A stretch of 54,370 nt of DNA. Source: a virus. The stretch is from the IMG/VR virus record IMGVR_UViG_3300046167_000449, positions 1-54,370 of that record. The stretch is one strand, 5' to 3'. Of this stretch, positions 1-54,370 are shown one piece after another. The notes below the pieces were generated by a model that searched no databases, was not told the origin of the DNA, and saw only the letters and a program-made list of their open reading frames with translations. Every line of letters starts with the position of its first letter. Position 1 is the first letter of the stretch. A program made the position numbers and the translations under genes.

Positions 1-448
1 TTAGGTGGTAGATCTTGTGGGGCGTTCTTATATATGAATCCAATTAATATGGAGGCCTTAAAAGTTGGAGGGCGATACTAGAAGAAGTAAAAAAGAAATA
101 AACCCTAAAAAAGATAATGAATCTAACGCAGTTTCTGTTGAGGTTGTATTCCAATATAGAATGACAGATTATTTTGGTAATAACCCAGATATAGATACTG
201 GTAGAATTGGAGGATTTGCTAGATTAGCCTACAACAATTTAACTTATACTAAGAAAATAGGTTTTGACATTTTCGATAAATATGGTGAACAGTTTTCTTT
301 TGACTTAGAAGTGTTTGCTAAATATAGTCCTAAAGGTAAAAACTTAAACTCGATTAGAGCTGCGAGAATTACAAGAGACTCAGGTCCAAGTAACCCAATC
401 TCTACGTGGTATCAAGTTCAAAACGGTAGAAACATTCTGCAACAATAA
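1..448 (+). CDS. C-terminal part of an unknown, probably structural, protein (start outside window)
   Basis: A reading frame is open from the first base and runs to a stop near base 79. The +1 frame carries on convincingly from about base 65 to the stop at 446-448, so I read one gene with a single-base insertion near the GGAGGG at 68-73. The visible C-terminal part, about 145 residues, is soluble and beta-rich, with FQYRMTDYFGN and a terminal STWYQVQNGRN. I do not recognise the family. Its position just upstream of tail genes suggests a virion protein. That is context only. Confidence 0.5.
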
Positions 449-475
449 TCCTTCATTTAGTTAGATAATAATCTT

Positions 476-485
476 GATATATAAT
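476..485 (+). promoter_or_regulatory. GATATATAAT late-promoter-like box
   Basis: GATATATAAT lies 39 bases before the ATG at 524. The same box recurs before several late or structural genes in this window and resembles the T4 late promoter TATAAATA, which is recognised by sigma gp55. It is the only promoter-like signal in this 75-base gap. Confidence 0.5.
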
Positions 486-523
486 AGAGACGGAAATATC
501 TCTATAATAAGATTTAAAACTAA

Positions 524-721
524 ATGGCACAAATTACTAATTTTACAGTAACATCATGGGCCTCTGAGCAAGATGCATGGACAAATGGACCAGCGCTCGT
601 ATCAGGAGGTGGTGTAAATATACAAACAGTTCATTTTAATGAAAATGCAAATGGCGGATCTTTATCACTAGAGGCTGGTGACATATTGTATGTTGACGCT
701 GGCATTTGTTGGCCTTCTTGA
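524..721 (+). CDS. Large tail/adhesin protein, segment 1 (N-terminus)
   Basis: This segment gives the start of the giant gene, MAQITNFTVTSWASEQDAW, with a late-promoter-like box upstream. The frame closes at 719-721, but the +1 frame carries on the same kind of sequence (LLDGGDNYYYYEV onward). I therefore join it to 678-1652 through one inserted base near 700-715. No signal peptide or membrane segment is visible, as expected for a phage fibre subunit rather than an exported protein. The family is not recognised from this piece alone. Confidence 0.5.
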   Translation: MAQITNFTVTSWASEQDAWTNGPALVSGGGVNIQTVHFNENANGGSLSLEAGDILYVDAGICWPS

Positions 722-1652
722 TGGAGGTGATAATTATTACTATTATGAAGTATCATCTGTCGGATATGTAGTACAAGTTGCTACAAACGGTGTTGTAGGT
801 GCTCCTGCAACTACAACCACAACAACTGCGCCAGTTTATACTTATACAATTTCTATAGAAGATGGAAATGGTGCTACTATTAGTTCTATTAATGAGGGTT
901 CTACATTTAACGTTGTAGTTACAGTAGATCAAGCTGGGCAAAATGAAACCCTTACAGCCACAGGAGCTGCAGACGAGTCAGATTTTACAACATGGCCTTT
1001 TGGTGCTGGAAACACTTCACAAGTTTTAGATTTTTCATCATTAACTACACAGACTTTAACGTTTGTTATTGATAACGATACAACTACTGAAGGCAATCAA
1101 GATATTATTTTTACTTTAGATGACGGGACGACTCAAACTCTAACTATTATTGATTCGAGTGTAACTAACCAGCCACCTGCATTAGGTAGCGGTTCGTTTA
1201 GTGTAACTCAAAACAATAATGACGATTTTGTTGATATAGACCTGTCAGATCCTTCATTAGCAAACGATCCGGAATCAGATCCAATGACATGGACTATTGT
1301 AAGCGGTCCTAATAATGGGTATTTAATAGACCCTAATGCTCCGTCAACTCAAATTGCAAATTATCCGCATGTTATTGCTAATTCAGCTGCTACTATTAGA
1401 TATTACCCAGATAATACTGGTGCTCCATCGTCTACTACATTTGTCTTTAAAGCAGAAGATCAATTTAGTACTCAAACTAATACTGCTACAATTACAGTAT
1501 CGATAGACCCGCCTAGTAATCAACCCCCGGCGTTTGTTACGGGTTTACCAAACCAATTAACTACACAGGCAACTGGTGCTGGGAGTGTACTTACTTTTAC
1601 AAGAAATTTTACTGATGAAGATGCCTTCAACATGTGTATTAGAATGGCTTGA
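678..1652 (+). CDS. Large tail/adhesin protein, segment 2 (Thr linker, Calx-beta and cadherin-like repeats)
   Basis: The apparent ATG at 678 is only where the frame opens. Real sequence joins from segment 1 at about 710. A threonine run (ATTTTTTAP) forms a linker. It is followed by a Calx-beta-like domain (INEGSTFNVVVTVDQ to TTTEGNQDIIFTLDDG) and then by cadherin/Ig-like repeats that begin with NQPPA, which occurs twice, and that carry acidic calcium-site-like motifs such as NDPESDP. Such domains are typical of adhesins and of distal tail proteins that touch host polysaccharide. The frame moves +1 near 1620. Confidence 0.55.
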   Translation: MTYCMLTLAFVGLLDGGDNYYYYEVSSVGYVVQVATNGVVGAPATTTTTTAPVYTYTISIEDGNGATISSINEGSTFNVVVTVDQAGQNETLTATGAADESDFTTWPFGAGNTSQVLDFSSLTTQTLTFVIDNDTTTEGNQDIIFTLDDGTTQTLTIIDSSVTNQPPALGSGSFSVTQNNNDDFVDIDLSDPSLANDPESDPMTWTIVSGPNNGYLIDPNAPSTQIANYPHVIANSAATIRYYPDNTGAPSSTTFVFKAEDQFSTQTNTATITVSIDPPSNQPPAFVTGLPNQLTTQATGAGSVLTFTRNFTDEDAFNMCIRMA

Positions 1653-1794
1653 TGAAGATGGCAATGTTCTAACAACTGTTGCAGGGGTAAATGTAGAATT
1701 AAATTATGGTGTCCTTTCAGGTTCTGATGCAACCGGCTTGGATCATACACAACAAACGCGCAGTCTACACGTAATCCTGGAGATCCGGATTTAG
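1576..1794 (+). CDS. Large tail/adhesin protein, segment 3 (short bridging piece)
   Basis: Only about 1620-1765 of this frame looks real: PSTCVLEWLDEDGN to VELNYGVLSGSDATG, which matches the cadherin-like style of segment 2. At about 1765 the sequence continues in another frame (RNPGDPDLVDTIYFRVTDSD) until about 1890. There a further single-base insertion brings it into segment 4. The two frame changes within 130 bases have no slippery context that I can see. I treat them as sequence errors in one continuous gene. Confidence 0.4.
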   Translation: MLGVYLLLQEILLMKMPSTCVLEWLDEDGNVLTTVAGVNVELNYGVLSGSDATGLDHTQQTRSLHVILEIRI

Positions 1795-1830
1795 TAGATA
1801 CTATTTACTTTAGAGTAACCGACTCCGACG

Positions 1831-3342
1831 GTGAGTCTGATTCACATACTATTGATTTTAGACATACTGCGCCTGGAAATAATGCTTCCAACATGGAATG
1901 TTACTCCACCATCAACTCCTCAGGAAATTACAGCAGGGGTACAATTTAATGTCACTGGAATAACTGCTTCTGACCCGGATGCATCTCAAACATTAGTATA
2001 CTCTCTTGCTCTTGCAGGAAGTGATCAAAATGCATCTGGTAATTTTAATGAACAAACAGGTACTTTATCTATAACAGGAGCTGCTACAGGTAGTGTTGAG
2101 GCAACACTAACGGTTAGTGATGGTATTGGTCAAGATCAAATTGTATATAATTTTAGTACTGTAGAAGTTGCATATAGAGGTGTTAACTATTCTTCATTTG
2201 CAAACTCTGAAACAGTAGCATGTGGATTAACAAGATCGACTGGCTCTGATCTCTATTATTATAGCACAAATGGAGGAGGGACATTTTTATCAAACCTACC
2301 ACTTGGCGCGAAACTATATTCAGATTTTGGATTAACTCTTCCGGTAACTCCTTCTTCTGCTAGTAATGCGTGGATTTCTTTAGAAGAACCTACATACCAA
2401 ACAGTAAAGGCTGTTAGATTAGATAGTGATGGTACTATTCTAGAGATTTTAAATTGTACGGTTTCAAGTGGTAACGCATGGCCGTTATATCTTAGATATT
2501 CTCAAGAAGGAGAGTCTGGATCTATTGAAGAAAATTACTGTAACGATATTTATGAAGAAGGTGAGGCGTGGCAAAATGCTATAGATCCGGCGGGCAACGG
2601 TGGTACTGTAACTTTAGCTGATGTTGTAGCTGCAGGTGGACAACTGTTTTCATCGGAATACTCTGCCAATCAATATTCAGGTCAAACAGCACCAACTGGT
2701 GTTGTACTTGCAGATGGTTTATATTCTGAACCAGGAGTAACACCAGATGGATCTTATTATTACTATAATGCTTCACAATGGCAGAGTAGTAATGGCAATA
2801 CTTTATTTGAGTGTCCACCTCCAATAGTTTATGGTACAAAAAATATTAGTGTTTACTTTTACGCTCCTAATCCAACTGATATTGGTGATGTATGTAATGC
2901 AAACATTGGTCCAACATGGGCTGATTCGATTGGGAATTTCACCCAAATAACTCTTTATTATAGACAAGATGTTAATGATAATAATAATTGGAATCTATTA
3001 GACTTAGCTAAAAACCAAGTACAAGTTTTCTTATCACAGGCTGCGGCTGACTCTCAAAATTACACTTTATTATCATCTAGTGCAATATTATTAGATGGTA
3101 TAACTGGTGGTTTTGTAATATGGGATAATAATGAGTATACTGGATATGATGGCTCTTATGCTTGGTATGCTGTTAGTGATGATTTTAATTCAGGTACACA
3201 AGATAATATATTAGAATTAGCAGATGTGGATTCAGTTTTAGGCATCTGTGGAGATGGTATAACTGGCGCAGATTTAGATTATATTAGACCTCCGCTTTTT
3301 GATGCTTTACAGGTTCAAGTAGGTAATTCCTACTGGATCTAG
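1831..3342 (+). CDS. Large tail/adhesin protein, segment 4
   Basis: Real sequence in this frame starts near 1890 (PTWNVTPPSTPQEITAGVQF). One more cadherin-like module follows (ASDPDASQTLVYSLA to LTVSDGIGQDQIVYNF). Below it come several aromatic and glycine-rich repeats built around YYYYSTNGGG, LADGLYSEPG and SYYYYNASQW, which look like receptor-facing fibre modules. The frame ends at 3342, and the +1 frame continues at once (TGSRTSVYYAFYACN) into the ATG-opened frame at 3395. This segment is therefore neither a complete gene nor its true end. Confidence 0.55.
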   Translation: MSLIHILLILDILRLEIMLPTWNVTPPSTPQEITAGVQFNVTGITASDPDASQTLVYSLALAGSDQNASGNFNEQTGTLSITGAATGSVEATLTVSDGIGQDQIVYNFSTVEVAYRGVNYSSFANSETVACGLTRSTGSDLYYYSTNGGGTFLSNLPLGAKLYSDFGLTLPVTPSSASNAWISLEEPTYQTVKAVRLDSDGTILEILNCTVSSGNAWPLYLRYSQEGESGSIEENYCNDIYEEGEAWQNAIDPAGNGGTVTLADVVAAGGQLFSSEYSANQYSGQTAPTGVVLADGLYSEPGVTPDGSYYYYNASQWQSSNGNTLFECPPPIVYGTKNISVYFYAPNPTDIGDVCNANIGPTWADSIGNFTQITLYYRQDVNDNNNWNLLDLAKNQVQVFLSQAAADSQNYTLLSSSAILLDGITGGFVIWDNNEYTGYDGSYAWYAVSDDFNSGTQDNILELADVDSVLGICGDGITGADLDYIRPPLFDALQVQVGNSYWI

Positions 3343-3394
3343 AACTTCTGTTTATTATGCATTTTATGCATGTAATGCTAAATTAGACCCTGGT

Positions 3395-6300
3395 ATGCCA
3401 GGTGGAAATTCATATTATCCAATGTATATTGTAGATGGTATGGTGGATGTTGCTCAAATGTCTGATAGTGGAATATCATATATTAATGATTTTGTAAAGC
3501 AAATTTCAAATCGTGGTGTTGATGTTGCCAATCCTGAAGAAAGAGCTCAAATCAAAGTAGGAGGTGAATGTCTAACTTACATAAGCTATATAGTTGCTAC
3601 TAATATAGAAGATGCGGTTGCTCAAATGAAATCACAGATAGAGCAAGTAGAGTCAAATATTTCATTTCAACACGGTGGGCTTGCAATTCCAGTAAGACCT
3701 GTTTCTATTAATGCAATTGATTTAGGATTAGGTAGTCAGGCAGAAGTATCATGGAGAAACTTTACTGATTTAGAAAGAGATAGAATATGTTATGAATGTT
3801 CTATACAAGTAAATGGTACTCAACATGCATGGGCAAATTATGTATTTCCAGCAATGGATAATAACCTAGTTTTAGATAGAACTATACCTAATTTTAACCT
3901 AGAAGAAAATTATACATTAGATAATGTATCTAAGCCGTTATTAAGAACAAACCCAAAATTAACAACTAATGCTAAAATTGTTGCTAATATTTCAGATGAA
4001 ATATTCTTAGAATCTATTGACGCAACTAAAGATTTAGCATCAGTTGAATATAAGAGATGGGCTCTTAATCCAAACGGTGATTACTCACAAGACTTATATA
4101 AGTTCTATAAAAGTAGTTCCACTCCAGCTGATGTAATGTATGCTGTTAGATCTGATTATTCAGACTTTACAGTACAAGATAGCTTTAGTAAACAAATTGA
4201 AGAGGTTTATCATTATGGCACTACATATAATTATTCTAAGTTACATGACGAAGACTTTAGAATGTTTGCTCCTATTTGGTTAGATAAAGATATTCCTAAA
4301 AAGTTTGTTGTATTTAGAGTTAACGATCCTGTTGGTGAAATAGACTTTGATGTAAATAGTAACCTACAAAATATACAAGATATTTTAAAGAACTCTGAAA
4401 TTATTAAGACCTTTGATTTAACAAATGATTCTTCATTAGGTAAATACATTAGAGGTCATGTAAATTCTGAGTCTTTCCCTAAAACACCAGTTCAATTTAA
4501 TTTTGAAAGAAGAGAGAAAAGTAATTTTAAAGGGATTGATTTAGGCAAGGGTGGATTTGCAACTAAAGGTGAATATCTATATAAAGATTTCGTGAGAGCT
4601 GATAGCCCTCTAATAGCCCAGAACTCGATGATTACAGACGGGTTTGAAAGAAATAAATTAGCATGTGCAAATTTACTTAATTTAGAATTCCTATTTAATG
4701 ATAACGATGCTTCTGATTATACCATTAACAGATATTTTGGCTTATATGTAAATGATATTGATTCAGGTTATGGTAATATTAGCTCTGCTGATAATGGTAA
4801 TATCATATTTAAAAACTTAAATTCATATATTAATGAGTCTCCGGAGTCTGCAATCCCTGCGTTTAAACAAATATCGGGAACACCAACTTTAGGCTATCTT
4901 AATATAAGTGATGAATTCTATAAAATATCCTCTAAAGCAAAATATGACGTTAATAAATTAAACGTAATTGTAGAGGATGGTAAAAACCAAATTCCATCAG
5001 AAGTTAAAACAGCGCCAAATGGTAACTCGGTAGATATTGTGAAAGATGATAAACCTGGTTTTGATTTTGTTAAGTTTTCAGTTGTTGATACTCCAGCTAT
5101 AAATGATAAGTTCATAGTATTTGAGTCTAGGGAATCTGTTTATTCACTTAAGTTTTTAAGACATATTCCAAATGAGGCATGGAAATTAAATATTAATAAT
5201 GGTGGTACTCTAATTCAAGAAGATATTTTAACACAGAATAGTATTTACTCTACATTCCAAGTTATTGAAAACGCATTAGGAGCTTTTGATAATATAAAGG
5301 TTGAATTTGATGGCGATAAAACTATATTTATACAAGAGGTTAATGCTACGCTCGGGGATTTAGATGTTTATATATGGGCTCCAGTACCTAGTGCTGTTAG
5401 TAGTATTATTAAGGTAACACAAATGCAATCTTCTGTAAACTTAGATAACTCTACATTTTTCGCATCATCAGCCAATCCAGTAGATCCATCATATTTAGCT
5501 CCTGGTGAATTTATTGGAAATTCATTCTCAGCAGCTGGCTCTACTTTAGATATTGCAAATGCAATTGTTGCTTGTATTAATAGTAGCCCTATTAATTTTG
5601 ATGCTGTATTACAGGAGGGGACTTCTAATTTCTACATTAAGAATAGAGTTAGCGGATATAAGCTTTTACAATCAGGGATTTTAGTTCCTACTGGTAATTC
5701 TATTGCATTTTTATCAATAGAGAATAGAGATATAAAAACAGTAAACAACCCACATGGTGTGCTTAAGCTATCAGATGCGGTACTTGATAATAATTTTGTA
5801 CACTATATGAAAGGTGGTAACTCTTCTGGTAAATCAGTTTTAGTAACTCAAGATTCTGTTGCTGATATTGTTGTCGGAGATATGATACCTACTACTTCGA
5901 TTGGAGTGTATAATGAAGTTATAGATATTGTAGATGATATTGAAAATACTGGATCAATTTATAGAAAATTAATTTTAGATAAAAAGAATTCTCTTGAAAG
6001 TGGAGAACATAAAGTGTATGCTGAAAATGTGGCTAGATTAGGTTTGTTGTCAGCTTATGATATTCACGATATGAACTTTGACTTTTATGATATAGATAAT
6101 TCTGAGTTAAAAGAATTAGAATTAGAAACTCCGGCAAATATTAATTATGAGCCTGAAAGGAGTGCTTCTAACTCGCTTACAGTGTTTAGTAGCGATTATG
6201 ATATAGCAGATCCATACAGTTACTTTAGTGGTATTAGTGCTACATTAGGTGAAGAAACATTAGATGAATATAATGAAATTAAATTATTTAGTGAGTATGA

Positions 6301-7324
6301 TAGGTTACAAGAAAATAGTTTAAAGGAATTTGCAGTAGATTCTAGAGTAGTTCCTAATATAAATAAATGGGTACTTAAAGATAGTTTAACTGTAAGAGAA
6401 CAGCCTTATTATCTTAACTCTAATGAAGCTTTTGGTAGAACTAATTTCTCACCAGATTTTGATGCTGTAGGTAGAGATAGATTAGGAATGACACATGAGT
6501 GGTTCTATATGGATAATTTACCAAAATACATAACTAACGATAAACTTAATAGTACGTTTAGCTATATTAATTTTGTAGACGGTTTTGAATTAAAACCATC
6601 ACACTTTAAAAGCACTTCATATAATTACTTTGATAAATTTATGGTTACTGATGGTTTTGAAGTAAAAGACCAATATGGTATAAAGTCTTTTATTAAAACA
6701 AACCTACAAAAGAAATACTCTTTAGTTTCAGGTGGTAATAATGTTTCTTTTGCTGATACTATTTTTAAAGGTATTAAAGTAGGATTTAAGAACCGAAAAG
6801 AATTTGAAAATAATAAATCTAATGAGTTTGTAAAAACTTCTGAATTTAATGGCTACAAGTTTAGTACATTATTATTAGTAAGGGGTGGTGGTAATACAAA
6901 CGACATAGAGTATGAAGTAATACAAAACAAAAAATTTAAGTTTGTTATATTTTTAATTACAGTATCTATTGATGACTTATGGATTGATGGTGCTTTAAAT
7001 AGAAAACTTCTATATGAAATGAACCATAGTTTTGTTTGGAATAACGAAACTAGAAGTTTTAAATATTCTGATGTTGAATTATCAGGTGCAATTAACCTAA
7101 ACGATATTAATTTTAATGACCCTAATGCTGATGATTATCGAGTTGCTTTTGGAATTAACCATGTAAATGGATCCAAACCTCAGTTTTTAGATCAGATTAA
7201 CTCAGACGATGATGATAACTTTGGCGATATTGAAATTACAGTTACTGACTCTAGTGGTTCAGTTACGTTTAAGTTAGGGGATAGAATCTGTAGACGACCA
7301 GGGACAAATAACTTTATCCGGTGA
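3395..7324 (+). CDS. Very large virion (tail/baseplate) protein, main segment
   Basis: This 1309-codon frame continues the upstream adhesin without a stop. An in-frame ATG at 3854 (MDNNLVLDRTIPNFN) has the look of a fresh N-terminus, so two genes may have been joined by a lost stop, or this may be one giant protein. The part after 3854 is rich in Asn, Asp and aromatic residues, has no membrane segment and carries no enzyme motif that I recognise. Neighbours on both sides are structural, so a baseplate or tail role is inferred. The frame ends at 7324 and continues +1 as SGEPTDLNGNPVNVSN. Confidence 0.6.
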   Translation: MPGGNSYYPMYIVDGMVDVAQMSDSGISYINDFVKQISNRGVDVANPEERAQIKVGGECLTYISYIVATNIEDAVAQMKSQIEQVESNISFQHGGLAIPVRPVSINAIDLGLGSQAEVSWRNFTDLERDRICYECSIQVNGTQHAWANYVFPAMDNNLVLDRTIPNFNLEENYTLDNVSKPLLRTNPKLTTNAKIVANISDEIFLESIDATKDLASVEYKRWALNPNGDYSQDLYKFYKSSSTPADVMYAVRSDYSDFTVQDSFSKQIEEVYHYGTTYNYSKLHDEDFRMFAPIWLDKDIPKKFVVFRVNDPVGEIDFDVNSNLQNIQDILKNSEIIKTFDLTNDSSLGKYIRGHVNSESFPKTPVQFNFERREKSNFKGIDLGKGGFATKGEYLYKDFVRADSPLIAQNSMITDGFERNKLACANLLNLEFLFNDNDASDYTINRYFGLYVNDIDSGYGNISSADNGNIIFKNLNSYINESPESAIPAFKQISGTPTLGYLNISDEFYKISSKAKYDVNKLNVIVEDGKNQIPSEVKTAPNGNSVDIVKDDKPGFDFVKFSVVDTPAINDKFIVFESRESVYSLKFLRHIPNEAWKLNINNGGTLIQEDILTQNSIYSTFQVIENALGAFDNIKVEFDGDKTIFIQEVNATLGDLDVYIWAPVPSAVSSIIKVTQMQSSVNLDNSTFFASSANPVDPSYLAPGEFIGNSFSAAGSTLDIANAIVACINSSPINFDAVLQEGTSNFYIKNRVSGYKLLQSGILVPTGNSIAFLSIENRDIKTVNNPHGVLKLSDAVLDNNFVHYMKGGNSSGKSVLVTQDSVADIVVGDMIPTTSIGVYNEVIDIVDDIENTGSIYRKLILDKKNSLESGEHKVYAENVARLGLLSAYDIHDMNFDFYDIDNSELKELELETPANINYEPERSASNSLTVFSSDYDIADPYSYFSGISATLGEETLDEYNEIKLFSEYDRLQENSLKEFAVDSRVVPNINKWVLKDSLTVREQPYYLNSNEAFGRTNFSPDFDAVGRDRLGMTHEWFYMDNLPKYITNDKLNSTFSYINFVDGFELKPSHFKSTSYNYFDKFMVTDGFEVKDQYGIKSFIKTNLQKKYSLVSGGNNVSFADTIFKGIKVGFKNRKEFENNKSNEFVKTSEFNGYKFSTLLLVRGGGNTNDIEYEVIQNKKFKFVIFLITVSIDDLWIDGALNRKLLYEMNHSFVWNNETRSFKYSDVELSGAINLNDINFNDPNADDYRVAFGINHVNGSKPQFLDQINSDDDDNFGDIEITVTDSSGSVTFKLGDRICRRPGTNNFIR

Positions 7325-8729
7325 ACCTACTGATTTAAACGGCAACCCAGTAAACGTTTCTAATATAGCTGGTTATATTCAAAACAGTGCAGAATATGTA
7401 TACAAACAGGGTGGTAAGAATGCGTTTACGTCGATCTTAGACCAATTAGCGGTCGGATCGGTTGCACAATTATTAGAATTAAACGATGGTAGTATTACTT
7501 ATACTACAATCGAAGAAGATGGTACATCTTTAAATAACAGGTTTGAATTAGAATTTGAAAATGGAGTAGAAATAATTAAAGATGCAAATTTAGTTACAGT
7601 ACCTGATCAGGATAAACCTAAAACGTTTAAACTAAAACAGGGTACAATAGGATTTAATCTTTATGGAAGTGATACTTATTATCCATTCTTAGTTAGACAT
7701 AATGGTAACTACACTGTAGATACTAGACCTGTTGTAACATTTACAGATACTTATTCTCACTTTAAAACAAACACGTTACAAACAACAACAAACGCGTTTG
7801 AATTAAATATTGAAGAACCTATGTATAAGCACTCTTTAACTAGCGCTGAAGAAATTAAATTAGCTAGAGATTACTATAAGAAATATAATAGATGTGGAAC
7901 TTCATTTAACCTAGGATTTATACAAGACAATACACATGATAGCCATTGGGGTATAATTAAAAACCACTTCTATAGAAAAGTAAATGAGTCTAATGCATCT
8001 GGTGTAACTAAACTATCTACATCTACGGATAAACTGCCTCTTTACCCATTAATTGGTGAGGTTGCAATAGATAAAAAAGATGTAAATGTGTTTAAATCTT
8101 CATGGGATAAAAACTATTATACTAGGTCTTTATCAGGTGGAGTTACTGAAAATGTTCCAGGTACTTTTGAAACTAAAGAAGAAAGATCTTACTTAGGTTC
8201 TACTATTATGAAAGTAAAAGATTCATACAATATACTTCAATTTAGCTCAAAACAAGTATTTAGCCAGGAGGAGCAAGACTCTATTTTAGCTAATGATAAT
8301 AATACTACAGATGTTGTAATATTTGAAGATAAAAAATATGTATACATTGATTTTTATATTTCAACAACACTTAATCGCTTATTAAGTGAAGATGGTGTAT
8401 TAAACTCTATTAATAAATTTGTTAATCCTGTAGACTCTGCTGGTGATAAAACCACCACAGTTGATGATGCAATACTTTATGTTGAAAATAATTTAGCTAA
8501 TGCATTTAATTTAAACATGATAAAAATATACACAAGTAGAATAAAGGGTAAATATTCTGAAATACTTTCTACTGAAAATATTGAAAGTTTAGATGATGCT
8601 GGGTTTACAAACGATACAAACTTTACTTTTAAGGCGCACGAACAAAAGCCCCTTAATTTTAGATTGATATATAATAAAAGATTAGGTTACTCCTATAAGA
8701 TTAGACCTATGATAAAAATAAAGTCATAA
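7311..8729 (+). CDS. Very large virion (tail/baseplate) protein, C-terminal segment
   Basis: This is the continuation of the 3395-7324 frame after a +1 shift. The sequence is coherent from TLSGEPTDLNGN through the ATG at 7821 to the stop at 8729, so that ATG is internal. It includes NAFTSILDQLAVGS, a beta-rich middle and a basic end (RLIYNKRLGYSYKIRP). Only three bases separate its stop from the next ATG at 8733, which shows that the downstream fibre gene belongs to the same transcription unit. No catalytic motif is recognised. Confidence 0.55.
   Translation, partial: TLSGEPTDLNGNPVNVSNIAGYIQNSAEYVYKQGGKNAFTSILDQLAVGSVAQLLELNDGSITYTTIEEDGTSLNNRFELEFENGVEIIKDANLVTVPDQDKPKTFKLKQGTIGFNLYGSDTYYPFLVRHNGNYTVDTRPVVTFTDTYSHFKTNTLQTTTNAFELNIEEPMYKHSLTSAEEIKLARDYYKKYNRCGTSFNLGFIQDNTHDSHWGIIKNHFYRKVNESNASGVTKLSTSTDKLPLYPLIGEVAIDKKDVNVFKSSWDKNYYTRSLSGGVTENVPGTFETKEERSYLGSTIMKVKDSYNILQFSSKQVFSQEEQDSILANDNNTTDVVIFEDKKYVYIDFYISTTLNRLLSEDGVLNSINKFVNPVDSAGDKTTTVDDAILYVENNLANAFNLNMIKIYTSRIKGKYSEILSTENIESLDDAGFTNDTNFTFKAHEQKPLNFRLIYNKRLGYSYKIRPMIKIKS
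8666..8675 (+). promoter_or_regulatory. GATATATAAT box inside the end of the upstream gene
   Basis: A copy of the late-promoter-like box lies inside coding sequence, 58 bases before the ATG of the collagen/Hint fibre gene. It could start a separate late transcript for that gene. Because it sits in a coding region of AT-rich DNA, chance is a fair alternative. Confidence 0.25.
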
Positions 8730-8732
8730 GAA

Positions 8733-11411
8733 ATGGCCATTAATATTCAAGAAATACTACACCCTAGTGACTCTGATGCTATTAAGTTCGCAAAGATTAA
8801 CTATAACTTTGACCAACTCGTAGTCAATGGCGGTGGACCTAGAGGTCCAAAAGGAGATCAGGGTAATCAAGGGGTTACCGGTTCTACAGGTGCTGTAGGT
8901 GACACAGGTCCAAAAGGTGACAAGGGAGATTCAGGCGAAACTACTAGCCCTTGGAAATCAATTGTAATAGATTCAAACATTAACGATAACCAAGATAACG
9001 TTACAATTTTAAAACCTAAACCAGATACTGATAAAGAAACTCCGGTTATTTGGCTTGGGGATGCTTCTTTTATTAATAGTGGTAATAATGCTAGTGATGG
9101 AGATTTAACTTTAAGGTCTACTTTGAATATTGGTAGACACTATAATTTTGAAAATAACATAATAGAGGCAGAGTATGTAACTTTTTGGCATGATGCTAGT
9201 AATAAACTTAAAATAGATTCTGAAAACGTTACAACTGGTAGTGGCTTTGTTAGATATAACATTTCTCCGGTAATTCCAATATCGGGACAGTCACCAGATG
9301 TTAGACTTCAGATTAATACACATACAATACACACTGAACATTTTCAACTAAATAATTCTGGAGCTTCAGGAACACCTGAATCTGGTATGATTAGATATAA
9401 TGCTGGTGGTAATAAATTTGAAGGGTATATCGGTGGTAACTGGGTAGATTTCTGTATGGAGCCTTGTGGCTCTGGAGGCGGAGGTACTATTAGTATATCA
9501 GGAGGTGATTTAGACCTTAATCCTGATGGAAGTTTAGTTAGTACTAGTGCTCCAGCCCCTCAATATACATATAATATATGGACTGGTTCAGGTGGTACAG
9601 TTTCAGTTGACGCGGGAGGTACTATTACTATTAATGATGGTAATTCAACTCAAGTGGTACCAACACCTGCTTTATTCCCTGCAAATGATGATGCTGGCGT
9701 TGAAATGGTAAGCGTTGATCTTGAGATAACAATCCCAGGCGGTTATCAAAATGCTGGAGGAACAATTACAGAAAGTGCTATTATTTTATCACAACCAACT
9801 AGTTATGTTGCACCTAGCTTAAACACATACGATTTAACATTAACTACAGCAGGTTCGTATTGGTCTATATCTGATGCGACTATAATAACTAGTAATTCTT
9901 CATCTGGTACAACTGCCGGAACATATAGTGGAGGTGTTTTACAATTCCAAGCTTATGATGATGCGACCGTTCAAGTTCGTATAGATGCAGACACTAATCA
10001 AGGTTATGAGTTTGATGCTAATGGTGGTGCCGGAGCATTTAGTACAAATGGTGGTGCTAATGAACAATCAGATATAACTACTAACACTAGTCAGGCAACA
10101 TATTCATTTAATCTTAATACAGGAAATGCTCAAAACGGATTTGGATTAGCAGATGGTGCACATACAGTTCAAGTAAATGCTGATACTACACAGATACTAA
10201 TACCGATATTAACAGGTTCATATAACTATTCGTTTGGTGCTAATGCCTATGACGCATGTAATGATGCTGCAGGTGGAAATACTGGTATGGCGGTTTCTGT
10301 TCCAGCAAGTCCAGCACCTACAAACCAAACATGGCATGATGCTGCACTTGTAGCAGCAGGAATACACCATGCTAGTGGACCGGTACATGGAGCTAATGGA
10401 TGGGTAACTATTACTCAACTTAGGGATGAAAATAATAATATTTTACCAACAGCTGATACAGTAGTTGATACAAACCAAGCTGGAGGATTTATCGGTAGCC
10501 CACAATCTTGTGCACCGGCAACAACACAACCATTACCGCAATTTAATTGGACTAACTCGTCGTCACAATCCAGTCCAATAACACTGGGTTGGGGTACGAC
10601 TTCCGGTGAAAACACACAACCATTTACATGGAACGGCGGTACAATCGCAAGCGGTAACGCAGCTATCAGTCACTTTAATTGGATTGCGTGGGACAGCTTA
10701 TTGCCTAGTGCTAGTGTTACTGTTAGAAACGCATCCGATACTGGTCCTCATGCTGGTGGTGATGGTATTGCTAAATTCTTCTTTGACTTTGACACGAGTG
10801 ACCCGCAAGGAGTCCAAGGCCCATATGAGAATGGTTTGGTATTTAACGGCTCCTCTACCATGTTTAATCCTATACCGTATGATGGTGTAAATTCAACTGA
10901 TGGGTTATGGGCAAGGATAGAGGCAACATGTCACGTTGCAGGTACTGTAATAAATCTAGCTGATGGAACAACTAAACTAGTTGAAGACTTAGAAGTTGGA
11001 GATGTATTAGCATCATATAGCATTACAGGTCTTGGAACTGATGAAAATGAACAGCCATGGGAGACTTACTCAGTAGACGCAACCGGATGGTCTGCTACTC
11101 AGAGTACAACTACAGTAACGTTTGTAACAGAAGGTTTATTTGACGAGTATTACAACTTTAATAACGATTTAACTAAAGTTACACGTGAGCACCCAGTTCT
11201 AGTAAAAGCTGGTGATAACATTTCATTCAAAAGAGCTGATGCTGTAGTTGAGGGAGATTCATTCTATATCAACGGCGCATGGGTTGAAATTACTAGCATT
11301 GAGCTTGTAACTGCTGACCCAAAAGTTATGACATATACAATAGGTGTTGAAGAAGAAGATGTTTATCTAGCAGATGGTATCTTATGGCACAATACCATTA
11401 CTGGTAAATAA
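8733..11411 (+). CDS. Collagen-like tail fibre with C-terminal Hint (intein-like) domain
   Basis: This is an 892-residue protein. Residues about 34-65 form a collagen-like Gly-X-Y stretch (GPRGPKGDQGNQG, GPKGDKGDSG), typical of trimeric phage fibres. A long Ser/Thr/Gly-rich beta region follows. Residues 733-892 are a Hint domain. It starts at Cys733 (CHVAGTVINLADG, EDLEVGDVL), has a block-B-like TREHPVLV, and ends in LADGILWHN followed by five residues, TITGK. In Hint families the first Cys and the final His-Asn drive autocleavage or splicing, and Thr is a permitted +1 nucleophile. Self-processing of the fibre tip is my inference. Confidence 0.75.
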   Translation: MAINIQEILHPSDSDAIKFAKINYNFDQLVVNGGGPRGPKGDQGNQGVTGSTGAVGDTGPKGDKGDSGETTSPWKSIVIDSNINDNQDNVTILKPKPDTDKETPVIWLGDASFINSGNNASDGDLTLRSTLNIGRHYNFENNIIEAEYVTFWHDASNKLKIDSENVTTGSGFVRYNISPVIPISGQSPDVRLQINTHTIHTEHFQLNNSGASGTPESGMIRYNAGGNKFEGYIGGNWVDFCMEPCGSGGGGTISISGGDLDLNPDGSLVSTSAPAPQYTYNIWTGSGGTVSVDAGGTITINDGNSTQVVPTPALFPANDDAGVEMVSVDLEITIPGGYQNAGGTITESAIILSQPTSYVAPSLNTYDLTLTTAGSYWSISDATIITSNSSSGTTAGTYSGGVLQFQAYDDATVQVRIDADTNQGYEFDANGGAGAFSTNGGANEQSDITTNTSQATYSFNLNTGNAQNGFGLADGAHTVQVNADTTQILIPILTGSYNYSFGANAYDACNDAAGGNTGMAVSVPASPAPTNQTWHDAALVAAGIHHASGPVHGANGWVTITQLRDENNNILPTADTVVDTNQAGGFIGSPQSCAPATTQPLPQFNWTNSSSQSSPITLGWGTTSGENTQPFTWNGGTIASGNAAISHFNWIAWDSLLPSASVTVRNASDTGPHAGGDGIAKFFFDFDTSDPQGVQGPYENGLVFNGSSTMFNPIPYDGVNSTDGLWARIEATCHVAGTVINLADGTTKLVEDLEVGDVLASYSITGLGTDENEQPWETYSVDATGWSATQSTTTVTFVTEGLFDEYYNFNNDLTKVTREHPVLVKAGDNISFKRADAVVEGDSFYINGAWVEITSIELVTADPKVMTYTIGVEEEDVYLADGILWHNTITGK

Positions 11412-11417
11412 TAAATT

Positions 11418-12224
11418 ATGAAAGACAAAATAAAAAACATATTAGCAAATAGGACTCTGGTAACTTTCGTTGCGGGAGCCCTTCTATGTTTATTGTTTCT
11501 TAAACAATGTAACAGTATTGAGAACTTAAAACAAGATGTTAAATTAGCACAAGAAGATGCTGGTAGACAACTTAATAACTTTAAGGCTGCTCAAGACTCT
11601 GTTACAATACTAAGAAACGATAATGGAGATCAGCTTGCTCAGATTAGATCCTATGAATTTGATTTATCAAATCTAGAATCTAGCCAAGCCAAGTTGACTA
11701 AAAAGTATAAGAAAGCGTTAGCACTTAATGATGACTTAAAAGAAGTTAACTCATTAATTTCCGCTAACTTAGAAATTACAGATAGTTTAGATGTAACTAC
11801 TACAACTGAAACTATTGATACGACAACTACTAAAGTTACGTTTGCATCATCAGAAGATTTCGGTGATGGTAACTCTAGAAAACTAACAGGGTTTTCTACC
11901 TTTAAATATGAATTTGAAAAATTTAAAGTATTAGAAACTAAGTTTGAATTGACACAAACTTTAAGCTTAATGGCTGCGATTGAGAATGTAGACGGAGCGG
12001 ATAGATTAAAGTTATCAACAAGCTACCCTGGGTTAGAGATTAAAGATATTGAAAATATAAACTTAGTTAATAGTAGATTAAATAGAAAAGACCAAAAGAA
12101 ATCTAGATGGCTAGTTGGTTTTGGAGTTGGATATGGTATTAACTTAAATAATAACCAGGTAATTAGTACTGGTCCTTCAATTGGTGTTGGACTTTACTGG
12201 TCACCTAAATTTTTACAATTTTAA
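11418..12224 (+). CDS. N-anchored coiled-coil protein with porin-like C-terminus; candidate spanin
   Basis: This 268-residue protein has one N-terminal membrane segment (TLVTFVAGALLCLLFL, about residues 14-29). A coiled coil of about 100 residues follows (SIENLKQDVKLAQED onward), then a Thr-rich stretch. The C-terminus is glycine/aromatic beta (RWLVGFGVGYGIN, IGVGLYWSPKFLQF) and ends in Phe, like outer-membrane strands. An inner-membrane anchor, a periplasm-spanning coil and an outer-membrane-seeking tail fit a one-piece spanin used in lysis of Gram-negative hosts. I see no lipobox, holin or endolysin nearby, so a virion or tape-associated role is possible. Confidence 0.4.
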   Translation: MKDKIKNILANRTLVTFVAGALLCLLFLKQCNSIENLKQDVKLAQEDAGRQLNNFKAAQDSVTILRNDNGDQLAQIRSYEFDLSNLESSQAKLTKKYKKALALNDDLKEVNSLISANLEITDSLDVTTTTETIDTTTTKVTFASSEDFGDGNSRKLTGFSTFKYEFEKFKVLETKFELTQTLSLMAAIENVDGADRLKLSTSYPGLEIKDIENINLVNSRLNRKDQKKSRWLVGFGVGYGINLNNNQVISTGPSIGVGLYWSPKFLQF

Positions 12225-12227
12225 AAC

Positions 12228-14300
12228 ATGGCGCAATCAAGTAGATATTTTAGGATAGACGAAGACATTCTGTTAGAGTTTATTTACCATGACCAAGGAG
12301 ATGCAGAGAAGTATCGAATTGAGGTAGATGACAATGGTAGCGAAGTAATGTTCTTAGATACTGTAGATCAGAATCCATATCAGCCTAGACACTTAATAAA
12401 TGAATTAGGTTCAGCTGTTGTGAATTTTGATGTAACAATTATTAGTGGTTACCTTGCAGTAGAGAACTTCGCAGCTAGAACTTTACTTTTACAAAATGGT
12501 AAGACATATAAATTTGATTTAAGTGCATTAACTAACCCAGCTGATTTTACAATCTCTGGAGCTTTAGGTATTTACAACTATTCAGCTACTACACAAATTG
12601 GAACTTTTACTCCAACAATAAACGGTAAGATAGAATATACATACCCTGATTTAATAGGAGGTGTAATTTATGTAGATACTAGAGCTAACCCTTTATTCTC
12701 ATCACCAGACGAAGCGACTGGAAATGATATTAACCAGACAATCGGAAGATACCATGCAGTTAAAACTCCTGGTCTAACAGATACGACAAAGTATGCACTA
12801 TTAGGCTATGATTCTACTGGTGATTATGATATGCATAATTATATTAATAATAGTTTAGAGTGGCAAGGTGGTAATGAAGCAGATCTTTTAAACTATCAAT
12901 CTGAAGCAACTCAAAATATTAACTATATCTTATATGATAGTATTAGACTTCACTTAAAGTCTGGTTTTAGTTTTGCTGCAAGAGGTTATGAGGGCTTTCT
13001 ATTTGAAGTAACTGCTGAGAGAATGAGTGGCGAAGAAAACTTCTTAACTCAATTAGTTTATTTAAACCACAGTAACTATGAGTTCTCAAATCCTAAACCG
13101 TTTATTTTAGGTGAGACTCTTTGGTCTAAGTTTATTAACCTAAAAGTACCTACTCTTGTTGGACAAAATGCAGAGTTTAATGATAGATTTTATGGTAATG
13201 GCTCTTTAGGTTCTAGTGATTTAGATCCTACGTCTAATTATGGGATTAGATTTGCTTTATTAGATACTTTAAAAACTATTGAAGGATTTGATTATGTTTA
13301 TACTGGAGAAGAGAATAAGTTTACAGTTTCAAGAGAAGATGAATTTGCTGATTTTACAGTTGTAGTTGAAGATGCTACAGATGGAGATTACTTTAATATT
13401 TACGGAGAGAAAGATAATTCGTTAGCAAACTTCGAGGGACATATTATGGATAGGATTAGAACTTCATCTGATGATATTGTTGTTATATTTGACGTAGATG
13501 TTTTTGAACAGATAGGTACAGCTCAAGTTAAATCATATACTACTACGTTTACACAATATGAAGATTTTAATACACCAATAAAGTTTAGACCTGTAATTAA
13601 TAAGGCTAATGTTGCTGTTAATTTCTCGATTGAAGTTACGATGAGAATTTACAATCAAACAGATAATACTCAAATCGTAAAGAGAGCTAGTTTAACAGTA
13701 GATCAAGCTGCTAGATATGGTAAGAAGTTATCGTCTTTAAAGATTGATAATCCAAATATATTAACTGAGGTTTACAATGTTTTACCTAGTCTAGCTGCTA
13801 ATAAAATTATTTCAGGTTTTATTACTGACAATTTACCAAGATCAGTAAAAACAGTACCCGCATTTGTTGAAAGGCATAATGTAATTGCTAGTTCTGCAAA
13901 AGTAAATTTAGTCGGTACTGGTGATAATCCAATTACAAAAGAGGTTGAAGAATTTGATACAACTGATTTTGTAAATGAAGGTGATTTATCTATTAGTATT
14001 CCTCCTTTTGCGTCTTACTATAAATTTGCTATTGCTAAGAAAAGAGGAGATGATTTTGATATGATTTCATTTGAGAATGCAGAAAGAGTTATACTTACAT
14101 TTAGTGATGGTAAACAAAAATTAAAATTTAACCATGTCTATAATAAAGATGTTGATATGGGCTTAGGTGAAGTTTTGTTTAAAATTAACGAGGCTAATGC
14201 AACTAGTATTAGAGGTATGCAAACTAACACTTTCTATATTAGTATTGATAATGGAACAGAAGAGACTATGATTACTAAAGGTAAATTTACTATTGGATAA
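12228..14300 (+). CDS. Large structural (tail/baseplate) protein, family not recognised
   Basis: The gene encodes 690 residues and starts with MAQSSRYFRIDEDILLEFIY, three bases after the previous stop. It is soluble and beta-rich, with many Asn, Asp, Tyr and Phe residues and no signal peptide or membrane helix. Its stop codon overlaps the start of the tube-like gene at 14300 (TAATG), so the two are translationally coupled. The size, position and composition suggest a baseplate or tail component. No T4 homologue is recognisable by eye. Confidence 0.55.
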   Translation: MAQSSRYFRIDEDILLEFIYHDQGDAEKYRIEVDDNGSEVMFLDTVDQNPYQPRHLINELGSAVVNFDVTIISGYLAVENFAARTLLLQNGKTYKFDLSALTNPADFTISGALGIYNYSATTQIGTFTPTINGKIEYTYPDLIGGVIYVDTRANPLFSSPDEATGNDINQTIGRYHAVKTPGLTDTTKYALLGYDSTGDYDMHNYINNSLEWQGGNEADLLNYQSEATQNINYILYDSIRLHLKSGFSFAARGYEGFLFEVTAERMSGEENFLTQLVYLNHSNYEFSNPKPFILGETLWSKFINLKVPTLVGQNAEFNDRFYGNGSLGSSDLDPTSNYGIRFALLDTLKTIEGFDYVYTGEENKFTVSREDEFADFTVVVEDATDGDYFNIYGEKDNSLANFEGHIMDRIRTSSDDIVVIFDVDVFEQIGTAQVKSYTTTFTQYEDFNTPIKFRPVINKANVAVNFSIEVTMRIYNQTDNTQIVKRASLTVDQAARYGKKLSSLKIDNPNILTEVYNVLPSLAANKIISGFITDNLPRSVKTVPAFVERHNVIASSAKVNLVGTGDNPITKEVEEFDTTDFVNEGDLSISIPPFASYYKFAIAKKRGDDFDMISFENAERVILTFSDGKQKLKFNHVYNKDVDMGLGEVLFKINEANATSIRGMQTNTFYISIDNGTEETMITKGKFTIG

Positions 14301-14851
14301 TGATTTTAAATAGCAGAAATAACGCATACGATTTTAGATTCCCAAGAAGGTTTATCCCTGAGGAAGTAGCTGAGAAATACAAGAAGTATCTGAATAGAGT
14401 TCCTGGTGGACTTTTAGCAGAACCAATTGATTTTGTTAACTATTCTATCCAAGGTCTTAATATTCCAGGTGTAGCTTTCGAACCAATTACTCAATCAGAT
14501 AATGATGGTACTGTAAGAAGCCATAGAGGTGCAGTGCCAATTCAAAATACAATTACTAGAGAATTCACAGTTACATTCCAGCTATTAGATGGTTTTATCA
14601 ATTACTGGATTATGATGGACACTCTATTATATTACTATGCTAGATCGACAAAACAGGCTTATATTGAACCTATGACTCTAAGAATTTTAGATGCCGAGGG
14701 AGCTTCAGTAGCCTATATGGAATTCAACGGTATTATTCTGAGCTCTATAAATGAGTTAAATCTAAATATGGCAGAAAACGTATCTGATTTCAGTACATTT
14801 GAATGTAATTTTGTTTACAATAAACTAGATCTGAGATTAGAAATAGATTAA
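14300..14851 (+). CDS. Tail-tube/baseplate-tube-like protein
   Basis: This is a 183-residue protein. Its pattern (LNIPGVAFEPITQ, a G-containing turn, ITREFTVTFQLLDG, YWIMMDTLLYYY, then FECNFVYNKLDLRLE) resembles the tail-tube fold of T4 gp19 and gp54, in which a short loop precedes paired beta sheets and one helix. The length is close to T4 gp19 (163 residues). Start codon overlap with the upstream structural gene supports a virion role. The assignment rests on fold-like pattern, not on a signature residue. A baseplate hub or tube initiator is equally possible. Confidence 0.4.
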   Translation: MILNSRNNAYDFRFPRRFIPEEVAEKYKKYLNRVPGGLLAEPIDFVNYSIQGLNIPGVAFEPITQSDNDGTVRSHRGAVPIQNTITREFTVTFQLLDGFINYWIMMDTLLYYYARSTKQAYIEPMTLRILDAEGASVAYMEFNGIILSSINELNLNMAENVSDFSTFECNFVYNKLDLRLEID

Positions 14852-14853
14852 AA

Positions 14854-14863
14854 GATATATAAA
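14854..14863 (+). promoter_or_regulatory. GATATATAAA box directly before a start codon
   Basis: The late-promoter-like box ends only two bases before the ATG at 14866. If it is a -10 element, the transcript would start inside the gene. Either the box acts for something downstream, or it is an A/T-rich translation leader that happens to match. Confidence 0.3.
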
Positions 14864-14865
14864 CT

Positions 14866-15243
14866 ATGAAAGATACTAAAACATTTAACGAATACTTAGT
14901 TGAGCAAAAGCTAACTGAGACTGATATGACACTATTACAAGAGTCCCTACAATCAGAGTGGACTCCTGAATTAGAAGAAAAAGTTGACTTTGCGCTAGAG
15001 CAATTTGTACAACAATTTCAGAATGAAGATGGTTCTTTTGATTTAGACAGATTAGAAGAAGGCATTGTTAACGAAGGACTTTTAGGTTCTATCTTTGGTG
15101 GTCTTGCAGGATTTGCATTAGGTAAATCTGTTGGTAAGATGATTGCTAAAGTACTTGGTATTCAAAAAGGTATTTTCTACGATTTATTAACTTCCCGTTT
15201 AGTTGGCGCTGCCCTAGGTGCTGCAATGGGTAAAAGAATCTAA
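14866..15243 (+). CDS. Small protein with targeting-like N-terminus, VNE site and glycine-zipper tail
   Basis: The gene encodes 125 residues. The N-terminus, TFNEYLVEQ (residues 6-14), resembles the capsid-targeting sequence of T4 internal proteins (TYQEFIAEA). An acidic helical middle leads to EGIVNEGLLG, with IVNE at residues 67-70. Everything after Glu70 is hydrophobic and glycine-rich (GLLGSIFGGLAGFALGKSVG, then LVGAALGAAMG), like a membrane-active glycine-zipper peptide. If a T4 gp21-type prohead protease cuts after [ILV]NE, a 55-residue membrane-active peptide would be released. That processing is inferred. Confidence 0.5.
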   Translation: MKDTKTFNEYLVEQKLTETDMTLLQESLQSEWTPELEEKVDFALEQFVQQFQNEDGSFDLDRLEEGIVNEGLLGSIFGGLAGFALGKSVGKMIAKVLGIQKGIFYDLLTSRLVGAALGAAMGKRI

Positions 15244-15244
15244 T

Positions 15245-15916
15245 TTGAATTTAGTTACAGTTGACTTCTCGCTTAATTCCCCTGGTATATGTGTCTGGCA
15301 ATCTGACACGAATGAATATCAATTTATCTCATATATTAAAGCTGGCTCTGGCACAAAGGCCGAACAGAAACGTCAAGAAGAAATAAGTACTTTTTCTGAT
15401 GTGACTCTAGTACATCAACCAGATTGGAAATCTTCAGTTGGAGATTACTCTAAGAACGAGTTCGCAAAAATCAAGAGATACATTAAGACAGCCGATGATA
15501 TTATTAACCTAATCGTCAATATAACTCAGACGAAACAAGATTATCATATTGCATTCGAAGGTACGTCGTATGGTTCTAAGATGGGAACTAATAATATGAT
15601 TGACATGGCCGCAGGAGCTGCAATCCTTAAAGAACAAATGATAAATCAACTCGAGGTCAAAAATTTAATGACCGTTGCACCTACTACAATTAAGAAACAT
15701 GCTGGTAAAGGGAATATGAATAAGTTAGCTCTTTGGAATGCATTCTTAAATAATATTTGTGAGTCTCCTGAGTTAGCTAACAGTCCTTTATATAAATATT
15801 GTGTCTCTGAAATTGGTGAGGTGAAAAAAGTGCCGAAGCCTTTTGATGACCTAGTCGACGCTTGGTTCCTAAATCATTATCTTTACACTAAACTTGGGGA
15901 AAATTTGCCAGACTAA
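15245..15916 (+). CDS. RuvC-like Holliday junction resolvase
   Basis: This is an RNase H-fold RuvC family nuclease of about 224 residues. The catalytic pattern is clear: an Asp in VTVDFSLNSPGI, a Glu in FEGTSYGSKMG, the conserved helix TTIKKHAGKGNMNKLAL (RuvC signature PxxVKKxxxGKGNAxK), and two Asp in PFDDLVDAW. It would resolve branched DNA before packaging, the job T4 gives to endonuclease VII. I prefer the TTG at 15245, just after the previous stop, because the sequence upstream of it overlaps that gene. The ATG at 15218 is in frame. Confidence 0.8.
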   Translation: MNLVTVDFSLNSPGICVWQSDTNEYQFISYIKAGSGTKAEQKRQEEISTFSDVTLVHQPDWKSSVGDYSKNEFAKIKRYIKTADDIINLIVNITQTKQDYHIAFEGTSYGSKMGTNNMIDMAAGAAILKEQMINQLEVKNLMTVAPTTIKKHAGKGNMNKLALWNAFLNNICESPELANSPLYKYCVSEIGEVKKVPKPFDDLVDAWFLNHYLYTKLGENLPD

Positions 15917-16045
15917 CCAAATCTCTGCTTTCAAGCCTCTTCTGGCTAGTCTCTGCTTCCGGTACTACTCTTCCCCTGAGGTTAAATACATAACTTATAT
16001 GCTAGTTCCCAGAAAAGGTTTCAAAAAACTTCAACAAATCTCAAA

Positions 16046-16204
16046 TTATTTCTGATAGCCTAGCATTAGGTTAATTCTGGTAGGGATAACTACTTTAGTA
16101 TTACAGCTATCACAACACTTTCCTTTATTGACAACAGGAGCTGGATTATTACCGTATTGCTCTTTAATAGTCTTCTTGCAAATTACACATTTAAAATCTT
16201 CCAT
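16046..16204 (-). CDS. Small zinc-ribbon protein, 52 residues
   Basis: On the minus strand the sequence reads MEDFKCVICKK, then NNPAPV, KGKCCDSCNTK and VVIPTRI, ending GYQK. Two pairs of cysteines, CxxC and CCxxC, form a treble-clef or zinc-ribbon-like knuckle of a kind common in small phage proteins with NNPxP and CCxxCN motifs. It starts one base after the stop of the upstream minus-strand gene, so the two form an operon. The function is unknown. DNA or protein binding through zinc is the usual guess for this family. Confidence 0.7.
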   Translation of the reverse strand: MEDFKCVICKKTIKEQYGNNPAPVVNKGKCCDSCNTKVVIPTRINLMLGYQK

Positions 16205-16205
16205 A

Positions 16206-16538
16206 TTAGCAGTATGATTTAATTTTGTCCATTTCTTTTTTAATTTCGACGCATGCTTCAGAATACCTATCTACTTCAGGATATTTAAACCCTAACCAGA
16301 GCATATCAATATTTGCTGGACCTGCGCCACCGATGTGGTCGTCAATCCACGTACAGAACGAATGGAGCGAGGCAGCCTCATTGATGTATAAACTTTCTTC
16401 TATATAATAATAACCCTCTAGAAAGCTTCCAGTGGTCTTAGCCCCCATCAAAAGAAGCGTTTTGTTTCTCGACGACAATTTAGTATGTTTCTTCATAGCG
16501 TCTAATTTTAATTGGTACTCGTAGTGTGGATTACTCAT
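16206..16538 (-). CDS. Unknown 110-residue protein, first gene of minus-strand island
   Basis: The product is soluble and helical, starts MSNPHYEYQLKLDAMKKH and ends KKEMDKIKSYC. It has no membrane segment or known motif. A 70-base element almost identical to one upstream of the other minus-strand gene (40338-40565) lies directly before its start, so it is probably expressed from a host-type promoter separate from the plus-strand operons. Inverted two-gene islands like this often carry accessory host-takeover genes. I have no direct evidence of its function. Confidence 0.6.
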   Translation of the reverse strand: MSNPHYEYQLKLDAMKKHTKLSSRNKTLLLMGAKTTGSFLEGYYYIEESLYINEAASLHSFCTWIDDHIGGAGPANIDMLWLGFKYPEVDRYSEACVEIKKEMDKIKSYC

Positions 16539-16552
16539 GTTTATTAGTTTTT

Positions 16553-16622
16553 AATTACAGTACTAATATACGAAAAATATCTGACATAAAAAAATTCTGA
16601 GGCAATTATTTTGCAAAAAAGT
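16553..16622. promoter_or_regulatory. 70-base conserved divergent promoter element, copy 1
   Basis: The stretch from TTAATTACAGTACTAATA to TTTTGCAAAAAAG matches 40572-40642 with about five differences. Read on the minus strand it has TATGTCA, a T-run, then TATATTAG (one mismatch to the Bacteroidota -7 box TAnnTTTG), about 25 bases before the ATG at 16538. Read on the plus strand, TGACAT and TTATTTTG could form a second promoter toward 16679. The core also recurs at 30571-30608. Confidence 0.6.
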
Positions 16623-16668
16623 TATTAACAATTTAAAGGTACTCTATCAAGAAACAAATTAAAAAAGA

Positions 16669-16678
16669 GATATATAAT
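16669..16678 (+). promoter_or_regulatory. GATATATAAT box abutting a start codon
   Basis: The late-promoter-like box ends at the base before the ATG at 16679. If it is a real -10 element, the true start of the gene is probably the internal ATG at 16706 (MLITADYF), which would leave a short leader. Confidence 0.3.
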
Positions 16679-16900
16679 ATGTATAATAAACAAAAGAACA
16701 GTGATATGTTGATAACAGCGGATTACTTTCGTCTCAGCGGAATCCTAAAACAAATGGTGGCAGCGAACCAGATCACGTCAGAAGAACGTGAAGAGTTACT
16801 ACACAAATCAGGGCTGATTAAGCAAGAGGACGGCAGATGGAAGGAAATACCTACAGACCCAAGGTCTGGGATCTCTCCAGCTATTTTGACATTGGACTGA
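16679..16900 (+). CDS. Unknown small protein upstream of gp32
   Basis: The 73 codons encode MYNKQKNSDMLITADYFRLS, then a helical EEREELLHKSGLI region and a Pro-rich end (DPRSGISPAILTLD). It is soluble, with no recognised motif. The internal Met at codon 10 is an alternative start. The stop overlaps the GAAAC of the promoter that serves gp32, so transcription of the two is partly independent. Confidence 0.45.
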   Translation: MYNKQKNSDMLITADYFRLSGILKQMVAANQITSEEREELLHKSGLIKQEDGRWKEIPTDPRSGISPAILTLD

Positions 16901-16927
16901 AACTATTGTATATTGTACAACTATAAG
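16899..16927 (+). promoter_or_regulatory. GAAAC-N18-TATAAG promoter before gp32
   Basis: CTGAAAC (16897-16903) and TATAAG (16922-16927) are spaced as in five other GAAAC/TATAA sites in this window, here with an 18-base rather than 17-base gap after GAAAC. It lies 62 bases before the gp32 ATG. Confidence 0.5.
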
Positions 16928-16989
16928 GAACTGAAAGAACATTAACGTAATTTCGAGTATTAACAATTTATTAAACAATTTTAAGTATT

Positions 16990-17913
16990 ATGAGTGATTC
17001 ATTTGACATTTTTAATCTTGGCGTAGAAGACGTAGAAACGCATCAGCCAGAAAGAACTTCAACTAATGAAGTTTACAAACCAACTGCCGACGACGGCAAA
17101 GACGGAACGTACAAAGCATTAATTAGATTTGTACCTAACCCTGAGAATCCGAGAAAATCTCTGATTCAAAAATACGTACACTGGTTAACTAACTCCAGTG
17201 GTGACGGAAAACTAGTTGACTCTCCACAAACAATCGGTGAGCACTGTCCAATTGCAGATGTATTCTGGAAACTAAGAAAATCAGATTCTGCAGTAGATAG
17301 AAAAGCTTCTGAAAAATTAAAGAGACGTCAACAGTATTATTCTCTTGTAAAAATCGTAAAAGATCCACAAAACCCAGAATTGGAGGGTACTTACAAAGTA
17401 TTCAAATTTGGATATAAGATTAAAGAGAAGATTGACTCTGAATTGAAGCCAGACTTCGGTGAGCCAACACAAGTATTTGACCTATTCGAAGGTAAGAACT
17501 TCGAGCTTGTTATTACAAGACAAGGTGAGTACAATAACTACGACAAATCTAAATTCTCTTCTAACAAATCTGCAGTAATTATGGGCGATGCTCCAGCAGA
17601 AAGAACGAAAGAGACTATGGGCGCTATCAAAGAAGAATTAGAGAATTCACCATCTTTAGCACAATACGACTACAAAGCTTGGGACGAAGATACAAGAGCT
17701 TTCGTAAACAACGTATTGAGAATGTACCTTAATCCAGGTGATGATATTGCAGCAGTAACTTCTGCTCCAAAATCTGCTCCAGCTCCAAAGGCAAAAGTAA
17801 CTGAAACTGCAACTGCAGGATCTGCTGCGCCAACAAAGGCTGAAGCACCAGCTGAAAGTAAGGTAACTACAGATGATGATTTAGATTCTTTCCTAGATGA
17901 CCTCAACATCTAA
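16990..17913 (+). CDS. 32: Single-stranded DNA-binding protein, T4 gp32-like
   Basis: At 307 residues it is the same size as T4 gp32 (301). The core order matches: ALIRFVPNPENP, the region equivalent to the T4 zinc site, QQYYSLVKIVKDPQNPELEG, FKFGYKIKEKID, and QGEYNNYDKSKF. The acidic tail (TTDDDLDSFLDDLNI) is the protein-interaction domain that contacts helicase, primase and polymerase. Of the four T4 zinc ligands (His64, Cys77, Cys87, Cys90) only His and one Cys remain (GEHCPIADVFW), so it probably binds no zinc. The primase gene overlaps its last 17 bases. Confidence 0.9.
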   Translation: MSDSFDIFNLGVEDVETHQPERTSTNEVYKPTADDGKDGTYKALIRFVPNPENPRKSLIQKYVHWLTNSSGDGKLVDSPQTIGEHCPIADVFWKLRKSDSAVDRKASEKLKRRQQYYSLVKIVKDPQNPELEGTYKVFKFGYKIKEKIDSELKPDFGEPTQVFDLFEGKNFELVITRQGEYNNYDKSKFSSNKSAVIMGDAPAERTKETMGAIKEELENSPSLAQYDYKAWDEDTRAFVNNVLRMYLNPGDDIAAVTSAPKSAPAPKAKVTETATAGSAAPTKAEAPAESKVTTDDDLDSFLDDLNI

Positions 17914-18655
17914 TAACATACAATTAACTGAAGAGCTTAAGAGTAGAATAAAAGTTGCACTAAAACAAGTTTGTGTAGAGCATCATTCCACTCCTAACAA
18001 GCAGCTGCTTAAAGACATGCCAGGGCGAATAACCTTGGCATGTCCTTATTGCGGTGACTCTCATGAAGATGATACCAAGAAAAGAGGTAACATGTATTGG
18101 GACACACTTCAGTATCATTGTTACAATTGTTCTCACCATACTAATCTTCATACGTTCTTAAAAGACCATGAGGTTAGAATGCCTAATACAGGCGACTCAT
18201 TTACGATTATTGACTATATCAAAGAGAACAAACAACAGGTTAGTCAAGAACAAGTATTACAAAACCAGTCACTTGCAAGCGTCCAAGAACTGGCATTAAC
18301 CGTAGATGAATTTAAACAAGTATTCGGCGCTAAAGAAATTGAGCCTGGAGAATGGATTTGGTTTCAGTTAAAAGAGAGGCTATTACATAATAAGTCTAGC
18401 GAGTTTCTTTTTTCCCAAAAAGGTAATCGACTTTGGATTTTAAATAAAGGTTTAAACGGGAAGATTATCGGCGCACAATCCAGAAGAATGAAAGGCTATG
18501 GGTCTAGGTATTTAACTTATGACCTACCAAAAATATATGAAGAGTGGAAGAAGCCGTTAGAGTTAGAACCAGAGGTAATGACTAAACTGGCAAAGGCTTC
18601 TACTTTATTTGGAATTATGCAGGTTAATTTCCAACAGCCAGGTCACTTTATTTGA
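17897..18655 (+). CDS. 61: DNA primase, T4 gp61-like, segment 1 (zinc-binding and N-terminal domain)
   Basis: The segment carries a zinc-binding domain at about residues 48-78 (CPYCGDSHEDD, CYNCSHH), followed by the primase core up to NFQQPG. Such primases lay RNA primers for lagging-strand synthesis with gp41. The frame ends at 18655, exactly where the TOPRIM glutamate motif begins in the +1 frame. Removing one G of the GG at 18642-18643 restores PVTLFEGPID. It overlaps the 3' end of gp32, which fits coupled expression of replication proteins. Confidence 0.85.
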   Translation: MTSTSNNIQLTEELKSRIKVALKQVCVEHHSTPNKQLLKDMPGRITLACPYCGDSHEDDTKKRGNMYWDTLQYHCYNCSHHTNLHTFLKDHEVRMPNTGDSFTIIDYIKENKQQVSQEQVLQNQSLASVQELALTVDEFKQVFGAKEIEPGEWIWFQLKERLLHNKSSEFLFSQKGNRLWILNKGLNGKIIGAQSRRMKGYGSRYLTYDLPKIYEEWKKPLELEPEVMTKLAKASTLFGIMQVNFQQPGHFI

Positions 18656-18977
18656 GGGACCGATTGATGCGAAGTTTATGCATAACTCTATTGCCCTAGC
18701 AACAGCAGGTAGATCGACAGAAGAATTTGACGAAATGGCGACAGTCAGGTATATGTTTGATAACGATGCAACAGGTAAAAAGAAAATGATTGAAAAGCTT
18801 AAGAAGGGAAGACCTGTATTTATGTGGTCTAAATTTCTAGACGATTTTAAGCTAGATACATATAATATCAAAGATTTAAACGACTTGATAAAAGTATGTT
18901 ACCAGCAAAAATCTACAGCTTGGAAACAAATAGAAAATTATTTCACATCAAGCGATTTAGATTTATGGTACGTATAG
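18609..18977 (+). CDS. 61: DNA primase, T4 gp61-like, segment 2 (TOPRIM domain)
   Basis: Real sequence begins at about 18640; the ATG at 18609 is an out-of-frame artefact. The TOPRIM catalytic pieces are LFEGPIDAKFM (Glu), ALATAGRST, and YMFDNDATGKKKM (DxD). Joined with segment 1, the enzyme has about 359 residues, close to T4 gp61 (342). The stop at 18975-18977 overlaps the next start at 18965. Confidence 0.85.
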   Translation: MELCRLISNSQVTLFEGPIDAKFMHNSIALATAGRSTEEFDEMATVRYMFDNDATGKKKMIEKLKKGRPVFMWSKFLDDFKLDTYNIKDLNDLIKVCYQQKSTAWKQIENYFTSSDLDLWYV

Positions 18978-19174
18978 AAGAAATGGAAGATACATTAGAG
19001 GATTTTTTTAAGGACAGCGACCGCTTTAAGAAGATGCGTATGCTAATTGATTTCGAGATGCCAGAATTTAAGACTGATAATCCCGATATGAAATTTAGTA
19101 AACCTAAACTTAAGAAAGGTGAAAAGGCTTCTAAGTTTATTAAGCCGGATAGGAACAAATCGTCGCTATTTTAA
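18965..19174 (+). CDS. Unknown small charged protein between primase and uvsY
   Basis: The 69 residues start MVRIEEMEDTLEDFFKDSD and end in a basic tail, KFIKPDRNKSSLF. I chose the ATG at 18965 because it overlaps the primase stop by 13 bases, whereas longer versions run into the primase. The C-terminal SSLF resembles the short hydrophobic tails by which T4 gp33, gp55 and gp43 touch the gp45 clamp, and other replication proteins here also end in LF. Its function is otherwise unknown. Confidence 0.5.
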   Translation: MVRIEEMEDTLEDFFKDSDRFKKMRMLIDFEMPEFKTDNPDMKFSKPKLKKGEKASKFIKPDRNKSSLF

Positions 19175-19185
19175 TATAAAGATAA

Positions 19186-19608
19186 ATGAGTAAAGATAAA
19201 ATATTAGCACTAGATCAAAAATTGAGTGCACAAAGAAACGAATGGTCAGCTACTATTAGAAGTCTTGCACAAAGCCTTCGTAATCTAAATACGATGGAGG
19301 TTACAATAGCAGATGTATTATCTTCTAGACAGACGCTCGTAGATCAAATGGCATATATAAATGTCAAAATTAAACAACAAAAGAAAACAATTTCTGCAAG
19401 ATATAGAGAAGCCTATATTAGATACTATAATTATGACTATAAATTAGGTGAAAAGCAGAAAGAGAAATTCTTAGAGAATGACCTAGCAGATGACAATATG
19501 ATTTTGTCACATTTAGAAAATCAAATGGATTGGCTAAGGGATTCCGTAAAAACATTAGATAATATGGGCTTTGCTATTAGAAATAGACTGGCTCTAAAAG
19601 ATCTATAA
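19186..19608 (+). CDS. uvsY: UvsY-like recombination mediator
   Basis: This is a 140-residue, almost wholly helical protein; T4 UvsY has 137 residues. The end, SVKTLDNMGFAIRNRLALKDL, matches the T4 pattern in which a helix leads to GFAIKHIQDM. UvsY loads UvsX onto gp32-covered DNA. Position immediately before uvsW mirrors the uvsW-uvsY pairing of T4-type phages. No frame damage is seen. Confidence 0.75.
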   Translation: MSKDKILALDQKLSAQRNEWSATIRSLAQSLRNLNTMEVTIADVLSSRQTLVDQMAYINVKIKQQKKTISARYREAYIRYYNYDYKLGEKQKEKFLENDLADDNMILSHLENQMDWLRDSVKTLDNMGFAIRNRLALKDL

Positions 19609-19614
19609 TAAACA

Positions 19615-21123
19615 GTGGAATTAACGTTAACAGATAATAAGCAGTTCTTGCGTGTGGATGAGGCGTCCGAAATGGAAGTTGAACAACTCAATATCACACT
19701 AAATAGACGTATTGAATCTTGGAGATTTCATCCCCTGGTTAAGAAGGGTTTATGGGATGGTTACATCTCATATATCAAAGATGATAAATGGATTCCATCT
19801 GGTCTTTGGCGAGAAGTAATGAATATGTGTAAGCAGTATAAATATGAGCTTAAACTAAATGGCATTACAAGACTATTTGATACTAATATAAAAGCTGCAG
19901 ACTTTGAAGCATGGGCAATGGATTTCTTTGATGGTTCAGAGATACAACCTAGAGATTATCAAATTGAAGCTGCATATAATATCCTTAAATTTAGAAATTG
20001 TCTAAGTGAGTTGGCTACATCAGCTGGTAAAACTCTTATTTCATTTATGGTAATATCTTACCTATTAGAAAAACAAAAGGCTGGTAGAATTCTTTTTATT
20101 GTACCTAATGTCTCACTTGTTGTTCAGGGTTCAGAAGATTTCCAAGACTATAACTGGAGAAACCAAGCCAATATAAAAGTACAACAGATTTATTCAGGTC
20201 AAAAGATTAGACCAGGTAGAAATGTAGTAATTGGAACATATCAATCACTAGTTAAAAAGGATAAAGAATATTTCCAACAATTTGATGCAGTACTTATTGA
20301 TGAAACACATAAGGCTAAATCACAATCTATTAAAACTATCCTACAAAAATGTACAGCAGCTAATTATAGGTTTGGACTTTCGGGTACAATTCCAAAAGCT
20401 GGTAGTTTAGATAGATTAACACTTATGGCTTATACTGGTCCTGTAATTACAGAGGTTAGTGCAAATTTCCTACAAGAAGAGGGACATATTGCAGGCTGTA
20501 AAGTAAAAGTAATAAAAATGGACTATGCTGCTGAAAGTACTAAGAATGCTTTTAGAGAAATGTCCCAAAATAGATATGAAAGTAAAGACGTCTATAAATT
20601 TGAAAGCAATTATGTTATACAGTCGCCAGGTCGGCTTGCATTTATTTGTAGCATTATTTCCAGAGTTAAAGGCAATGGTCTTGTCTTGTTCCATAGGATT
20701 GAACATGGTAAAAAGATTTATGAGAAATTGCGCCAAGAGTCTGAAAAGAATGTTTACTATGTAGACGGAAATACAGACAAAGATATTAGAGAAGAGTATA
20801 AAAAGAAAATGGAAGCGGGTGCTGAGATTATCATTGTAGCATCCTATGGTACATTTTCAACTGGTATATCAATTAATAAGATACACAATATATTCTTTAC
20901 AGAGTCCTTTAAATCCGAAGTTATTATTAGACAATCAATAGGTAGGGGACTAAGAAAACACAAGTCTAAAACTGATGTAAATATCATTGACTTTGTAGAC
21001 GATCTATCCTCCCCGGATTGGGATAACTACTTAATTAGACATGCTAAAGCTAGGCAGAAGATCTATAGAGAACAGAAGTTCCCGTTTGAGGTAAAAAATG
21101 TGACATTTGAAGGGGATATATAA
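19615..21123 (+). CDS. uvsW: UvsW-like superfamily 2 DNA helicase
   Basis: The 502 residues start at GTG, six bases after uvsY. SF2 motifs are in order: ATSAGKTLISF (Walker A), LIDETHKAKS (DExH), FGLSGTIPK (motif III), ASYGTFSTGISI (motif V) and IRQSIGRGLRKH (motif VI). The N-terminal about 100 residues form the small substrate-recognition domain seen in UvsW. The enzyme unwinds R-loops and branched DNA and, in T4, helps switch from origin to recombination-dependent replication. Length is near T4 UvsW. Confidence 0.9.
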   Translation: MELTLTDNKQFLRVDEASEMEVEQLNITLNRRIESWRFHPLVKKGLWDGYISYIKDDKWIPSGLWREVMNMCKQYKYELKLNGITRLFDTNIKAADFEAWAMDFFDGSEIQPRDYQIEAAYNILKFRNCLSELATSAGKTLISFMVISYLLEKQKAGRILFIVPNVSLVVQGSEDFQDYNWRNQANIKVQQIYSGQKIRPGRNVVIGTYQSLVKKDKEYFQQFDAVLIDETHKAKSQSIKTILQKCTAANYRFGLSGTIPKAGSLDRLTLMAYTGPVITEVSANFLQEEGHIAGCKVKVIKMDYAAESTKNAFREMSQNRYESKDVYKFESNYVIQSPGRLAFICSIISRVKGNGLVLFHRIEHGKKIYEKLRQESEKNVYYVDGNTDKDIREEYKKKMEAGAEIIIVASYGTFSTGISINKIHNIFFTESFKSEVIIRQSIGRGLRKHKSKTDVNIIDFVDDLSSPDWDNYLIRHAKARQKIYREQKFPFEVKNVTFEGDI

Positions 21124-21124
21124 T
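21115..21124 (+). promoter_or_regulatory. GATATATAAT late-promoter-like box
   Basis: The box overlaps the uvsW stop and lies 35 bases before the ATG at 21160, the best-spaced example of this motif in the window. It would start a late transcript covering the internal-protein-like locus. Confidence 0.55.
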
Positions 21125-21159
21125 ACAATACTAAAGTAATAAAAAATAAATCTAAAATA

Positions 21160-22617
21160 ATGGGTTCATTAAAACTACAGTCTTTTGATGATTTTGCTAA
21201 TGCTACTGCTAAAGCAGCAAAGCTAAAATTAGAAGAAGAACAATCAGCAGCAAGAGACGCAGCTGCATACGAATTTAAAACACTACTATCTAAGTTTGGA
21301 GTAACAAAAATTAAAGACCTTAACGAAGAGGACAGAAATAAGTTCTTTAGAAAGTTAGGTGCTACAGAGATTAGCGAATCAGTTGCTATCATTGAAGAAG
21401 GTACACGTTCTCAAATCGGCCTTATTAACAAGAGAGGAAAAATCAAATCAGTGTATATGCACTACGATGGTTATCCAGACCACATGTTACCTACAATTAA
21501 AAAAGGTAAATACGATGCTGGAACAGTTAAGACTTTACTAGGTAAAGGAGGTGGTTCATACTTAGAGCCAGACTGGAGAAATATCAACTTCTATGGAGAT
21601 AAAACTACACTAGATGGTGACGTTAATAAAATTAACAAATTTATTAGAGATGCATCGAACGATGCAGGCGCAGAATTCGTTTACTTATTTGACGAAAGAG
21701 ATGGTAAGTGGTATATGGCAGATGTTTATGCTGAGACTGGTTTACAGAAAGCTTTTGAATCTATGGTAATTAATGAAGCATTTACACCAAGTAAAGGTAA
21801 TTTAAGAGATGCTAAGAAAGTAAAGAAAGCACTAGAGCAATTCTTTACTAACCACAACGCGTTAATGGATAAATCTATTTTTTTAGGAGTATGTAAATAC
21901 TTATTAGCAGAATCTTTAACAGATGCTAATTTCCATTCTTATAGAGAGCCTGTAAGTAAAGTACTTAAAGGTAAATTAAGTACAGTATTTGTAGAGATCG
22001 ATGGATTAAACAATATGAAAGTTCCAATCGGTAAGAAATCAATTATTACTTTATTAGATGAAGTTGGTCCATTTATGGCATCAGCTGCTGGATGGTCAGG
22101 TATTGGTATCGTTGAAGGTATGGCATTATTCTTAGATAGCTTCGGTAATTCTGATCTAGCTCAGAAAATTGTAGATGAATTTAATCTAATTTTCCAAAAC
22201 GAATCTGTAGTAAATGAAGGTAACGCTTTCTTAGCTGCAAGAGCTAAAGCAATCGAAGAAGATGCTGAAGAATTTGAATTTAACGGTAAGAAATTTCCAG
22301 TAATTAAAGAAGAAGAGGAAGTAACTGAAGAAGTAAACGAAGGTTTACACCCTAAATTAAAGAAAGCTATGAAAGCTGTTGAGAAAGGTGAAACAGTTTA
22401 CGGAGAAAACGTTAGGTTCCCTGGAAGATTTAAAATTATAGAAATGGGAGAACTGTTCGCAACAGTAGACTATGAAGATGGTACAGAGCCAATGGAAATG
22501 GCTTCAATGAATATCAGAATTGATTCTTTACAATTTGAATCAGTAGAAATTGAAGAAGGTAATGAATTCGGTGCTGCTAAGAGCAGAAGCAATTGCAAAA
22601 GGCGAAAAAACTTTTAA
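21160..22617 (+). CDS. Modular internal/prohead-type protein, segment 1
   Basis: It starts MGSLKLQSFDDFANATAKAA, with an FDDF targeting-like motif and an Ala/Glu-rich helix. A module around SVYMHYDGYPDHMLP is of a type seen in small phage proteins of unknown function. Putative cleavage motifs punctuate the chain: SMVINEAF, SVVNEGNAF and EEVNEGLHP. A late-promoter-like box precedes it. The frame breaks near 22580: removing one A restores AARAEAIAKGE and continues into the next segment. I infer a head-core or packaged protein that a prohead protease processes. Confidence 0.55.
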   Translation: MGSLKLQSFDDFANATAKAAKLKLEEEQSAARDAAAYEFKTLLSKFGVTKIKDLNEEDRNKFFRKLGATEISESVAIIEEGTRSQIGLINKRGKIKSVYMHYDGYPDHMLPTIKKGKYDAGTVKTLLGKGGGSYLEPDWRNINFYGDKTTLDGDVNKINKFIRDASNDAGAEFVYLFDERDGKWYMADVYAETGLQKAFESMVINEAFTPSKGNLRDAKKVKKALEQFFTNHNALMDKSIFLGVCKYLLAESLTDANFHSYREPVSKVLKGKLSTVFVEIDGLNNMKVPIGKKSIITLLDEVGPFMASAAGWSGIGIVEGMALFLDSFGNSDLAQKIVDEFNLIFQNESVVNEGNAFLAARAKAIEEDAEEFEFNGKKFPVIKEEEEVTEEVNEGLHPKLKKAMKAVEKGETVYGENVRFPGRFKIIEMGELFATVDYEDGTEPMEMASMNIRIDSLQFESVEIEEGNEFGAAKSRSNCKRRKNF

Positions 22618-23191
22618 AGTTGGTGACGAAGAATATCCAGTAGAAGATGTTTCTAAGGAAGATGAAGAGAACGCAGAAGAATATGCTGAAGAAGAAGGTA
22701 TTGAAGTAAAAGAAGAGGAAGAAGCTGAAGTTACTGAAGCTAGATTTGTAAAGGATTACGAAGGTGATGTTTTAAACGCTGAAACTGAAGAAGAAATTCT
22801 AGAAGTTTATCCTGACGCAAAATTCTATGTTGGTAAAATGTCACACTTTTTTGGTGAGTTAATGCCTAATCTTTTCTTTAAAGCTTATTATGCTAAATAC
22901 TATAAAGAAGATACTGGTAAATCAATTAAAGGTGATTTTAAAATTACTTCAATATATTCACAAAAAGGTAGCAACTATCAATATTTATTTAATGAGTCTG
23001 CACAACCTACTAATGAAGCTGAAGTAAAATCAGATGAAGAGTTTAAAGAGTATGCATTCTCAGTTTTGGGACAAGCATTCGGTGATAAATTCGACGAAGA
23101 AAAAGCTCAAGAAGTAGTAGACGGTTTATTAGACAAACACGGCGATGACTATGGTGCAGCAGTTGGCGCATTACAATCATCACTAGGATAA
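22550..23191 (+). CDS. Modular internal/prohead-type protein, segment 2
   Basis: Real sequence joins segment 1 at about 22583. The piece EFGAA-AEAIAKGE-KTFKVGDEEYPVEDV repeats the segment 1 piece AFLAARAKAIEE-FEFNGKKFPVIKE, which proves the frame join by internal homology. A very acidic stretch follows (EEYAEEEGIEVKEEEE), then a folded region with KFYVGKMSHFFGEL and YQYLFNESAQPTNEAEVKS, and a helical end (YGAAVGALQSSLG). The acidic, Ala/Glu-rich composition resembles T4 prohead core and internal proteins. Confidence 0.5.
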   Translation: MKKVMNSVLLRAEAIAKGEKTFKVGDEEYPVEDVSKEDEENAEEYAEEEGIEVKEEEEAEVTEARFVKDYEGDVLNAETEEEILEVYPDAKFYVGKMSHFFGELMPNLFFKAYYAKYYKEDTGKSIKGDFKITSIYSQKGSNYQYLFNESAQPTNEAEVKSDEEFKEYAFSVLGQAFGDKFDEEKAQEVVDGLLDKHGDDYGAAVGALQSSLG

Positions 23192-23210
23192 AAACAATCT
23201 AAAACTTCTT

Positions 23211-24484
23211 ATGAAGATATACACAAATTTTACAGAATTCTTAAACGAGAAAGCTCCAGGTAAACAACTTGGAGAGTTTCGTATTTGAAGGTGGGGCCGC
23301 TGGCCACATGATGCACCCATTCGATGACCATTCATTAACATTTGCTGATTTCAAAACTATTGTAAGATCTGCACTACAAGGAGGTCTTGATTTTGAAGAG
23401 ACACCAACTGAAAAGACAGATGGTCAGAATGTATTTGCAACTGTAAAGGATGGTAAAGCAATGTTCGCTAGAAATAAGGGACAATTAGCAAATCCACTAG
23501 ACCTAAATGGTATCATTAAGATGTTCACTGGCCACGCTTCAAAGCTGGTTGAAGAAACATTCATCTTTGCTGCTAAAGATCTAGCAGAAGCGCTCCCAAA
23601 GCTTAAGGACCAGTCTATATTTATGGACGGCCAGTCTTTTATTAATATGGAGCTCATTTATTCTAAAAACCCTAATGTAATCTATTACGATAGAGATGTT
23701 ATTCAATTCCATGGTATGAAAGTTACTGATGGCAATGGTAATATTATTGGTGAAGAGAATATTGCAGGTGAAATAGTTAAAGCACTTAAAGAATTAAAAG
23801 CGGATGTGCAAAAGACCTTTACAATAATTCCCCCTCAAATTTTAAAGTTAGGAAAAGATATTAACTTTGATGATAGAGTCGGCTATTACGAAAAGGCGAT
23901 AAATAAACTAAGAGATACTTATGGTTTATCAGATCAAGATGAAGTCAAAATGTATCACGAAGCTTGGTGGAGAAATGAAATCGAAAAGTATTTTGGAGAT
24001 TTAGACCCAGCATTAAAAGAAGGTCTTTTATTAAGATGGGCATACCTAGACAAGAAGACTCTAAATATGAGAGAGTTAAAGAAGGCAGTTACTCCAGATC
24101 AAGCAAAAGCCGTTAAAGAATATGACGGTCAAAGAAATAAGAAGTATAAAGAAAATATACTACCTTTTGAAAACCTATTTTTAGAATTAGGTGCAGATGT
24201 TTTAAAGAACGTTTCTAATTTTGTTGCTGCTAATCCAGAAGCTGAGAAAGCTAGATTACATAAGCAAATCAGAACTGAGGCTGACAAAGTTAAAAAGAAC
24301 GGCGATCTAAAACAAATCGAGAAGGTAGAAAAAGAATTAAAGAGACTAGAAGGGTATCGGTGGTATCGAGTCAATTATTCCAACTGAAGGCCTAGTCTTT
24401 AAATATAATGGTAAAACATTTAAACTAACGGGTACCTTTGCTGCAATTAACCAGCTAATGGGTATCATTAAATATGGTAGATAA
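23211..24484 (+). CDS. Ligase-like nucleotidyltransferase with targeting-like N-terminus
   Basis: This gene has three frames joined by single-base insertions at about 23270 and 24355. It starts MKIYTNFTEFLNEKAPG (FTEFLNE resembles the T4 internal-protein targeting sequence). GGAAGHMMHPFDD, a signature I know from uncharacterised proteins of T4-like marine phages, follows. Covalent nucleotidyltransferase motifs are TEKTDGQNVFAT (motif I Lys), MDGQSFINMELIY (motif III-like) and TEGLVFKYNGKTFKLTG (motifs IV-V). It may ligate or adenylylate RNA, DNA or protein; the substrate is unknown. The stop overlaps the next start (TAATG). Confidence 0.65.
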
Positions 24485-26343
24485 TGGCACTAAATAATTT
24501 AAAAACATATTTCGAAGGCGCTAACTCAAATGAGTTTATGGATTTACTTAATAACAAATGTATTGTTACTGAGAAAATTGATGGCTCATCTTTTCATGTA
24601 AAGAGAAATAAAACAGATTTCTCTTACTATAAGTCTGGTTCAAAGACTGAGATGAATGTTATAGATCGTACAATCGTTAGATATTACGAGAACGCGATTA
24701 GACATTTTAAAACAGTTACTGAAGAGAACAAGTTAGATATGCCTTTTGATTGGAAATTTGGTTTTGAATATTTAGGAGATAATAAGACTATTGATATTGA
24801 ATATGATGTATTACCAAAGTCTAATTTAGTTTTAACGCATATACAAGTACTACAACCTTCTAATCCAAATAAAGTTAGAAAGGTAATTAGAGATACTAAG
24901 ATTCTAAATAAATGGGCAGATAAATTAGATGTTAATAGACCTCCAGTTCTTTTTGAAGGTCTTTTACATTCTGGTCAAAAATCTGCAATCGTTGATGTTT
25001 TAGAAACGAGTATAAATGAATTTGAAGAGAGATTTGAAAATCCTGATAGACCTTCTTTTACTAGAGTAGTTTATAGTATCTTTAATGAAAATCAAAAAGC
25101 ATCAGCTTTAATGCACGATCTTTCTAAAGATGTTTCTGGTTTTATAGTTAACTTTCATGATGGAAAGGGACTTAAATCTTTTGTCTTAGAAAAGTTTAAT
25201 AAACAACCAAGACCAGAAAGAAAACCATCTGACATGTATCAGATTTCTATTTTAGACATCGTTGAACATTTTATGCAATTTGATATTGATTCAATAGAAT
25301 TAAAAGAAGAAACATCTGACAAAAGATATTTAGAATTAATGTCAGAGATGTTTAATAGTTATATTGACGCAAATGCTACAAAATATATTGGAGCTAAATT
25401 TGACTCTGCAGATTTTGCAGAATCTCCTATGTTTGAATTAAACCATAAATTCTTACAAAACGAAAAGACATTAACTTTAGTACAGGATAAAATTTTAGCG
25501 GAACTATTTAAAATTACTTTAGGTTCTTTTAGAAGAAAGAGAAGTAAGGAGACTGATATTATTTCTGGAGATGTGTTAACAGGATTAAATGAGCTTATTG
25601 AAAAGGTTGAAAATAAAATATTAGCTAAAGCAAATGAAGATAGCGTAATGAACTTTAAACAGTATTTAGTAAATCAAAGAATATCTGCTGAAGTATCACC
25701 TGTTATGGAGGCTTTAAAAGTAGACTATCCAGAAAAAGGTAAACAATTAGTAAATATGTTTGTTGGTAGATTCCAACCATTTACATTAGGACATGCTAAA
25801 GTTGTAGAAACAATTCATAAGCAAAATGGCTATCCTGTAGTTATTCTATTAGTTAAAGCTAAGAATAAGAAAAAGGAAGATGCATTTAAGAGACCTTATG
25901 ATGAGGCAACTCAAGTGGCTATGATAAACAGATTAAAGGGTAAATTACCTATTGAAGATATTTTCGTAATTCCAACTGGAGGTATTGATACTATGTTTAA
26001 TGCAATGAGACCTAAATACGAACCTGTATTATGGGGAACTGGAAGTGATAGAATGAGAACTTATGGTTTTCAAGTAGATAAGCAGGAATATAGAGATGCT
26101 CTAGATGTTAGAGATGATTTTGGTTTATTTGAAATCCCTAGAACAGGAAAGAATATATCAGCAACTCAAGTAAGAAATGCAATGCTAGATGGCGATGAGA
26201 AGCTATTTAAGAAACTAACTCCTAAGCCATTACATAACATGTATGCCGAGTTAAAACAAAAATTAGAAGACTCGATGGGAGTTATGGCAGAATCTACAGA
26301 TGTAGAGTTCTTAACCTTCGATGATTTTATTAAGAATATATAA
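24484..26343 (+). CDS. Fusion: RNA ligase-like nucleotidyltransferase plus NMNAT-like domain
   Basis: The gene encodes 619 residues in one intact frame. Residues 1-250 are ligase-like: TEKIDGSSFHVKRN (motif I, Lys nucleophile), FGFEYLGDN (motif III), FIVNFHDGKGLKSFVLEKF (motifs IV-V). A helical middle contains MNFKQYLVNQR, another targeting-like motif. Residues about 420-590 are an adenylyltransferase of the NadM/NMNAT type: VGRFQPFTLGHAKVVE (HxGH-like) and ISATQVRNAML (ISxTxxR). The C-terminus, EFLTFDDFIKNI, again resembles the targeting motif. Combining NAD synthesis chemistry with a ligase suggests NAD recycling or nucleotide repair; this is inference. Confidence 0.75.
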   Translation: MALNNLKTYFEGANSNEFMDLLNNKCIVTEKIDGSSFHVKRNKTDFSYYKSGSKTEMNVIDRTIVRYYENAIRHFKTVTEENKLDMPFDWKFGFEYLGDNKTIDIEYDVLPKSNLVLTHIQVLQPSNPNKVRKVIRDTKILNKWADKLDVNRPPVLFEGLLHSGQKSAIVDVLETSINEFEERFENPDRPSFTRVVYSIFNENQKASALMHDLSKDVSGFIVNFHDGKGLKSFVLEKFNKQPRPERKPSDMYQISILDIVEHFMQFDIDSIELKEETSDKRYLELMSEMFNSYIDANATKYIGAKFDSADFAESPMFELNHKFLQNEKTLTLVQDKILAELFKITLGSFRRKRSKETDIISGDVLTGLNELIEKVENKILAKANEDSVMNFKQYLVNQRISAEVSPVMEALKVDYPEKGKQLVNMFVGRFQPFTLGHAKVVETIHKQNGYPVVILLVKAKNKKKEDAFKRPYDEATQVAMINRLKGKLPIEDIFVIPTGGIDTMFNAMRPKYEPVLWGTGSDRMRTYGFQVDKQEYRDALDVRDDFGLFEIPRTGKNISATQVRNAMLDGDEKLFKKLTPKPLHNMYAELKQKLEDSMGVMAESTDVEFLTFDDFIKNI

Positions 26344-26363
26344 AACAAATATAGTATAATAAC

Positions 26364-26777
26364 ATGAATAACATAAAGACATTTGAAGGTTTCAGAGAAG
26401 ACGGTTACAAACCAGTAAATGAGTCTATTCCATTTGGATCTTACTACTATAATGATAGAACATCATTTGGAGAGCATGGTGATAACCTTCCAGAAAAAGG
26501 TGAAACTAAATACCTAGTATTTGCTCATAATAGCGCAGACCTTAATGGTCAAACTATTAGATTAGAAGGTGAGGTTAGATTTGGATCTACAACTTCAAAA
26601 AGATACATTGGAATTTTTGAAGACGAAGCATCTGCAACAGATGCATATAGTGCTTCTATGAAAAAGCCAGAAGGAACATTTGTTTCTTTCTCAATGGGAA
26701 CTCTTTATGCAAAGTCTAAGTTTTCATTTCAATATGAAGAGACTAAAGGTTATTTAGCAAAAATTAAAGTAAGATAA
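26364..26777 (+). CDS. Internal-protein-like 137-residue protein
   Basis: It starts MNNIKTFEGFREDGYKPVNE, combining a KTFEGF targeting-like motif with a VNE site at residue about 20, after which a beta-rich domain begins (SIPFGSYYYNDRTSFG onward). I know no family for the domain. Cleavage after VNE would leave a compact protein of about 117 residues, much as T4 internal proteins lose a short leader. An AATATATAAA sequence lies 30 bases upstream, and the next gene follows after two bases. Confidence 0.5.
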   Translation: MNNIKTFEGFREDGYKPVNESIPFGSYYYNDRTSFGEHGDNLPEKGETKYLVFAHNSADLNGQTIRLEGEVRFGSTTSKRYIGIFEDEASATDAYSASMKKPEGTFVSFSMGTLYAKSKFSFQYEETKGYLAKIKVR

Positions 26778-26779
26778 TT

Positions 26780-26968
26780 ATGGCAACATTCGAAGACTTT
26801 TTATCAGAAGGTAAGAAAATACAAATTAAAAGAAGGTATACTGAGAACCACCCTGCTTCAACAGTAGGTAAAACTGCTAGCGTAAGAAACGCAGTACTTA
26901 AAGCAGTTAAAGATGGTGTAATCACAGAAGAAGAGTTTACTAAAATACTTTCTGAATTATCCTGGTGA
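26780..26968 (+). CDS. Internal-protein-like polyprotein, segment 1
   Basis: It starts MATFEDFLSEGKKIQIKRRY; FEDFLSEG is the closest copy here of the T4 targeting and cleavage sequence. A helical EEEFTKILSEL region follows. Deleting one T near 26960 continues it as PGDHRQWRTRN to LRILAELDEEPKAAG (to about 27090). A second insertion in GGGG there leads into the frame at 27067. After both joins this is a single gene from 26780 to 28878. Confidence 0.5.
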   Translation: MATFEDFLSEGKKIQIKRRYTENHPASTVGKTASVRNAVLKAVKDGVITEEEFTKILSELSW

Positions 26969-27066
26969 CCATAGACAATGGAGAACTAGAAATACAAAAT
27001 ATTTTAATGTTTCTGAAGAGGGTATTAAACTTTCAAAGTGGGGTCTTAGAATTTTAGCTGAATTAG

Positions 27067-28878
27067 ATGAAGAACCTAAAGCTGCTGGGGTATTTCGAAG
27101 CTACAGTAGAGATGGATGCAATTAACCCTGATGATAAAGACTTCCTAAAATTCTTAAAGAAGAATAAAGTTAAGATTATCAATAAAGAAATGGACGGTCC
27201 AGGTGGAGGCTACCCAGTTATCACAATGCAGGGTAAAAGAAAAGACCTTGAAAAAGTATTAGCAGATTCAGAGCTTGGATGGGACGATCCAGATTTAGCT
27301 GAGTATATCGAAGAGTCAGTAAACGAAAAGATTAAAGTTACTAAAGACGAATGGCCTTATATTGAATTCAAAGATGGTGGTAAAAAGCACAAAGTAGAAT
27401 TTGATTATGAGGATATTATTGACGACCACGGTAACGAGGGCCAAGATCAATACTGGATTGGTAAAGATGAAGATGGTCAAGAGTGGCAAATAGATGTTTA
27501 TGCTGATTACAGAGGTGAAGTAGAAGAAGTACACTATGATACTTTAATGGTAGCAGAGAATAAATCAGTAAATGAAAAAGACGACGCCGGTGACCACTTA
27601 GACAAGCTTGCTGAATTAGTAGGTAAAGCAAAAGACTTTATGTCAGTTGGCAAAGAATTAAAAAAAGGTAAGTACAAATATGACTTTGGTACTGGTATGA
27701 TGCCACACTATCAAGTAGAAGCAGACGGATTTACTTTTATGATTCTTAATAAAAGATATGTTGACAAAGGCGATAGAGAAGTTGGCGATATTGCAATCGG
27801 ACTATTAGAAAATATGAACACAAATATGACAAACACAAACGAAATTAACTTATTTGAATCATTCGGAGCATTCTTAAACTCTGAGGGTATTCTTAACGAA
27901 GCAATTAGCTCTTCTATATTAAGATCAGTTCTATCGAACGGTAGAGAAGGTAAACAAGCTAAGAAAAATCTTTCTCAATTAGCTAAAGGTTTTTATGGGC
28001 TATCTAAAGTAGCTCTTGATAAAATTCAAGATGAAGATTTTATTATTAGCAATGACGTATCAAAAGTATTTAAGAACTATGGTGGTTCAAGCCACGTACT
28101 TTTCTTTATCTCAGATAACGAGAAAGAAAATCCATACTATGACCATAATAACGGATCTTGGAATGACTATAAAGTAGTTCCAGGTGGAGGTATTGTATTA
28201 GCAGCTATGTCTGGTGACAGACAATTCTATGCTAACGAATGGTCAAGATGGGCAGGTGAAAGAGCTTGGTCTAAGAATAAAAAAGGTGATGTAGACCAAA
28301 TAGGTATCAACCACAAATACAGAGGTTGGGGCGCATCAGGTCTTAATAATGGTAAGAGAATTTCAGAGATGTCTGATAGAGTTATTGTTATCAACCTAGA
28401 ACTAATTAGACAAAAGTATTCTACTGAAAATCTTAGAAATGCAAGAAAAGAAGCTAGAGCAGGTGCAACAGCATTCAAATCTGATAAAGACTTTAGAGAT
28501 GCTAACAGAAATAGATACCACAAGATCTTAGCTGATAAAGCAGCAAGCTTACCACTAGATAAAATGGTATCAGATGCTATCGATAAACTTGCTAAACAAA
28601 TCTCAGACGGTTTAAAGAAAGGTGAGAAGACTAGATACCAAGAAATTAAAATTGGTGAATCTCCAAAAGGTAAAGAAGTAAAAGCAAAAGATGCATCTCA
28701 ACACATGTCAAATATCTTAGATGACTATTCTAGGTATGTAGATTACATTAGACAGGCAGAAGAATCTGAAGCTAGATATGGTGAAAGAGAATCTTACTAC
28801 GAAAGAGAATCTAAGAACTATGCAAAAAACATTAAAGAAAGAATAAACAAGATTGATAGTTTCGACTACGCTTGGTAA
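27067..28878 (+). CDS. Internal-protein-like polyprotein, main segment
   Basis: Real sequence begins at about 27090 (GYFEATVEMDAINPDDKD). The ATG at 27067 reads out of frame with the coding sequence above it. Three or more modules are separated by likely processing sites: EESVNEKIKV, NKSVNEKDDA, and INLFESFGAFLNSEG followed by GILNEAISSS. The last module, about 320 residues, is helical with a GINHKYRGWGASG motif and has no known family. An internal ATG before INLFESF could also start a separate protein. Packaging and processing are inferred from the motifs. Confidence 0.5.
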   Translation: MKNLKLLGYFEATVEMDAINPDDKDFLKFLKKNKVKIINKEMDGPGGGYPVITMQGKRKDLEKVLADSELGWDDPDLAEYIEESVNEKIKVTKDEWPYIEFKDGGKKHKVEFDYEDIIDDHGNEGQDQYWIGKDEDGQEWQIDVYADYRGEVEEVHYDTLMVAENKSVNEKDDAGDHLDKLAELVGKAKDFMSVGKELKKGKYKYDFGTGMMPHYQVEADGFTFMILNKRYVDKGDREVGDIAIGLLENMNTNMTNTNEINLFESFGAFLNSEGILNEAISSSILRSVLSNGREGKQAKKNLSQLAKGFYGLSKVALDKIQDEDFIISNDVSKVFKNYGGSSHVLFFISDNEKENPYYDHNNGSWNDYKVVPGGGIVLAAMSGDRQFYANEWSRWAGERAWSKNKKGDVDQIGINHKYRGWGASGLNNGKRISEMSDRVIVINLELIRQKYSTENLRNARKEARAGATAFKSDKDFRDANRNRYHKILADKAASLPLDKMVSDAIDKLAKQISDGLKKGEKTRYQEIKIGESPKGKEVKAKDASQHMSNILDDYSRYVDYIRQAEESEARYGERESYYERESKNYAKNIKERINKIDSFDYAW

Positions 28879-28890
28879 TATAATAGAGAT

Positions 28891-29535
28891 ATGCCTTCTG
28901 TAAGTAAGTCACAACAAAGATTAATGGGAATGGCATACGCTGTTAAATCCGGCGACATGGAAATCTCAGACATCGACCCAGCTTACAGAGACAAAGTAAA
29001 ATCATTATCAGACGGAATGACAAAGAAAGATCTAAAGAAATACGCTTCAACAAAACACGAAGATTTACCAGAGACGGTAGATGAAGATTTTGCTCAAGCA
29101 CAACAACATATTACTCCTAGTGCAAACATTGGAGGTATGGGTCCTGTAATTTTACCATCTGATGGTGGCGTTGGTTCCGGTGATGTTCCTTCAGTTGCAG
29201 ATATAGATGATGACGAAGAGGAAGCTAAGAAAGATAAAACAAAAAAGAAATTAGAAATGGAAGGATTTAAACTATTTACACAATTTAGTAACTTTATTAA
29301 TGAGGGTTTAGCTGAGTCCGATAAAGTATACGAAGAGGCTATACTTGAAAATGCGGTTAGAGATTTACATTTTGAAACTGATCCAAAGAGAGCTGAAGAA
29401 TTAAAAATAGAAATCGGTACATCTCAAGGTGAAGTTACAAGAAGAAAACAAATTGAAGGCGGTGAATATTCACTAAGAAGATTTAGAAAAGAGATTAAAT
29501 ACGATGAGACCTGGAGAAGATCTTGGTGTATTTAA
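28891..29535 (+). CDS. DUF3008-type N-terminal domain plus internal-protein-like region, segment 1
   Basis: Residues 1-62 (MPSVSKSQQRLMGMAYAVKS, MTKKDLKKYASTKHEDLP) match the small DUF3008-type proteins found in phages and bacteria (VSKxQQRFMGM, ASTKHxxLP); the role is unknown. An acidic linker follows, then KLFTQFSNFINEGLAESDK, a further targeting and VNE-like motif. The frame ends at 29535, and the +1 frame from 29504 continues the same protein (PGEDLGVFKPGSYM). The full gene, with two joins, runs 28891-30536. Confidence 0.6.
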   Translation: MPSVSKSQQRLMGMAYAVKSGDMEISDIDPAYRDKVKSLSDGMTKKDLKKYASTKHEDLPETVDEDFAQAQQHITPSANIGGMGPVILPSDGGVGSGDVPSVADIDDDEEEAKKDKTKKKLEMEGFKLFTQFSNFINEGLAESDKVYEEAILENAVRDLHFETDPKRAEELKIEIGTSQGEVTRRKQIEGGEYSLRRFRKEIKYDETWRRSWCI

Positions 29536-29806
29536 ACCTGGTAGTTATATGGCTGCTACTTCTACATTAGGTGATGGTCCACATAAGAAAGTGGTTAAGA
29601 AGAGGAGATGGAACCAGAAAATGTATAACCAATGGATTGAGGATGTAGCTTCTAACGGTGGCTGGGAACATGCATTCGATATGGCCCAAAATGCTAAACA
29701 TGAACATGGGCTTATTGATTGGGTAAAGAAAAACTATAGAGATGACGATCCAATGCAAAGAATTCAATGGGATATTGAAGCATTTCGCAGAATCTGTAGT
29801 TATTGA
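29504..29806 (+). CDS. DUF3008-type internal-protein-like gene, segment 2
   Basis: This is the middle piece of the 28891-30536 gene: GVFKPGSYMAATSTLGDGPH, then a basic helix (KKVVKKRRWNQKMYNQWIED) and NGGWEHAFDMAQNAKHEHG. No catalytic motif is seen. A +1 shift near 29790 leads into segment 3. Its ATG is not a true start. Confidence 0.45.
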   Translation: MRPGEDLGVFKPGSYMAATSTLGDGPHKKVVKKRRWNQKMYNQWIEDVASNGGWEHAFDMAQNAKHEHGLIDWVKKNYRDDDPMQRIQWDIEAFRRICSY

Positions 29807-30536
29807 AGCTGAAAGTGTAAAGGTAGGAGAATATATCAAAACCCAATACGGTTATTTCTATAAAAGAGTCGACGGTAAAGTTGGAGGACAAGAAGCTTTC
29901 GTTGAAATAAAGAAAGGAAAAGAAGGAAAGAGAAAAACAAGTATTCATGATACAGTTAGCTTTGAAATAGTTGATAAAGATGCTGCATTCGAATCATTGG
30001 TTACTGAAAAAAGTTGGAATGACGTTGCAAAAGTAATGGATGCTGGATTAAAGAAGGCTATAAAGAAAGGTATAACTACTTTAAGGTATGCTAAAGATTA
30101 CGTTAAATCATTAGAAAGAATGGCAAATAAAGAGGCTAAAAAATTCTTTGACGAGTATGGAGATTTTACCGAAGATGATTGGATTGAGGATGTAAGATAT
30201 AATATGGCTAATGAAAAAGTTAAAGACTATTTTTCTGAATGGGTAGCACTTAATGAGAAGAAAGAAGAAGATAGAGACGGTATGATGAAGTTTATTAAAA
30301 AGCACATGAGCTTTGTAGGTACTTCTGAAGATTTCAACGGCTCTGAAGGAGGTATTCATGTTTCCGGAGAAAATTGGGAAGATGAATTTAAAGGTCAAAC
30401 AATATATGACTACTACTCAGAAGATTACAAGAATAGAGAATTTGGTGTACTTAACTCATGGGAAAAGGAACTAAATAAAAGAGGATGGTATAGTGAGTGG
30501 TACGATGCAGGCACGGTCATGATATGGCCACTATAA
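29742..30536 (+). CDS. DUF3008-type internal-protein-like gene, segment 3
   Basis: Real sequence starts near 29785 (HFAESVVIEAESVKVGEYIK). It includes a small beta domain (YGYFYKRVDGKVGGQEAF), long Lys-rich helices and an aromatic end (RGWYSEWYDAGTVMIWPL). SVVIEAE is another [VI]xE site. The gene ends just before a rho-independent terminator at 30562-30592, which therefore closes the whole 21-30.5 kb transcription unit. Confidence 0.5.
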   Translation: MTIQCKEFNGILKHFAESVVIEAESVKVGEYIKTQYGYFYKRVDGKVGGQEAFVEIKKGKEGKRKTSIHDTVSFEIVDKDAAFESLVTEKSWNDVAKVMDAGLKKAIKKGITTLRYAKDYVKSLERMANKEAKKFFDEYGDFTEDDWIEDVRYNMANEKVKDYFSEWVALNEKKEEDRDGMMKFIKKHMSFVGTSEDFNGSEGGIHVSGENWEDEFKGQTIYDYYSEDYKNREFGVLNSWEKELNKRGWYSEWYDAGTVMIWPL

Positions 30537-30561
30537 AAGACAAAGTTTTTACAAAATAATT

Positions 30562-30592
30562 AGCCTGATATTTTTTTATGTCAGGCTTTTTT
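30562..30592 (+). terminator. Rho-independent terminator closing the 21-30.5 kb unit
   Basis: The stem AGCCTGA/TCAGGCT (30562-30568 with 30581-30587) is followed by six T. Its 3' half and T-run are also part of the promoter core 30571-30608, so terminator and promoter share bases. Confidence 0.75.
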
Positions 30593-30608
30593 CGTATATT
30601 AGTACTGT
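30571..30608 (+). promoter_or_regulatory. TATGTCA/TATATTAG promoter core, copy 3
   Basis: A T-run, TATGTCA, then TTTTTTCG and TATATTAGTACTGT repeat, on the plus strand, the core of the elements before the minus-strand genes at 16538 and 40565. TATATTAG (30595-30602) resembles the Bacteroidota -7 box. The ATG at 30610 follows so closely that the message would be nearly leaderless. Confidence 0.55.
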
Positions 30609-30609
30609 G

Positions 30610-30771
30610 ATGAACAAGAAAAAGAAACATGATGACAAATTAGACTTCAACGGAGGATGGTCTCCGGGTGAGGCTGCGCATCATATTTCTAAGAAGATGA
30701 CACAACAAACAGTATCAGATAAAACTAAGTACTCAAGAAAGAAGAAACATAAAAATAAAGACGATGAGTAA
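30610..30771 (+). CDS. Small basic protein, 53 residues
   Basis: It starts MNKKKKHDDKLDFNGGWSPG and ends YSRKKKHKNKDDE, with Lys-rich ends around a short EAAHHISKKM helix. Its start sits directly behind a repeated promoter core, and its stop overlaps the next ATG at 30764 by eight bases, which supports it as a real translated gene. A nucleic-acid-binding role is plausible from charge alone. Confidence 0.55.
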   Translation: MNKKKKHDDKLDFNGGWSPGEAAHHISKKMTQQTVSDKTKYSRKKKHKNKDDE

Positions 30772-31441
30772 AATAGTAGTAATAGGAGACATTCACGGAC
30801 ACGTGAGTTGGAAGAAGATTATCGAGCTGAATCCTGATGCTACTGAGTTTGTATTCATTGGAGACTATTTTGATTCATTCTCAGTTTCACATGTAGAACA
30901 AATCTATAATTACAAAGAGATTATTGCATGGAAGGAATCTACTGATGTTAAGGTAACTATGCTGATCGGTAATCATGACTTTCACTATATGTCAGATTGT
31001 GGTGGAAGATATGGTGGATATAATGTATGGCACGCACCGGAAATTGGTGAACTCTTAAAAGAAACTAAAGAACATTTACAAGTAGCATATCAGGTAGATA
31101 AGTTTTTATTTACGCATGCCGGCGTTTCGAAAGAATGGTATGAGGCCAATTTCCCAGAAGGTGGTAATATCCCAGAACAAATTAATGATCTATGGTCTTA
31201 TGATAAGAGATCGTTTAATCATAGTGGTATGGAAATGTATGGTAATTATGATGGTGAAGGTCCAATGTGGATTAGACCTCAAGCCCTAAGACGTAATCCT
31301 CTTAACGATACTATTATACAAGTCGTTGGGCATACTAATATGAAAGTGATCGACTATGATGATAATCACTATTTTGTTGACTCACTCCCGCATGAGTATC
31401 TTTGTATTGAAAATGGAGTCCCAGTTATCTACGAACTTTAG
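30764..31441 (+). CDS. Calcineurin-like metallophosphatase
   Basis: At 225 residues it matches lambda-phosphatase-like enzymes in length. The two-metal motifs are in order: GDIHGH (about residue 8), GDYFD (33), GNHDFHY (69), FTHAGV (114) and VVGHTN (about 190). The family removes phosphate from proteins or nucleotides; the target here is unknown. The gene shares an operon with the small basic protein upstream and ends where the next promoter begins. Confidence 0.85.
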   Translation: MSKIVVIGDIHGHVSWKKIIELNPDATEFVFIGDYFDSFSVSHVEQIYNYKEIIAWKESTDVKVTMLIGNHDFHYMSDCGGRYGGYNVWHAPEIGELLKETKEHLQVAYQVDKFLFTHAGVSKEWYEANFPEGGNIPEQINDLWSYDKRSFNHSGMEMYGNYDGEGPMWIRPQALRRNPLNDTIIQVVGHTNMKVIDYDDNHYFVDSLPHEYLCIENGVPVIYEL

Positions 31442-31470
31442 TGAAACAAACTAGCATTCTTCTCTATAAT
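31441..31470 (+). promoter_or_regulatory. GAAAC-N17-TATAAT promoter
   Basis: GTGAAA (31441-31446) and TATAAT (31465-31470) are separated by 18 bases and align with the sites at 35334, 40654, 41311 and 43708. The site shares AACTAG with the 41311 copy. It precedes the gene at 31495 by 24 bases and drives the 31.5-35 kb unit. Confidence 0.6.
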
Positions 31471-31494
31471 AATTAAGATTTAATTAGTTATTTT

Positions 31495-31831
31495 ATGAGC
31501 AAGAACATTCTAAAAGACAGCAGACGAAATTATTAACAACAGATCCGAAGAGAAAGAACGTATGTACGGTCCTTTCGAAGAAGGCATGAGACGTGCCGCA
31601 ATGATCTGTGCAGGTATGACCGGTAAAGAATGGTCAGGATCTGATATGTATGCCGCGCTAGTCGCACTTAAATTAAGCAGACATTCTTACAACTACAAAG
31701 AAGATAACCTATTAGATGCAGTAGCATATATTGGCGGTCTTGATAATTACATTAAGAAGTATGGATATGGTCCAACTGAGAAGCCTATTAATTTAACTGA
31801 CGCAGACGCTGGATATGGAGACAAACAGTAA
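31495..31831 (+). CDS. DUF6378-like phage protein (interrupted)
   Basis: It starts MSKNILK. One inserted base near 31514 breaks the frame, which continues as TADEIINNRSEEKERMYGPF to the stop at 31829-31831, about 111 residues. The pattern YGPFEEGMRRAAMI, DMYAALVALKLSRH, EDNLLDAVAYIG resembles the DUF6378 group of small phage helical proteins, distant relatives of MazG-type pyrophosphatase helices. Activity is unproven. The following gene starts inside its last 17 bases. Confidence 0.5.
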
Positions 31832-32888
31832 CCTAGTCTATTTCACAGACTTAGAGAAAGATAAATCACTTAAAATTGGTATTGCCGCACTTGTAGGTAA
31901 ACTCAGTCCAAAATTAAGTTCACACAAATCTGGATGGGCATTCCATCTAGCTAATCAACTAACACATGCAGGCTACACAGACGTGCAAGTCATTACAGAC
32001 ACAGAGACCGATTGGTCTACATTTGATGTAATGTTACTTGAGCACGGTATGGAGTTTAAGGGTAATTTTAATATCTTTGGTGGAGCGAACGATGACTTGT
32101 ACCAACAAATCACTAGAATGTTCGCTCAAGGTGTCAAGCTATATTCGCTTCACCACGATATGCCCTGTGTAGGAACTCTAATTGAAAAGAGATTAAAAAC
32201 AGGTTCAGAGCTATTTAAAACTCTAGAATCTAGAATCGATGAGGCTAAGAAAATTTGTTCCCAAATCCCCCGCGTGGACAGAATAGAAAATACAAACGCG
32301 CTTTGCTTTGGTGACTCGCATTCTTTTAGTCAATATAGCCCAGGATTTCAAACAGACAGAAATGATGGTCTAACACTTTTTGGAACTTTAAGAAGAGGTA
32401 TTAGAACTTATGTCCCAGAAAATATTGAGTCATTACGTATTTATGTAGGTAATATAGATATTAGACATCACTTAATGAGACAAGACAATCCATCGAAGTC
32501 TTTAAAAATAATGATGGAAAATTACGAACAACAATTAATTGATTTAGAGATTAATGAAATAGAAGTTGTTCAAGCACTACCAATTGAGAACGAATCTAGA
32601 CCATTACCAAAAACTGGCTACTATAAAGATACTCCATTTGCTGGTACTTGGGCAGAAAGAACTGCATTAGTTAAAGAATTTAATCAATTAGTAGAAGCAA
32701 TGTGTAATAGAAATGGTTGGAAGACTTGGAAACATTCAGATGTTTTCTTAAACTCTTTTGGCGAGTTAACATTTGATGTTATGGAAAAGCCTAAGTCAGT
32801 TCATATTGCACGAGAATATTATCGTTGGGATCTAGTTAAGAACGAACCTAACACAAAATTAACTAAAGTAACACAAGCACTATTTTAA
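31815..32888 (+). CDS. SGNH/GDSL-like protein with Rossmann-type N-terminal domain
   Basis: This is a 357-residue protein. The N-terminal part (GIAALVGKLSPKLSSHKSGW, DVQVITDTETDWSTFDVMLL, KLYSLHHDMPCVG) looks like half of a Rossmann/GT-B glycosyltransferase fold. From about residue 160 an SGNH-like domain follows: ALCFGDSHSFSQY (GDSH block), RIYVGNIDIRHHL (GxIDxRxH, seen in sugar-linked SGNH families) and a late His (SVHIAREYYRW). It ends KVTQALF, which could bind the clamp. A role in DNA or glycan modification is possible. I cannot name a substrate. Confidence 0.5.
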   Translation: METNSNLVYFTDLEKDKSLKIGIAALVGKLSPKLSSHKSGWAFHLANQLTHAGYTDVQVITDTETDWSTFDVMLLEHGMEFKGNFNIFGGANDDLYQQITRMFAQGVKLYSLHHDMPCVGTLIEKRLKTGSELFKTLESRIDEAKKICSQIPRVDRIENTNALCFGDSHSFSQYSPGFQTDRNDGLTLFGTLRRGIRTYVPENIESLRIYVGNIDIRHHLMRQDNPSKSLKIMMENYEQQLIDLEINEIEVVQALPIENESRPLPKTGYYKDTPFAGTWAERTALVKEFNQLVEAMCNRNGWKTWKHSDVFLNSFGELTFDVMEKPKSVHIAREYYRWDLVKNEPNTKLTKVTQALF

Positions 32889-32889
32889 T

Positions 32890-33081
32890 ATGGCACTAAC
32901 AGAATCTAAAATTAACGACATTAAGTTCAGCGTAGACACTGCGCATGGATCATTAAAAGCATTTGGTACTCCGGATATTTCGGACTCATTGTTAAAACAC
33001 CAATTAATGCACTTATTAAGTGCTGCAAATGAAATTAGTAAAGAGTTAAACGAAAGACAACTACTTGGAACACAAATATGA
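32890..33081 (+). CDS. Unknown small helical protein
   Basis: The 63 residues start MALTESKINDIKFSVDTAHG and end KELNERQLLGTQI. It starts one base after the previous stop, and its stop overlaps the next ATG (ATGA). The tight coupling supports expression. No motif is recognised. Confidence 0.5.
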   Translation: MALTESKINDIKFSVDTAHGSLKAFGTPDISDSLLKHQLMHLLSAANEISKELNERQLLGTQI

Positions 33082-33251
33082 AAAAATATACCATTTTAAT
33101 AACACCATTAACAAAAACCGGAGGGAGAGTAGATGCTCCATATACCATCATTATCGAATCCGATAGAATTGATTGGTCCATGGAACAGTATCAAAGAAAC
33201 AGAGATGCTTTCAACTGGGAAATCAAAGAAGTGAATGAGTACGACGTGTAA
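33078..33251 (+). CDS. Unknown small protein, 57 residues
   Basis: It starts MKKYTILITPLTKTGGRVDA and ends WEIKEVNEYDV. Its ATG overlaps the upstream stop by four bases, and its own stop lies inside the next gene, 17 bases after that gene's ATG. A beta-strand pattern with a single Trp-rich turn is visible. The function is unknown. Confidence 0.5.
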   Translation: MKKYTILITPLTKTGGRVDAPYTIIIESDRIDWSMEQYQRNRDAFNWEIKEVNEYDV

Positions 33252-34464
33252 AATTAAGACTACTAGATACTATGATGAGTTTATCAGGTATTATGAGTTA
33301 GCCTTAGACCAGCAGAAAAAGAGTAACCTAGGCCACATTCCACATGCCGAGTCCAAGTTGGACGATCCGCTGATGGAACATATCGAATTGTATGATGTGG
33401 TAGAAAGGAAGTATGCTGGATTTAGTCAAATCGTAAATGATGCTTTTTATGGTTGGACTGAAGCACATCCCTACTGGTCAAGAATGCAGGCCGGACTCTA
33501 TACGGATCAGCGCAAGGAAGTCGCTACCAATTGGACCGGTAAACAAGAAGTCTTTGGCCTACCAGAATGGCTCTACATATTCATCCTGCACAGAGTATGT
33601 GGATCTGCAATTAACTATGCTACCAAACCAAGTGGCTATCACAACACGCTACTATTCGACTTGTGGCAATCTGATTCTATAGAACAAATGTGTGAGCAAG
33701 TTAAGGACAGAACCACACCATTCTACACTTCAGTTGGGTATCAATTCCCAGCATTCCCAAAACCCCCGATTCCACAGCAAAACGAAGAAGTCTTTGTTGG
33801 GATGACGGGGTTTGAAGGCCCTCAGTTTACTTACAAGAGAGGTGGCGACTATTTCCTATGTGAATTTGCACCACGCTTAGCTAGAGAGATGGCAACATGG
33901 TTAGAGGCTGGTGGTAAAAGAGATCTTAGAGAAATAGGTGAATGGATGTTTCAATGGAATGCTGATAATGGCTTAAGAGCTTATAGATTCCAGTATGCAG
34001 CAGTCTTAGCAGATATTGCAGATTGGTTTCCACAGTATGTCAATAAAGAATCAATGTTTTATTATGGGACAAATGCAGTAGAATGTATTGGTTATCTTGC
34101 AGATCCTGTAGAAGGCAAAGGTAAAAAATCAGAACCATTCCTAGATGCAGTAATGACAAAGATCTATGAGCAAACAGGCTCTCTTCCGTATAACGCAGAG
34201 GATGTAGCATGTGACTTTATTAGATGGATTGAAAATTATATGAGACCAGGAAAAGATTATGCTCATATTGATTTAGATAATACATTTAATAGTTCAACAA
34301 TTATCGATCACCCTTATGGTAGACAAAGAGCTATGGTAGATTTAGGGTTGGTAGAAACATTTAACGGAATGAAACATCATCCGAGTGATGATAAAGTAAT
34401 TGCAGCTGCCGGTATTACACCAGAAGCATATAAGAAAAAAGTAAAAGAATTTTATGGCGCATAA
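33235..34464 (+). CDS. Candidate amino acid:DNA transferase-like protein (thymine hypermodification)
   Basis: This 409-residue helical protein has GLPEWLYIFILHRVCGSAIN followed by SGYHNTLLFDLW. I associate this pattern with the glycosylase-fold alpha-glutamyl/putrescinyl-thymine pyrophosphorylase (amino acid:DNA transferase) families, which exchange a pyrophosphate on hydroxymethyl-dU for an amine. Later motifs are NADNGLRAYRFQYAAVLADI and STIIDHPYGRQRAMVDLGLV. The next gene, which it overlaps by 11 bases, is a PLP enzyme, and a dUTPase follows. The kinase and hydroxymethylase of such pathways are not in this window. The call rests on pattern memory and context. Confidence 0.4.
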   Translation: MSTTCKIKTTRYYDEFIRYYELALDQQKKSNLGHIPHAESKLDDPLMEHIELYDVVERKYAGFSQIVNDAFYGWTEAHPYWSRMQAGLYTDQRKEVATNWTGKQEVFGLPEWLYIFILHRVCGSAINYATKPSGYHNTLLFDLWQSDSIEQMCEQVKDRTTPFYTSVGYQFPAFPKPPIPQQNEEVFVGMTGFEGPQFTYKRGGDYFLCEFAPRLAREMATWLEAGGKRDLREIGEWMFQWNADNGLRAYRFQYAAVLADIADWFPQYVNKESMFYYGTNAVECIGYLADPVEGKGKKSEPFLDAVMTKIYEQTGSLPYNAEDVACDFIRWIENYMRPGKDYAHIDLDNTFNSSTIIDHPYGRQRAMVDLGLVETFNGMKHHPSDDKVIAAAGITPEAYKKKVKEFYGA

Positions 34465-35350
34465 TAAACACACCGATGTATTAATGAACCAGGATCTAAA
34501 TCTAATGATGCCGAATAAACAGGCATGGTTGGATTTAGCAGGTGACTGGCAAGATCCATTCGAGGCTCCACAATTAGTAGACCATGATGGATTTAAAGTA
34601 GTCAGAGAAGATCTAATGGGATTTGGTTCTAAATGTAGATTTGGAGATATTCTAGTTAGTACTTGTAGACAAGATACTCTAGTATATGTTCAACCCAGAT
34701 ATGGATTTGCAGGTATCTCACTTGCGTATCTAGCAAAGAAGTATAATAAGAAACTTGTACTATTTAGTCCAAGTCAAAAAGAGATTTCAGACCACCAAGC
34801 TATTTGTGTTGAGATGGGAGCTGAAATGAAATTTAAAAGAATTGCAGCAATGCCAGTTTTAAATGCTCACGCTAAGAAATGGGCAGAAGATAATGGAGCA
34901 TTTTTTATTCCTTTAGGACTTCGCCATGAATTGGTTACAGCAGCCGCTGTGAAGGTCGCGCATGACCTTGCAGAGAAACATGGCTATCCAGAAGAAGTAT
35001 GGTCAGCAATATCCACTGGCGTTCTACAACGCTCTTTACAAATAGCTTGGCCTGATGCTAAGTTTAATGGAGTTGCAGTAGCAAGAAATATTAAGAAGGG
35101 TGAAAGAGGTATTGCAACTATTTGGTCACATCCAAAGGCATTTACACAAGATGTAGACCCACAATATAATCCACCATTCCCATCGGCTATGAATTACGAT
35201 GCGAAGGCTTGGGAGTTCATGACAAAGCATGGAAATCCTGGTGCCTGGTTTTGGAATGTTGGTGGAGATCCTAAACCAAAAGATATTAACACAAAATCTT
35301 TAACAAAGTCCGAAAGAGCTTGGGGCGAAATACTTGAAACAGATAAGTAA
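34454..35350 (+). CDS. Fold-type II PLP-dependent enzyme
   Basis: This 298-residue protein resembles ACC deaminase and threonine synthase relatives. The N-terminal VREDLMGFGSKCRFGD carries the candidate Schiff-base lysine (R-D-L then G-x-K-x-R). VYVQPRYGFAGISLAYLAKK matches the cofactor-holding helix, and AISTGVLQRSLQIAWPDAKF the phosphate-side region. Such enzymes eliminate, replace or decarboxylate amino acids. Next to a candidate amino acid:DNA transferase it may remodel an amino acid attached to thymine in DNA. The family is fairly sure; the substrate is inference. Confidence 0.6.
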   Translation: MAHNKHTDVLMNQDLNLMMPNKQAWLDLAGDWQDPFEAPQLVDHDGFKVVREDLMGFGSKCRFGDILVSTCRQDTLVYVQPRYGFAGISLAYLAKKYNKKLVLFSPSQKEISDHQAICVEMGAEMKFKRIAAMPVLNAHAKKWAEDNGAFFIPLGLRHELVTAAAVKVAHDLAEKHGYPEEVWSAISTGVLQRSLQIAWPDAKFNGVAVARNIKKGERGIATIWSHPKAFTQDVDPQYNPPFPSAMNYDAKAWEFMTKHGNPGAWFWNVGGDPKPKDINTKSLTKSERAWGEILETDK

Positions 35351-35363
35351 ATCTAACTATAAC
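35334..35363 (+). promoter_or_regulatory. GAAAC-N17-TATAAC promoter before dUTPase
   Basis: TTGAAA (35334-35339) and TATAAC (35358-35363), 18 bases apart, lie in the overlap between the end of the PLP gene and the dUTPase leader. They are aligned with the other GAAAC/TATAA sites. The start codon at 35380 follows after 16 bases. Confidence 0.55.
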
Positions 35364-35379
35364 AATTAAATAAAAATAT

Positions 35380-35844
35380 ATGGCGAACGCAGATAACAAA
35401 TGTGCAGATTTGGAAGTCCAAGACTTTCATTCAGAAGCAGAAGACACATTGGGTCTTATTTACAACAAACAAGTAGAATTACAAAAGCGTTTAGGCTTCG
35501 ACTTTACAGGTTGGAACTTAAAGCAAATTGCAGATTTCTGGTGTGTAAATAAACACGCAATGTCAGATGAATTAAATGAAATGTTTGATGCCCTTGGAGG
35601 TATTAACGACGGTATTGCCTCAGGTGCATGGAAATACTGGAAGAGTACTAATGCTCAAGCAGCTGATATGAAGATTGAAGATCTTTCTAAAGCTGATAAA
35701 TTAGAATTATTTTATGAATGGATTGATGGATTGCATTTCTATATGAACTTTGCAATTTCTATTGGTATGACGAGTAAGGATATTGTTAACCTGTACATGG
35801 CGAAGAACGCAGAGAACCATGACCGTCAAAACCGAGGATATTAA
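35380..35844 (+). CDS. Dimeric (all-alpha) dUTPase
   Basis: The 154 residues fit the dimeric dUTPase/MazG-like superfamily: LQKRLGFDFTGW, the metal-binding helix HAMSDELNEMFDALGG (ExxE-type), a second FYEWIDGLHFYMNFAISIG (ExxD), and the family end YMAKNAENHDRQNRGY. It hydrolyses dUTP to dUMP, which keeps uracil out of DNA and supplies thymidylate or modified-uracil synthesis. The stop overlaps the polymerase start (TAATG), so nucleotide hygiene and replication are co-expressed. Confidence 0.8.
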   Translation: MANADNKCADLEVQDFHSEAEDTLGLIYNKQVELQKRLGFDFTGWNLKQIADFWCVNKHAMSDELNEMFDALGGINDGIASGAWKYWKSTNAQAADMKIEDLSKADKLELFYEWIDGLHFYMNFAISIGMTSKDIVNLYMAKNAENHDRQNRGY

Positions 35845-37256
35845 TGCTATTAGATATTGAACAAAAAGAGAATGAGTTAATTGTATCTTACTTTAATAAA
35901 GAAGGTACAGTATCATTTAAACGCTATCCAGTAAAGCAGTTTCAAAATTGGGTCGTAACGAAAGATGATGACAAGTGGAGAGACCCTAATATTAAAAACT
36001 GGGATGGTAGAACCTTAAAGAAGTCTAGATCCAAGACCTTTAATAAGTTTTCATTACTTTATTTTATGGATTCACTATCACAAGAAGATAGAGATGAAAT
36101 ATATGAGTTCAATATGCCTCGCACTTATTTTGTTGATATTGAGACTGAGATTGTAGATGGTTTTCCAAAACCTGAAGAAGCCAAGTCTCGTATATTAACA
36201 TTTTCAATTATCACCCCAGAGCGAAAGGCTATCGTTCTTGGTCTAGAAGATTTGTCTGCAGAACAAATTAAAAAGATCGAAGATGATACTAATGCTCATT
36301 TTAAAACAGGTGATTATGACCAGGACTGGGAATTTAGTTATTACAAGTTCAAAGATGAGTACAATATGTTGTACACATTCTTGCACAAGTTTTTACCTAA
36401 GTTTCCTATGATGACTGGTTGGAACTTTATCAACTATGACTGGCAATACATTGTCAATAGATGTAAAAGACTACAAATCGATTTAACCGATGTTGCTATC
36501 ACTGGCTCATTAGATAAAAAAGATTCTAGACCTTTACACATGGGTATTTTAGACTACATGCAATTGTACGATAAATATGATAGATCTGGACACGTAAAAG
36601 AATCAAACGCATTAGCATTTGTATCTGGCGCAGTCTTAGATGGTATAAGTAAGATTAATTATAGTGGTTCGTTACAAGACTTATATGAAAATGATTTTCA
36701 AAAATATGTTTTCTATAATGTAATTGACTCGGTATTGGTTTACTATATAGATCAAAAGCTAAGATCTATGGAAGTCCTGCTAACATTAGCAACCATTACT
36801 AAAATGCCACTATATAAAGCTGCCTCACCGGTGGCTATTACTGAATCTCTAATCGCTCGTAAATTAGCCGAACAAGATAAACGTATCGGTACTGAGTGGG
36901 ACAGAGAAGATGGTAAAAAAGATGCAAAGTATGCCGGAGCCTTTGTTAAAGAACCTATAACCGGATATTATAGTGGAGTAAGTGCATTTGACTTTGCATC
37001 ACTATATCCATCCGTAATGAGGCAATTTAATATTTCACCGGATTCGTTCATCGAAATTGTTCCTGAAGCAGAAGTCAAGGAACGTAGAAAAGACCAAGAT
37101 GTTATAGTTTGTCAGAATGGAGTTGTTTATTCAAAAGAAGAAAGCGTTCTTAAAAAAATCTTAGGAGATTTATATGCTCAAAGAAAAGATTACAAGAAAA
37201 CTTCTTATGATTATTACACAAAAGCTGACGAACTACAAAAAAAATTTAGTCTTTAA
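35844..37256 (+). CDS. 43: DNA polymerase gp43-like, N-terminal half (exonuclease and motif A)
   Basis: This is a 470-residue family B polymerase N-half. Exonuclease motifs are FVDIETEI (Exo I), MTGWNFINYDWQYI (Exo II) and YNVIDSVLVYYID (Exo III). Polymerase motif A is SAFDFASLYPSVMRQFN. It ends in the fingers after DLYAQRKDYKKTSYDYY. Motifs B and C are missing and occur in a separate gene at 42111. The end sits at an A8 run, but both alternative frames also stop within about ten codons, so the break is not a simple frameshift. The two halves total 872 residues (T4: 898). Confidence 0.92.
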   Translation: MLLDIEQKENELIVSYFNKEGTVSFKRYPVKQFQNWVVTKDDDKWRDPNIKNWDGRTLKKSRSKTFNKFSLLYFMDSLSQEDRDEIYEFNMPRTYFVDIETEIVDGFPKPEEAKSRILTFSIITPERKAIVLGLEDLSAEQIKKIEDDTNAHFKTGDYDQDWEFSYYKFKDEYNMLYTFLHKFLPKFPMMTGWNFINYDWQYIVNRCKRLQIDLTDVAITGSLDKKDSRPLHMGILDYMQLYDKYDRSGHVKESNALAFVSGAVLDGISKINYSGSLQDLYENDFQKYVFYNVIDSVLVYYIDQKLRSMEVLLTLATITKMPLYKAASPVAITESLIARKLAEQDKRIGTEWDREDGKKDAKYAGAFVKEPITGYYSGVSAFDFASLYPSVMRQFNISPDSFIEIVPEAEVKERRKDQDVIVCQNGVVYSKEESVLKKILGDLYAQRKDYKKTSYDYYTKADELQKKFSL

Positions 37257-37281
37257 ATAAGAAGTTTATTAGCACTTGCGG

Positions 37282-37291
37282 GATATATAAA
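37282..37291 (+). promoter_or_regulatory. GATATATAAA late-promoter-like box
   Basis: This copy of the late box lies after the polymerase N-half and upstream of a terminator. Any transcript from it would run into that hairpin before reaching nrdB, unless the terminator is regulated. Confidence 0.35.
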
Positions 37292-37338
37292 TCACTAGCA
37301 GCGCTGCTAATAATTCATATTAAAGATTAGATTAAGAG

Positions 37339-37360
37339 AGGTCTCAACAAGACCTTTTTT
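37339..37360 (+). terminator. Rho-independent terminator after polymerase N-half
   Basis: The stem AGGTCT/AGACCT with the five-base loop CAACA is followed by six T. It would end the dUTPase-polymerase transcript, or act as an attenuator in the nrdB leader. Confidence 0.7.
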
Positions 37361-37413
37361 GGCCTTTATTATTTTAAAACTTAAATAACTAAAAAAAACA
37401 ACTTATTAGCAAT

Positions 37414-38418
37414 ATGTCATCATTATTTACTGAAAGAATTCCCTTTAAGCCTTTTGAATATCCAGAATACTATACAGAAGGTTGGTTAAAACAAGCACAA
37501 GCCTTTTGGCTACATACAGAAATTTCAATGCAAGGTGATGTAAAGGATTGGAATGAAAATCTTTTACCACACGAAAAACATTTAGTAGGAAACATCCTCC
37601 TAGGATTTGCACAAACAGAATGTGCAGTATCTGATTATTGGACAACGATGGTGACGAAATGGTTTCCTAAACACGAAATCAAACAAATGGCTATGATGTT
37701 TGGTTCACAAGAGACAATACACGCAACAGCTTATTCATACTTAAATGAAACTTTAGGTTTAGAAGACTTCGAAGCATTTTTACATGAACCTACAATGGCT
37801 GATAAATTTGACTTATTAACTTCAACTTCTGCAGATTATACACATGAAGACCTAGCAGAAAATGCTACCGCAAGAAAAGAGGTTGCAAGATCTTTAGCAA
37901 TTTTTTCTGCTTTTGCAGAAGGAGTTAGCCTCTACAGTTCTTTTGCAGTTTTATACTCTTTCCAAATGAGAAATTTATTGAAAGGTATTGGTCAACAAAT
38001 GAAATGGTCAGTAAGAGACGAGTCTCTACATTCTAGAATGGGATGTCAATTATTTAAACACATGTGTCAGGAATATCCTGAACTGAAACAAGAGGTTTAT
38101 GCTGACGTATTACAAGCAGCAGACTTAATGCGCCAAATGGAGCATAAGTTTATTGATAAAATATTTGAGCAAGGCGATTTAGATAATTTAAAAGCTCAAG
38201 ATTTAAAAGAATTTATTAACAAGAGAACTAATGAGAAATTAGTTGAATTAGGATACGAATCTGAATTCGAGTTTAATGAAGAACAAGCAGGAGAATTAGA
38301 CTGGTTCTATCATTTAACAGGTGGACATACTCACACAGATTTTTTCGCAGTTAGACCAACTGACTACGCAAAAGCTGGTGAAGGTGAAAACTGGGACGAA
38401 GACGATTTATTTGATTAA
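37414..38418 (+). CDS. nrdB: Ribonucleotide reductase class I beta subunit
   Basis: This is a 334-residue beta subunit. Di-iron ligands are present in GFAQTECAVSDYW (Glu), SQETIHATAYSYL (Glu, His), SAFAEGVSLYSSF (Glu) and RDESLHSRMGCQL (Glu, His). The radical tyrosine falls at the expected place in IHATAYSY. The C-terminus is acidic (EGENWDEDDLFD), like the tails that dock on the alpha subunit. It makes deoxyribonucleotides with the nrdA product eight bases downstream. The pair lies between the two polymerase halves. Confidence 0.92.
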   Translation: MSSLFTERIPFKPFEYPEYYTEGWLKQAQAFWLHTEISMQGDVKDWNENLLPHEKHLVGNILLGFAQTECAVSDYWTTMVTKWFPKHEIKQMAMMFGSQETIHATAYSYLNETLGLEDFEAFLHEPTMADKFDLLTSTSADYTHEDLAENATARKEVARSLAIFSAFAEGVSLYSSFAVLYSFQMRNLLKGIGQQMKWSVRDESLHSRMGCQLFKHMCQEYPELKQEVYADVLQAADLMRQMEHKFIDKIFEQGDLDNLKAQDLKEFINKRTNEKLVELGYESEFEFNEEQAGELDWFYHLTGGHTHTDFFAVRPTDYAKAGEGENWDEDDLFD

Positions 38419-38426
38419 ATATTAAT

Positions 38427-39980
38427 ATGAAAGACAATAATAAAACAGTAAACCACGCAGAATACTTAGGCTGGAAATTAGGAGTTGATTTTCCAGAATG
38501 GGCAAACACTGAGGTTTATATTAAAACAATATCAGCAGGTTACTTATTTAATGGTGAAAAACCAAAAGACGCATATTGGAGAGTTTCGACTACAGTAGCA
38601 AGACGTTTAGGTAAACCTGAAATGGCAAGCAAATTTTTTGATTATATATGGAAAGGCTGGTTAAACCTAGCCTCTCCAGTTTTATCTAATACAGGATTAG
38701 AAAGAGGTCTACCTATTTCTTGTTTTGGTATCGATGTTGCGGATTCTATCCATGACATTGGTTCTAAAAACCTGGAGATGATGCTACTCGCAAAACATGG
38801 CGGTGGAGTAGGCATTGGAGTAAATCAAATCAGACCCGCTGGAAGTAACATAGCAGGTAATGGAACAAGTGATGGTGTTGTACCGTTTTGTAAAATATAC
38901 GACAGTACAATATTGGCAACCAATCAGGGCTCTGTTCGTAGAGGAGCAGCAAGTGTTAATATTGACATTGAACACGGTGACTTCTGGGAATGGCTGGAAA
39001 TTAGAGAACCTAAAGGAGATGTTAACAGACAATCTCTTAATATGCATCAATGTGTTGTAGTACCAGATGGTTTTATGCAGAAAGTGCAAATGGGAGACCC
39101 TGAAGCGCGTAAGAGATGGATTGGTGTACTAAGAAAGAGAAAAGCAACAGGAGAACCTTATGTAATGTTTAAGGGCAATATTAATAGAGCAAACCCTGAA
39201 GCTTACAAACAAAACGGATTAAAAGTTTATATGACTAATATCTGTTCTGAAATTACGCTACACACTGATGAGTCTCACTCTTTTGTATGTTGTTTATCTT
39301 CTGTTAACTTAGCAAAATATGATGAGTGGAAGAATACAGATCTAGTTTATACAGCAACTTGGTTTCTTGATGGAGTCTTAGATGAATTTATTCAAAAGGC
39401 TAAATTTATGAGAGGCTTTGAGAATTCAGTAAGATCTGCAGAAAAAGGTAGAGCATTAGGACTTGGAGTTCTTGGATGGCATACTTATTTACAAGAAAGA
39501 GGTATTCCATTTGAAGGCTTATCAGCTCAATTTGAGACTCGCAAGATTTTTTCGCAGTTAAAGACGGAAAGTGAAAAGGCATCTAGAGATATGGCACATG
39601 AATATGGCGAACCTCTATGGTGTGTTAATACAGGAATGAGAAACACTCACCTGAGAGCCGTGGCACCAACTGTAAGCAACTCAAAACTAGCAGGTAATGT
39701 ATCTGCAGGTATTGAGCCTTGGGCTGCTAACGTGTTCACAGAACAAACAGCAAAGGGTACTTTTATTAGAAAGAATCCAGTATTAGAGCAATTCTTAAAA
39801 TTAATCAATAGAAACTCTAAGAAAACTTGGGATAAAATTTTAGAAGACGGAGGTTCTGTACAAGGACTAGACTTTATTGAAGACTATTATGTAAAACTAG
39901 CCACTTCTATTTTAGATAAAGATAATATAATTACTCTGACTAAATTTGATAATTTAGAAGAGAAAGATAAAGATCTTTAA
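38427..39980 (+). CDS. nrdA: Ribonucleotide reductase class I alpha subunit, main segment
   Basis: Catalytic residues are clear: GLPISCFG (first redox Cys), the NICSE motif (Asn, thiyl-radical Cys, Glu) and FVCCLSSV (second redox Cys). The protein starts directly at the barrel-type region (MKDNNKTVNHAEYLGWKLG), so the N-terminal ATP-cone that controls overall activity in many class I enzymes is absent. The frame ends at 39980 through a probable one-base loss near 39974, and the gene continues to 40251. The total is about 607 residues, short for class Ia. Confidence 0.92.
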   Translation: MKDNNKTVNHAEYLGWKLGVDFPEWANTEVYIKTISAGYLFNGEKPKDAYWRVSTTVARRLGKPEMASKFFDYIWKGWLNLASPVLSNTGLERGLPISCFGIDVADSIHDIGSKNLEMMLLAKHGGGVGIGVNQIRPAGSNIAGNGTSDGVVPFCKIYDSTILATNQGSVRRGAASVNIDIEHGDFWEWLEIREPKGDVNRQSLNMHQCVVVPDGFMQKVQMGDPEARKRWIGVLRKRKATGEPYVMFKGNINRANPEAYKQNGLKVYMTNICSEITLHTDESHSFVCCLSSVNLAKYDEWKNTDLVYTATWFLDGVLDEFIQKAKFMRGFENSVRSAEKGRALGLGVLGWHTYLQERGIPFEGLSAQFETRKIFSQLKTESEKASRDMAHEYGEPLWCVNTGMRNTHLRAVAPTVSNSKLAGNVSAGIEPWAANVFTEQTAKGTFIRKNPVLEQFLKLINRNSKKTWDKILEDGGSVQGLDFIEDYYVKLATSILDKDNIITLTKFDNLEEKDKDL

Positions 39981-40251
39981 TTCCAGTAAAAGATATATTT
40001 AAAACTTTTAAAGAGATAAACCAATTAGATCTAGTTAAACAAGCAGGTGTTAGACAACAATATGTTGACCAGGCTGTAAGTTTAAACCTAGCATTCCCAA
40101 CAGAAGCAGATACTAAGTTTATTAATAAAGTACACTTAGAAGCTTTTAAAGAGGGTGTAAAGACTTTGTATTATATGCGAACTGAATCGGTGCTAAGAGG
40201 AGACATTGCAAAAGCAGCAACAGATCCAGATTGCGTTGCATGTGATGGATA
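39974..40251 (+). CDS. nrdA: Ribonucleotide reductase alpha subunit, C-terminal segment
   Basis: In the shifted frame the sequence continues SLIPVKDIFKTFKEINQLD and EGVKTLYYMRTESVLRGD, typical of the end of NrdA (TLYYxR). It closes with DPDCVACDG, the mobile CxxC pair that re-reduces the active site. These conserved endings show the frame break in nrdA is a sequence fault, not a real truncation. Confidence 0.85.
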
Positions 40252-40256
40252 AAGGT

Positions 40257-40339
40257 GTGGTTTAAAGACCACGTCTTAGGACCGGGATAGTTCTCGGAAA
40301 AAGAGGGCCGGAGTTCGCTACTACCGGCCCTTACTTTTT
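40257..40339. terminator. Three-hairpin region with bidirectional terminator between convergent genes
   Basis: GTGGT/ACCAC (40257-40272) and CCGGGA/TCTCGG (40282-40297) precede a strong GGGCCGG/CCGGCCC stem (40305-40311 with 40324-40330). T-rich tracts lie on both sides: TTACTTTTT after it on the plus strand and CTCTTTTT after it on the minus strand. The last hairpin can therefore end both nrdA and the convergent minus-strand gene. The two upstream hairpins are unexplained and could belong to a small structured RNA. Confidence 0.65.
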
Positions 40340-40565
40340 AAAGATTATCTCTTACTGAGTTTTTAAGTAACATTTGAGAAGTAGGAGCGATTCCAAAACT
40401 AACCCAATTGTCAGAGTTATTAAATTGTTTTCTACAGTGGTCCATGATGTCCTCGGACCAGTCTAAATGGTCTCCTGTAACATTGGTTACTGGATGCCAA
40501 ACGCTTTCCCAACCGTCATTTAAGAAGGTTACCCAAGCTTTTTCTACGTTTAAATTTAGTTTCAT
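40338..40565 (-). CDS. Unknown 75-residue protein, lone minus-strand gene
   Basis: It starts MKLNLNVEKAWVTFLNDGW, is Trp-rich (ESVWHPVTNVTGDHLDWSED) and ends LLKNSVRDNL. No family is recognised. A 71-base element nearly identical to that before the minus-strand island at 16.5 kb lies directly upstream, and a bidirectional hairpin terminator lies at its end. It is thus an independent single-gene unit inserted between plus-strand operons, like a small accessory moron. Confidence 0.6.
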   Translation of the reverse strand: MKLNLNVEKAWVTFLNDGWESVWHPVTNVTGDHLDWSEDIMDHCRKQFNNSDNWVSFGIAPTSQMLLKNSVRDNL

Positions 40566-40571
40566 ATTGTT

Positions 40572-40642
40572 TTAATTACAGTACTAATATACGAAAAATA
40601 ATTGACATAAAAAAATCTAGAGGCAATTATTTTGCAAAAAAG
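40572..40642. promoter_or_regulatory. 71-base conserved divergent promoter element, copy 2
   Basis: It matches 16553-16622 from TTAATTACAG to GCAAAAAAG, with about five differences. Minus-strand reading gives TATGTCA, a T-run and TATATTAG before the gene at 40565. The plus-strand reading has a perfect TTGACA and a TTATTTTG box about 22 bases later, directed toward 40705. Confidence 0.6.
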
Positions 40643-40653
40643 ATGGTTTATAT

Positions 40654-40683
40654 TTGGAACAAAACAAAAGATGTTACTATAAT
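40654..40683 (+). promoter_or_regulatory. TTGGAAC-N17-TATAAT promoter
   Basis: TTGGAA (40654-40659) and TATAAT (40678-40683) lie 18 bases apart and align with the GAAAC/TATAA family. They would transcribe the small frame at 40705 and the outer-membrane protein at 40839. Confidence 0.55.
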
Positions 40684-40704
40684 AGCCCACAAAGAGAAAA
40701 AGAA

Positions 40705-40803
40705 ATGAACGATTATTCGTTAACAACTACAAAGATATTAAGAAAAACCTCCGACTCCGACTCGGTGGCTAATGCTGACCAATTAATTCCTAGAGTGGAT
40801 TAG
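40705..40803 (+). CDS. Possible 32-residue leader peptide or small protein
   Basis: It reads MNDYSLTTTKILRKTSDSDS to QLIPRVD, 22 bases after a good TATAAT box and before the outer-membrane protein gene. The repeat CCGACTCCGACTCGG lies inside it. Placement suggests a real small gene or a translated leader, but length and sequence alone cannot decide. Confidence 0.3.
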   Translation: MNDYSLTTTKILRKTSDSDSVANADQLIPRVD

Positions 40804-40838
40804 CATTTAAAACAATCAATAAACCAAATTAATTAATT

Positions 40839-41255
40839 ATGAAAAATTTTATTTTAACAATGGCACTTGCAGTATTTACTGCCTTCGGTGCAAACGCGCA
40901 AAACGCAAAAGGTGACTGGTACGTAGGTACTGGCGATATTACTAACACGGCTTGGACTGAGTTATCAATCCAACCAACAATTGGCTATGCTTTTTCTGAC
41001 AACTATATGGTTGGAATGAATTTGACACAAGCAGACTCAACAGAAGACATGGTCTTAGGTCTTGAAGGAAGATATTTCCATAAAGGCTTTTTTGGCTACG
41101 TTGCATTGAATGACTTTGATTTCGATCAAGCTCAATTAGGTGTAGGTAAAATGTTTGAGTTTCACAAAGGAGCAATGTTTGTAGACCCAAAGATCGTTTA
41201 CGATTTAGGAGCTGAAACAACTAACCTTCAAATCGGATTTGGCTTAAAGTTCTAA
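40839..41255 (+). CDS. Phage-encoded outer-membrane beta-barrel protein
   Basis: This is a 138-residue protein. The signal peptide MKNFILTMALAVFTAFGANA is followed by Q, a plausible signal peptidase I site. Alternating hydrophobic strands follow (IQPTIGYAFSDNYMVGMNL, LGLEGRYFHKGFFGYVAL) and the last strand ends in Phe (NLQIGFGLKF), as outer-membrane barrels do. It has its own promoter upstream and terminator downstream, so it is a self-contained cassette. Altering the host surface, for instance superinfection exclusion, is the likely role by analogy. It could also be a captured host gene. Confidence 0.75.
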   Translation: MKNFILTMALAVFTAFGANAQNAKGDWYVGTGDITNTAWTELSIQPTIGYAFSDNYMVGMNLTQADSTEDMVLGLEGRYFHKGFFGYVALNDFDFDQAQLGVGKMFEFHKGAMFVDPKIVYDLGAETTNLQIGFGLKF

Positions 41256-41279
41256 GCTAATCGGATTTGGTTTTGAAAT

Positions 41280-41309
41280 ACCCAGGGTTTCTAGGATCCT
41301 GGGTTTTTT
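41280..41309 (+). terminator. Rho-independent terminator after outer-membrane protein gene
   Basis: The stem ACCCAGG/CCTGGGT is followed by six T. It separates the outer-membrane cassette from the clamp promoter, which begins two bases later. Confidence 0.85.
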
Positions 41310-41310
41310 A

Positions 41311-41340
41311 TTGAAACTAACTAGTACTTTACTATATAAT
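41311..41340 (+). promoter_or_regulatory. TTGAAAC-N17-TATAAT promoter before the sliding clamp
   Basis: TTGAAA (41311-41316), an 18-base spacer and TATAAT (41335-41340) make the best consensus copy of the family. The clamp gene starts 24 bases later, and the polymerase C-half follows in the same unit. Confidence 0.65.
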
Positions 41341-41363
41341 TATCAAACAAAAAATATACTTAG

Positions 41364-42107
41364 ATGAAATTACAAATTGATCGAATTGACCAACACGAGC
41401 TTACAGGTTTTATTAATCGTGTAAAGCTTATTGACTCATTTGTCTACATGAAAATCAAAGATGGACAAATACACTCTGCAGTTTATTTACCGCAAAGAGA
41501 CGCAGTAAAATCACATACTGTAAACTGTGATAAAATCTTCCAAATCAGTGAATTTCCAGATACTGACAAGGAAATGAAAGTTGCTTTCTTTGAAGGAGCT
41601 AAAGTAATTGATGCAATTAAACACTTTGAGCACGATGCTATCAAAGGTGAAATTGAGTTCTTAGAAAACGAAAATGAGTTCGTTGCATCTACACTTAGAA
41701 TCTTTAACGATGAGCTAGAAATTACTTTATCTTGTTCAGAGCCTTCATTAGGATTTAAAGACCTAACACCGGATCAACAAGCAGCTATTTTCGCAACTGA
41801 TGATACTAACTTCAGTTTTACAATGGACACTCACACAATCAATAAAGTTAAAAACTTATTTGGACTTGATAAAGATGAGACGTTTAGTGTAAAAGCTAAT
41901 GGCACAGGAGTCGCTGTTAGTGGTAAATCATTTAACGCTACAATTAATCCAGAATCAAATGGAAGTGGCGCAGTAACGGTTTACAAAAAGTATTTAAACC
42001 TGTTAGACAAAGAAGAACAAACTGTACATATTTCAGATTCTAAAATCGTATTCGAATCTACAGAATCTAGTACACTACTTACTGTATCAACTTGTCAAAC
42101 AGCTTAA
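41364..42107 (+). CDS. 45: Sliding clamp, T4 gp45-like
   Basis: The 247 residues have the alternating strand pattern of processivity clamps (two similar halves with short helices) and an acidic surface. T4 gp45 has 228 residues. No signature residue exists for this family, so the call rests on length, fold pattern and location: the stop lies three bases before the gene for the polymerase C-half, and in T4 gene 45 also belongs to the polymerase cluster. It would tether polymerase and, in late infection, activate gp55/gp33 transcription. The clamp loader genes are not in this window. Confidence 0.65.
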   Translation: MKLQIDRIDQHELTGFINRVKLIDSFVYMKIKDGQIHSAVYLPQRDAVKSHTVNCDKIFQISEFPDTDKEMKVAFFEGAKVIDAIKHFEHDAIKGEIEFLENENEFVASTLRIFNDELEITLSCSEPSLGFKDLTPDQQAAIFATDDTNFSFTMDTHTINKVKNLFGLDKDETFSVKANGTGVAVSGKSFNATINPESNGSGAVTVYKKYLNLLDKEEQTVHISDSKIVFESTESSTLLTVSTCQTA

Positions 42108-42110
42108 TAG

Positions 42111-43319
42111 ATGGATATAACTGCATTAGAAAATAAACCAACCGATCAACTAAGTAAAGAAGAGGCTGAGTTGCTTGTAAAACACTACAAGCAACTCTCC
42201 GCTAAGTATACTGCTTATGAACAAGCTGTAAAACTTACTCTTAACTCTATTTATGGTGCATTCGGTAATAAGTGGTTTCACTTTTTTAATATTGATATTG
42301 CAGAGTCCATTACTAAACAAGGTAAAGATGCTATTCTTTATTCCGAAACAATACTTAACAAATACGTTAATGATTTTTGGCATAAAGATACTAAAGTACA
42401 CGAACAATTCAATATTAAAGTAAAGGGTAAAATTGAAAAACCTGCAGTAATTTATATTGACACAGATTCATGTTACGTTCAGTTTCAAGACCTTTATGAA
42501 TCTATTATCTGGGAAGATGAAGATAATGTTTTACCTATTGATGAATTTATCCTAGCGTTCTATGCATTTAGACTTCAAGACTATATTACTAAATGTATGC
42601 AAAAATATGCTGATGTATCTAATACTGATAACTTCTTATTCTTTGAACTAGAATCTCTTGCCTATAATGGTATTTGGATGTCAAAGAAAAAGTATATTCA
42701 AAATATTGCATGGGATGATAAACTAGAAACTACTGATAGACATCCATCGCTTAAGAAAGTAAAGACAATCGGCTTTGATACTATTCAATCTTCTACGCCA
42801 AAGTTTGCAAGAGAGAAATTAGTAGAAGCACTTAGAATTTTATTTAGGTCACAGAAAACACCTGGCGCTGAAGAGCTACAACAATTAGTTAGCTTTATGA
42901 AAGAGACTAAAAAAGAATTTGCATTAGCAAATATTGACGACATCTCATTTAATAGAAGAACTAATAATATTGAAAAGTATATTGTAGATGACCAAATTGA
43001 ATTTCAAGTAGGACTAAAATGTCCAGCTAACGTAAAGGCAGCAGGTTACTATAACTATAACTTGAATAACAATTCTAAATATAAAAACAAATATAAATTG
43101 ATTGGTAACGGTGAGAAGCTTAAGATTTACAATTGTAAAACTCCAATCTCTGAAGTATTTGCTTATTTACCAGGTGAACATCCTTATGAGATCGCACCTA
43201 AAGTAGACTATGATACACAATTTGAAAAGTGTATGATTGACCCACTTAATAGAGTATTGAAAGCTATTAAATTACAGACATTAGACACTAACCTGATCTA
43301 CGCATCAGCATTATTTTAA
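42111..43319 (+). CDS. 43: DNA polymerase gp43-like, C-terminal half (motifs B and C)
   Basis: This is a 402-residue separate gene with its own ATG. It starts with a helical lead (MDITALENKPTDQLSKEEAE), then motif B (KLTLNSIYGAFGNKWFHFFN), motif C (VIYIDTDSCYVQF, catalytic DTD) and the KKKY motif (WMSKKKYIQNIAW), and ends LIYASALF, a plausible clamp-binding tail. The exonuclease and motif A are in the gene at 35844. There is no intein-type Cys start or His-Asn end, so the halves must assemble non-covalently. It is co-transcribed with the clamp. Confidence 0.92.
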   Translation: MDITALENKPTDQLSKEEAELLVKHYKQLSAKYTAYEQAVKLTLNSIYGAFGNKWFHFFNIDIAESITKQGKDAILYSETILNKYVNDFWHKDTKVHEQFNIKVKGKIEKPAVIYIDTDSCYVQFQDLYESIIWEDEDNVLPIDEFILAFYAFRLQDYITKCMQKYADVSNTDNFLFFELESLAYNGIWMSKKKYIQNIAWDDKLETTDRHPSLKKVKTIGFDTIQSSTPKFAREKLVEALRILFRSQKTPGAEELQQLVSFMKETKKEFALANIDDISFNRRTNNIEKYIVDDQIEFQVGLKCPANVKAAGYYNYNLNNNSKYKNKYKLIGNGEKLKIYNCKTPISEVFAYLPGEHPYEIAPKVDYDTQFEKCMIDPLNRVLKAIKLQTLDTNLIYASALF

Positions 43320-43323
43320 AATT

Positions 43324-43500
43324 ATGACAATAGAACAAATTAACCAACTAGTAGAAAAGTTTCCAAACGATATGCAATTAGGTGAAGCAGTTAGAAGAGC
43401 CTATTGGGAAGCTAAAAAATCGAAGGAAGTAAAAAACCCATCTCAGTTAAACATATTTGACGATGATGATAGAGATGATGTAATACTAGGTTACGACTAA
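43324..43500 (+). CDS. Small protein with clamp-binding-like motif, 58 residues
   Basis: It starts MTIEQINQLVEKFPNDMQLG. A helix (EAVRRAYWEAKKSKEVKN) is followed by PSQLNIFDDDDRDD. QLNIF fits the bacterial beta-clamp-binding consensus QLxLF and is followed by an acidic patch. It lies four bases after the polymerase C-half, and its stop overlaps the next ATG (TAATG). It may touch the host or phage clamp; that is inference from one motif. Confidence 0.5.
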   Translation: MTIEQINQLVEKFPNDMQLGEAVRRAYWEAKKSKEVKNPSQLNIFDDDDRDDVILGYD

Positions 43501-43709
43501 TGGAAAATTCAATTAACATAGAAGACCTTCCTGTAAAACAACAGATTTATGTTAGAGAATATCAAAGAATCTTACATGGTTTAGCAGATATTCAACTAGG
43601 CATAGAGAATCTTTCTGATAGAGCTAAAGAGCTTACAAAGGAGCTTAATGAACTTAGAGCTAAAGAGAAAGAGGAATTTGGAGACGATAACGTATTAGAT
43701 AATGTGTAG
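43500..43709 (+). CDS. Unknown small coiled-coil protein
   Basis: The 69 residues contain VREYQRILHGLADIQLGIEN and then a heptad-like ELTKELNELRAKEKEEFGDD region. It is translationally coupled to the upstream gene by TAATG. No family is recognised. The promoter for uvsX begins at its stop codon. Confidence 0.5.
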   Translation: MENSINIEDLPVKQQIYVREYQRILHGLADIQLGIENLSDRAKELTKELNELRAKEKEEFGDDNVLDNV

Positions 43710-43737
43710 GAAACTATATCGGACTCTACCATATAAC
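43708..43737 (+). promoter_or_regulatory. AGGAAAC-N17-TATAAC promoter before uvsX
   Basis: AGGAAAC (43708-43714) and TATAAC (43732-43737) keep the 17-base gap between GAAAC and TATAA of the family. The uvsX ATG is 24 bases downstream, the same distance as for the clamp gene. Confidence 0.5.
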
Positions 43738-43761
43738 ATTTAACGAAATAAAAGTAATAAA

Positions 43762-44874
43762 ATGGCAAAAAAGAAAACATTTAGTTTTGATGACATTAAT
43801 AAAGAATTAGCGGACCTTAATCCGCTAGGTTCCGTTATGGAACATTCTAATTTTAGTGAGGTTACAGAATGGATTGACACTGGTAACTATCACTTAAACG
43901 CATGTGTCAGTGGCTCACTTTTTAGAGGTTGGCCTAATAATAGATCTTGTTCAATTGCAGGTCCTTCTGGAACTGGTAAAACATATTTAATTTTAAACTC
44001 TATTGCAAGAGCAATTGACATGGGATATAGTGTTATCTTCTATGATTCAGAAGCAGCGGTTGATAGAGAACTAATGAAGAAGTTTGGTATTGATACTACT
44101 AAAGTCAATTACCAACCATGTAATACTGTACAAGAGTTTAGAACTTCTGTAACATCTATTACTTCAAAAATGCAAGAGGTAAAAAGAGCTGGTGGTGAAG
44201 TACCTAAGATTATGATTATCTTAGATTCTGCTGGTAACTTAGCAACAATGAAAGAGATTGAAGATGCTAAGTCTGGTTCTGAGAAATCAGATATGACTAG
44301 ATCGAAAGTTCTTAAATCTATCTTTAGAATTATTATGACGCCACTTGCAGATCTTAAGATCCCATTCTTGTTTACTAACCATACATATCAAACACAGTCA
44401 TTTATTTCCCAGACTGTAGCAGGTGGTGGTACTGGACCAGAATATGCAGCTTCAATAGTTTTATTCTTAGGTAAAGCTCAGTTGAAAGAAGGTGGCGAAA
44501 AGACTGGTATTATTGTAACAGCTAAACCAAATAAAAATAGATTTGCAAAACCACATCCAATTAAATTCCACTTACACTTTACAGAGGGTATGAACAGATA
44601 TGTTGGCTTAGAGCAATATATTGATTGGGAAGAAATCGGTATTGCAAAAGGTAGTATTGAAAAGGGAGTTAAAACTCCTAAGGCTACAGCAAGGGGTTGG
44701 ATTTGTAAACACTTAGATGAAGCAGTACCTAATGCAGAGTTCTTTACAGATAAAGTATTTACAGAAGAGATTCTACAAAAGATTGAAAAGAAGATTCAGC
44801 CAATATTCAATTATAGCACTGAACACAGAGAGCTAAACGTAGATGAGTTACTAGAAGTAGAAGATGAAGATTAA
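43762..44874 (+). CDS. uvsX: RecA-like recombinase UvsX
   Basis: This is a 370-residue protein (T4: 391) with Walker A IAGPSGTGKTYLI, the catalytic Glu region FYDSEAAVDREL, Walker B KIMIILDSAGNLATM and the loop FTNHTYQTQSF. The acidic C-terminus (ELLEVEDED) is typical. It forms filaments on single-stranded DNA with UvsY and gp32 for strand exchange and recombination-dependent replication. It has its own promoter. The next gene overlaps its last 11 bases. Confidence 0.92.
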   Translation: MAKKKTFSFDDINKELADLNPLGSVMEHSNFSEVTEWIDTGNYHLNACVSGSLFRGWPNNRSCSIAGPSGTGKTYLILNSIARAIDMGYSVIFYDSEAAVDRELMKKFGIDTTKVNYQPCNTVQEFRTSVTSITSKMQEVKRAGGEVPKIMIILDSAGNLATMKEIEDAKSGSEKSDMTRSKVLKSIFRIIMTPLADLKIPFLFTNHTYQTQSFISQTVAGGGTGPEYAASIVLFLGKAQLKEGGEKTGIIVTAKPNKNRFAKPHPIKFHLHFTEGMNRYVGLEQYIDWEEIGIAKGSIEKGVKTPKATARGWICKHLDEAVPNAEFFTDKVFTEEILQKIEKKIQPIFNYSTEHRELNVDELLEVEDED

Positions 44875-45163
44875 TAAGGATAAGCTACCGATCAAGTATA
44901 TCCTAGGGATAGAAAAAGATCTACCAGATTATCCAACCGCTCTAGATGTTTTACAAGCTGAAGTAAAACTGTGTAATAGAAACCCAGACAGATATAAAGG
45001 TAGCTTTACCTACCATGCATTAAAAACTTATAGATTCCCAGAATCTGAACCAGATAAAATTTTAGAATCTGCAAAAGAATTGGTAATATTAGGTTTATGT
45101 GAACAAACAAACGAAGAGCCCGGTAAAGAGGCTTTTAAAATTTTAATAAACCCATTCGAATGA
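44864..45163 (+). CDS. Unknown 99-residue protein between uvsX and the oxygenase
   Basis: It starts MKINKDKLPIKYILGIEKDL and ends GKEAFKILINPFE, with mixed helix and strand and no signature motif. It overlaps uvsX at the start and the oxygenase gene at the end (ATGA), so it is part of a tightly coupled recombination and replication operon. Confidence 0.5.
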   Translation: MKINKDKLPIKYILGIEKDLPDYPTALDVLQAEVKLCNRNPDRYKGSFTYHALKTYRFPESEPDKILESAKELVILGLCEQTNEEPGKEAFKILINPFE

Positions 45164-45441
45164 TAGCAGTATTTGACAATTTCATAAAAGATCCGACTCT
45201 ATTGAAAGAGATCGAGATAAACTATAAACATATTTTTAGAGATCCAGGTAAGTATAAGTACTGGAATGGTTGGTGGAATACTCCAGCAAATAATACAACT
45301 AAAAAAGTAATTCAATATGTATGGGGAGAGAATTGCCCTATTTCACAAGGCTATAGTATTGATGGCTTTGAGTATTGGACTGGTATTCAAACAGCAGCAA
45401 ATATTGAAGATGGCTGGAGTGATAACCTAAATACATTTTGA
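45160..45441 (+). CDS. 2OG-Fe(II) oxygenase, segment 1
   Basis: This is the N-terminal part of a prolyl-hydroxylase-like oxygenase: MIAVFDNFIKDPTLLKEIEI, then WNGWWNTPANN and GFEYWTGIQTAAN, ending DGWSDNLN. The frame breaks at the iron site. Removing the extra A near 45431 gives NLNHFDKDEAWF, the HxD iron motif. The full gene is 45160-45739, about 193 residues. Confidence 0.7.
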   Translation: MIAVFDNFIKDPTLLKEIEINYKHIFRDPGKYKYWNGWWNTPANNTTKKVIQYVWGENCPISQGYSIDGFEYWTGIQTAANIEDGWSDNLNTF

Positions 45442-45739
45442 TAAAGATGAAGCCTGGTTTGAAAAAACTGAAGAAGTTGTAAGCCCAATTATAGGTAGTG
45501 TATATTATCCAGCAGGACAAGATTTTGATGGAGGTGATCTTGCAATATACACAGAAGGCCGAGATTCGACACCAGAGGTCATCAAAGCAAAACCTAATAG
45601 ATTTATCATCTTTAAAGCTGGGAACGATCTACACACAGTCCAGCAAGTTACACGAGGTATTAGAAATGCTATTGCAATTAACTTATGGGAAGATGAACCT
45701 TATTCTAAACAAAAAGGACATTTAGTCATAGAACAATAA
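45425..45739 (+). CDS. 2OG-Fe(II) oxygenase, segment 2
   Basis: It continues from HFDKDEAWFEKTEEVV through GSVYYPAGQDFDGGDLAIYT to RFIIFKAGNDLHTVQQVTRG, where the distal iron His and the 2-oxoglutarate-binding Arg (RGIRNAIAINLW) are expected. Such phage oxygenases hydroxylate proteins, small molecules or modified bases; the substrate is not evident. It lies eight bases before the helicase gene. Confidence 0.7.
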
Positions 45740-45746
45740 AAATAAT

Positions 45747-47063
45747 ATGCAGTTCGGACAAGACTTTGAAAAAATATTCTTTAGACTCTCATTAGAGAAG
45801 CCAAAATACTTACAGGCAATTAAATTTAACTTCTATACTTCAGAAGAAATTGATGCCTTAAGTTTTTTAGCTAATAAGTTCTATGCTAAATTTAATGAGA
45901 CTCCAACTAGAGAGAATTTAAAGTTATTAGTTCAAAATCATCCTAAGTCTAAGGAGAGAGTTTCAGATGGTATCTTAGATATGATCTTTGATGTAGACCT
46001 AGACAAATACGATGAGGAGTGGCTAACTAATACTGCAGAAGCTTGGATTAAGTGGAGAACATTTAATAACTCATTAACAGATACAATTGAGTATATTAAA
46101 ACCACTGATGTTAATCCAGAAAACGTAGAAGCTATCGTAACCAAAGTAAAGGGTTTAATTAACGATAGAAATAACTTAACATTTAATTCTGATCTTGGTC
46201 TTAACTTCTTTGATTTTGATGCACACGACCAGAAAGAATCTGAGAAAGTTAGTACAGGTTACAATTTCTTAGACCGAATGTTAGGTGGTGGTTATGACAA
46301 AGGTGGTAACCTTGTAGTTTATGCTGGTGAACAGAATATCGGTAAATCTATTTACTTAGCAAATGATGCAGCTAACTTTGTCAAGATGGGAACTAATACT
46401 GTAGTAATTACTGCGGAAATGGCAGCACATAAATTCGTAAAAAGAATTGGTGCTAATCTACTTTCAGTTAACATTAATGAGTATGCAGAGAAAGCTAAGA
46501 ATAAAGAACATATTAAACGTAGGTTAGAAACTGTCGGTGATGGATTTACTCCTCCCGGTAACCTATATGTAAAACAGTTTCCTACATCACAAGCTACAGT
46601 ACTAGATATTGAAGCTTATGTAAATCAAATTGAAGAAGAAAGACAAATTAAAGTGGGCGCAGTTGTAATTGACTATATTAATATCTTAGCCAATTATCGT
46701 AACCAAAATACGGAGAATACATATATGAAGATCAAGCAAATTGCAGAGGACCTTCGTGCTATGGGAATTCGTAATGACTGGTTGATTGTAACAGCAACCC
46801 AAATTACAAGATCAGGCTATAATGCATCGGACATAACTATGACTGACATCGCAGAATCCGCGGGACTTTCTCATACCGCAGATGTAATGCTTGGTATTAT
46901 TCAAGATGATTTAATGCGTGCTAATCAAGAGTATTGGTTAAAGGTACTTAAGATTAGAGATGGTGAAGGTAAAGGAACAAAGTGTAAACTAAATATTGAT
47001 TGGAATTATATGAGGTTACAAGAAACACATGAGATGTCTAACTCAAATATTCATTCAATATAA
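45747..47063 (+). CDS. 41: Replicative DNA helicase, T4 gp41 (DnaB-like)
   Basis: This is a 438-residue protein (T4: 475). The RecA-type helicase core starts near residue 170: FLDRMLGGGYDKGG, Walker A VVYAGEQNIGKSIYL, VVITAEMAAHKFVKR, Walker B GAVVIDYINILANYR, and the sensor region IVTATQITRSGYN. The N-terminal helical domain mediates hexamer and primase contacts. It unwinds the fork ahead of the polymerase and works with the gp61-like primase. No damage to the frame is seen. Confidence 0.88.
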   Translation: MQFGQDFEKIFFRLSLEKPKYLQAIKFNFYTSEEIDALSFLANKFYAKFNETPTRENLKLLVQNHPKSKERVSDGILDMIFDVDLDKYDEEWLTNTAEAWIKWRTFNNSLTDTIEYIKTTDVNPENVEAIVTKVKGLINDRNNLTFNSDLGLNFFDFDAHDQKESEKVSTGYNFLDRMLGGGYDKGGNLVVYAGEQNIGKSIYLANDAANFVKMGTNTVVITAEMAAHKFVKRIGANLLSVNINEYAEKAKNKEHIKRRLETVGDGFTPPGNLYVKQFPTSQATVLDIEAYVNQIEEERQIKVGAVVIDYINILANYRNQNTENTYMKIKQIAEDLRAMGIRNDWLIVTATQITRSGYNASDITMTDIAESAGLSHTADVMLGIIQDDLMRANQEYWLKVLKIRDGEGKGTKCKLNIDWNYMRLQETHEMSNSNIHSI

Positions 47064-47078
47064 AAACAATAAAACCAC

Positions 47079-47516
47079 ATGGCAAAAAATGATAAAATTT
47101 TTAATAATAATTTTGACACTCCAGAATTTGAATTAGGTAATATTAGTTTTGAATTAGATCCTTCTATTAAGGATAATCAAGATGAAGAAGAAAGAATCCA
47201 TTTTGATATGATCGCTAGACAGATTCATGAATTAATTGGATTATCTAGATTTAAAGTATTTAATGAAGTAGATGAACTAGGTAAATGTAATAAACTTAGA
47301 AAAAACGACATTAATGAAGTTTATGGATATATCATAGATGAAATGGCAGCTAAATTTAGCCGTATTGATATATTCAGTGAAATGTGTGTATATTTCGATA
47401 TTAAACCAGTGAAATTTTATAGTTCACTTTCAAATGTATATAAAGAAGATCTAATCCAAGAATTAGATTTAAGAACCGGTATTTTAGAAAAGAAGAACAT
47501 TAAAAAGTTATTTTAA
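47079..47516 (+). CDS. 33: Late-transcription coactivator, T4 gp33-like (candidate)
   Basis: The 145 residues have an acidic N-terminus. The helical C-terminal half (YGYIIDEMAAKFSRIDIFSE, then YFDIKPVKFYSSLSNVYKED) follows the gp33 pattern in which an EEF-S/Y-D helix, a P-xx-F turn and a final helix lead to a hydrophobic clamp-binding tail, here NIKKLF. gp33 bridges RNA polymerase and the gp45 clamp at late promoters. The presence of gp55 and gp45 in the same window fits. Similarity is by pattern only. Confidence 0.5.
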   Translation: MAKNDKIFNNNFDTPEFELGNISFELDPSIKDNQDEEERIHFDMIARQIHELIGLSRFKVFNEVDELGKCNKLRKNDINEVYGYIIDEMAAKFSRIDIFSEMCVYFDIKPVKFYSSLSNVYKEDLIQELDLRTGILEKKNIKKLF

Positions 47517-48632
47517 ATGATTGAACCTAAGGTAATTAAACAAGGAGCCAAAAGAGTATGGGTCCTTGGAGACTTACACTTTGGTGTAAGAGCAAACTCG
47601 GTCGAGTGGCTAAATATTCAAAAAGACTTCTTCGAGAACATGTTTATCCCAACATTGAAGAAGCATGTGCAACCGGGTGATGTCCTAGTACAAGTAGGAG
47701 ATACCTTTGATAATAGACAGTCTATTAATATTAAGGTATTAAGCTATGCCGTGGATCTATTTGAAAGACTAGGTCAAATTCTACCATGTTATGTAATCTG
47801 CGGTAACCATGATATTTGGGCTAAGAAGTCAAATGATATTTCATCAATCGATAGTTTAAAATGGATTCCTAATGTACAGGTTTACAAAGAGCCAGAACTT
47901 TTAAATTGGTCTGGTAAGAATGTATTATTAATGCCGTGGAGAAGAGATGCAGAACATGAAGCAGAAACTCTAGCAGATTATCCACAAGCAGATATTGTAT
48001 ATTGTCACTCAGAAGTTAGAGGTATTTACCTTAATGCTAAAGTTAAGAATGAGCATGGTACAGATTCTAATATCTATGACAAATATACAAGAGTTTACTC
48101 TGGTCATATCCACTTCAGACAGGAAAGAGGTAAACTATTAATGGTCGGTGTGCCATATCAATTAACAAGATCCGATAGAGATAATCCGAAAGGATTTGAT
48201 TTAGTCAATTTAGAAAATATGGAAGAGACTTTCTTTGAGAATCATATTTCCCCTAAATTTCTAAGATATAACATTAAAGCGCTATATGATATGCCTCTCG
48301 GCAAGTTTAAGGAACAAATAGAAAATAACTTTGTAGATCTATTCGTACCTTCACAAATCGCCACAACCAATGCATTGAGCCAGTTGGTTAATGAGATACA
48401 ACATATATCAAGAAAATTAGAGCCTAATATTTACGAAGAAGATTCATATATCGATAAAGACTTTTATGATATAGATGAAATTGAAGAGATGTATAAGAAT
48501 TACAATATTCTTAATCTTTGTAATATGTATATTGATGGTATGAAACAAGACGAGGATTTAGCTCTAAAACTAAAGAGCAAGTTAAAACAATTGTATACAC
48601 AATGTGCTTACAATTATGACACCGACAAATAA
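47517..48632 (+). CDS. 47: Recombination nuclease subunit gp47 (SbcD/Mre11-like)
   Basis: The 371 residues carry the metallophosphoesterase nuclease motifs LGDLHFG, VGDTFDNRQ, CGNHDIWAK, YCHSEVRG and YSGHIHFRQ, followed by the C-terminal capping and gp46-binding region. With gp46 it resects double-strand ends for recombination and degrades host DNA. Its start directly follows the previous stop, and its own stop overlaps the gp46 ATG. Confidence 0.9.
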   Translation: MIEPKVIKQGAKRVWVLGDLHFGVRANSVEWLNIQKDFFENMFIPTLKKHVQPGDVLVQVGDTFDNRQSINIKVLSYAVDLFERLGQILPCYVICGNHDIWAKKSNDISSIDSLKWIPNVQVYKEPELLNWSGKNVLLMPWRRDAEHEAETLADYPQADIVYCHSEVRGIYLNAKVKNEHGTDSNIYDKYTRVYSGHIHFRQERGKLLMVGVPYQLTRSDRDNPKGFDLVNLENMEETFFENHISPKFLRYNIKALYDMPLGKFKEQIENNFVDLFVPSQIATTNALSQLVNEIQHISRKLEPNIYEEDSYIDKDFYDIDEIEEMYKNYNILNLCNMYIDGMKQDEDLALKLKSKLKQLYTQCAYNYDTDK

Positions 48633-49489
48633 TGAGAATAGACTATATTGAGTTTAAGAACTTTGCTTCTTACGGAAATCAAGTACAGCGGATAGAATTT
48701 AGAAAGGATGCATCAGAGTTATTTTTAACTTTAGGTAAAAATGGTCATGGTAAAACTACTATTGCTAATGCAATTATATACGGTCTATATGGTAAAGTTG
48801 AAGGTGTAAAATTAGCAGATCTACCTAATCGTATTAATAAAGAACTTCATGTAAAGATTGGTTTACAATGTGGTACTATGGCTATAGAAATAGAGCGAGG
48901 TATTGCACCAAATAGATTTAGCGTCTTAATTAATGGAGTTGAGTTTGATAAAGCAGGTAAGAAATCTGTACAAGAGTATTTAGAAGATGAAGTATTCGGT
49001 ATTCCATATCATGTATTTAAAAATATAATTATTCTATCAGTAAATGATTTTAAATCATTTTTAACTATGTCTAATCAAGACAAGAAGCAGATTATCGATA
49101 GAATGTTTGGCTTCTCTATTCTTAATGATATGCAAAGGCAAATCAAAGACGAACGTAGAGATATTAAATATGATATTGATGCTTATGATGCTGAGTTAAA
49201 TGAAATAATGAATTCAATCGGATCAGTTAAAGGTAAATTAAATACTTTACTTGCAGAATCTAAAACTGCAAATAAATCTAAGATCCAAGAATTAAAAGAC
49301 CAATTAGTTACTCTACATGAAACTGTATTAGATATTGAAGCTAATCGTACGAAGGAAGAAGATGCGATGAATAAGTTCAATAAAGAATATAATGAAAAGA
49401 GAACTGAGGCTGGGGATATTAAAAGAGAGATTGATTATCTAAATAAGAAGTTAAAGTTATATGAAAGTGGACATTGTCCCAACTTGTGA
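48632..49489 (+). CDS. 46: Recombination ATPase gp46 (SbcC/Rad50-like), segment 1
   Basis: This segment holds the N-terminal ATPase half with Walker A TLGKNGHGKTTIANA and the Q-loop region VFKNIIILSVNDFKSFL, then the first coiled-coil arm. The frame ends within the zinc hook. Removing one C of CCC near 49478 restores CPTCETKL, the CxxC hook that dimerises Rad50-type proteins. This repair shows the break is a one-base insertion. Confidence 0.9.
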   Translation: MRIDYIEFKNFASYGNQVQRIEFRKDASELFLTLGKNGHGKTTIANAIIYGLYGKVEGVKLADLPNRINKELHVKIGLQCGTMAIEIERGIAPNRFSVLINGVEFDKAGKKSVQEYLEDEVFGIPYHVFKNIIILSVNDFKSFLTMSNQDKKQIIDRMFGFSILNDMQRQIKDERRDIKYDIDAYDAELNEIMNSIGSVKGKLNTLLAESKTANKSKIQELKDQLVTLHETVLDIEANRTKEEDAMNKFNKEYNEKRTEAGDIKREIDYLNKKLKLYESGHCPNL

Positions 49490-50303
49490 AACTAAGTTAA
49501 CTTCTGATTGGCACGTAAAACAAAAAGATTCTTTTACTGAAAAGATTGATACCAGTACAAATGATATTAAGTCTATTAAAACAGAGATGGATGCTCTACA
49601 AGATAAAGTTTTAAAGGCTAGAACTGCTAAACTAGATTTAGAAGGTCAGATCTCAGATAATAAGGTAACGATGCGAGGTCTTAAAGGAGAACTATTAAAA
49701 TTAAAAGATACTCCAGAGGGTGCAGACTTCGATCACTTAAGAGGTCTTATTACAGAGTTTGAAGAGAAAGAAGCTGAAAAATCTGCAAATAAAGATCAGT
49801 TAAATGGTGACTATAACTTTATGGAAATAGTAGAGAATATTTTAGGTGAAGATGGCGTAAAGAATTTAGCAGTTAAAACTATTCTACCAGGACTTAATAG
49901 CAATATTGCAGCCATGGCACAAACCATGCACTTACAATTCCATATTAGATTTGATGAGAAGTTCAATTGTATTATTAATCACTTAGGTGAAGATATTAAT
50001 CCAATGACACTTTCAACTGGTGAGCGTAAGAAAGCAGACTTTATTGTTATTATTGCAATTATTAAAATCTTAAAATTAAGATTCCCACAATTAAACCTTC
50101 TTTTCTTAGATGAGTTATTATCTTCAGTAGACCATGATGGTGTTTACAATATATTGAAGATTTTAAATCAAGTAATTAAAGAACATGAAATAAACACATT
50201 CGTAATTAATCACTCGGTACTACCACATGAGATTTTTGACAAGAAAATTGAAATTTACCGAGAAAATGGATTCTCTAAATTTACAATAGAGAACATAGAT
50301 TAA
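49461..50303 (+). CDS. 46: Recombination ATPase gp46 (SbcC/Rad50-like), segment 2
   Basis: Real sequence begins at the zinc hook (about 49474); the ATG at 49461 is out of frame. The returning coil is followed by the ABC signature TLSTGERKKADF, Walker B LNLLFLDELLSSVD and the switch His in FVINHSVLPHE. The joined protein has about 557 residues (T4 gp46: 560). Confidence 0.9.
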   Translation: MKVDIVPTCETKLTSDWHVKQKDSFTEKIDTSTNDIKSIKTEMDALQDKVLKARTAKLDLEGQISDNKVTMRGLKGELLKLKDTPEGADFDHLRGLITEFEEKEAEKSANKDQLNGDYNFMEIVENILGEDGVKNLAVKTILPGLNSNIAAMAQTMHLQFHIRFDEKFNCIINHLGEDINPMTLSTGERKKADFIVIIAIIKILKLRFPQLNLLFLDELLSSVDHDGVYNILKILNQVIKEHEINTFVINHSVLPHEIFDKKIEIYRENGFSKFTIENID

Positions 50304-50309
50304 TGGAGT

Positions 50310-50319
50310 GATATATACT
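50310..50319 (+). promoter_or_regulatory. GATATATACT late-promoter-like box
   Basis: The box lies two bases before the ATG at 50322 and resembles the one at 51405. It is too close for a standard leader, so it may be a leaderless late start or a chance match. Confidence 0.3.
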
Positions 50320-50321
50320 CT

Positions 50322-51398
50322 ATGGCAACATACAATCTTAAATTTAATAAAGACGATTCAGTTATTAGACACGTAGTTGTTGGTCTATTAGCAGACCTCA
50401 ATAGTAAACTGAGTTTTTGGAGACAAATTAGCAACGACGAGAGAGTGGTTGTTGATGTCCCTTTCTTTTATGCAGTCTCAGGAGATGAGAACTTTTTAAA
50501 AGATGCATTCCTATTTTCAAATGTTAATGGACCAGGTTGTGACCCTGATGGTCAGTATGCAGATGGTAATTATGATAAAGTACCAAGAGGTATTGTAAAT
50601 TTAACTTCATTTGCAGTAGATCCTGCAAAATTAGTTAATAAAAGAAATATGGGCCAATATTCAATGATGAATGAAGAAGGCCTAATGGAAGGTTATGTTG
50701 CTGAATTCGAAATGATTCCATGTGTTATTGGAGTTGATGTAGAAATACTTGTATCAAGTCAATTAGACTTATTTAAAGTTACAGAAGCTATTGTAAAGAA
50801 AATGTACAAGGCTAATTTCTATAATGTAGATGCAGGACATTTAGAAGAGGGAACTTACAGAATCTCATCTGAGTATATGATGCCAGATGATTATACACAG
50901 GAAAAACCTGTGGAATATAGCTTTGATGATAAAGCAAATCATAAAATTACATTTAGTCTAGAGATTAATTCATTTATCCCATCATTTGATTTTGAAGAAG
51001 ATACTTATAGAAAATTCACTAGAACTACTTATGCTAATGCAATAACAGGAGACTATGACGATCCAAATGGATTCTTAGATCCTAATATGTCCCCTAATGT
51101 TTATTATGATTGTAACCAAGGTACCAAGTGGGAATCTAATGGACTACAATGGGTTATGACAGGAGGTGGATTCTCATGTACAGATCTTTCATTAGTAGCT
51201 ACATTTGGTGAAGAACAAAATACAGAATCTCAAATTAAAAGAGTTTCTAGAAGAAGAAAACAGTCTAATAGAATGTTTACAATTAAGAACGGACCAGGTC
51301 CTAATGTAGCTACTTCAGAGGATGCTAAACCAATACTTGGAGACAATTATTCAGTCACCGGAAGGGACTATCCGTTTGGAGGTAAAATAGACGAATAA
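50322..51398 (+). CDS. 15: Tail sheath stabiliser/completion protein, T4 gp15-like (candidate)
   Basis: This is a 358-residue protein. The N-terminus SVIRHVVVGLLADLNSKLSF, then VVVDVPFFYAVSGDENFL, follows the gp15 pattern (IRxYVVxFxxLFNDI, VPIxYxxKE). VPRGIVNLTSFAVDPAKLVN matches its PRMxFxxxxxxYDxxRKLN stretch, and EGYVAEFEMIPCVIGVDVEI the PYxxxFELxI strand. gp15 caps the contracted sheath and joins tail to head. The protein is longer than T4 gp15 (272) by a C-terminal Asn/Asp-rich part with basic RRRKQ. The match is by pattern. Confidence 0.5.
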   Translation: MATYNLKFNKDDSVIRHVVVGLLADLNSKLSFWRQISNDERVVVDVPFFYAVSGDENFLKDAFLFSNVNGPGCDPDGQYADGNYDKVPRGIVNLTSFAVDPAKLVNKRNMGQYSMMNEEGLMEGYVAEFEMIPCVIGVDVEILVSSQLDLFKVTEAIVKKMYKANFYNVDAGHLEEGTYRISSEYMMPDDYTQEKPVEYSFDDKANHKITFSLEINSFIPSFDFEEDTYRKFTRTTYANAITGDYDDPNGFLDPNMSPNVYYDCNQGTKWESNGLQWVMTGGGFSCTDLSLVATFGEEQNTESQIKRVSRRRKQSNRMFTIKNGPGPNVATSEDAKPILGDNYSVTGRDYPFGGKIDE

Positions 51399-51404
51399 TT
51401 TGAC

Positions 51405-51414
51405 GATATATACT
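51405..51414 (+). promoter_or_regulatory. GATATATACT late-promoter-like box
   Basis: It lies 23 bases before the ATG at 51438, a workable distance for a late promoter serving the coiled-coil protein gene. Confidence 0.45.
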
Positions 51415-51437
51415 TAATAGAAAATAAAATACGAAAA

Positions 51438-52628
51438 ATGGCAAATCAAGAAAACAATAAAGTTATTTCACCAGTTATTGAAAGTGGCCATGGTCACATT
51501 TTTCATGTTAATGGTGCAAACTTTAAAGTGACTGGATCTCATATAGAACCAGTAGCTGAAACTAACGATGTATTTAATACACTAGTTAGTGCTAATAATT
51601 TATTTACAATCAATGAGAATGGAATTTCATTCTACTACGATTACAACAATAAGCAAGCTATTTCTAAAATCGAAGAAAATGCAGATGTAAACTTCGATAA
51701 GATGAATGACTTAAACGATAAGATTAGTTTCTTAAATGAGTCAATTAAAGAACTTAGATTAGCTGGTAAAAAAGGAAAAGCTTTAGAGACTGCTACTAAA
51801 GAGTTAGAAACTACTCAAGAAGAATTAAACGAAACTAAAAGATCTTCAATTGCAATTCAATTTACTTATATAAAAGAATCAAATAAATTCTTTGCAGGTA
51901 AAATGGAAATCACTTTAGGTGGTGAAGAGAGACTTGCAGAAAGATTCTTTACCGTAGGTTATATCAAAGTTGAAGACAAACCTATCTTAGAAGCATTCCA
52001 AGTTGCTGCAGAAAACTTTGATACTTACAAAGTTTTAGATTTTGTAGAAGAGTCTACTAAAGATCAAATCACTGTAGTTTCTATGAAAGCAGAAAATAAT
52101 GCTTTTATTTACAGAAAGAATAATGATACTAAAATTGTAGAATTCAAAAAATTATTAGCTGATGCTGCTATAGAATATGTAGCAGAACAAACAGGAGCTG
52201 ATGTTACTGAATTATATGCTGAAGTTTTAGAATCTCTAGTAGAAAGAAGAAAAGCTAAGAATGAAAAGATTAATCTTTACAATGAGATGTTATCATTCTT
52301 ACATGACCAAGTAGGTAGATTAGCAGAAGCTGATAGAAATCTACCAGATATTAAAGCAGCAGATAATTTATTAAAAACTGAAATTAAAAGAATTTCAGAA
52401 GAATTAGCTGGTGTGCAAAATGAAGATATTTTAGATATTGAAGATGGATATGTCTCTGCTCAATTAAAAGTAGAATCTGATGGTTATCCAAAAGACCAGG
52501 TAATGAGAGTAGACGCTCTTGAATATACTAATGCAGGAAAGAATGATATACTTACAGTATTCATAAAAGATGAGCCTGCAAGAATTGAAAAGTTTAAAAT
52601 TGCTTTAGATTCTAAAGATGCAGTTTAA
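51438..52628 (+). CDS. Coiled-coil structural protein, family unknown
   Basis: This is a 396-residue protein. Residues 1-75 are a beta domain (SGHGHIFHVNGANFKVTGSH). Two long coiled-coil stretches follow (FLNESIKELRLAGKKGKALE; RRKAKNEKINLYNEMLSFLH) around a mixed domain. It has no membrane or signal sequence. It is flanked by a late-promoter-like box and a terminator, so it is expressed alone, probably late and in quantity. A virion or assembly role is inferred from that setting. Confidence 0.5.
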   Translation: MANQENNKVISPVIESGHGHIFHVNGANFKVTGSHIEPVAETNDVFNTLVSANNLFTINENGISFYYDYNNKQAISKIEENADVNFDKMNDLNDKISFLNESIKELRLAGKKGKALETATKELETTQEELNETKRSSIAIQFTYIKESNKFFAGKMEITLGGEERLAERFFTVGYIKVEDKPILEAFQVAAENFDTYKVLDFVEESTKDQITVVSMKAENNAFIYRKNNDTKIVEFKKLLADAAIEYVAEQTGADVTELYAEVLESLVERRKAKNEKINLYNEMLSFLHDQVGRLAEADRNLPDIKAADNLLKTEIKRISEELAGVQNEDILDIEDGYVSAQLKVESDGYPKDQVMRVDALEYTNAGKNDILTVFIKDEPARIEKFKIALDSKDAV

Positions 52629-52655
52629 TTAAACTTTCTTCCTAAATCCCACTAA

Positions 52656-52687
52656 AAGCCCGTTTCGAAACATTCGGGCTTTTTTTT
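52656..52687 (+). terminator. Rho-independent terminator
   Basis: AAGCCCG pairs with CGGGCTT, the inner GTTTCGAAAC is self-complementary, and eight or more T follow. It closes the 51438 gene just before the gp55 unit. Confidence 0.85.
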
Positions 52688-52716
52688 CATATAATAGTAA
52701 ATTAAACAAAGCAAAC

Positions 52717-53095
52717 GTGCCAAGAAAAAAGAATTATCTAAATAATAAAGATCTATACAATCAGATTGTGCAGTCTTTAGAGGATGATAAGTTAACTAGG
52801 GATGCTGAAAAGATGTTAATTCTTTTAGCAGAGAGGGCAATAAGAAAACTAGTTTATGTAAATAATGATGATAGAAATGATTGTCTACAATTTGCAATAC
52901 TAGACCTCTTAAAATACTGGCGTAACTTTAATCCCAAATATACCAACGCGTTTGCTTATTTCACAGAGATAGCAAAAGAGAGGGTATGCGAAAGGTTGGA
53001 ATAAAATCCACCCACAAAAATATAAGAACACAATGTCGATGGATAAGATTAATACCAATAATGGTAGTTCAGAAGGCGGAATGTTTAATATATAA
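52717..53095 (+). CDS. 55: Late sigma factor, T4 gp55-like (interrupted)
   Basis: It starts at GTG (PRKKNYLNNKDLYNQIV). Region 2-like sequence follows: ERAIRKLVYVNNDDRNDCLQ, LDLLKYWRNFNP and YTNAFAYFTEIAK. The frame stops at 53004. Removing one base near 52980 gives AKRGYAKGWNKIHPQKYKN, the conserved gp55 continuation, to the stop at 53095. At about 125 residues it is shorter than T4 gp55 (185). gp55 directs RNA polymerase to late promoters, probably the GATATATAA boxes here. Confidence 0.8.
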
Positions 53096-53572
53096 ATGTC
53101 AATAAAGAACTTAAAACCCAGAGGGAATTCAGGTTTTGTACAAGGCTATTACGAGCCACAAAATCCAGACAAATACATCGGTCCAACGCCGATCATTTAT
53201 CGTTCCTCATGGGAAAGAAAGTTTTGTATTATGTGTGATACTAAAGATAACGTATTAAAGTGGTCAAGCGAACCTGTGGAAATTGCTTATATTTCTAGAA
53301 TTGATAATAAAAAGCGAAAGTACTATCCGGACTTCTATATGAAGACCAAGAATGAAGAGGGTATTGAAGAAGAGTTTATAGTTGAAATCAAACCAGAAGC
53401 TCAAATTAAAAAACCTAGACCACCTCTTAAGAAATCAAAGAAGGCTTTAGAATCGTATAAGTTTTTAGCAGAGCAATATGTTAAGAACACTGACAAATAT
53501 AAATATGCGCAAGCATGGTGTGAAAGTCGTAACATGAGATTTATCGTGTTAACGGAAAAGACACTTAAATAA
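53096..53572 (+). CDS. 4: Head completion protein, T4 gp4-like
   Basis: The 158 residues (T4 gp4: 150) have a strong family pattern: GYYEPQNPDKYIGP, YRSSWERKFCIMCDTKDNVL, WSSEPVEIAYISRIDNKKRK, YYPDFYMKTKN and EFIVEIKPEAQ. The fold resembles a TnsA-type nuclease (the E, D and ExK positions are visible). The protein finishes the packaged head before tail joining. It starts directly after the gp55 stop, and its own stop overlaps the next ATG (TAATG). Confidence 0.85.
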   Translation: MSIKNLKPRGNSGFVQGYYEPQNPDKYIGPTPIIYRSSWERKFCIMCDTKDNVLKWSSEPVEIAYISRIDNKKRKYYPDFYMKTKNEEGIEEEFIVEIKPEAQIKKPRPPLKKSKKALESYKFLAEQYVKNTDKYKYAQAWCESRNMRFIVLTEKTLK

Positions 53573-54153
53573 TGGGACAAGTTAAAAAGAACATAAAAGA
53601 ATTAGCTAAAGATGCCGGCGGTAGAGGCGGAGCAAAATCTGCTGCTGAAGCCTGGTTCGTAGATTCTAAGAAGTCTATTAGAGAAGGTGCAGTACAGAGT
53701 ACGGCAAGAAGATTTAGACCAGGACAGGTCTATGTGTTTAGATACGACGATCCTAAATATGCAACAGAGTGGGATAGAAATCCATGTGTATTAGCATTGG
53801 ACCCAGCAGGTAATAATGACTGTGGCATTAATCTAAACTTATTACCACCTAATATTAAAGAAGAACTACTAGATGTAGTTTACGAAAGATTCAAAGGTTA
53901 CTTAAAGGGACAAGAGGGAAAGCCGGCTAAAAACCAGGCTCCGCTATCATTAAGTTATGATGGTGCAAAGGGCTTTTTAGGTAAATTTGGATTTGATTTT
54001 GCGATTAGACAATATATCCCTAGTCGTAAATCACAACAAGCAGTAGTAGGATATGAACACTGGGCCAGAATCGCACTTGCTGATTTTCTACAGTTAGAAG
54101 GCATGGGAGTTGGTGCTATCAGGGCAATGTTCAGAAACCACTTAAATAAATGA
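53572..54153 (+). CDS. Conserved structural-type protein, function unknown
   Basis: This is a 193-residue protein. A basic, glycine-rich start (KDAGGRGGAKSAAEAWFVDS) leads to RRFRPGQVYVFRYDDPKYAT, WDRNPCVLALDPAGNNDCG, and INLNLLPPNIKEELLDVVYE. I recognise FxPGxxYxFxYxxP with INLxxLPP from uncharacterised T4-like and other phage proteins next to head and baseplate genes. In T4, gene 53 follows gene 4, but this sequence does not resemble gp53. A virion assembly role is inferred. Confidence 0.55.
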   Translation: MGQVKKNIKELAKDAGGRGGAKSAAEAWFVDSKKSIREGAVQSTARRFRPGQVYVFRYDDPKYATEWDRNPCVLALDPAGNNDCGINLNLLPPNIKEELLDVVYERFKGYLKGQEGKPAKNQAPLSLSYDGAKGFLGKFGFDFAIRQYIPSRKSQQAVVGYEHWARIALADFLQLEGMGVGAIRAMFRNHLNK

Positions 54154-54163
54154 GATATATAAA
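54154..54163 (+). promoter_or_regulatory. GATATATAAA late-promoter-like box
   Basis: It starts at the base after the upstream stop and ends 19 bases before the ATG at 54183. It is well placed as a late promoter for the gene running out of the window. Confidence 0.45.
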
Positions 54164-54182
54164 ACAGAAATAATACTATATT

Positions 54183-54370
54183 ATGGCAGGATTTACCGAA
54201 AAAAGAAACGGACCATTCAGTTCTAACACAAGACCATTTAGCCTTTCAAATGCTTTGAAAACGCTAAGTTCTTTTGGTATGCGTTATGACGACATGGTAC
54301 TTAGACAATCTCAAGCAATTGGTCCAATGGAAGACCAGTTTGGCTATAGAGAGATGAACCCGTTTGGCCT
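54183..54370 (+). CDS. N-terminal part of an unknown gene cut by the window edge
   Basis: The visible 62 residues start MAGFTEKRNGPFSSNTRPFS and contain ALKTLSSFGMRYDDMVLRQS and YREMNPFG. A late-promoter-like box lies just upstream. Context suggests a structural gene. The family cannot be judged from this piece. Confidence 0.5.
   Translation, partial: MAGFTEKRNGPFSSNTRPFSLSNALKTLSSFGMRYDDMVLRQSQAIGPMEDQFGYREMNPFG

Follow-up and report, generated by a model that had tools for sequence, protein, structure and literature searches.

A phage fusion of an Rnl2-like pseudo-ligase with an NMNAT-like nucleotidyltransferase, encoded beside a candidate ligase

The fusion gene and its overlapping neighbour

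The analyzed window is the 54,370-nucleotide stretch of the IMG/VR virus record IMGVR_UViG_3300046167_000449. Two neighbouring genes on its plus strand overlap at TAATG, which joins the stop codon of the first to the start codon of the second. The following features were assigned to them:

23211..24484, plus strand: KT-family candidate ligase with EKTDGQN, RNK, NxE, PTEGxVF and KLTG and the N-terminus MKIYTNFTEFLNEK (intact in locus L009)
24484..26343, plus strand: fusion of an Rnl2-like pseudo-ligase and a HIGH/NMNAT-like nucleotidyltransferase, 619 aa (one open frame, Pfam, AlphaFold2/Foldseek, IMG/VR)
24484..25638, plus strand: Rnl2-type RNA-ligase fold, aa 1-385, bounds approximate (fold match, motif counts, purifying selection)
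24571..24585, plus strand: motif I EKIDG, aa 30-34, its DG unconserved in the family (translation, family counts)
25648..25674, plus strand: linker motif MNFKQYLVN, aa 389-397, weakly capsid-targeting-like (PSSM score 0.8)
25735..26283, plus strand: HIGH-superfamily NMNAT-like nucleotidyltransferase domain, about aa 418-600 (Pfam, NCBIfam, PDB profile, fold)
25765..25794, plus strand: HIGH motif GRFQPFTLGH, aa 428-437, with G-R-F-Q-P and G-H invariant (30 aligned domains)
26041..26052, plus strand: GSDR motif, aa 520-523, with G, D and R invariant (30 aligned domains)
26155..26175, plus strand: ISATQVR motif, aa 558-564, with S-A, V and R invariant (30 aligned domains)
26311..26337, plus strand: C-terminal capsid-targeting-like motif LTFDDFIKN, aa 610-618 (PSSM, family statistics)

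The ORF translation places EKIDG, GRFQPFTLGH and ISATQVR on one 619-aa chain, as an earlier note made from the sequence alone had proposed. That note also suggested structure prediction of both domains, and the prediction bore both of them out: the AlphaFold2 model, built from an alignment of 33 relatives, had a mean pLDDT of 82.8, and Foldseek comparison with PDB matched T4 RNA ligase 2 (E 1.4e-7) and NadM 2qjo (E 1.9e-5) to the same chain. The model also matched a 623-aa protein of an uncultured phage over its full length (1.2e-48). One scan of IMG/VR revealed 77 loci with the fusion, and 91 distinct fusion sequences were present in the gathered IMG/VR loci; therefore, the joining of ligase-like and NMNAT-like domains is genuine and is not an assembly artefact. 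A full-length relative with 34% identity is encoded by a 462-kb huge phage, and the N-terminal domain alone, without the HIGH domain, was found in four distinct phage genomes of 634-735 kb. Neither the fusion nor any cellular homologue turned up in genome contigs, and a plasmid search revealed no homologue of the N-terminal domain.

The KT gene of the window carries two apparent frameshifts in the assembly, and the ORF caller reports it as 23269-24387. Intact copies are present in L009, where the fusion protein shares 96% identity with that of the window, and account for most of the roughly 240 KT matches in the gathered loci. Of 205 fusion ORFs, 194 have a KT gene immediately upstream. At one locus (L148, 5001-10942) two fusion genes flank a single KT gene, apparently owing to a tandem duplication.

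Active-site residues of the ligase-like and HIGH domains

The N-terminal domain of the fusion is predicted to adopt an Rnl2-type fold, its closest fold being T4 RNA ligase 2 (gp24.1). Sequence evidence for this is weak, since the Pfam RNA_ligase match at aa 25-162 is below threshold (E 0.011); the profile of the domain had no credible match among PDB sequences. Unlike T4 RNA ligase 2, the family lacks the combination of KxDG, the motif IIIa Phe, the EG of motif IV and the Lys of motif V (for the roles of these residues, see PMC2100368). Among 101 members having residues at the relevant columns, motif I contained Lys in 93, Asp in 14 and Gly in 39 (Ala in 61). The position of the adenine-stacking Phe of motif IIIa was occupied by Thr in 96 members, the Glu of motif IV was replaced by Asp, Ala or Ser in 90, and the Lys of motif V was present in 79. 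The window copy has Thr, Ser and Val at these three positions, respectively. Since DG is not conserved, KxDG is a trait of the window copy and not of the family. Judged by these residues, the N-terminal domain is a pseudo-ligase whose active site has been lost across the family. The dN/dS ratio is about 0.1 in both the ligase-like and the HIGH domain of the fusion, indicating purifying selection, and thus the ligase-like fold appears to be maintained for another function.

These data bear on the proposal of the earlier note that an active NAD-dependent ligase in this chain releases NMN, which the NMNAT domain recycles. The window copy does contain KIDG, and an Rnl2 fold shares one chain with an NMNAT-like domain, but the DG of motif I is gone in most relatives and the window residues of motifs IIIa, IV and V have been replaced. 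Moreover, it is ATP, rather than NAD, that RNA ligases within this superfamily are known to use. Since the N-terminal domain is a pseudo-ligase, such an in-chain loop is very improbable.

In the fusion genes of L001, L009 and L005/L007, the HIGH domain has diverged far less at synonymous sites than the ligase-like domain (0.30 vs 0.92 in L001), which suggests domain-level recombination.

The upstream KT family presents another picture than the pseudo-ligase. EKTDGQN, R-N-K, NxE, F-H, EGxVF and KxTG show little or no variation across the family, which therefore conserves the motif set of polynucleotide ligases (KxDG, Ia, III, the IIIa Phe, EG and the motif V Lys). The predicted KT model (pLDDT 87) had RNA or related polynucleotide ligases as its leading PDB matches, all of them weak (best E 4.4e-3), the first being T4 Rnl1, Rnl2, and archaeal and fungal RNA ligases. 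No model describing the family was present in Pfam, PHROGs or NCBIfam, and its profile had no credible match among PDB sequences. The conserved motifs point to the KT gene, and not the N-terminal domain of the fusion, as the real candidate ligase; the ligase part of the earlier idea fits the former, a gene absent from that note, and fails for the latter. An origin of the N-terminal domain as a derived copy of the KT family was considered and rejected, since profile comparison showed no relation.

The C-terminal domain has the (H/T)xGH and ISxTxxR signatures and the Rossmann-like fold of HIGH nucleotidyltransferases. Pfam CTP_transf_like matched aa 425-565 (E 3e-9), and GRFQP, GH, GxDR and SAxxVR did not vary across 30 aligned HIGH domains. 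By profile, the nearest solved structures among PDB sequences were the NMNATs MJ0541 (4.5e-9) and NadM (1.8e-7), both ranking above PPAT; 2qjo is also close by fold. The designation of this domain as NMNAT-like was therefore correct by both fold and profile. Unlike NadM and archaeal NMNATs, the fusion has no Nudix domain and scores far below the NMNAT cut-offs: the best specific NCBIfam model, archaeal NMNAT TIGR01527, gave 33.5 bits against a cut-off of 181, and none of the curated NMNAT models reached its own cut-off on this domain. The invariant residues make adenylyl transfer likely, and NMN is only the best guess for the acceptor, because the NMNAT models stay below cut-off and the folds of PPAT (E 5.5e-5 to the fusion model) and further HIGH enzymes are similar.

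The same closeness to PPAT and other HIGH enzymes, together with the annotation of HIGH-domain relatives as 'cytidyltransferase', would suit a metabolic or structural cargo, in which the product of the HIGH domain is some other activated metabolite (e.g., a CDP- or ADP-conjugate) and the role of the ligase-like domains is limited to nucleic-acid binding or scaffolding. Given that the profile-nearest enzymes are NMNATs and that the catalytic motifs of KT are invariant, we consider this rather unlikely.

HIGH domains next to ligase-like proteins in other phages

The pairing of HIGH and ligase-like domains was seen in three architectures. At more distant KT loci, the two domains share an ORF, HIGH preceding KT, in 24 of 25 cases, the remaining locus being cut by the contig end; the HIGH signature of these fusions is GRFQPMGxHH or GGFKPLTGAH. 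The 'cytidylyltransferase like protein' WWT39297 of Microcystis phage Mel-JY01 likewise combines KT ligase-like and HIGH parts in one protein, but, in comparison with the fusion of the window, the HIGH domain comes first and the Rnl2-like pseudo-ligase is missing. In L239-L241 the N-terminal domain and the HIGH domain are encoded by separate neighbouring ORFs.

Another of the closest known systems is the cyanophage 'cytidyltransferase' T4-GC190 (S-PM2 p142, P-SSM4_155, Syn19_174 and S-CREM2 gp154; PHROG 395/3041), matched by 518 phage records. It resembles the fusion in the PHROG families of its HIGH domain, a T4-type targeting tag and, in several phages, a ligase-like KxDG partner (T4-GC71), a KWDG...PEGYV...KFVNR protein whose gene overlaps that of the HIGH 'cytidyltransferase'. 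It differs in that the partner belongs to another, non-alignable family, is usually a separate gene and has intact-looking motifs, and in that the tag is N-terminal rather than C-terminal. In the S-PM2 record (L291-L295, 103025-104804), ligase-like and HIGH regions lie out of frame across p141 and p142; the 591-aa S-PM2 'cytidyltransferase-like' protein in BFVD may be a joined p141/p142 version.

Profile alignment among the three ligase-like families (the N-terminal domain of the fusion, KT and the cyanophage KWDG proteins) revealed no relation, and therefore the coupling of HIGH and ligase-like domains seems to have evolved at least twice. Their context suggests a common role for the three families.

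Such repeated coupling, along with the RNA ligases among the fold matches of KT, is in line with an RNA-repair accessory, in which the HIGH domain would modify RNA ends or supply a cofactor and KT would seal host or phage RNAs that nucleases of defence systems have cut. However, the PNK-type P-loop family (AAA_33) was present in only 4 of 13 relatives and a KptA-type gene in none of them, so the usual set of end-healing enzymes is incomplete; KptA was rejected as an end-healing partner. RNA repair is a possible but less likely role.

Terminal motifs and a proposed virion cargo

The N-terminal pattern of KT proteins, MKxxx[YF]xxF[LIV]xE, resembles the tag MKTYQEFIAE of T4 IPII/IPIII, and a profile derived from 53 KT N-termini gave this tag a score of 13.2. 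T4 IPII and IPIII are small DNA-associated proteins without enzyme domains. At the other end of the gene pair, 52% of the C-termini of 91 fusion proteins scored at least 5, vs 0.5% of shuffles; the motif of the window fusion itself scored only 6.7. Terminal motifs of the kind carried by T4-type internal proteins are thus found at the N-terminus of KT and the C-terminus of the fusion. In a 178-kb relative, the profile matched the N-termini of 9 genes (0.6 expected) and the C-termini of 4 (0.3 expected), the fusion being among the latter. This analysis superseded a simple regular expression applied to the window only, which gave a non-significant 4 genes vs 1.5 expected. The earlier note had seen targeting-like motifs both in the middle and at the end of the protein. 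The terminal one is statistically strong; the internal one was rejected as a targeting tag in view of its weak scores (0.8 in the window, at least 0 in 42% of the fusion family and at least 3 in only 5%).

The T4 tag brings proteins into the head and is then cleaved (PMC5694885). Four of six tested cyanophage GC190 proteins scored 7.5-13.5 on the targeting profile, and the N-terminus of S-CREM2 gp154 scored 16.6. GC190 was detected in cyanophage virions by mass spectrometry (PMC3037559), and the gp154 cytidylyltransferase is present in the virion proteome of S-CREM2, for which the authors caution that co-purification is possible (PMC10665884). The C-terminal statistics agree with the suggestion of the earlier note that the fusion may travel in the capsid, and the protein is probably packed inside the particle, although its motif is C-terminal, whereas T4 tags are N-terminal.

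Further proteins with the same N-terminal tag are encoded by the 178-kb relative (L273-L280; G001 32205, 44338, 125451 and 174421). By sequence reading only, they include ATP-grasp-like, P-loop ATPase-like and ATP-dependent DNA ligase-like proteins, and the tagged set may represent a wider enzyme cargo.

A small stand-alone KRRYTExHPA domain with a targeting-like N-terminus is encoded at 26780-26968 of the window; in L240 (9260) and L241 (9510) this domain is joined to a HIGH domain.

Computation shows the fused chain, its two folds, which active sites are kept or lost, the pairing of the genes and the motif statistics; the catalysis, substrate, packaging and infection role that we infer for the fusion are those of an injected virion-cargo nucleotidyltransferase of a T4-like phage working with the KT ligase. 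The fusion and the catalytically intact-looking KT ligase would be made from the overlapping gene pair and drawn into the prohead by their T4-type tags, N-terminal in KT and C-terminal in the fusion, and both would be injected with the DNA. With ATP as donor, the HIGH domain would transfer an adenylyl (NMP) group to a phosphorylated acceptor; this is most likely NMN, which would yield NAD+. The N-terminal RNA-ligase fold would not self-adenylylate and would provide a platform for docking or for binding nucleic acid. As infection begins, the couple would supply a dinucleotide and seal or modify nucleic-acid ends. Taken in full, this scenario stands about evenly between being right and being wrong.

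An NMNAT-like domain could also rebuild NAD during infection, a NARP2-like activity that would suit the countering of NAD-depleting defence considered in the earlier note. The presence of the domain supports this, as does the occurrence of the NadV-type PF04095 in all five huge phages and two of the 13 large marine relatives. On the contrary, PF04095 was not found in the other 11 large marine relatives, whose contigs may be incomplete, and nicotinamide and ADP-ribose are not substrates for an NMNAT acting by itself. Every NadM-bearing phage in a published survey reportedly also had NadV (PMC9503650). The lack of NadV in most of these relatives weakens NAD reconstitution, which we regard as unlikely, and favours the injected couple of a HIGH enzyme and a ligase. 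This couple would act on nucleic-acid ends or provide the ligase with a dinucleotide, and the pseudo-ligase would serve as a platform. A more specific version, in which the injected couple adds or removes NAD-type or adenylyl RNA caps, with the NMNAT-like domain acting on 5'-triphosphate-A RNA and NMN, the pseudo-ligase holding the RNA and KT sealing or transferring, is highly improbable; the authors of PMC8131947 knew of no enzyme that adds NAD caps post-transcriptionally.

These results link T4-GC190, a virion enzyme whose role has long been unknown, to partner ligase-like proteins, one family of which (KT) is described by no library searched. A 'cytidyltransferase, function unknown' of abundant marine phages may now be viewed as part of a two-enzyme cargo that is injected when infection begins, which is a testable proposal.

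The host of the window phage is probably a marine member of Bacteroidota, since the GC content is 34%, Shine-Dalgarno-like sites precede only 2 of 33 genes, and leaders are A-rich. Elsewhere in the window, two overlapping ORFs (48632-49489 and 49461-50303) look like one SbcC/gp46-type gene (48632-50303) broken by an apparent frameshift.
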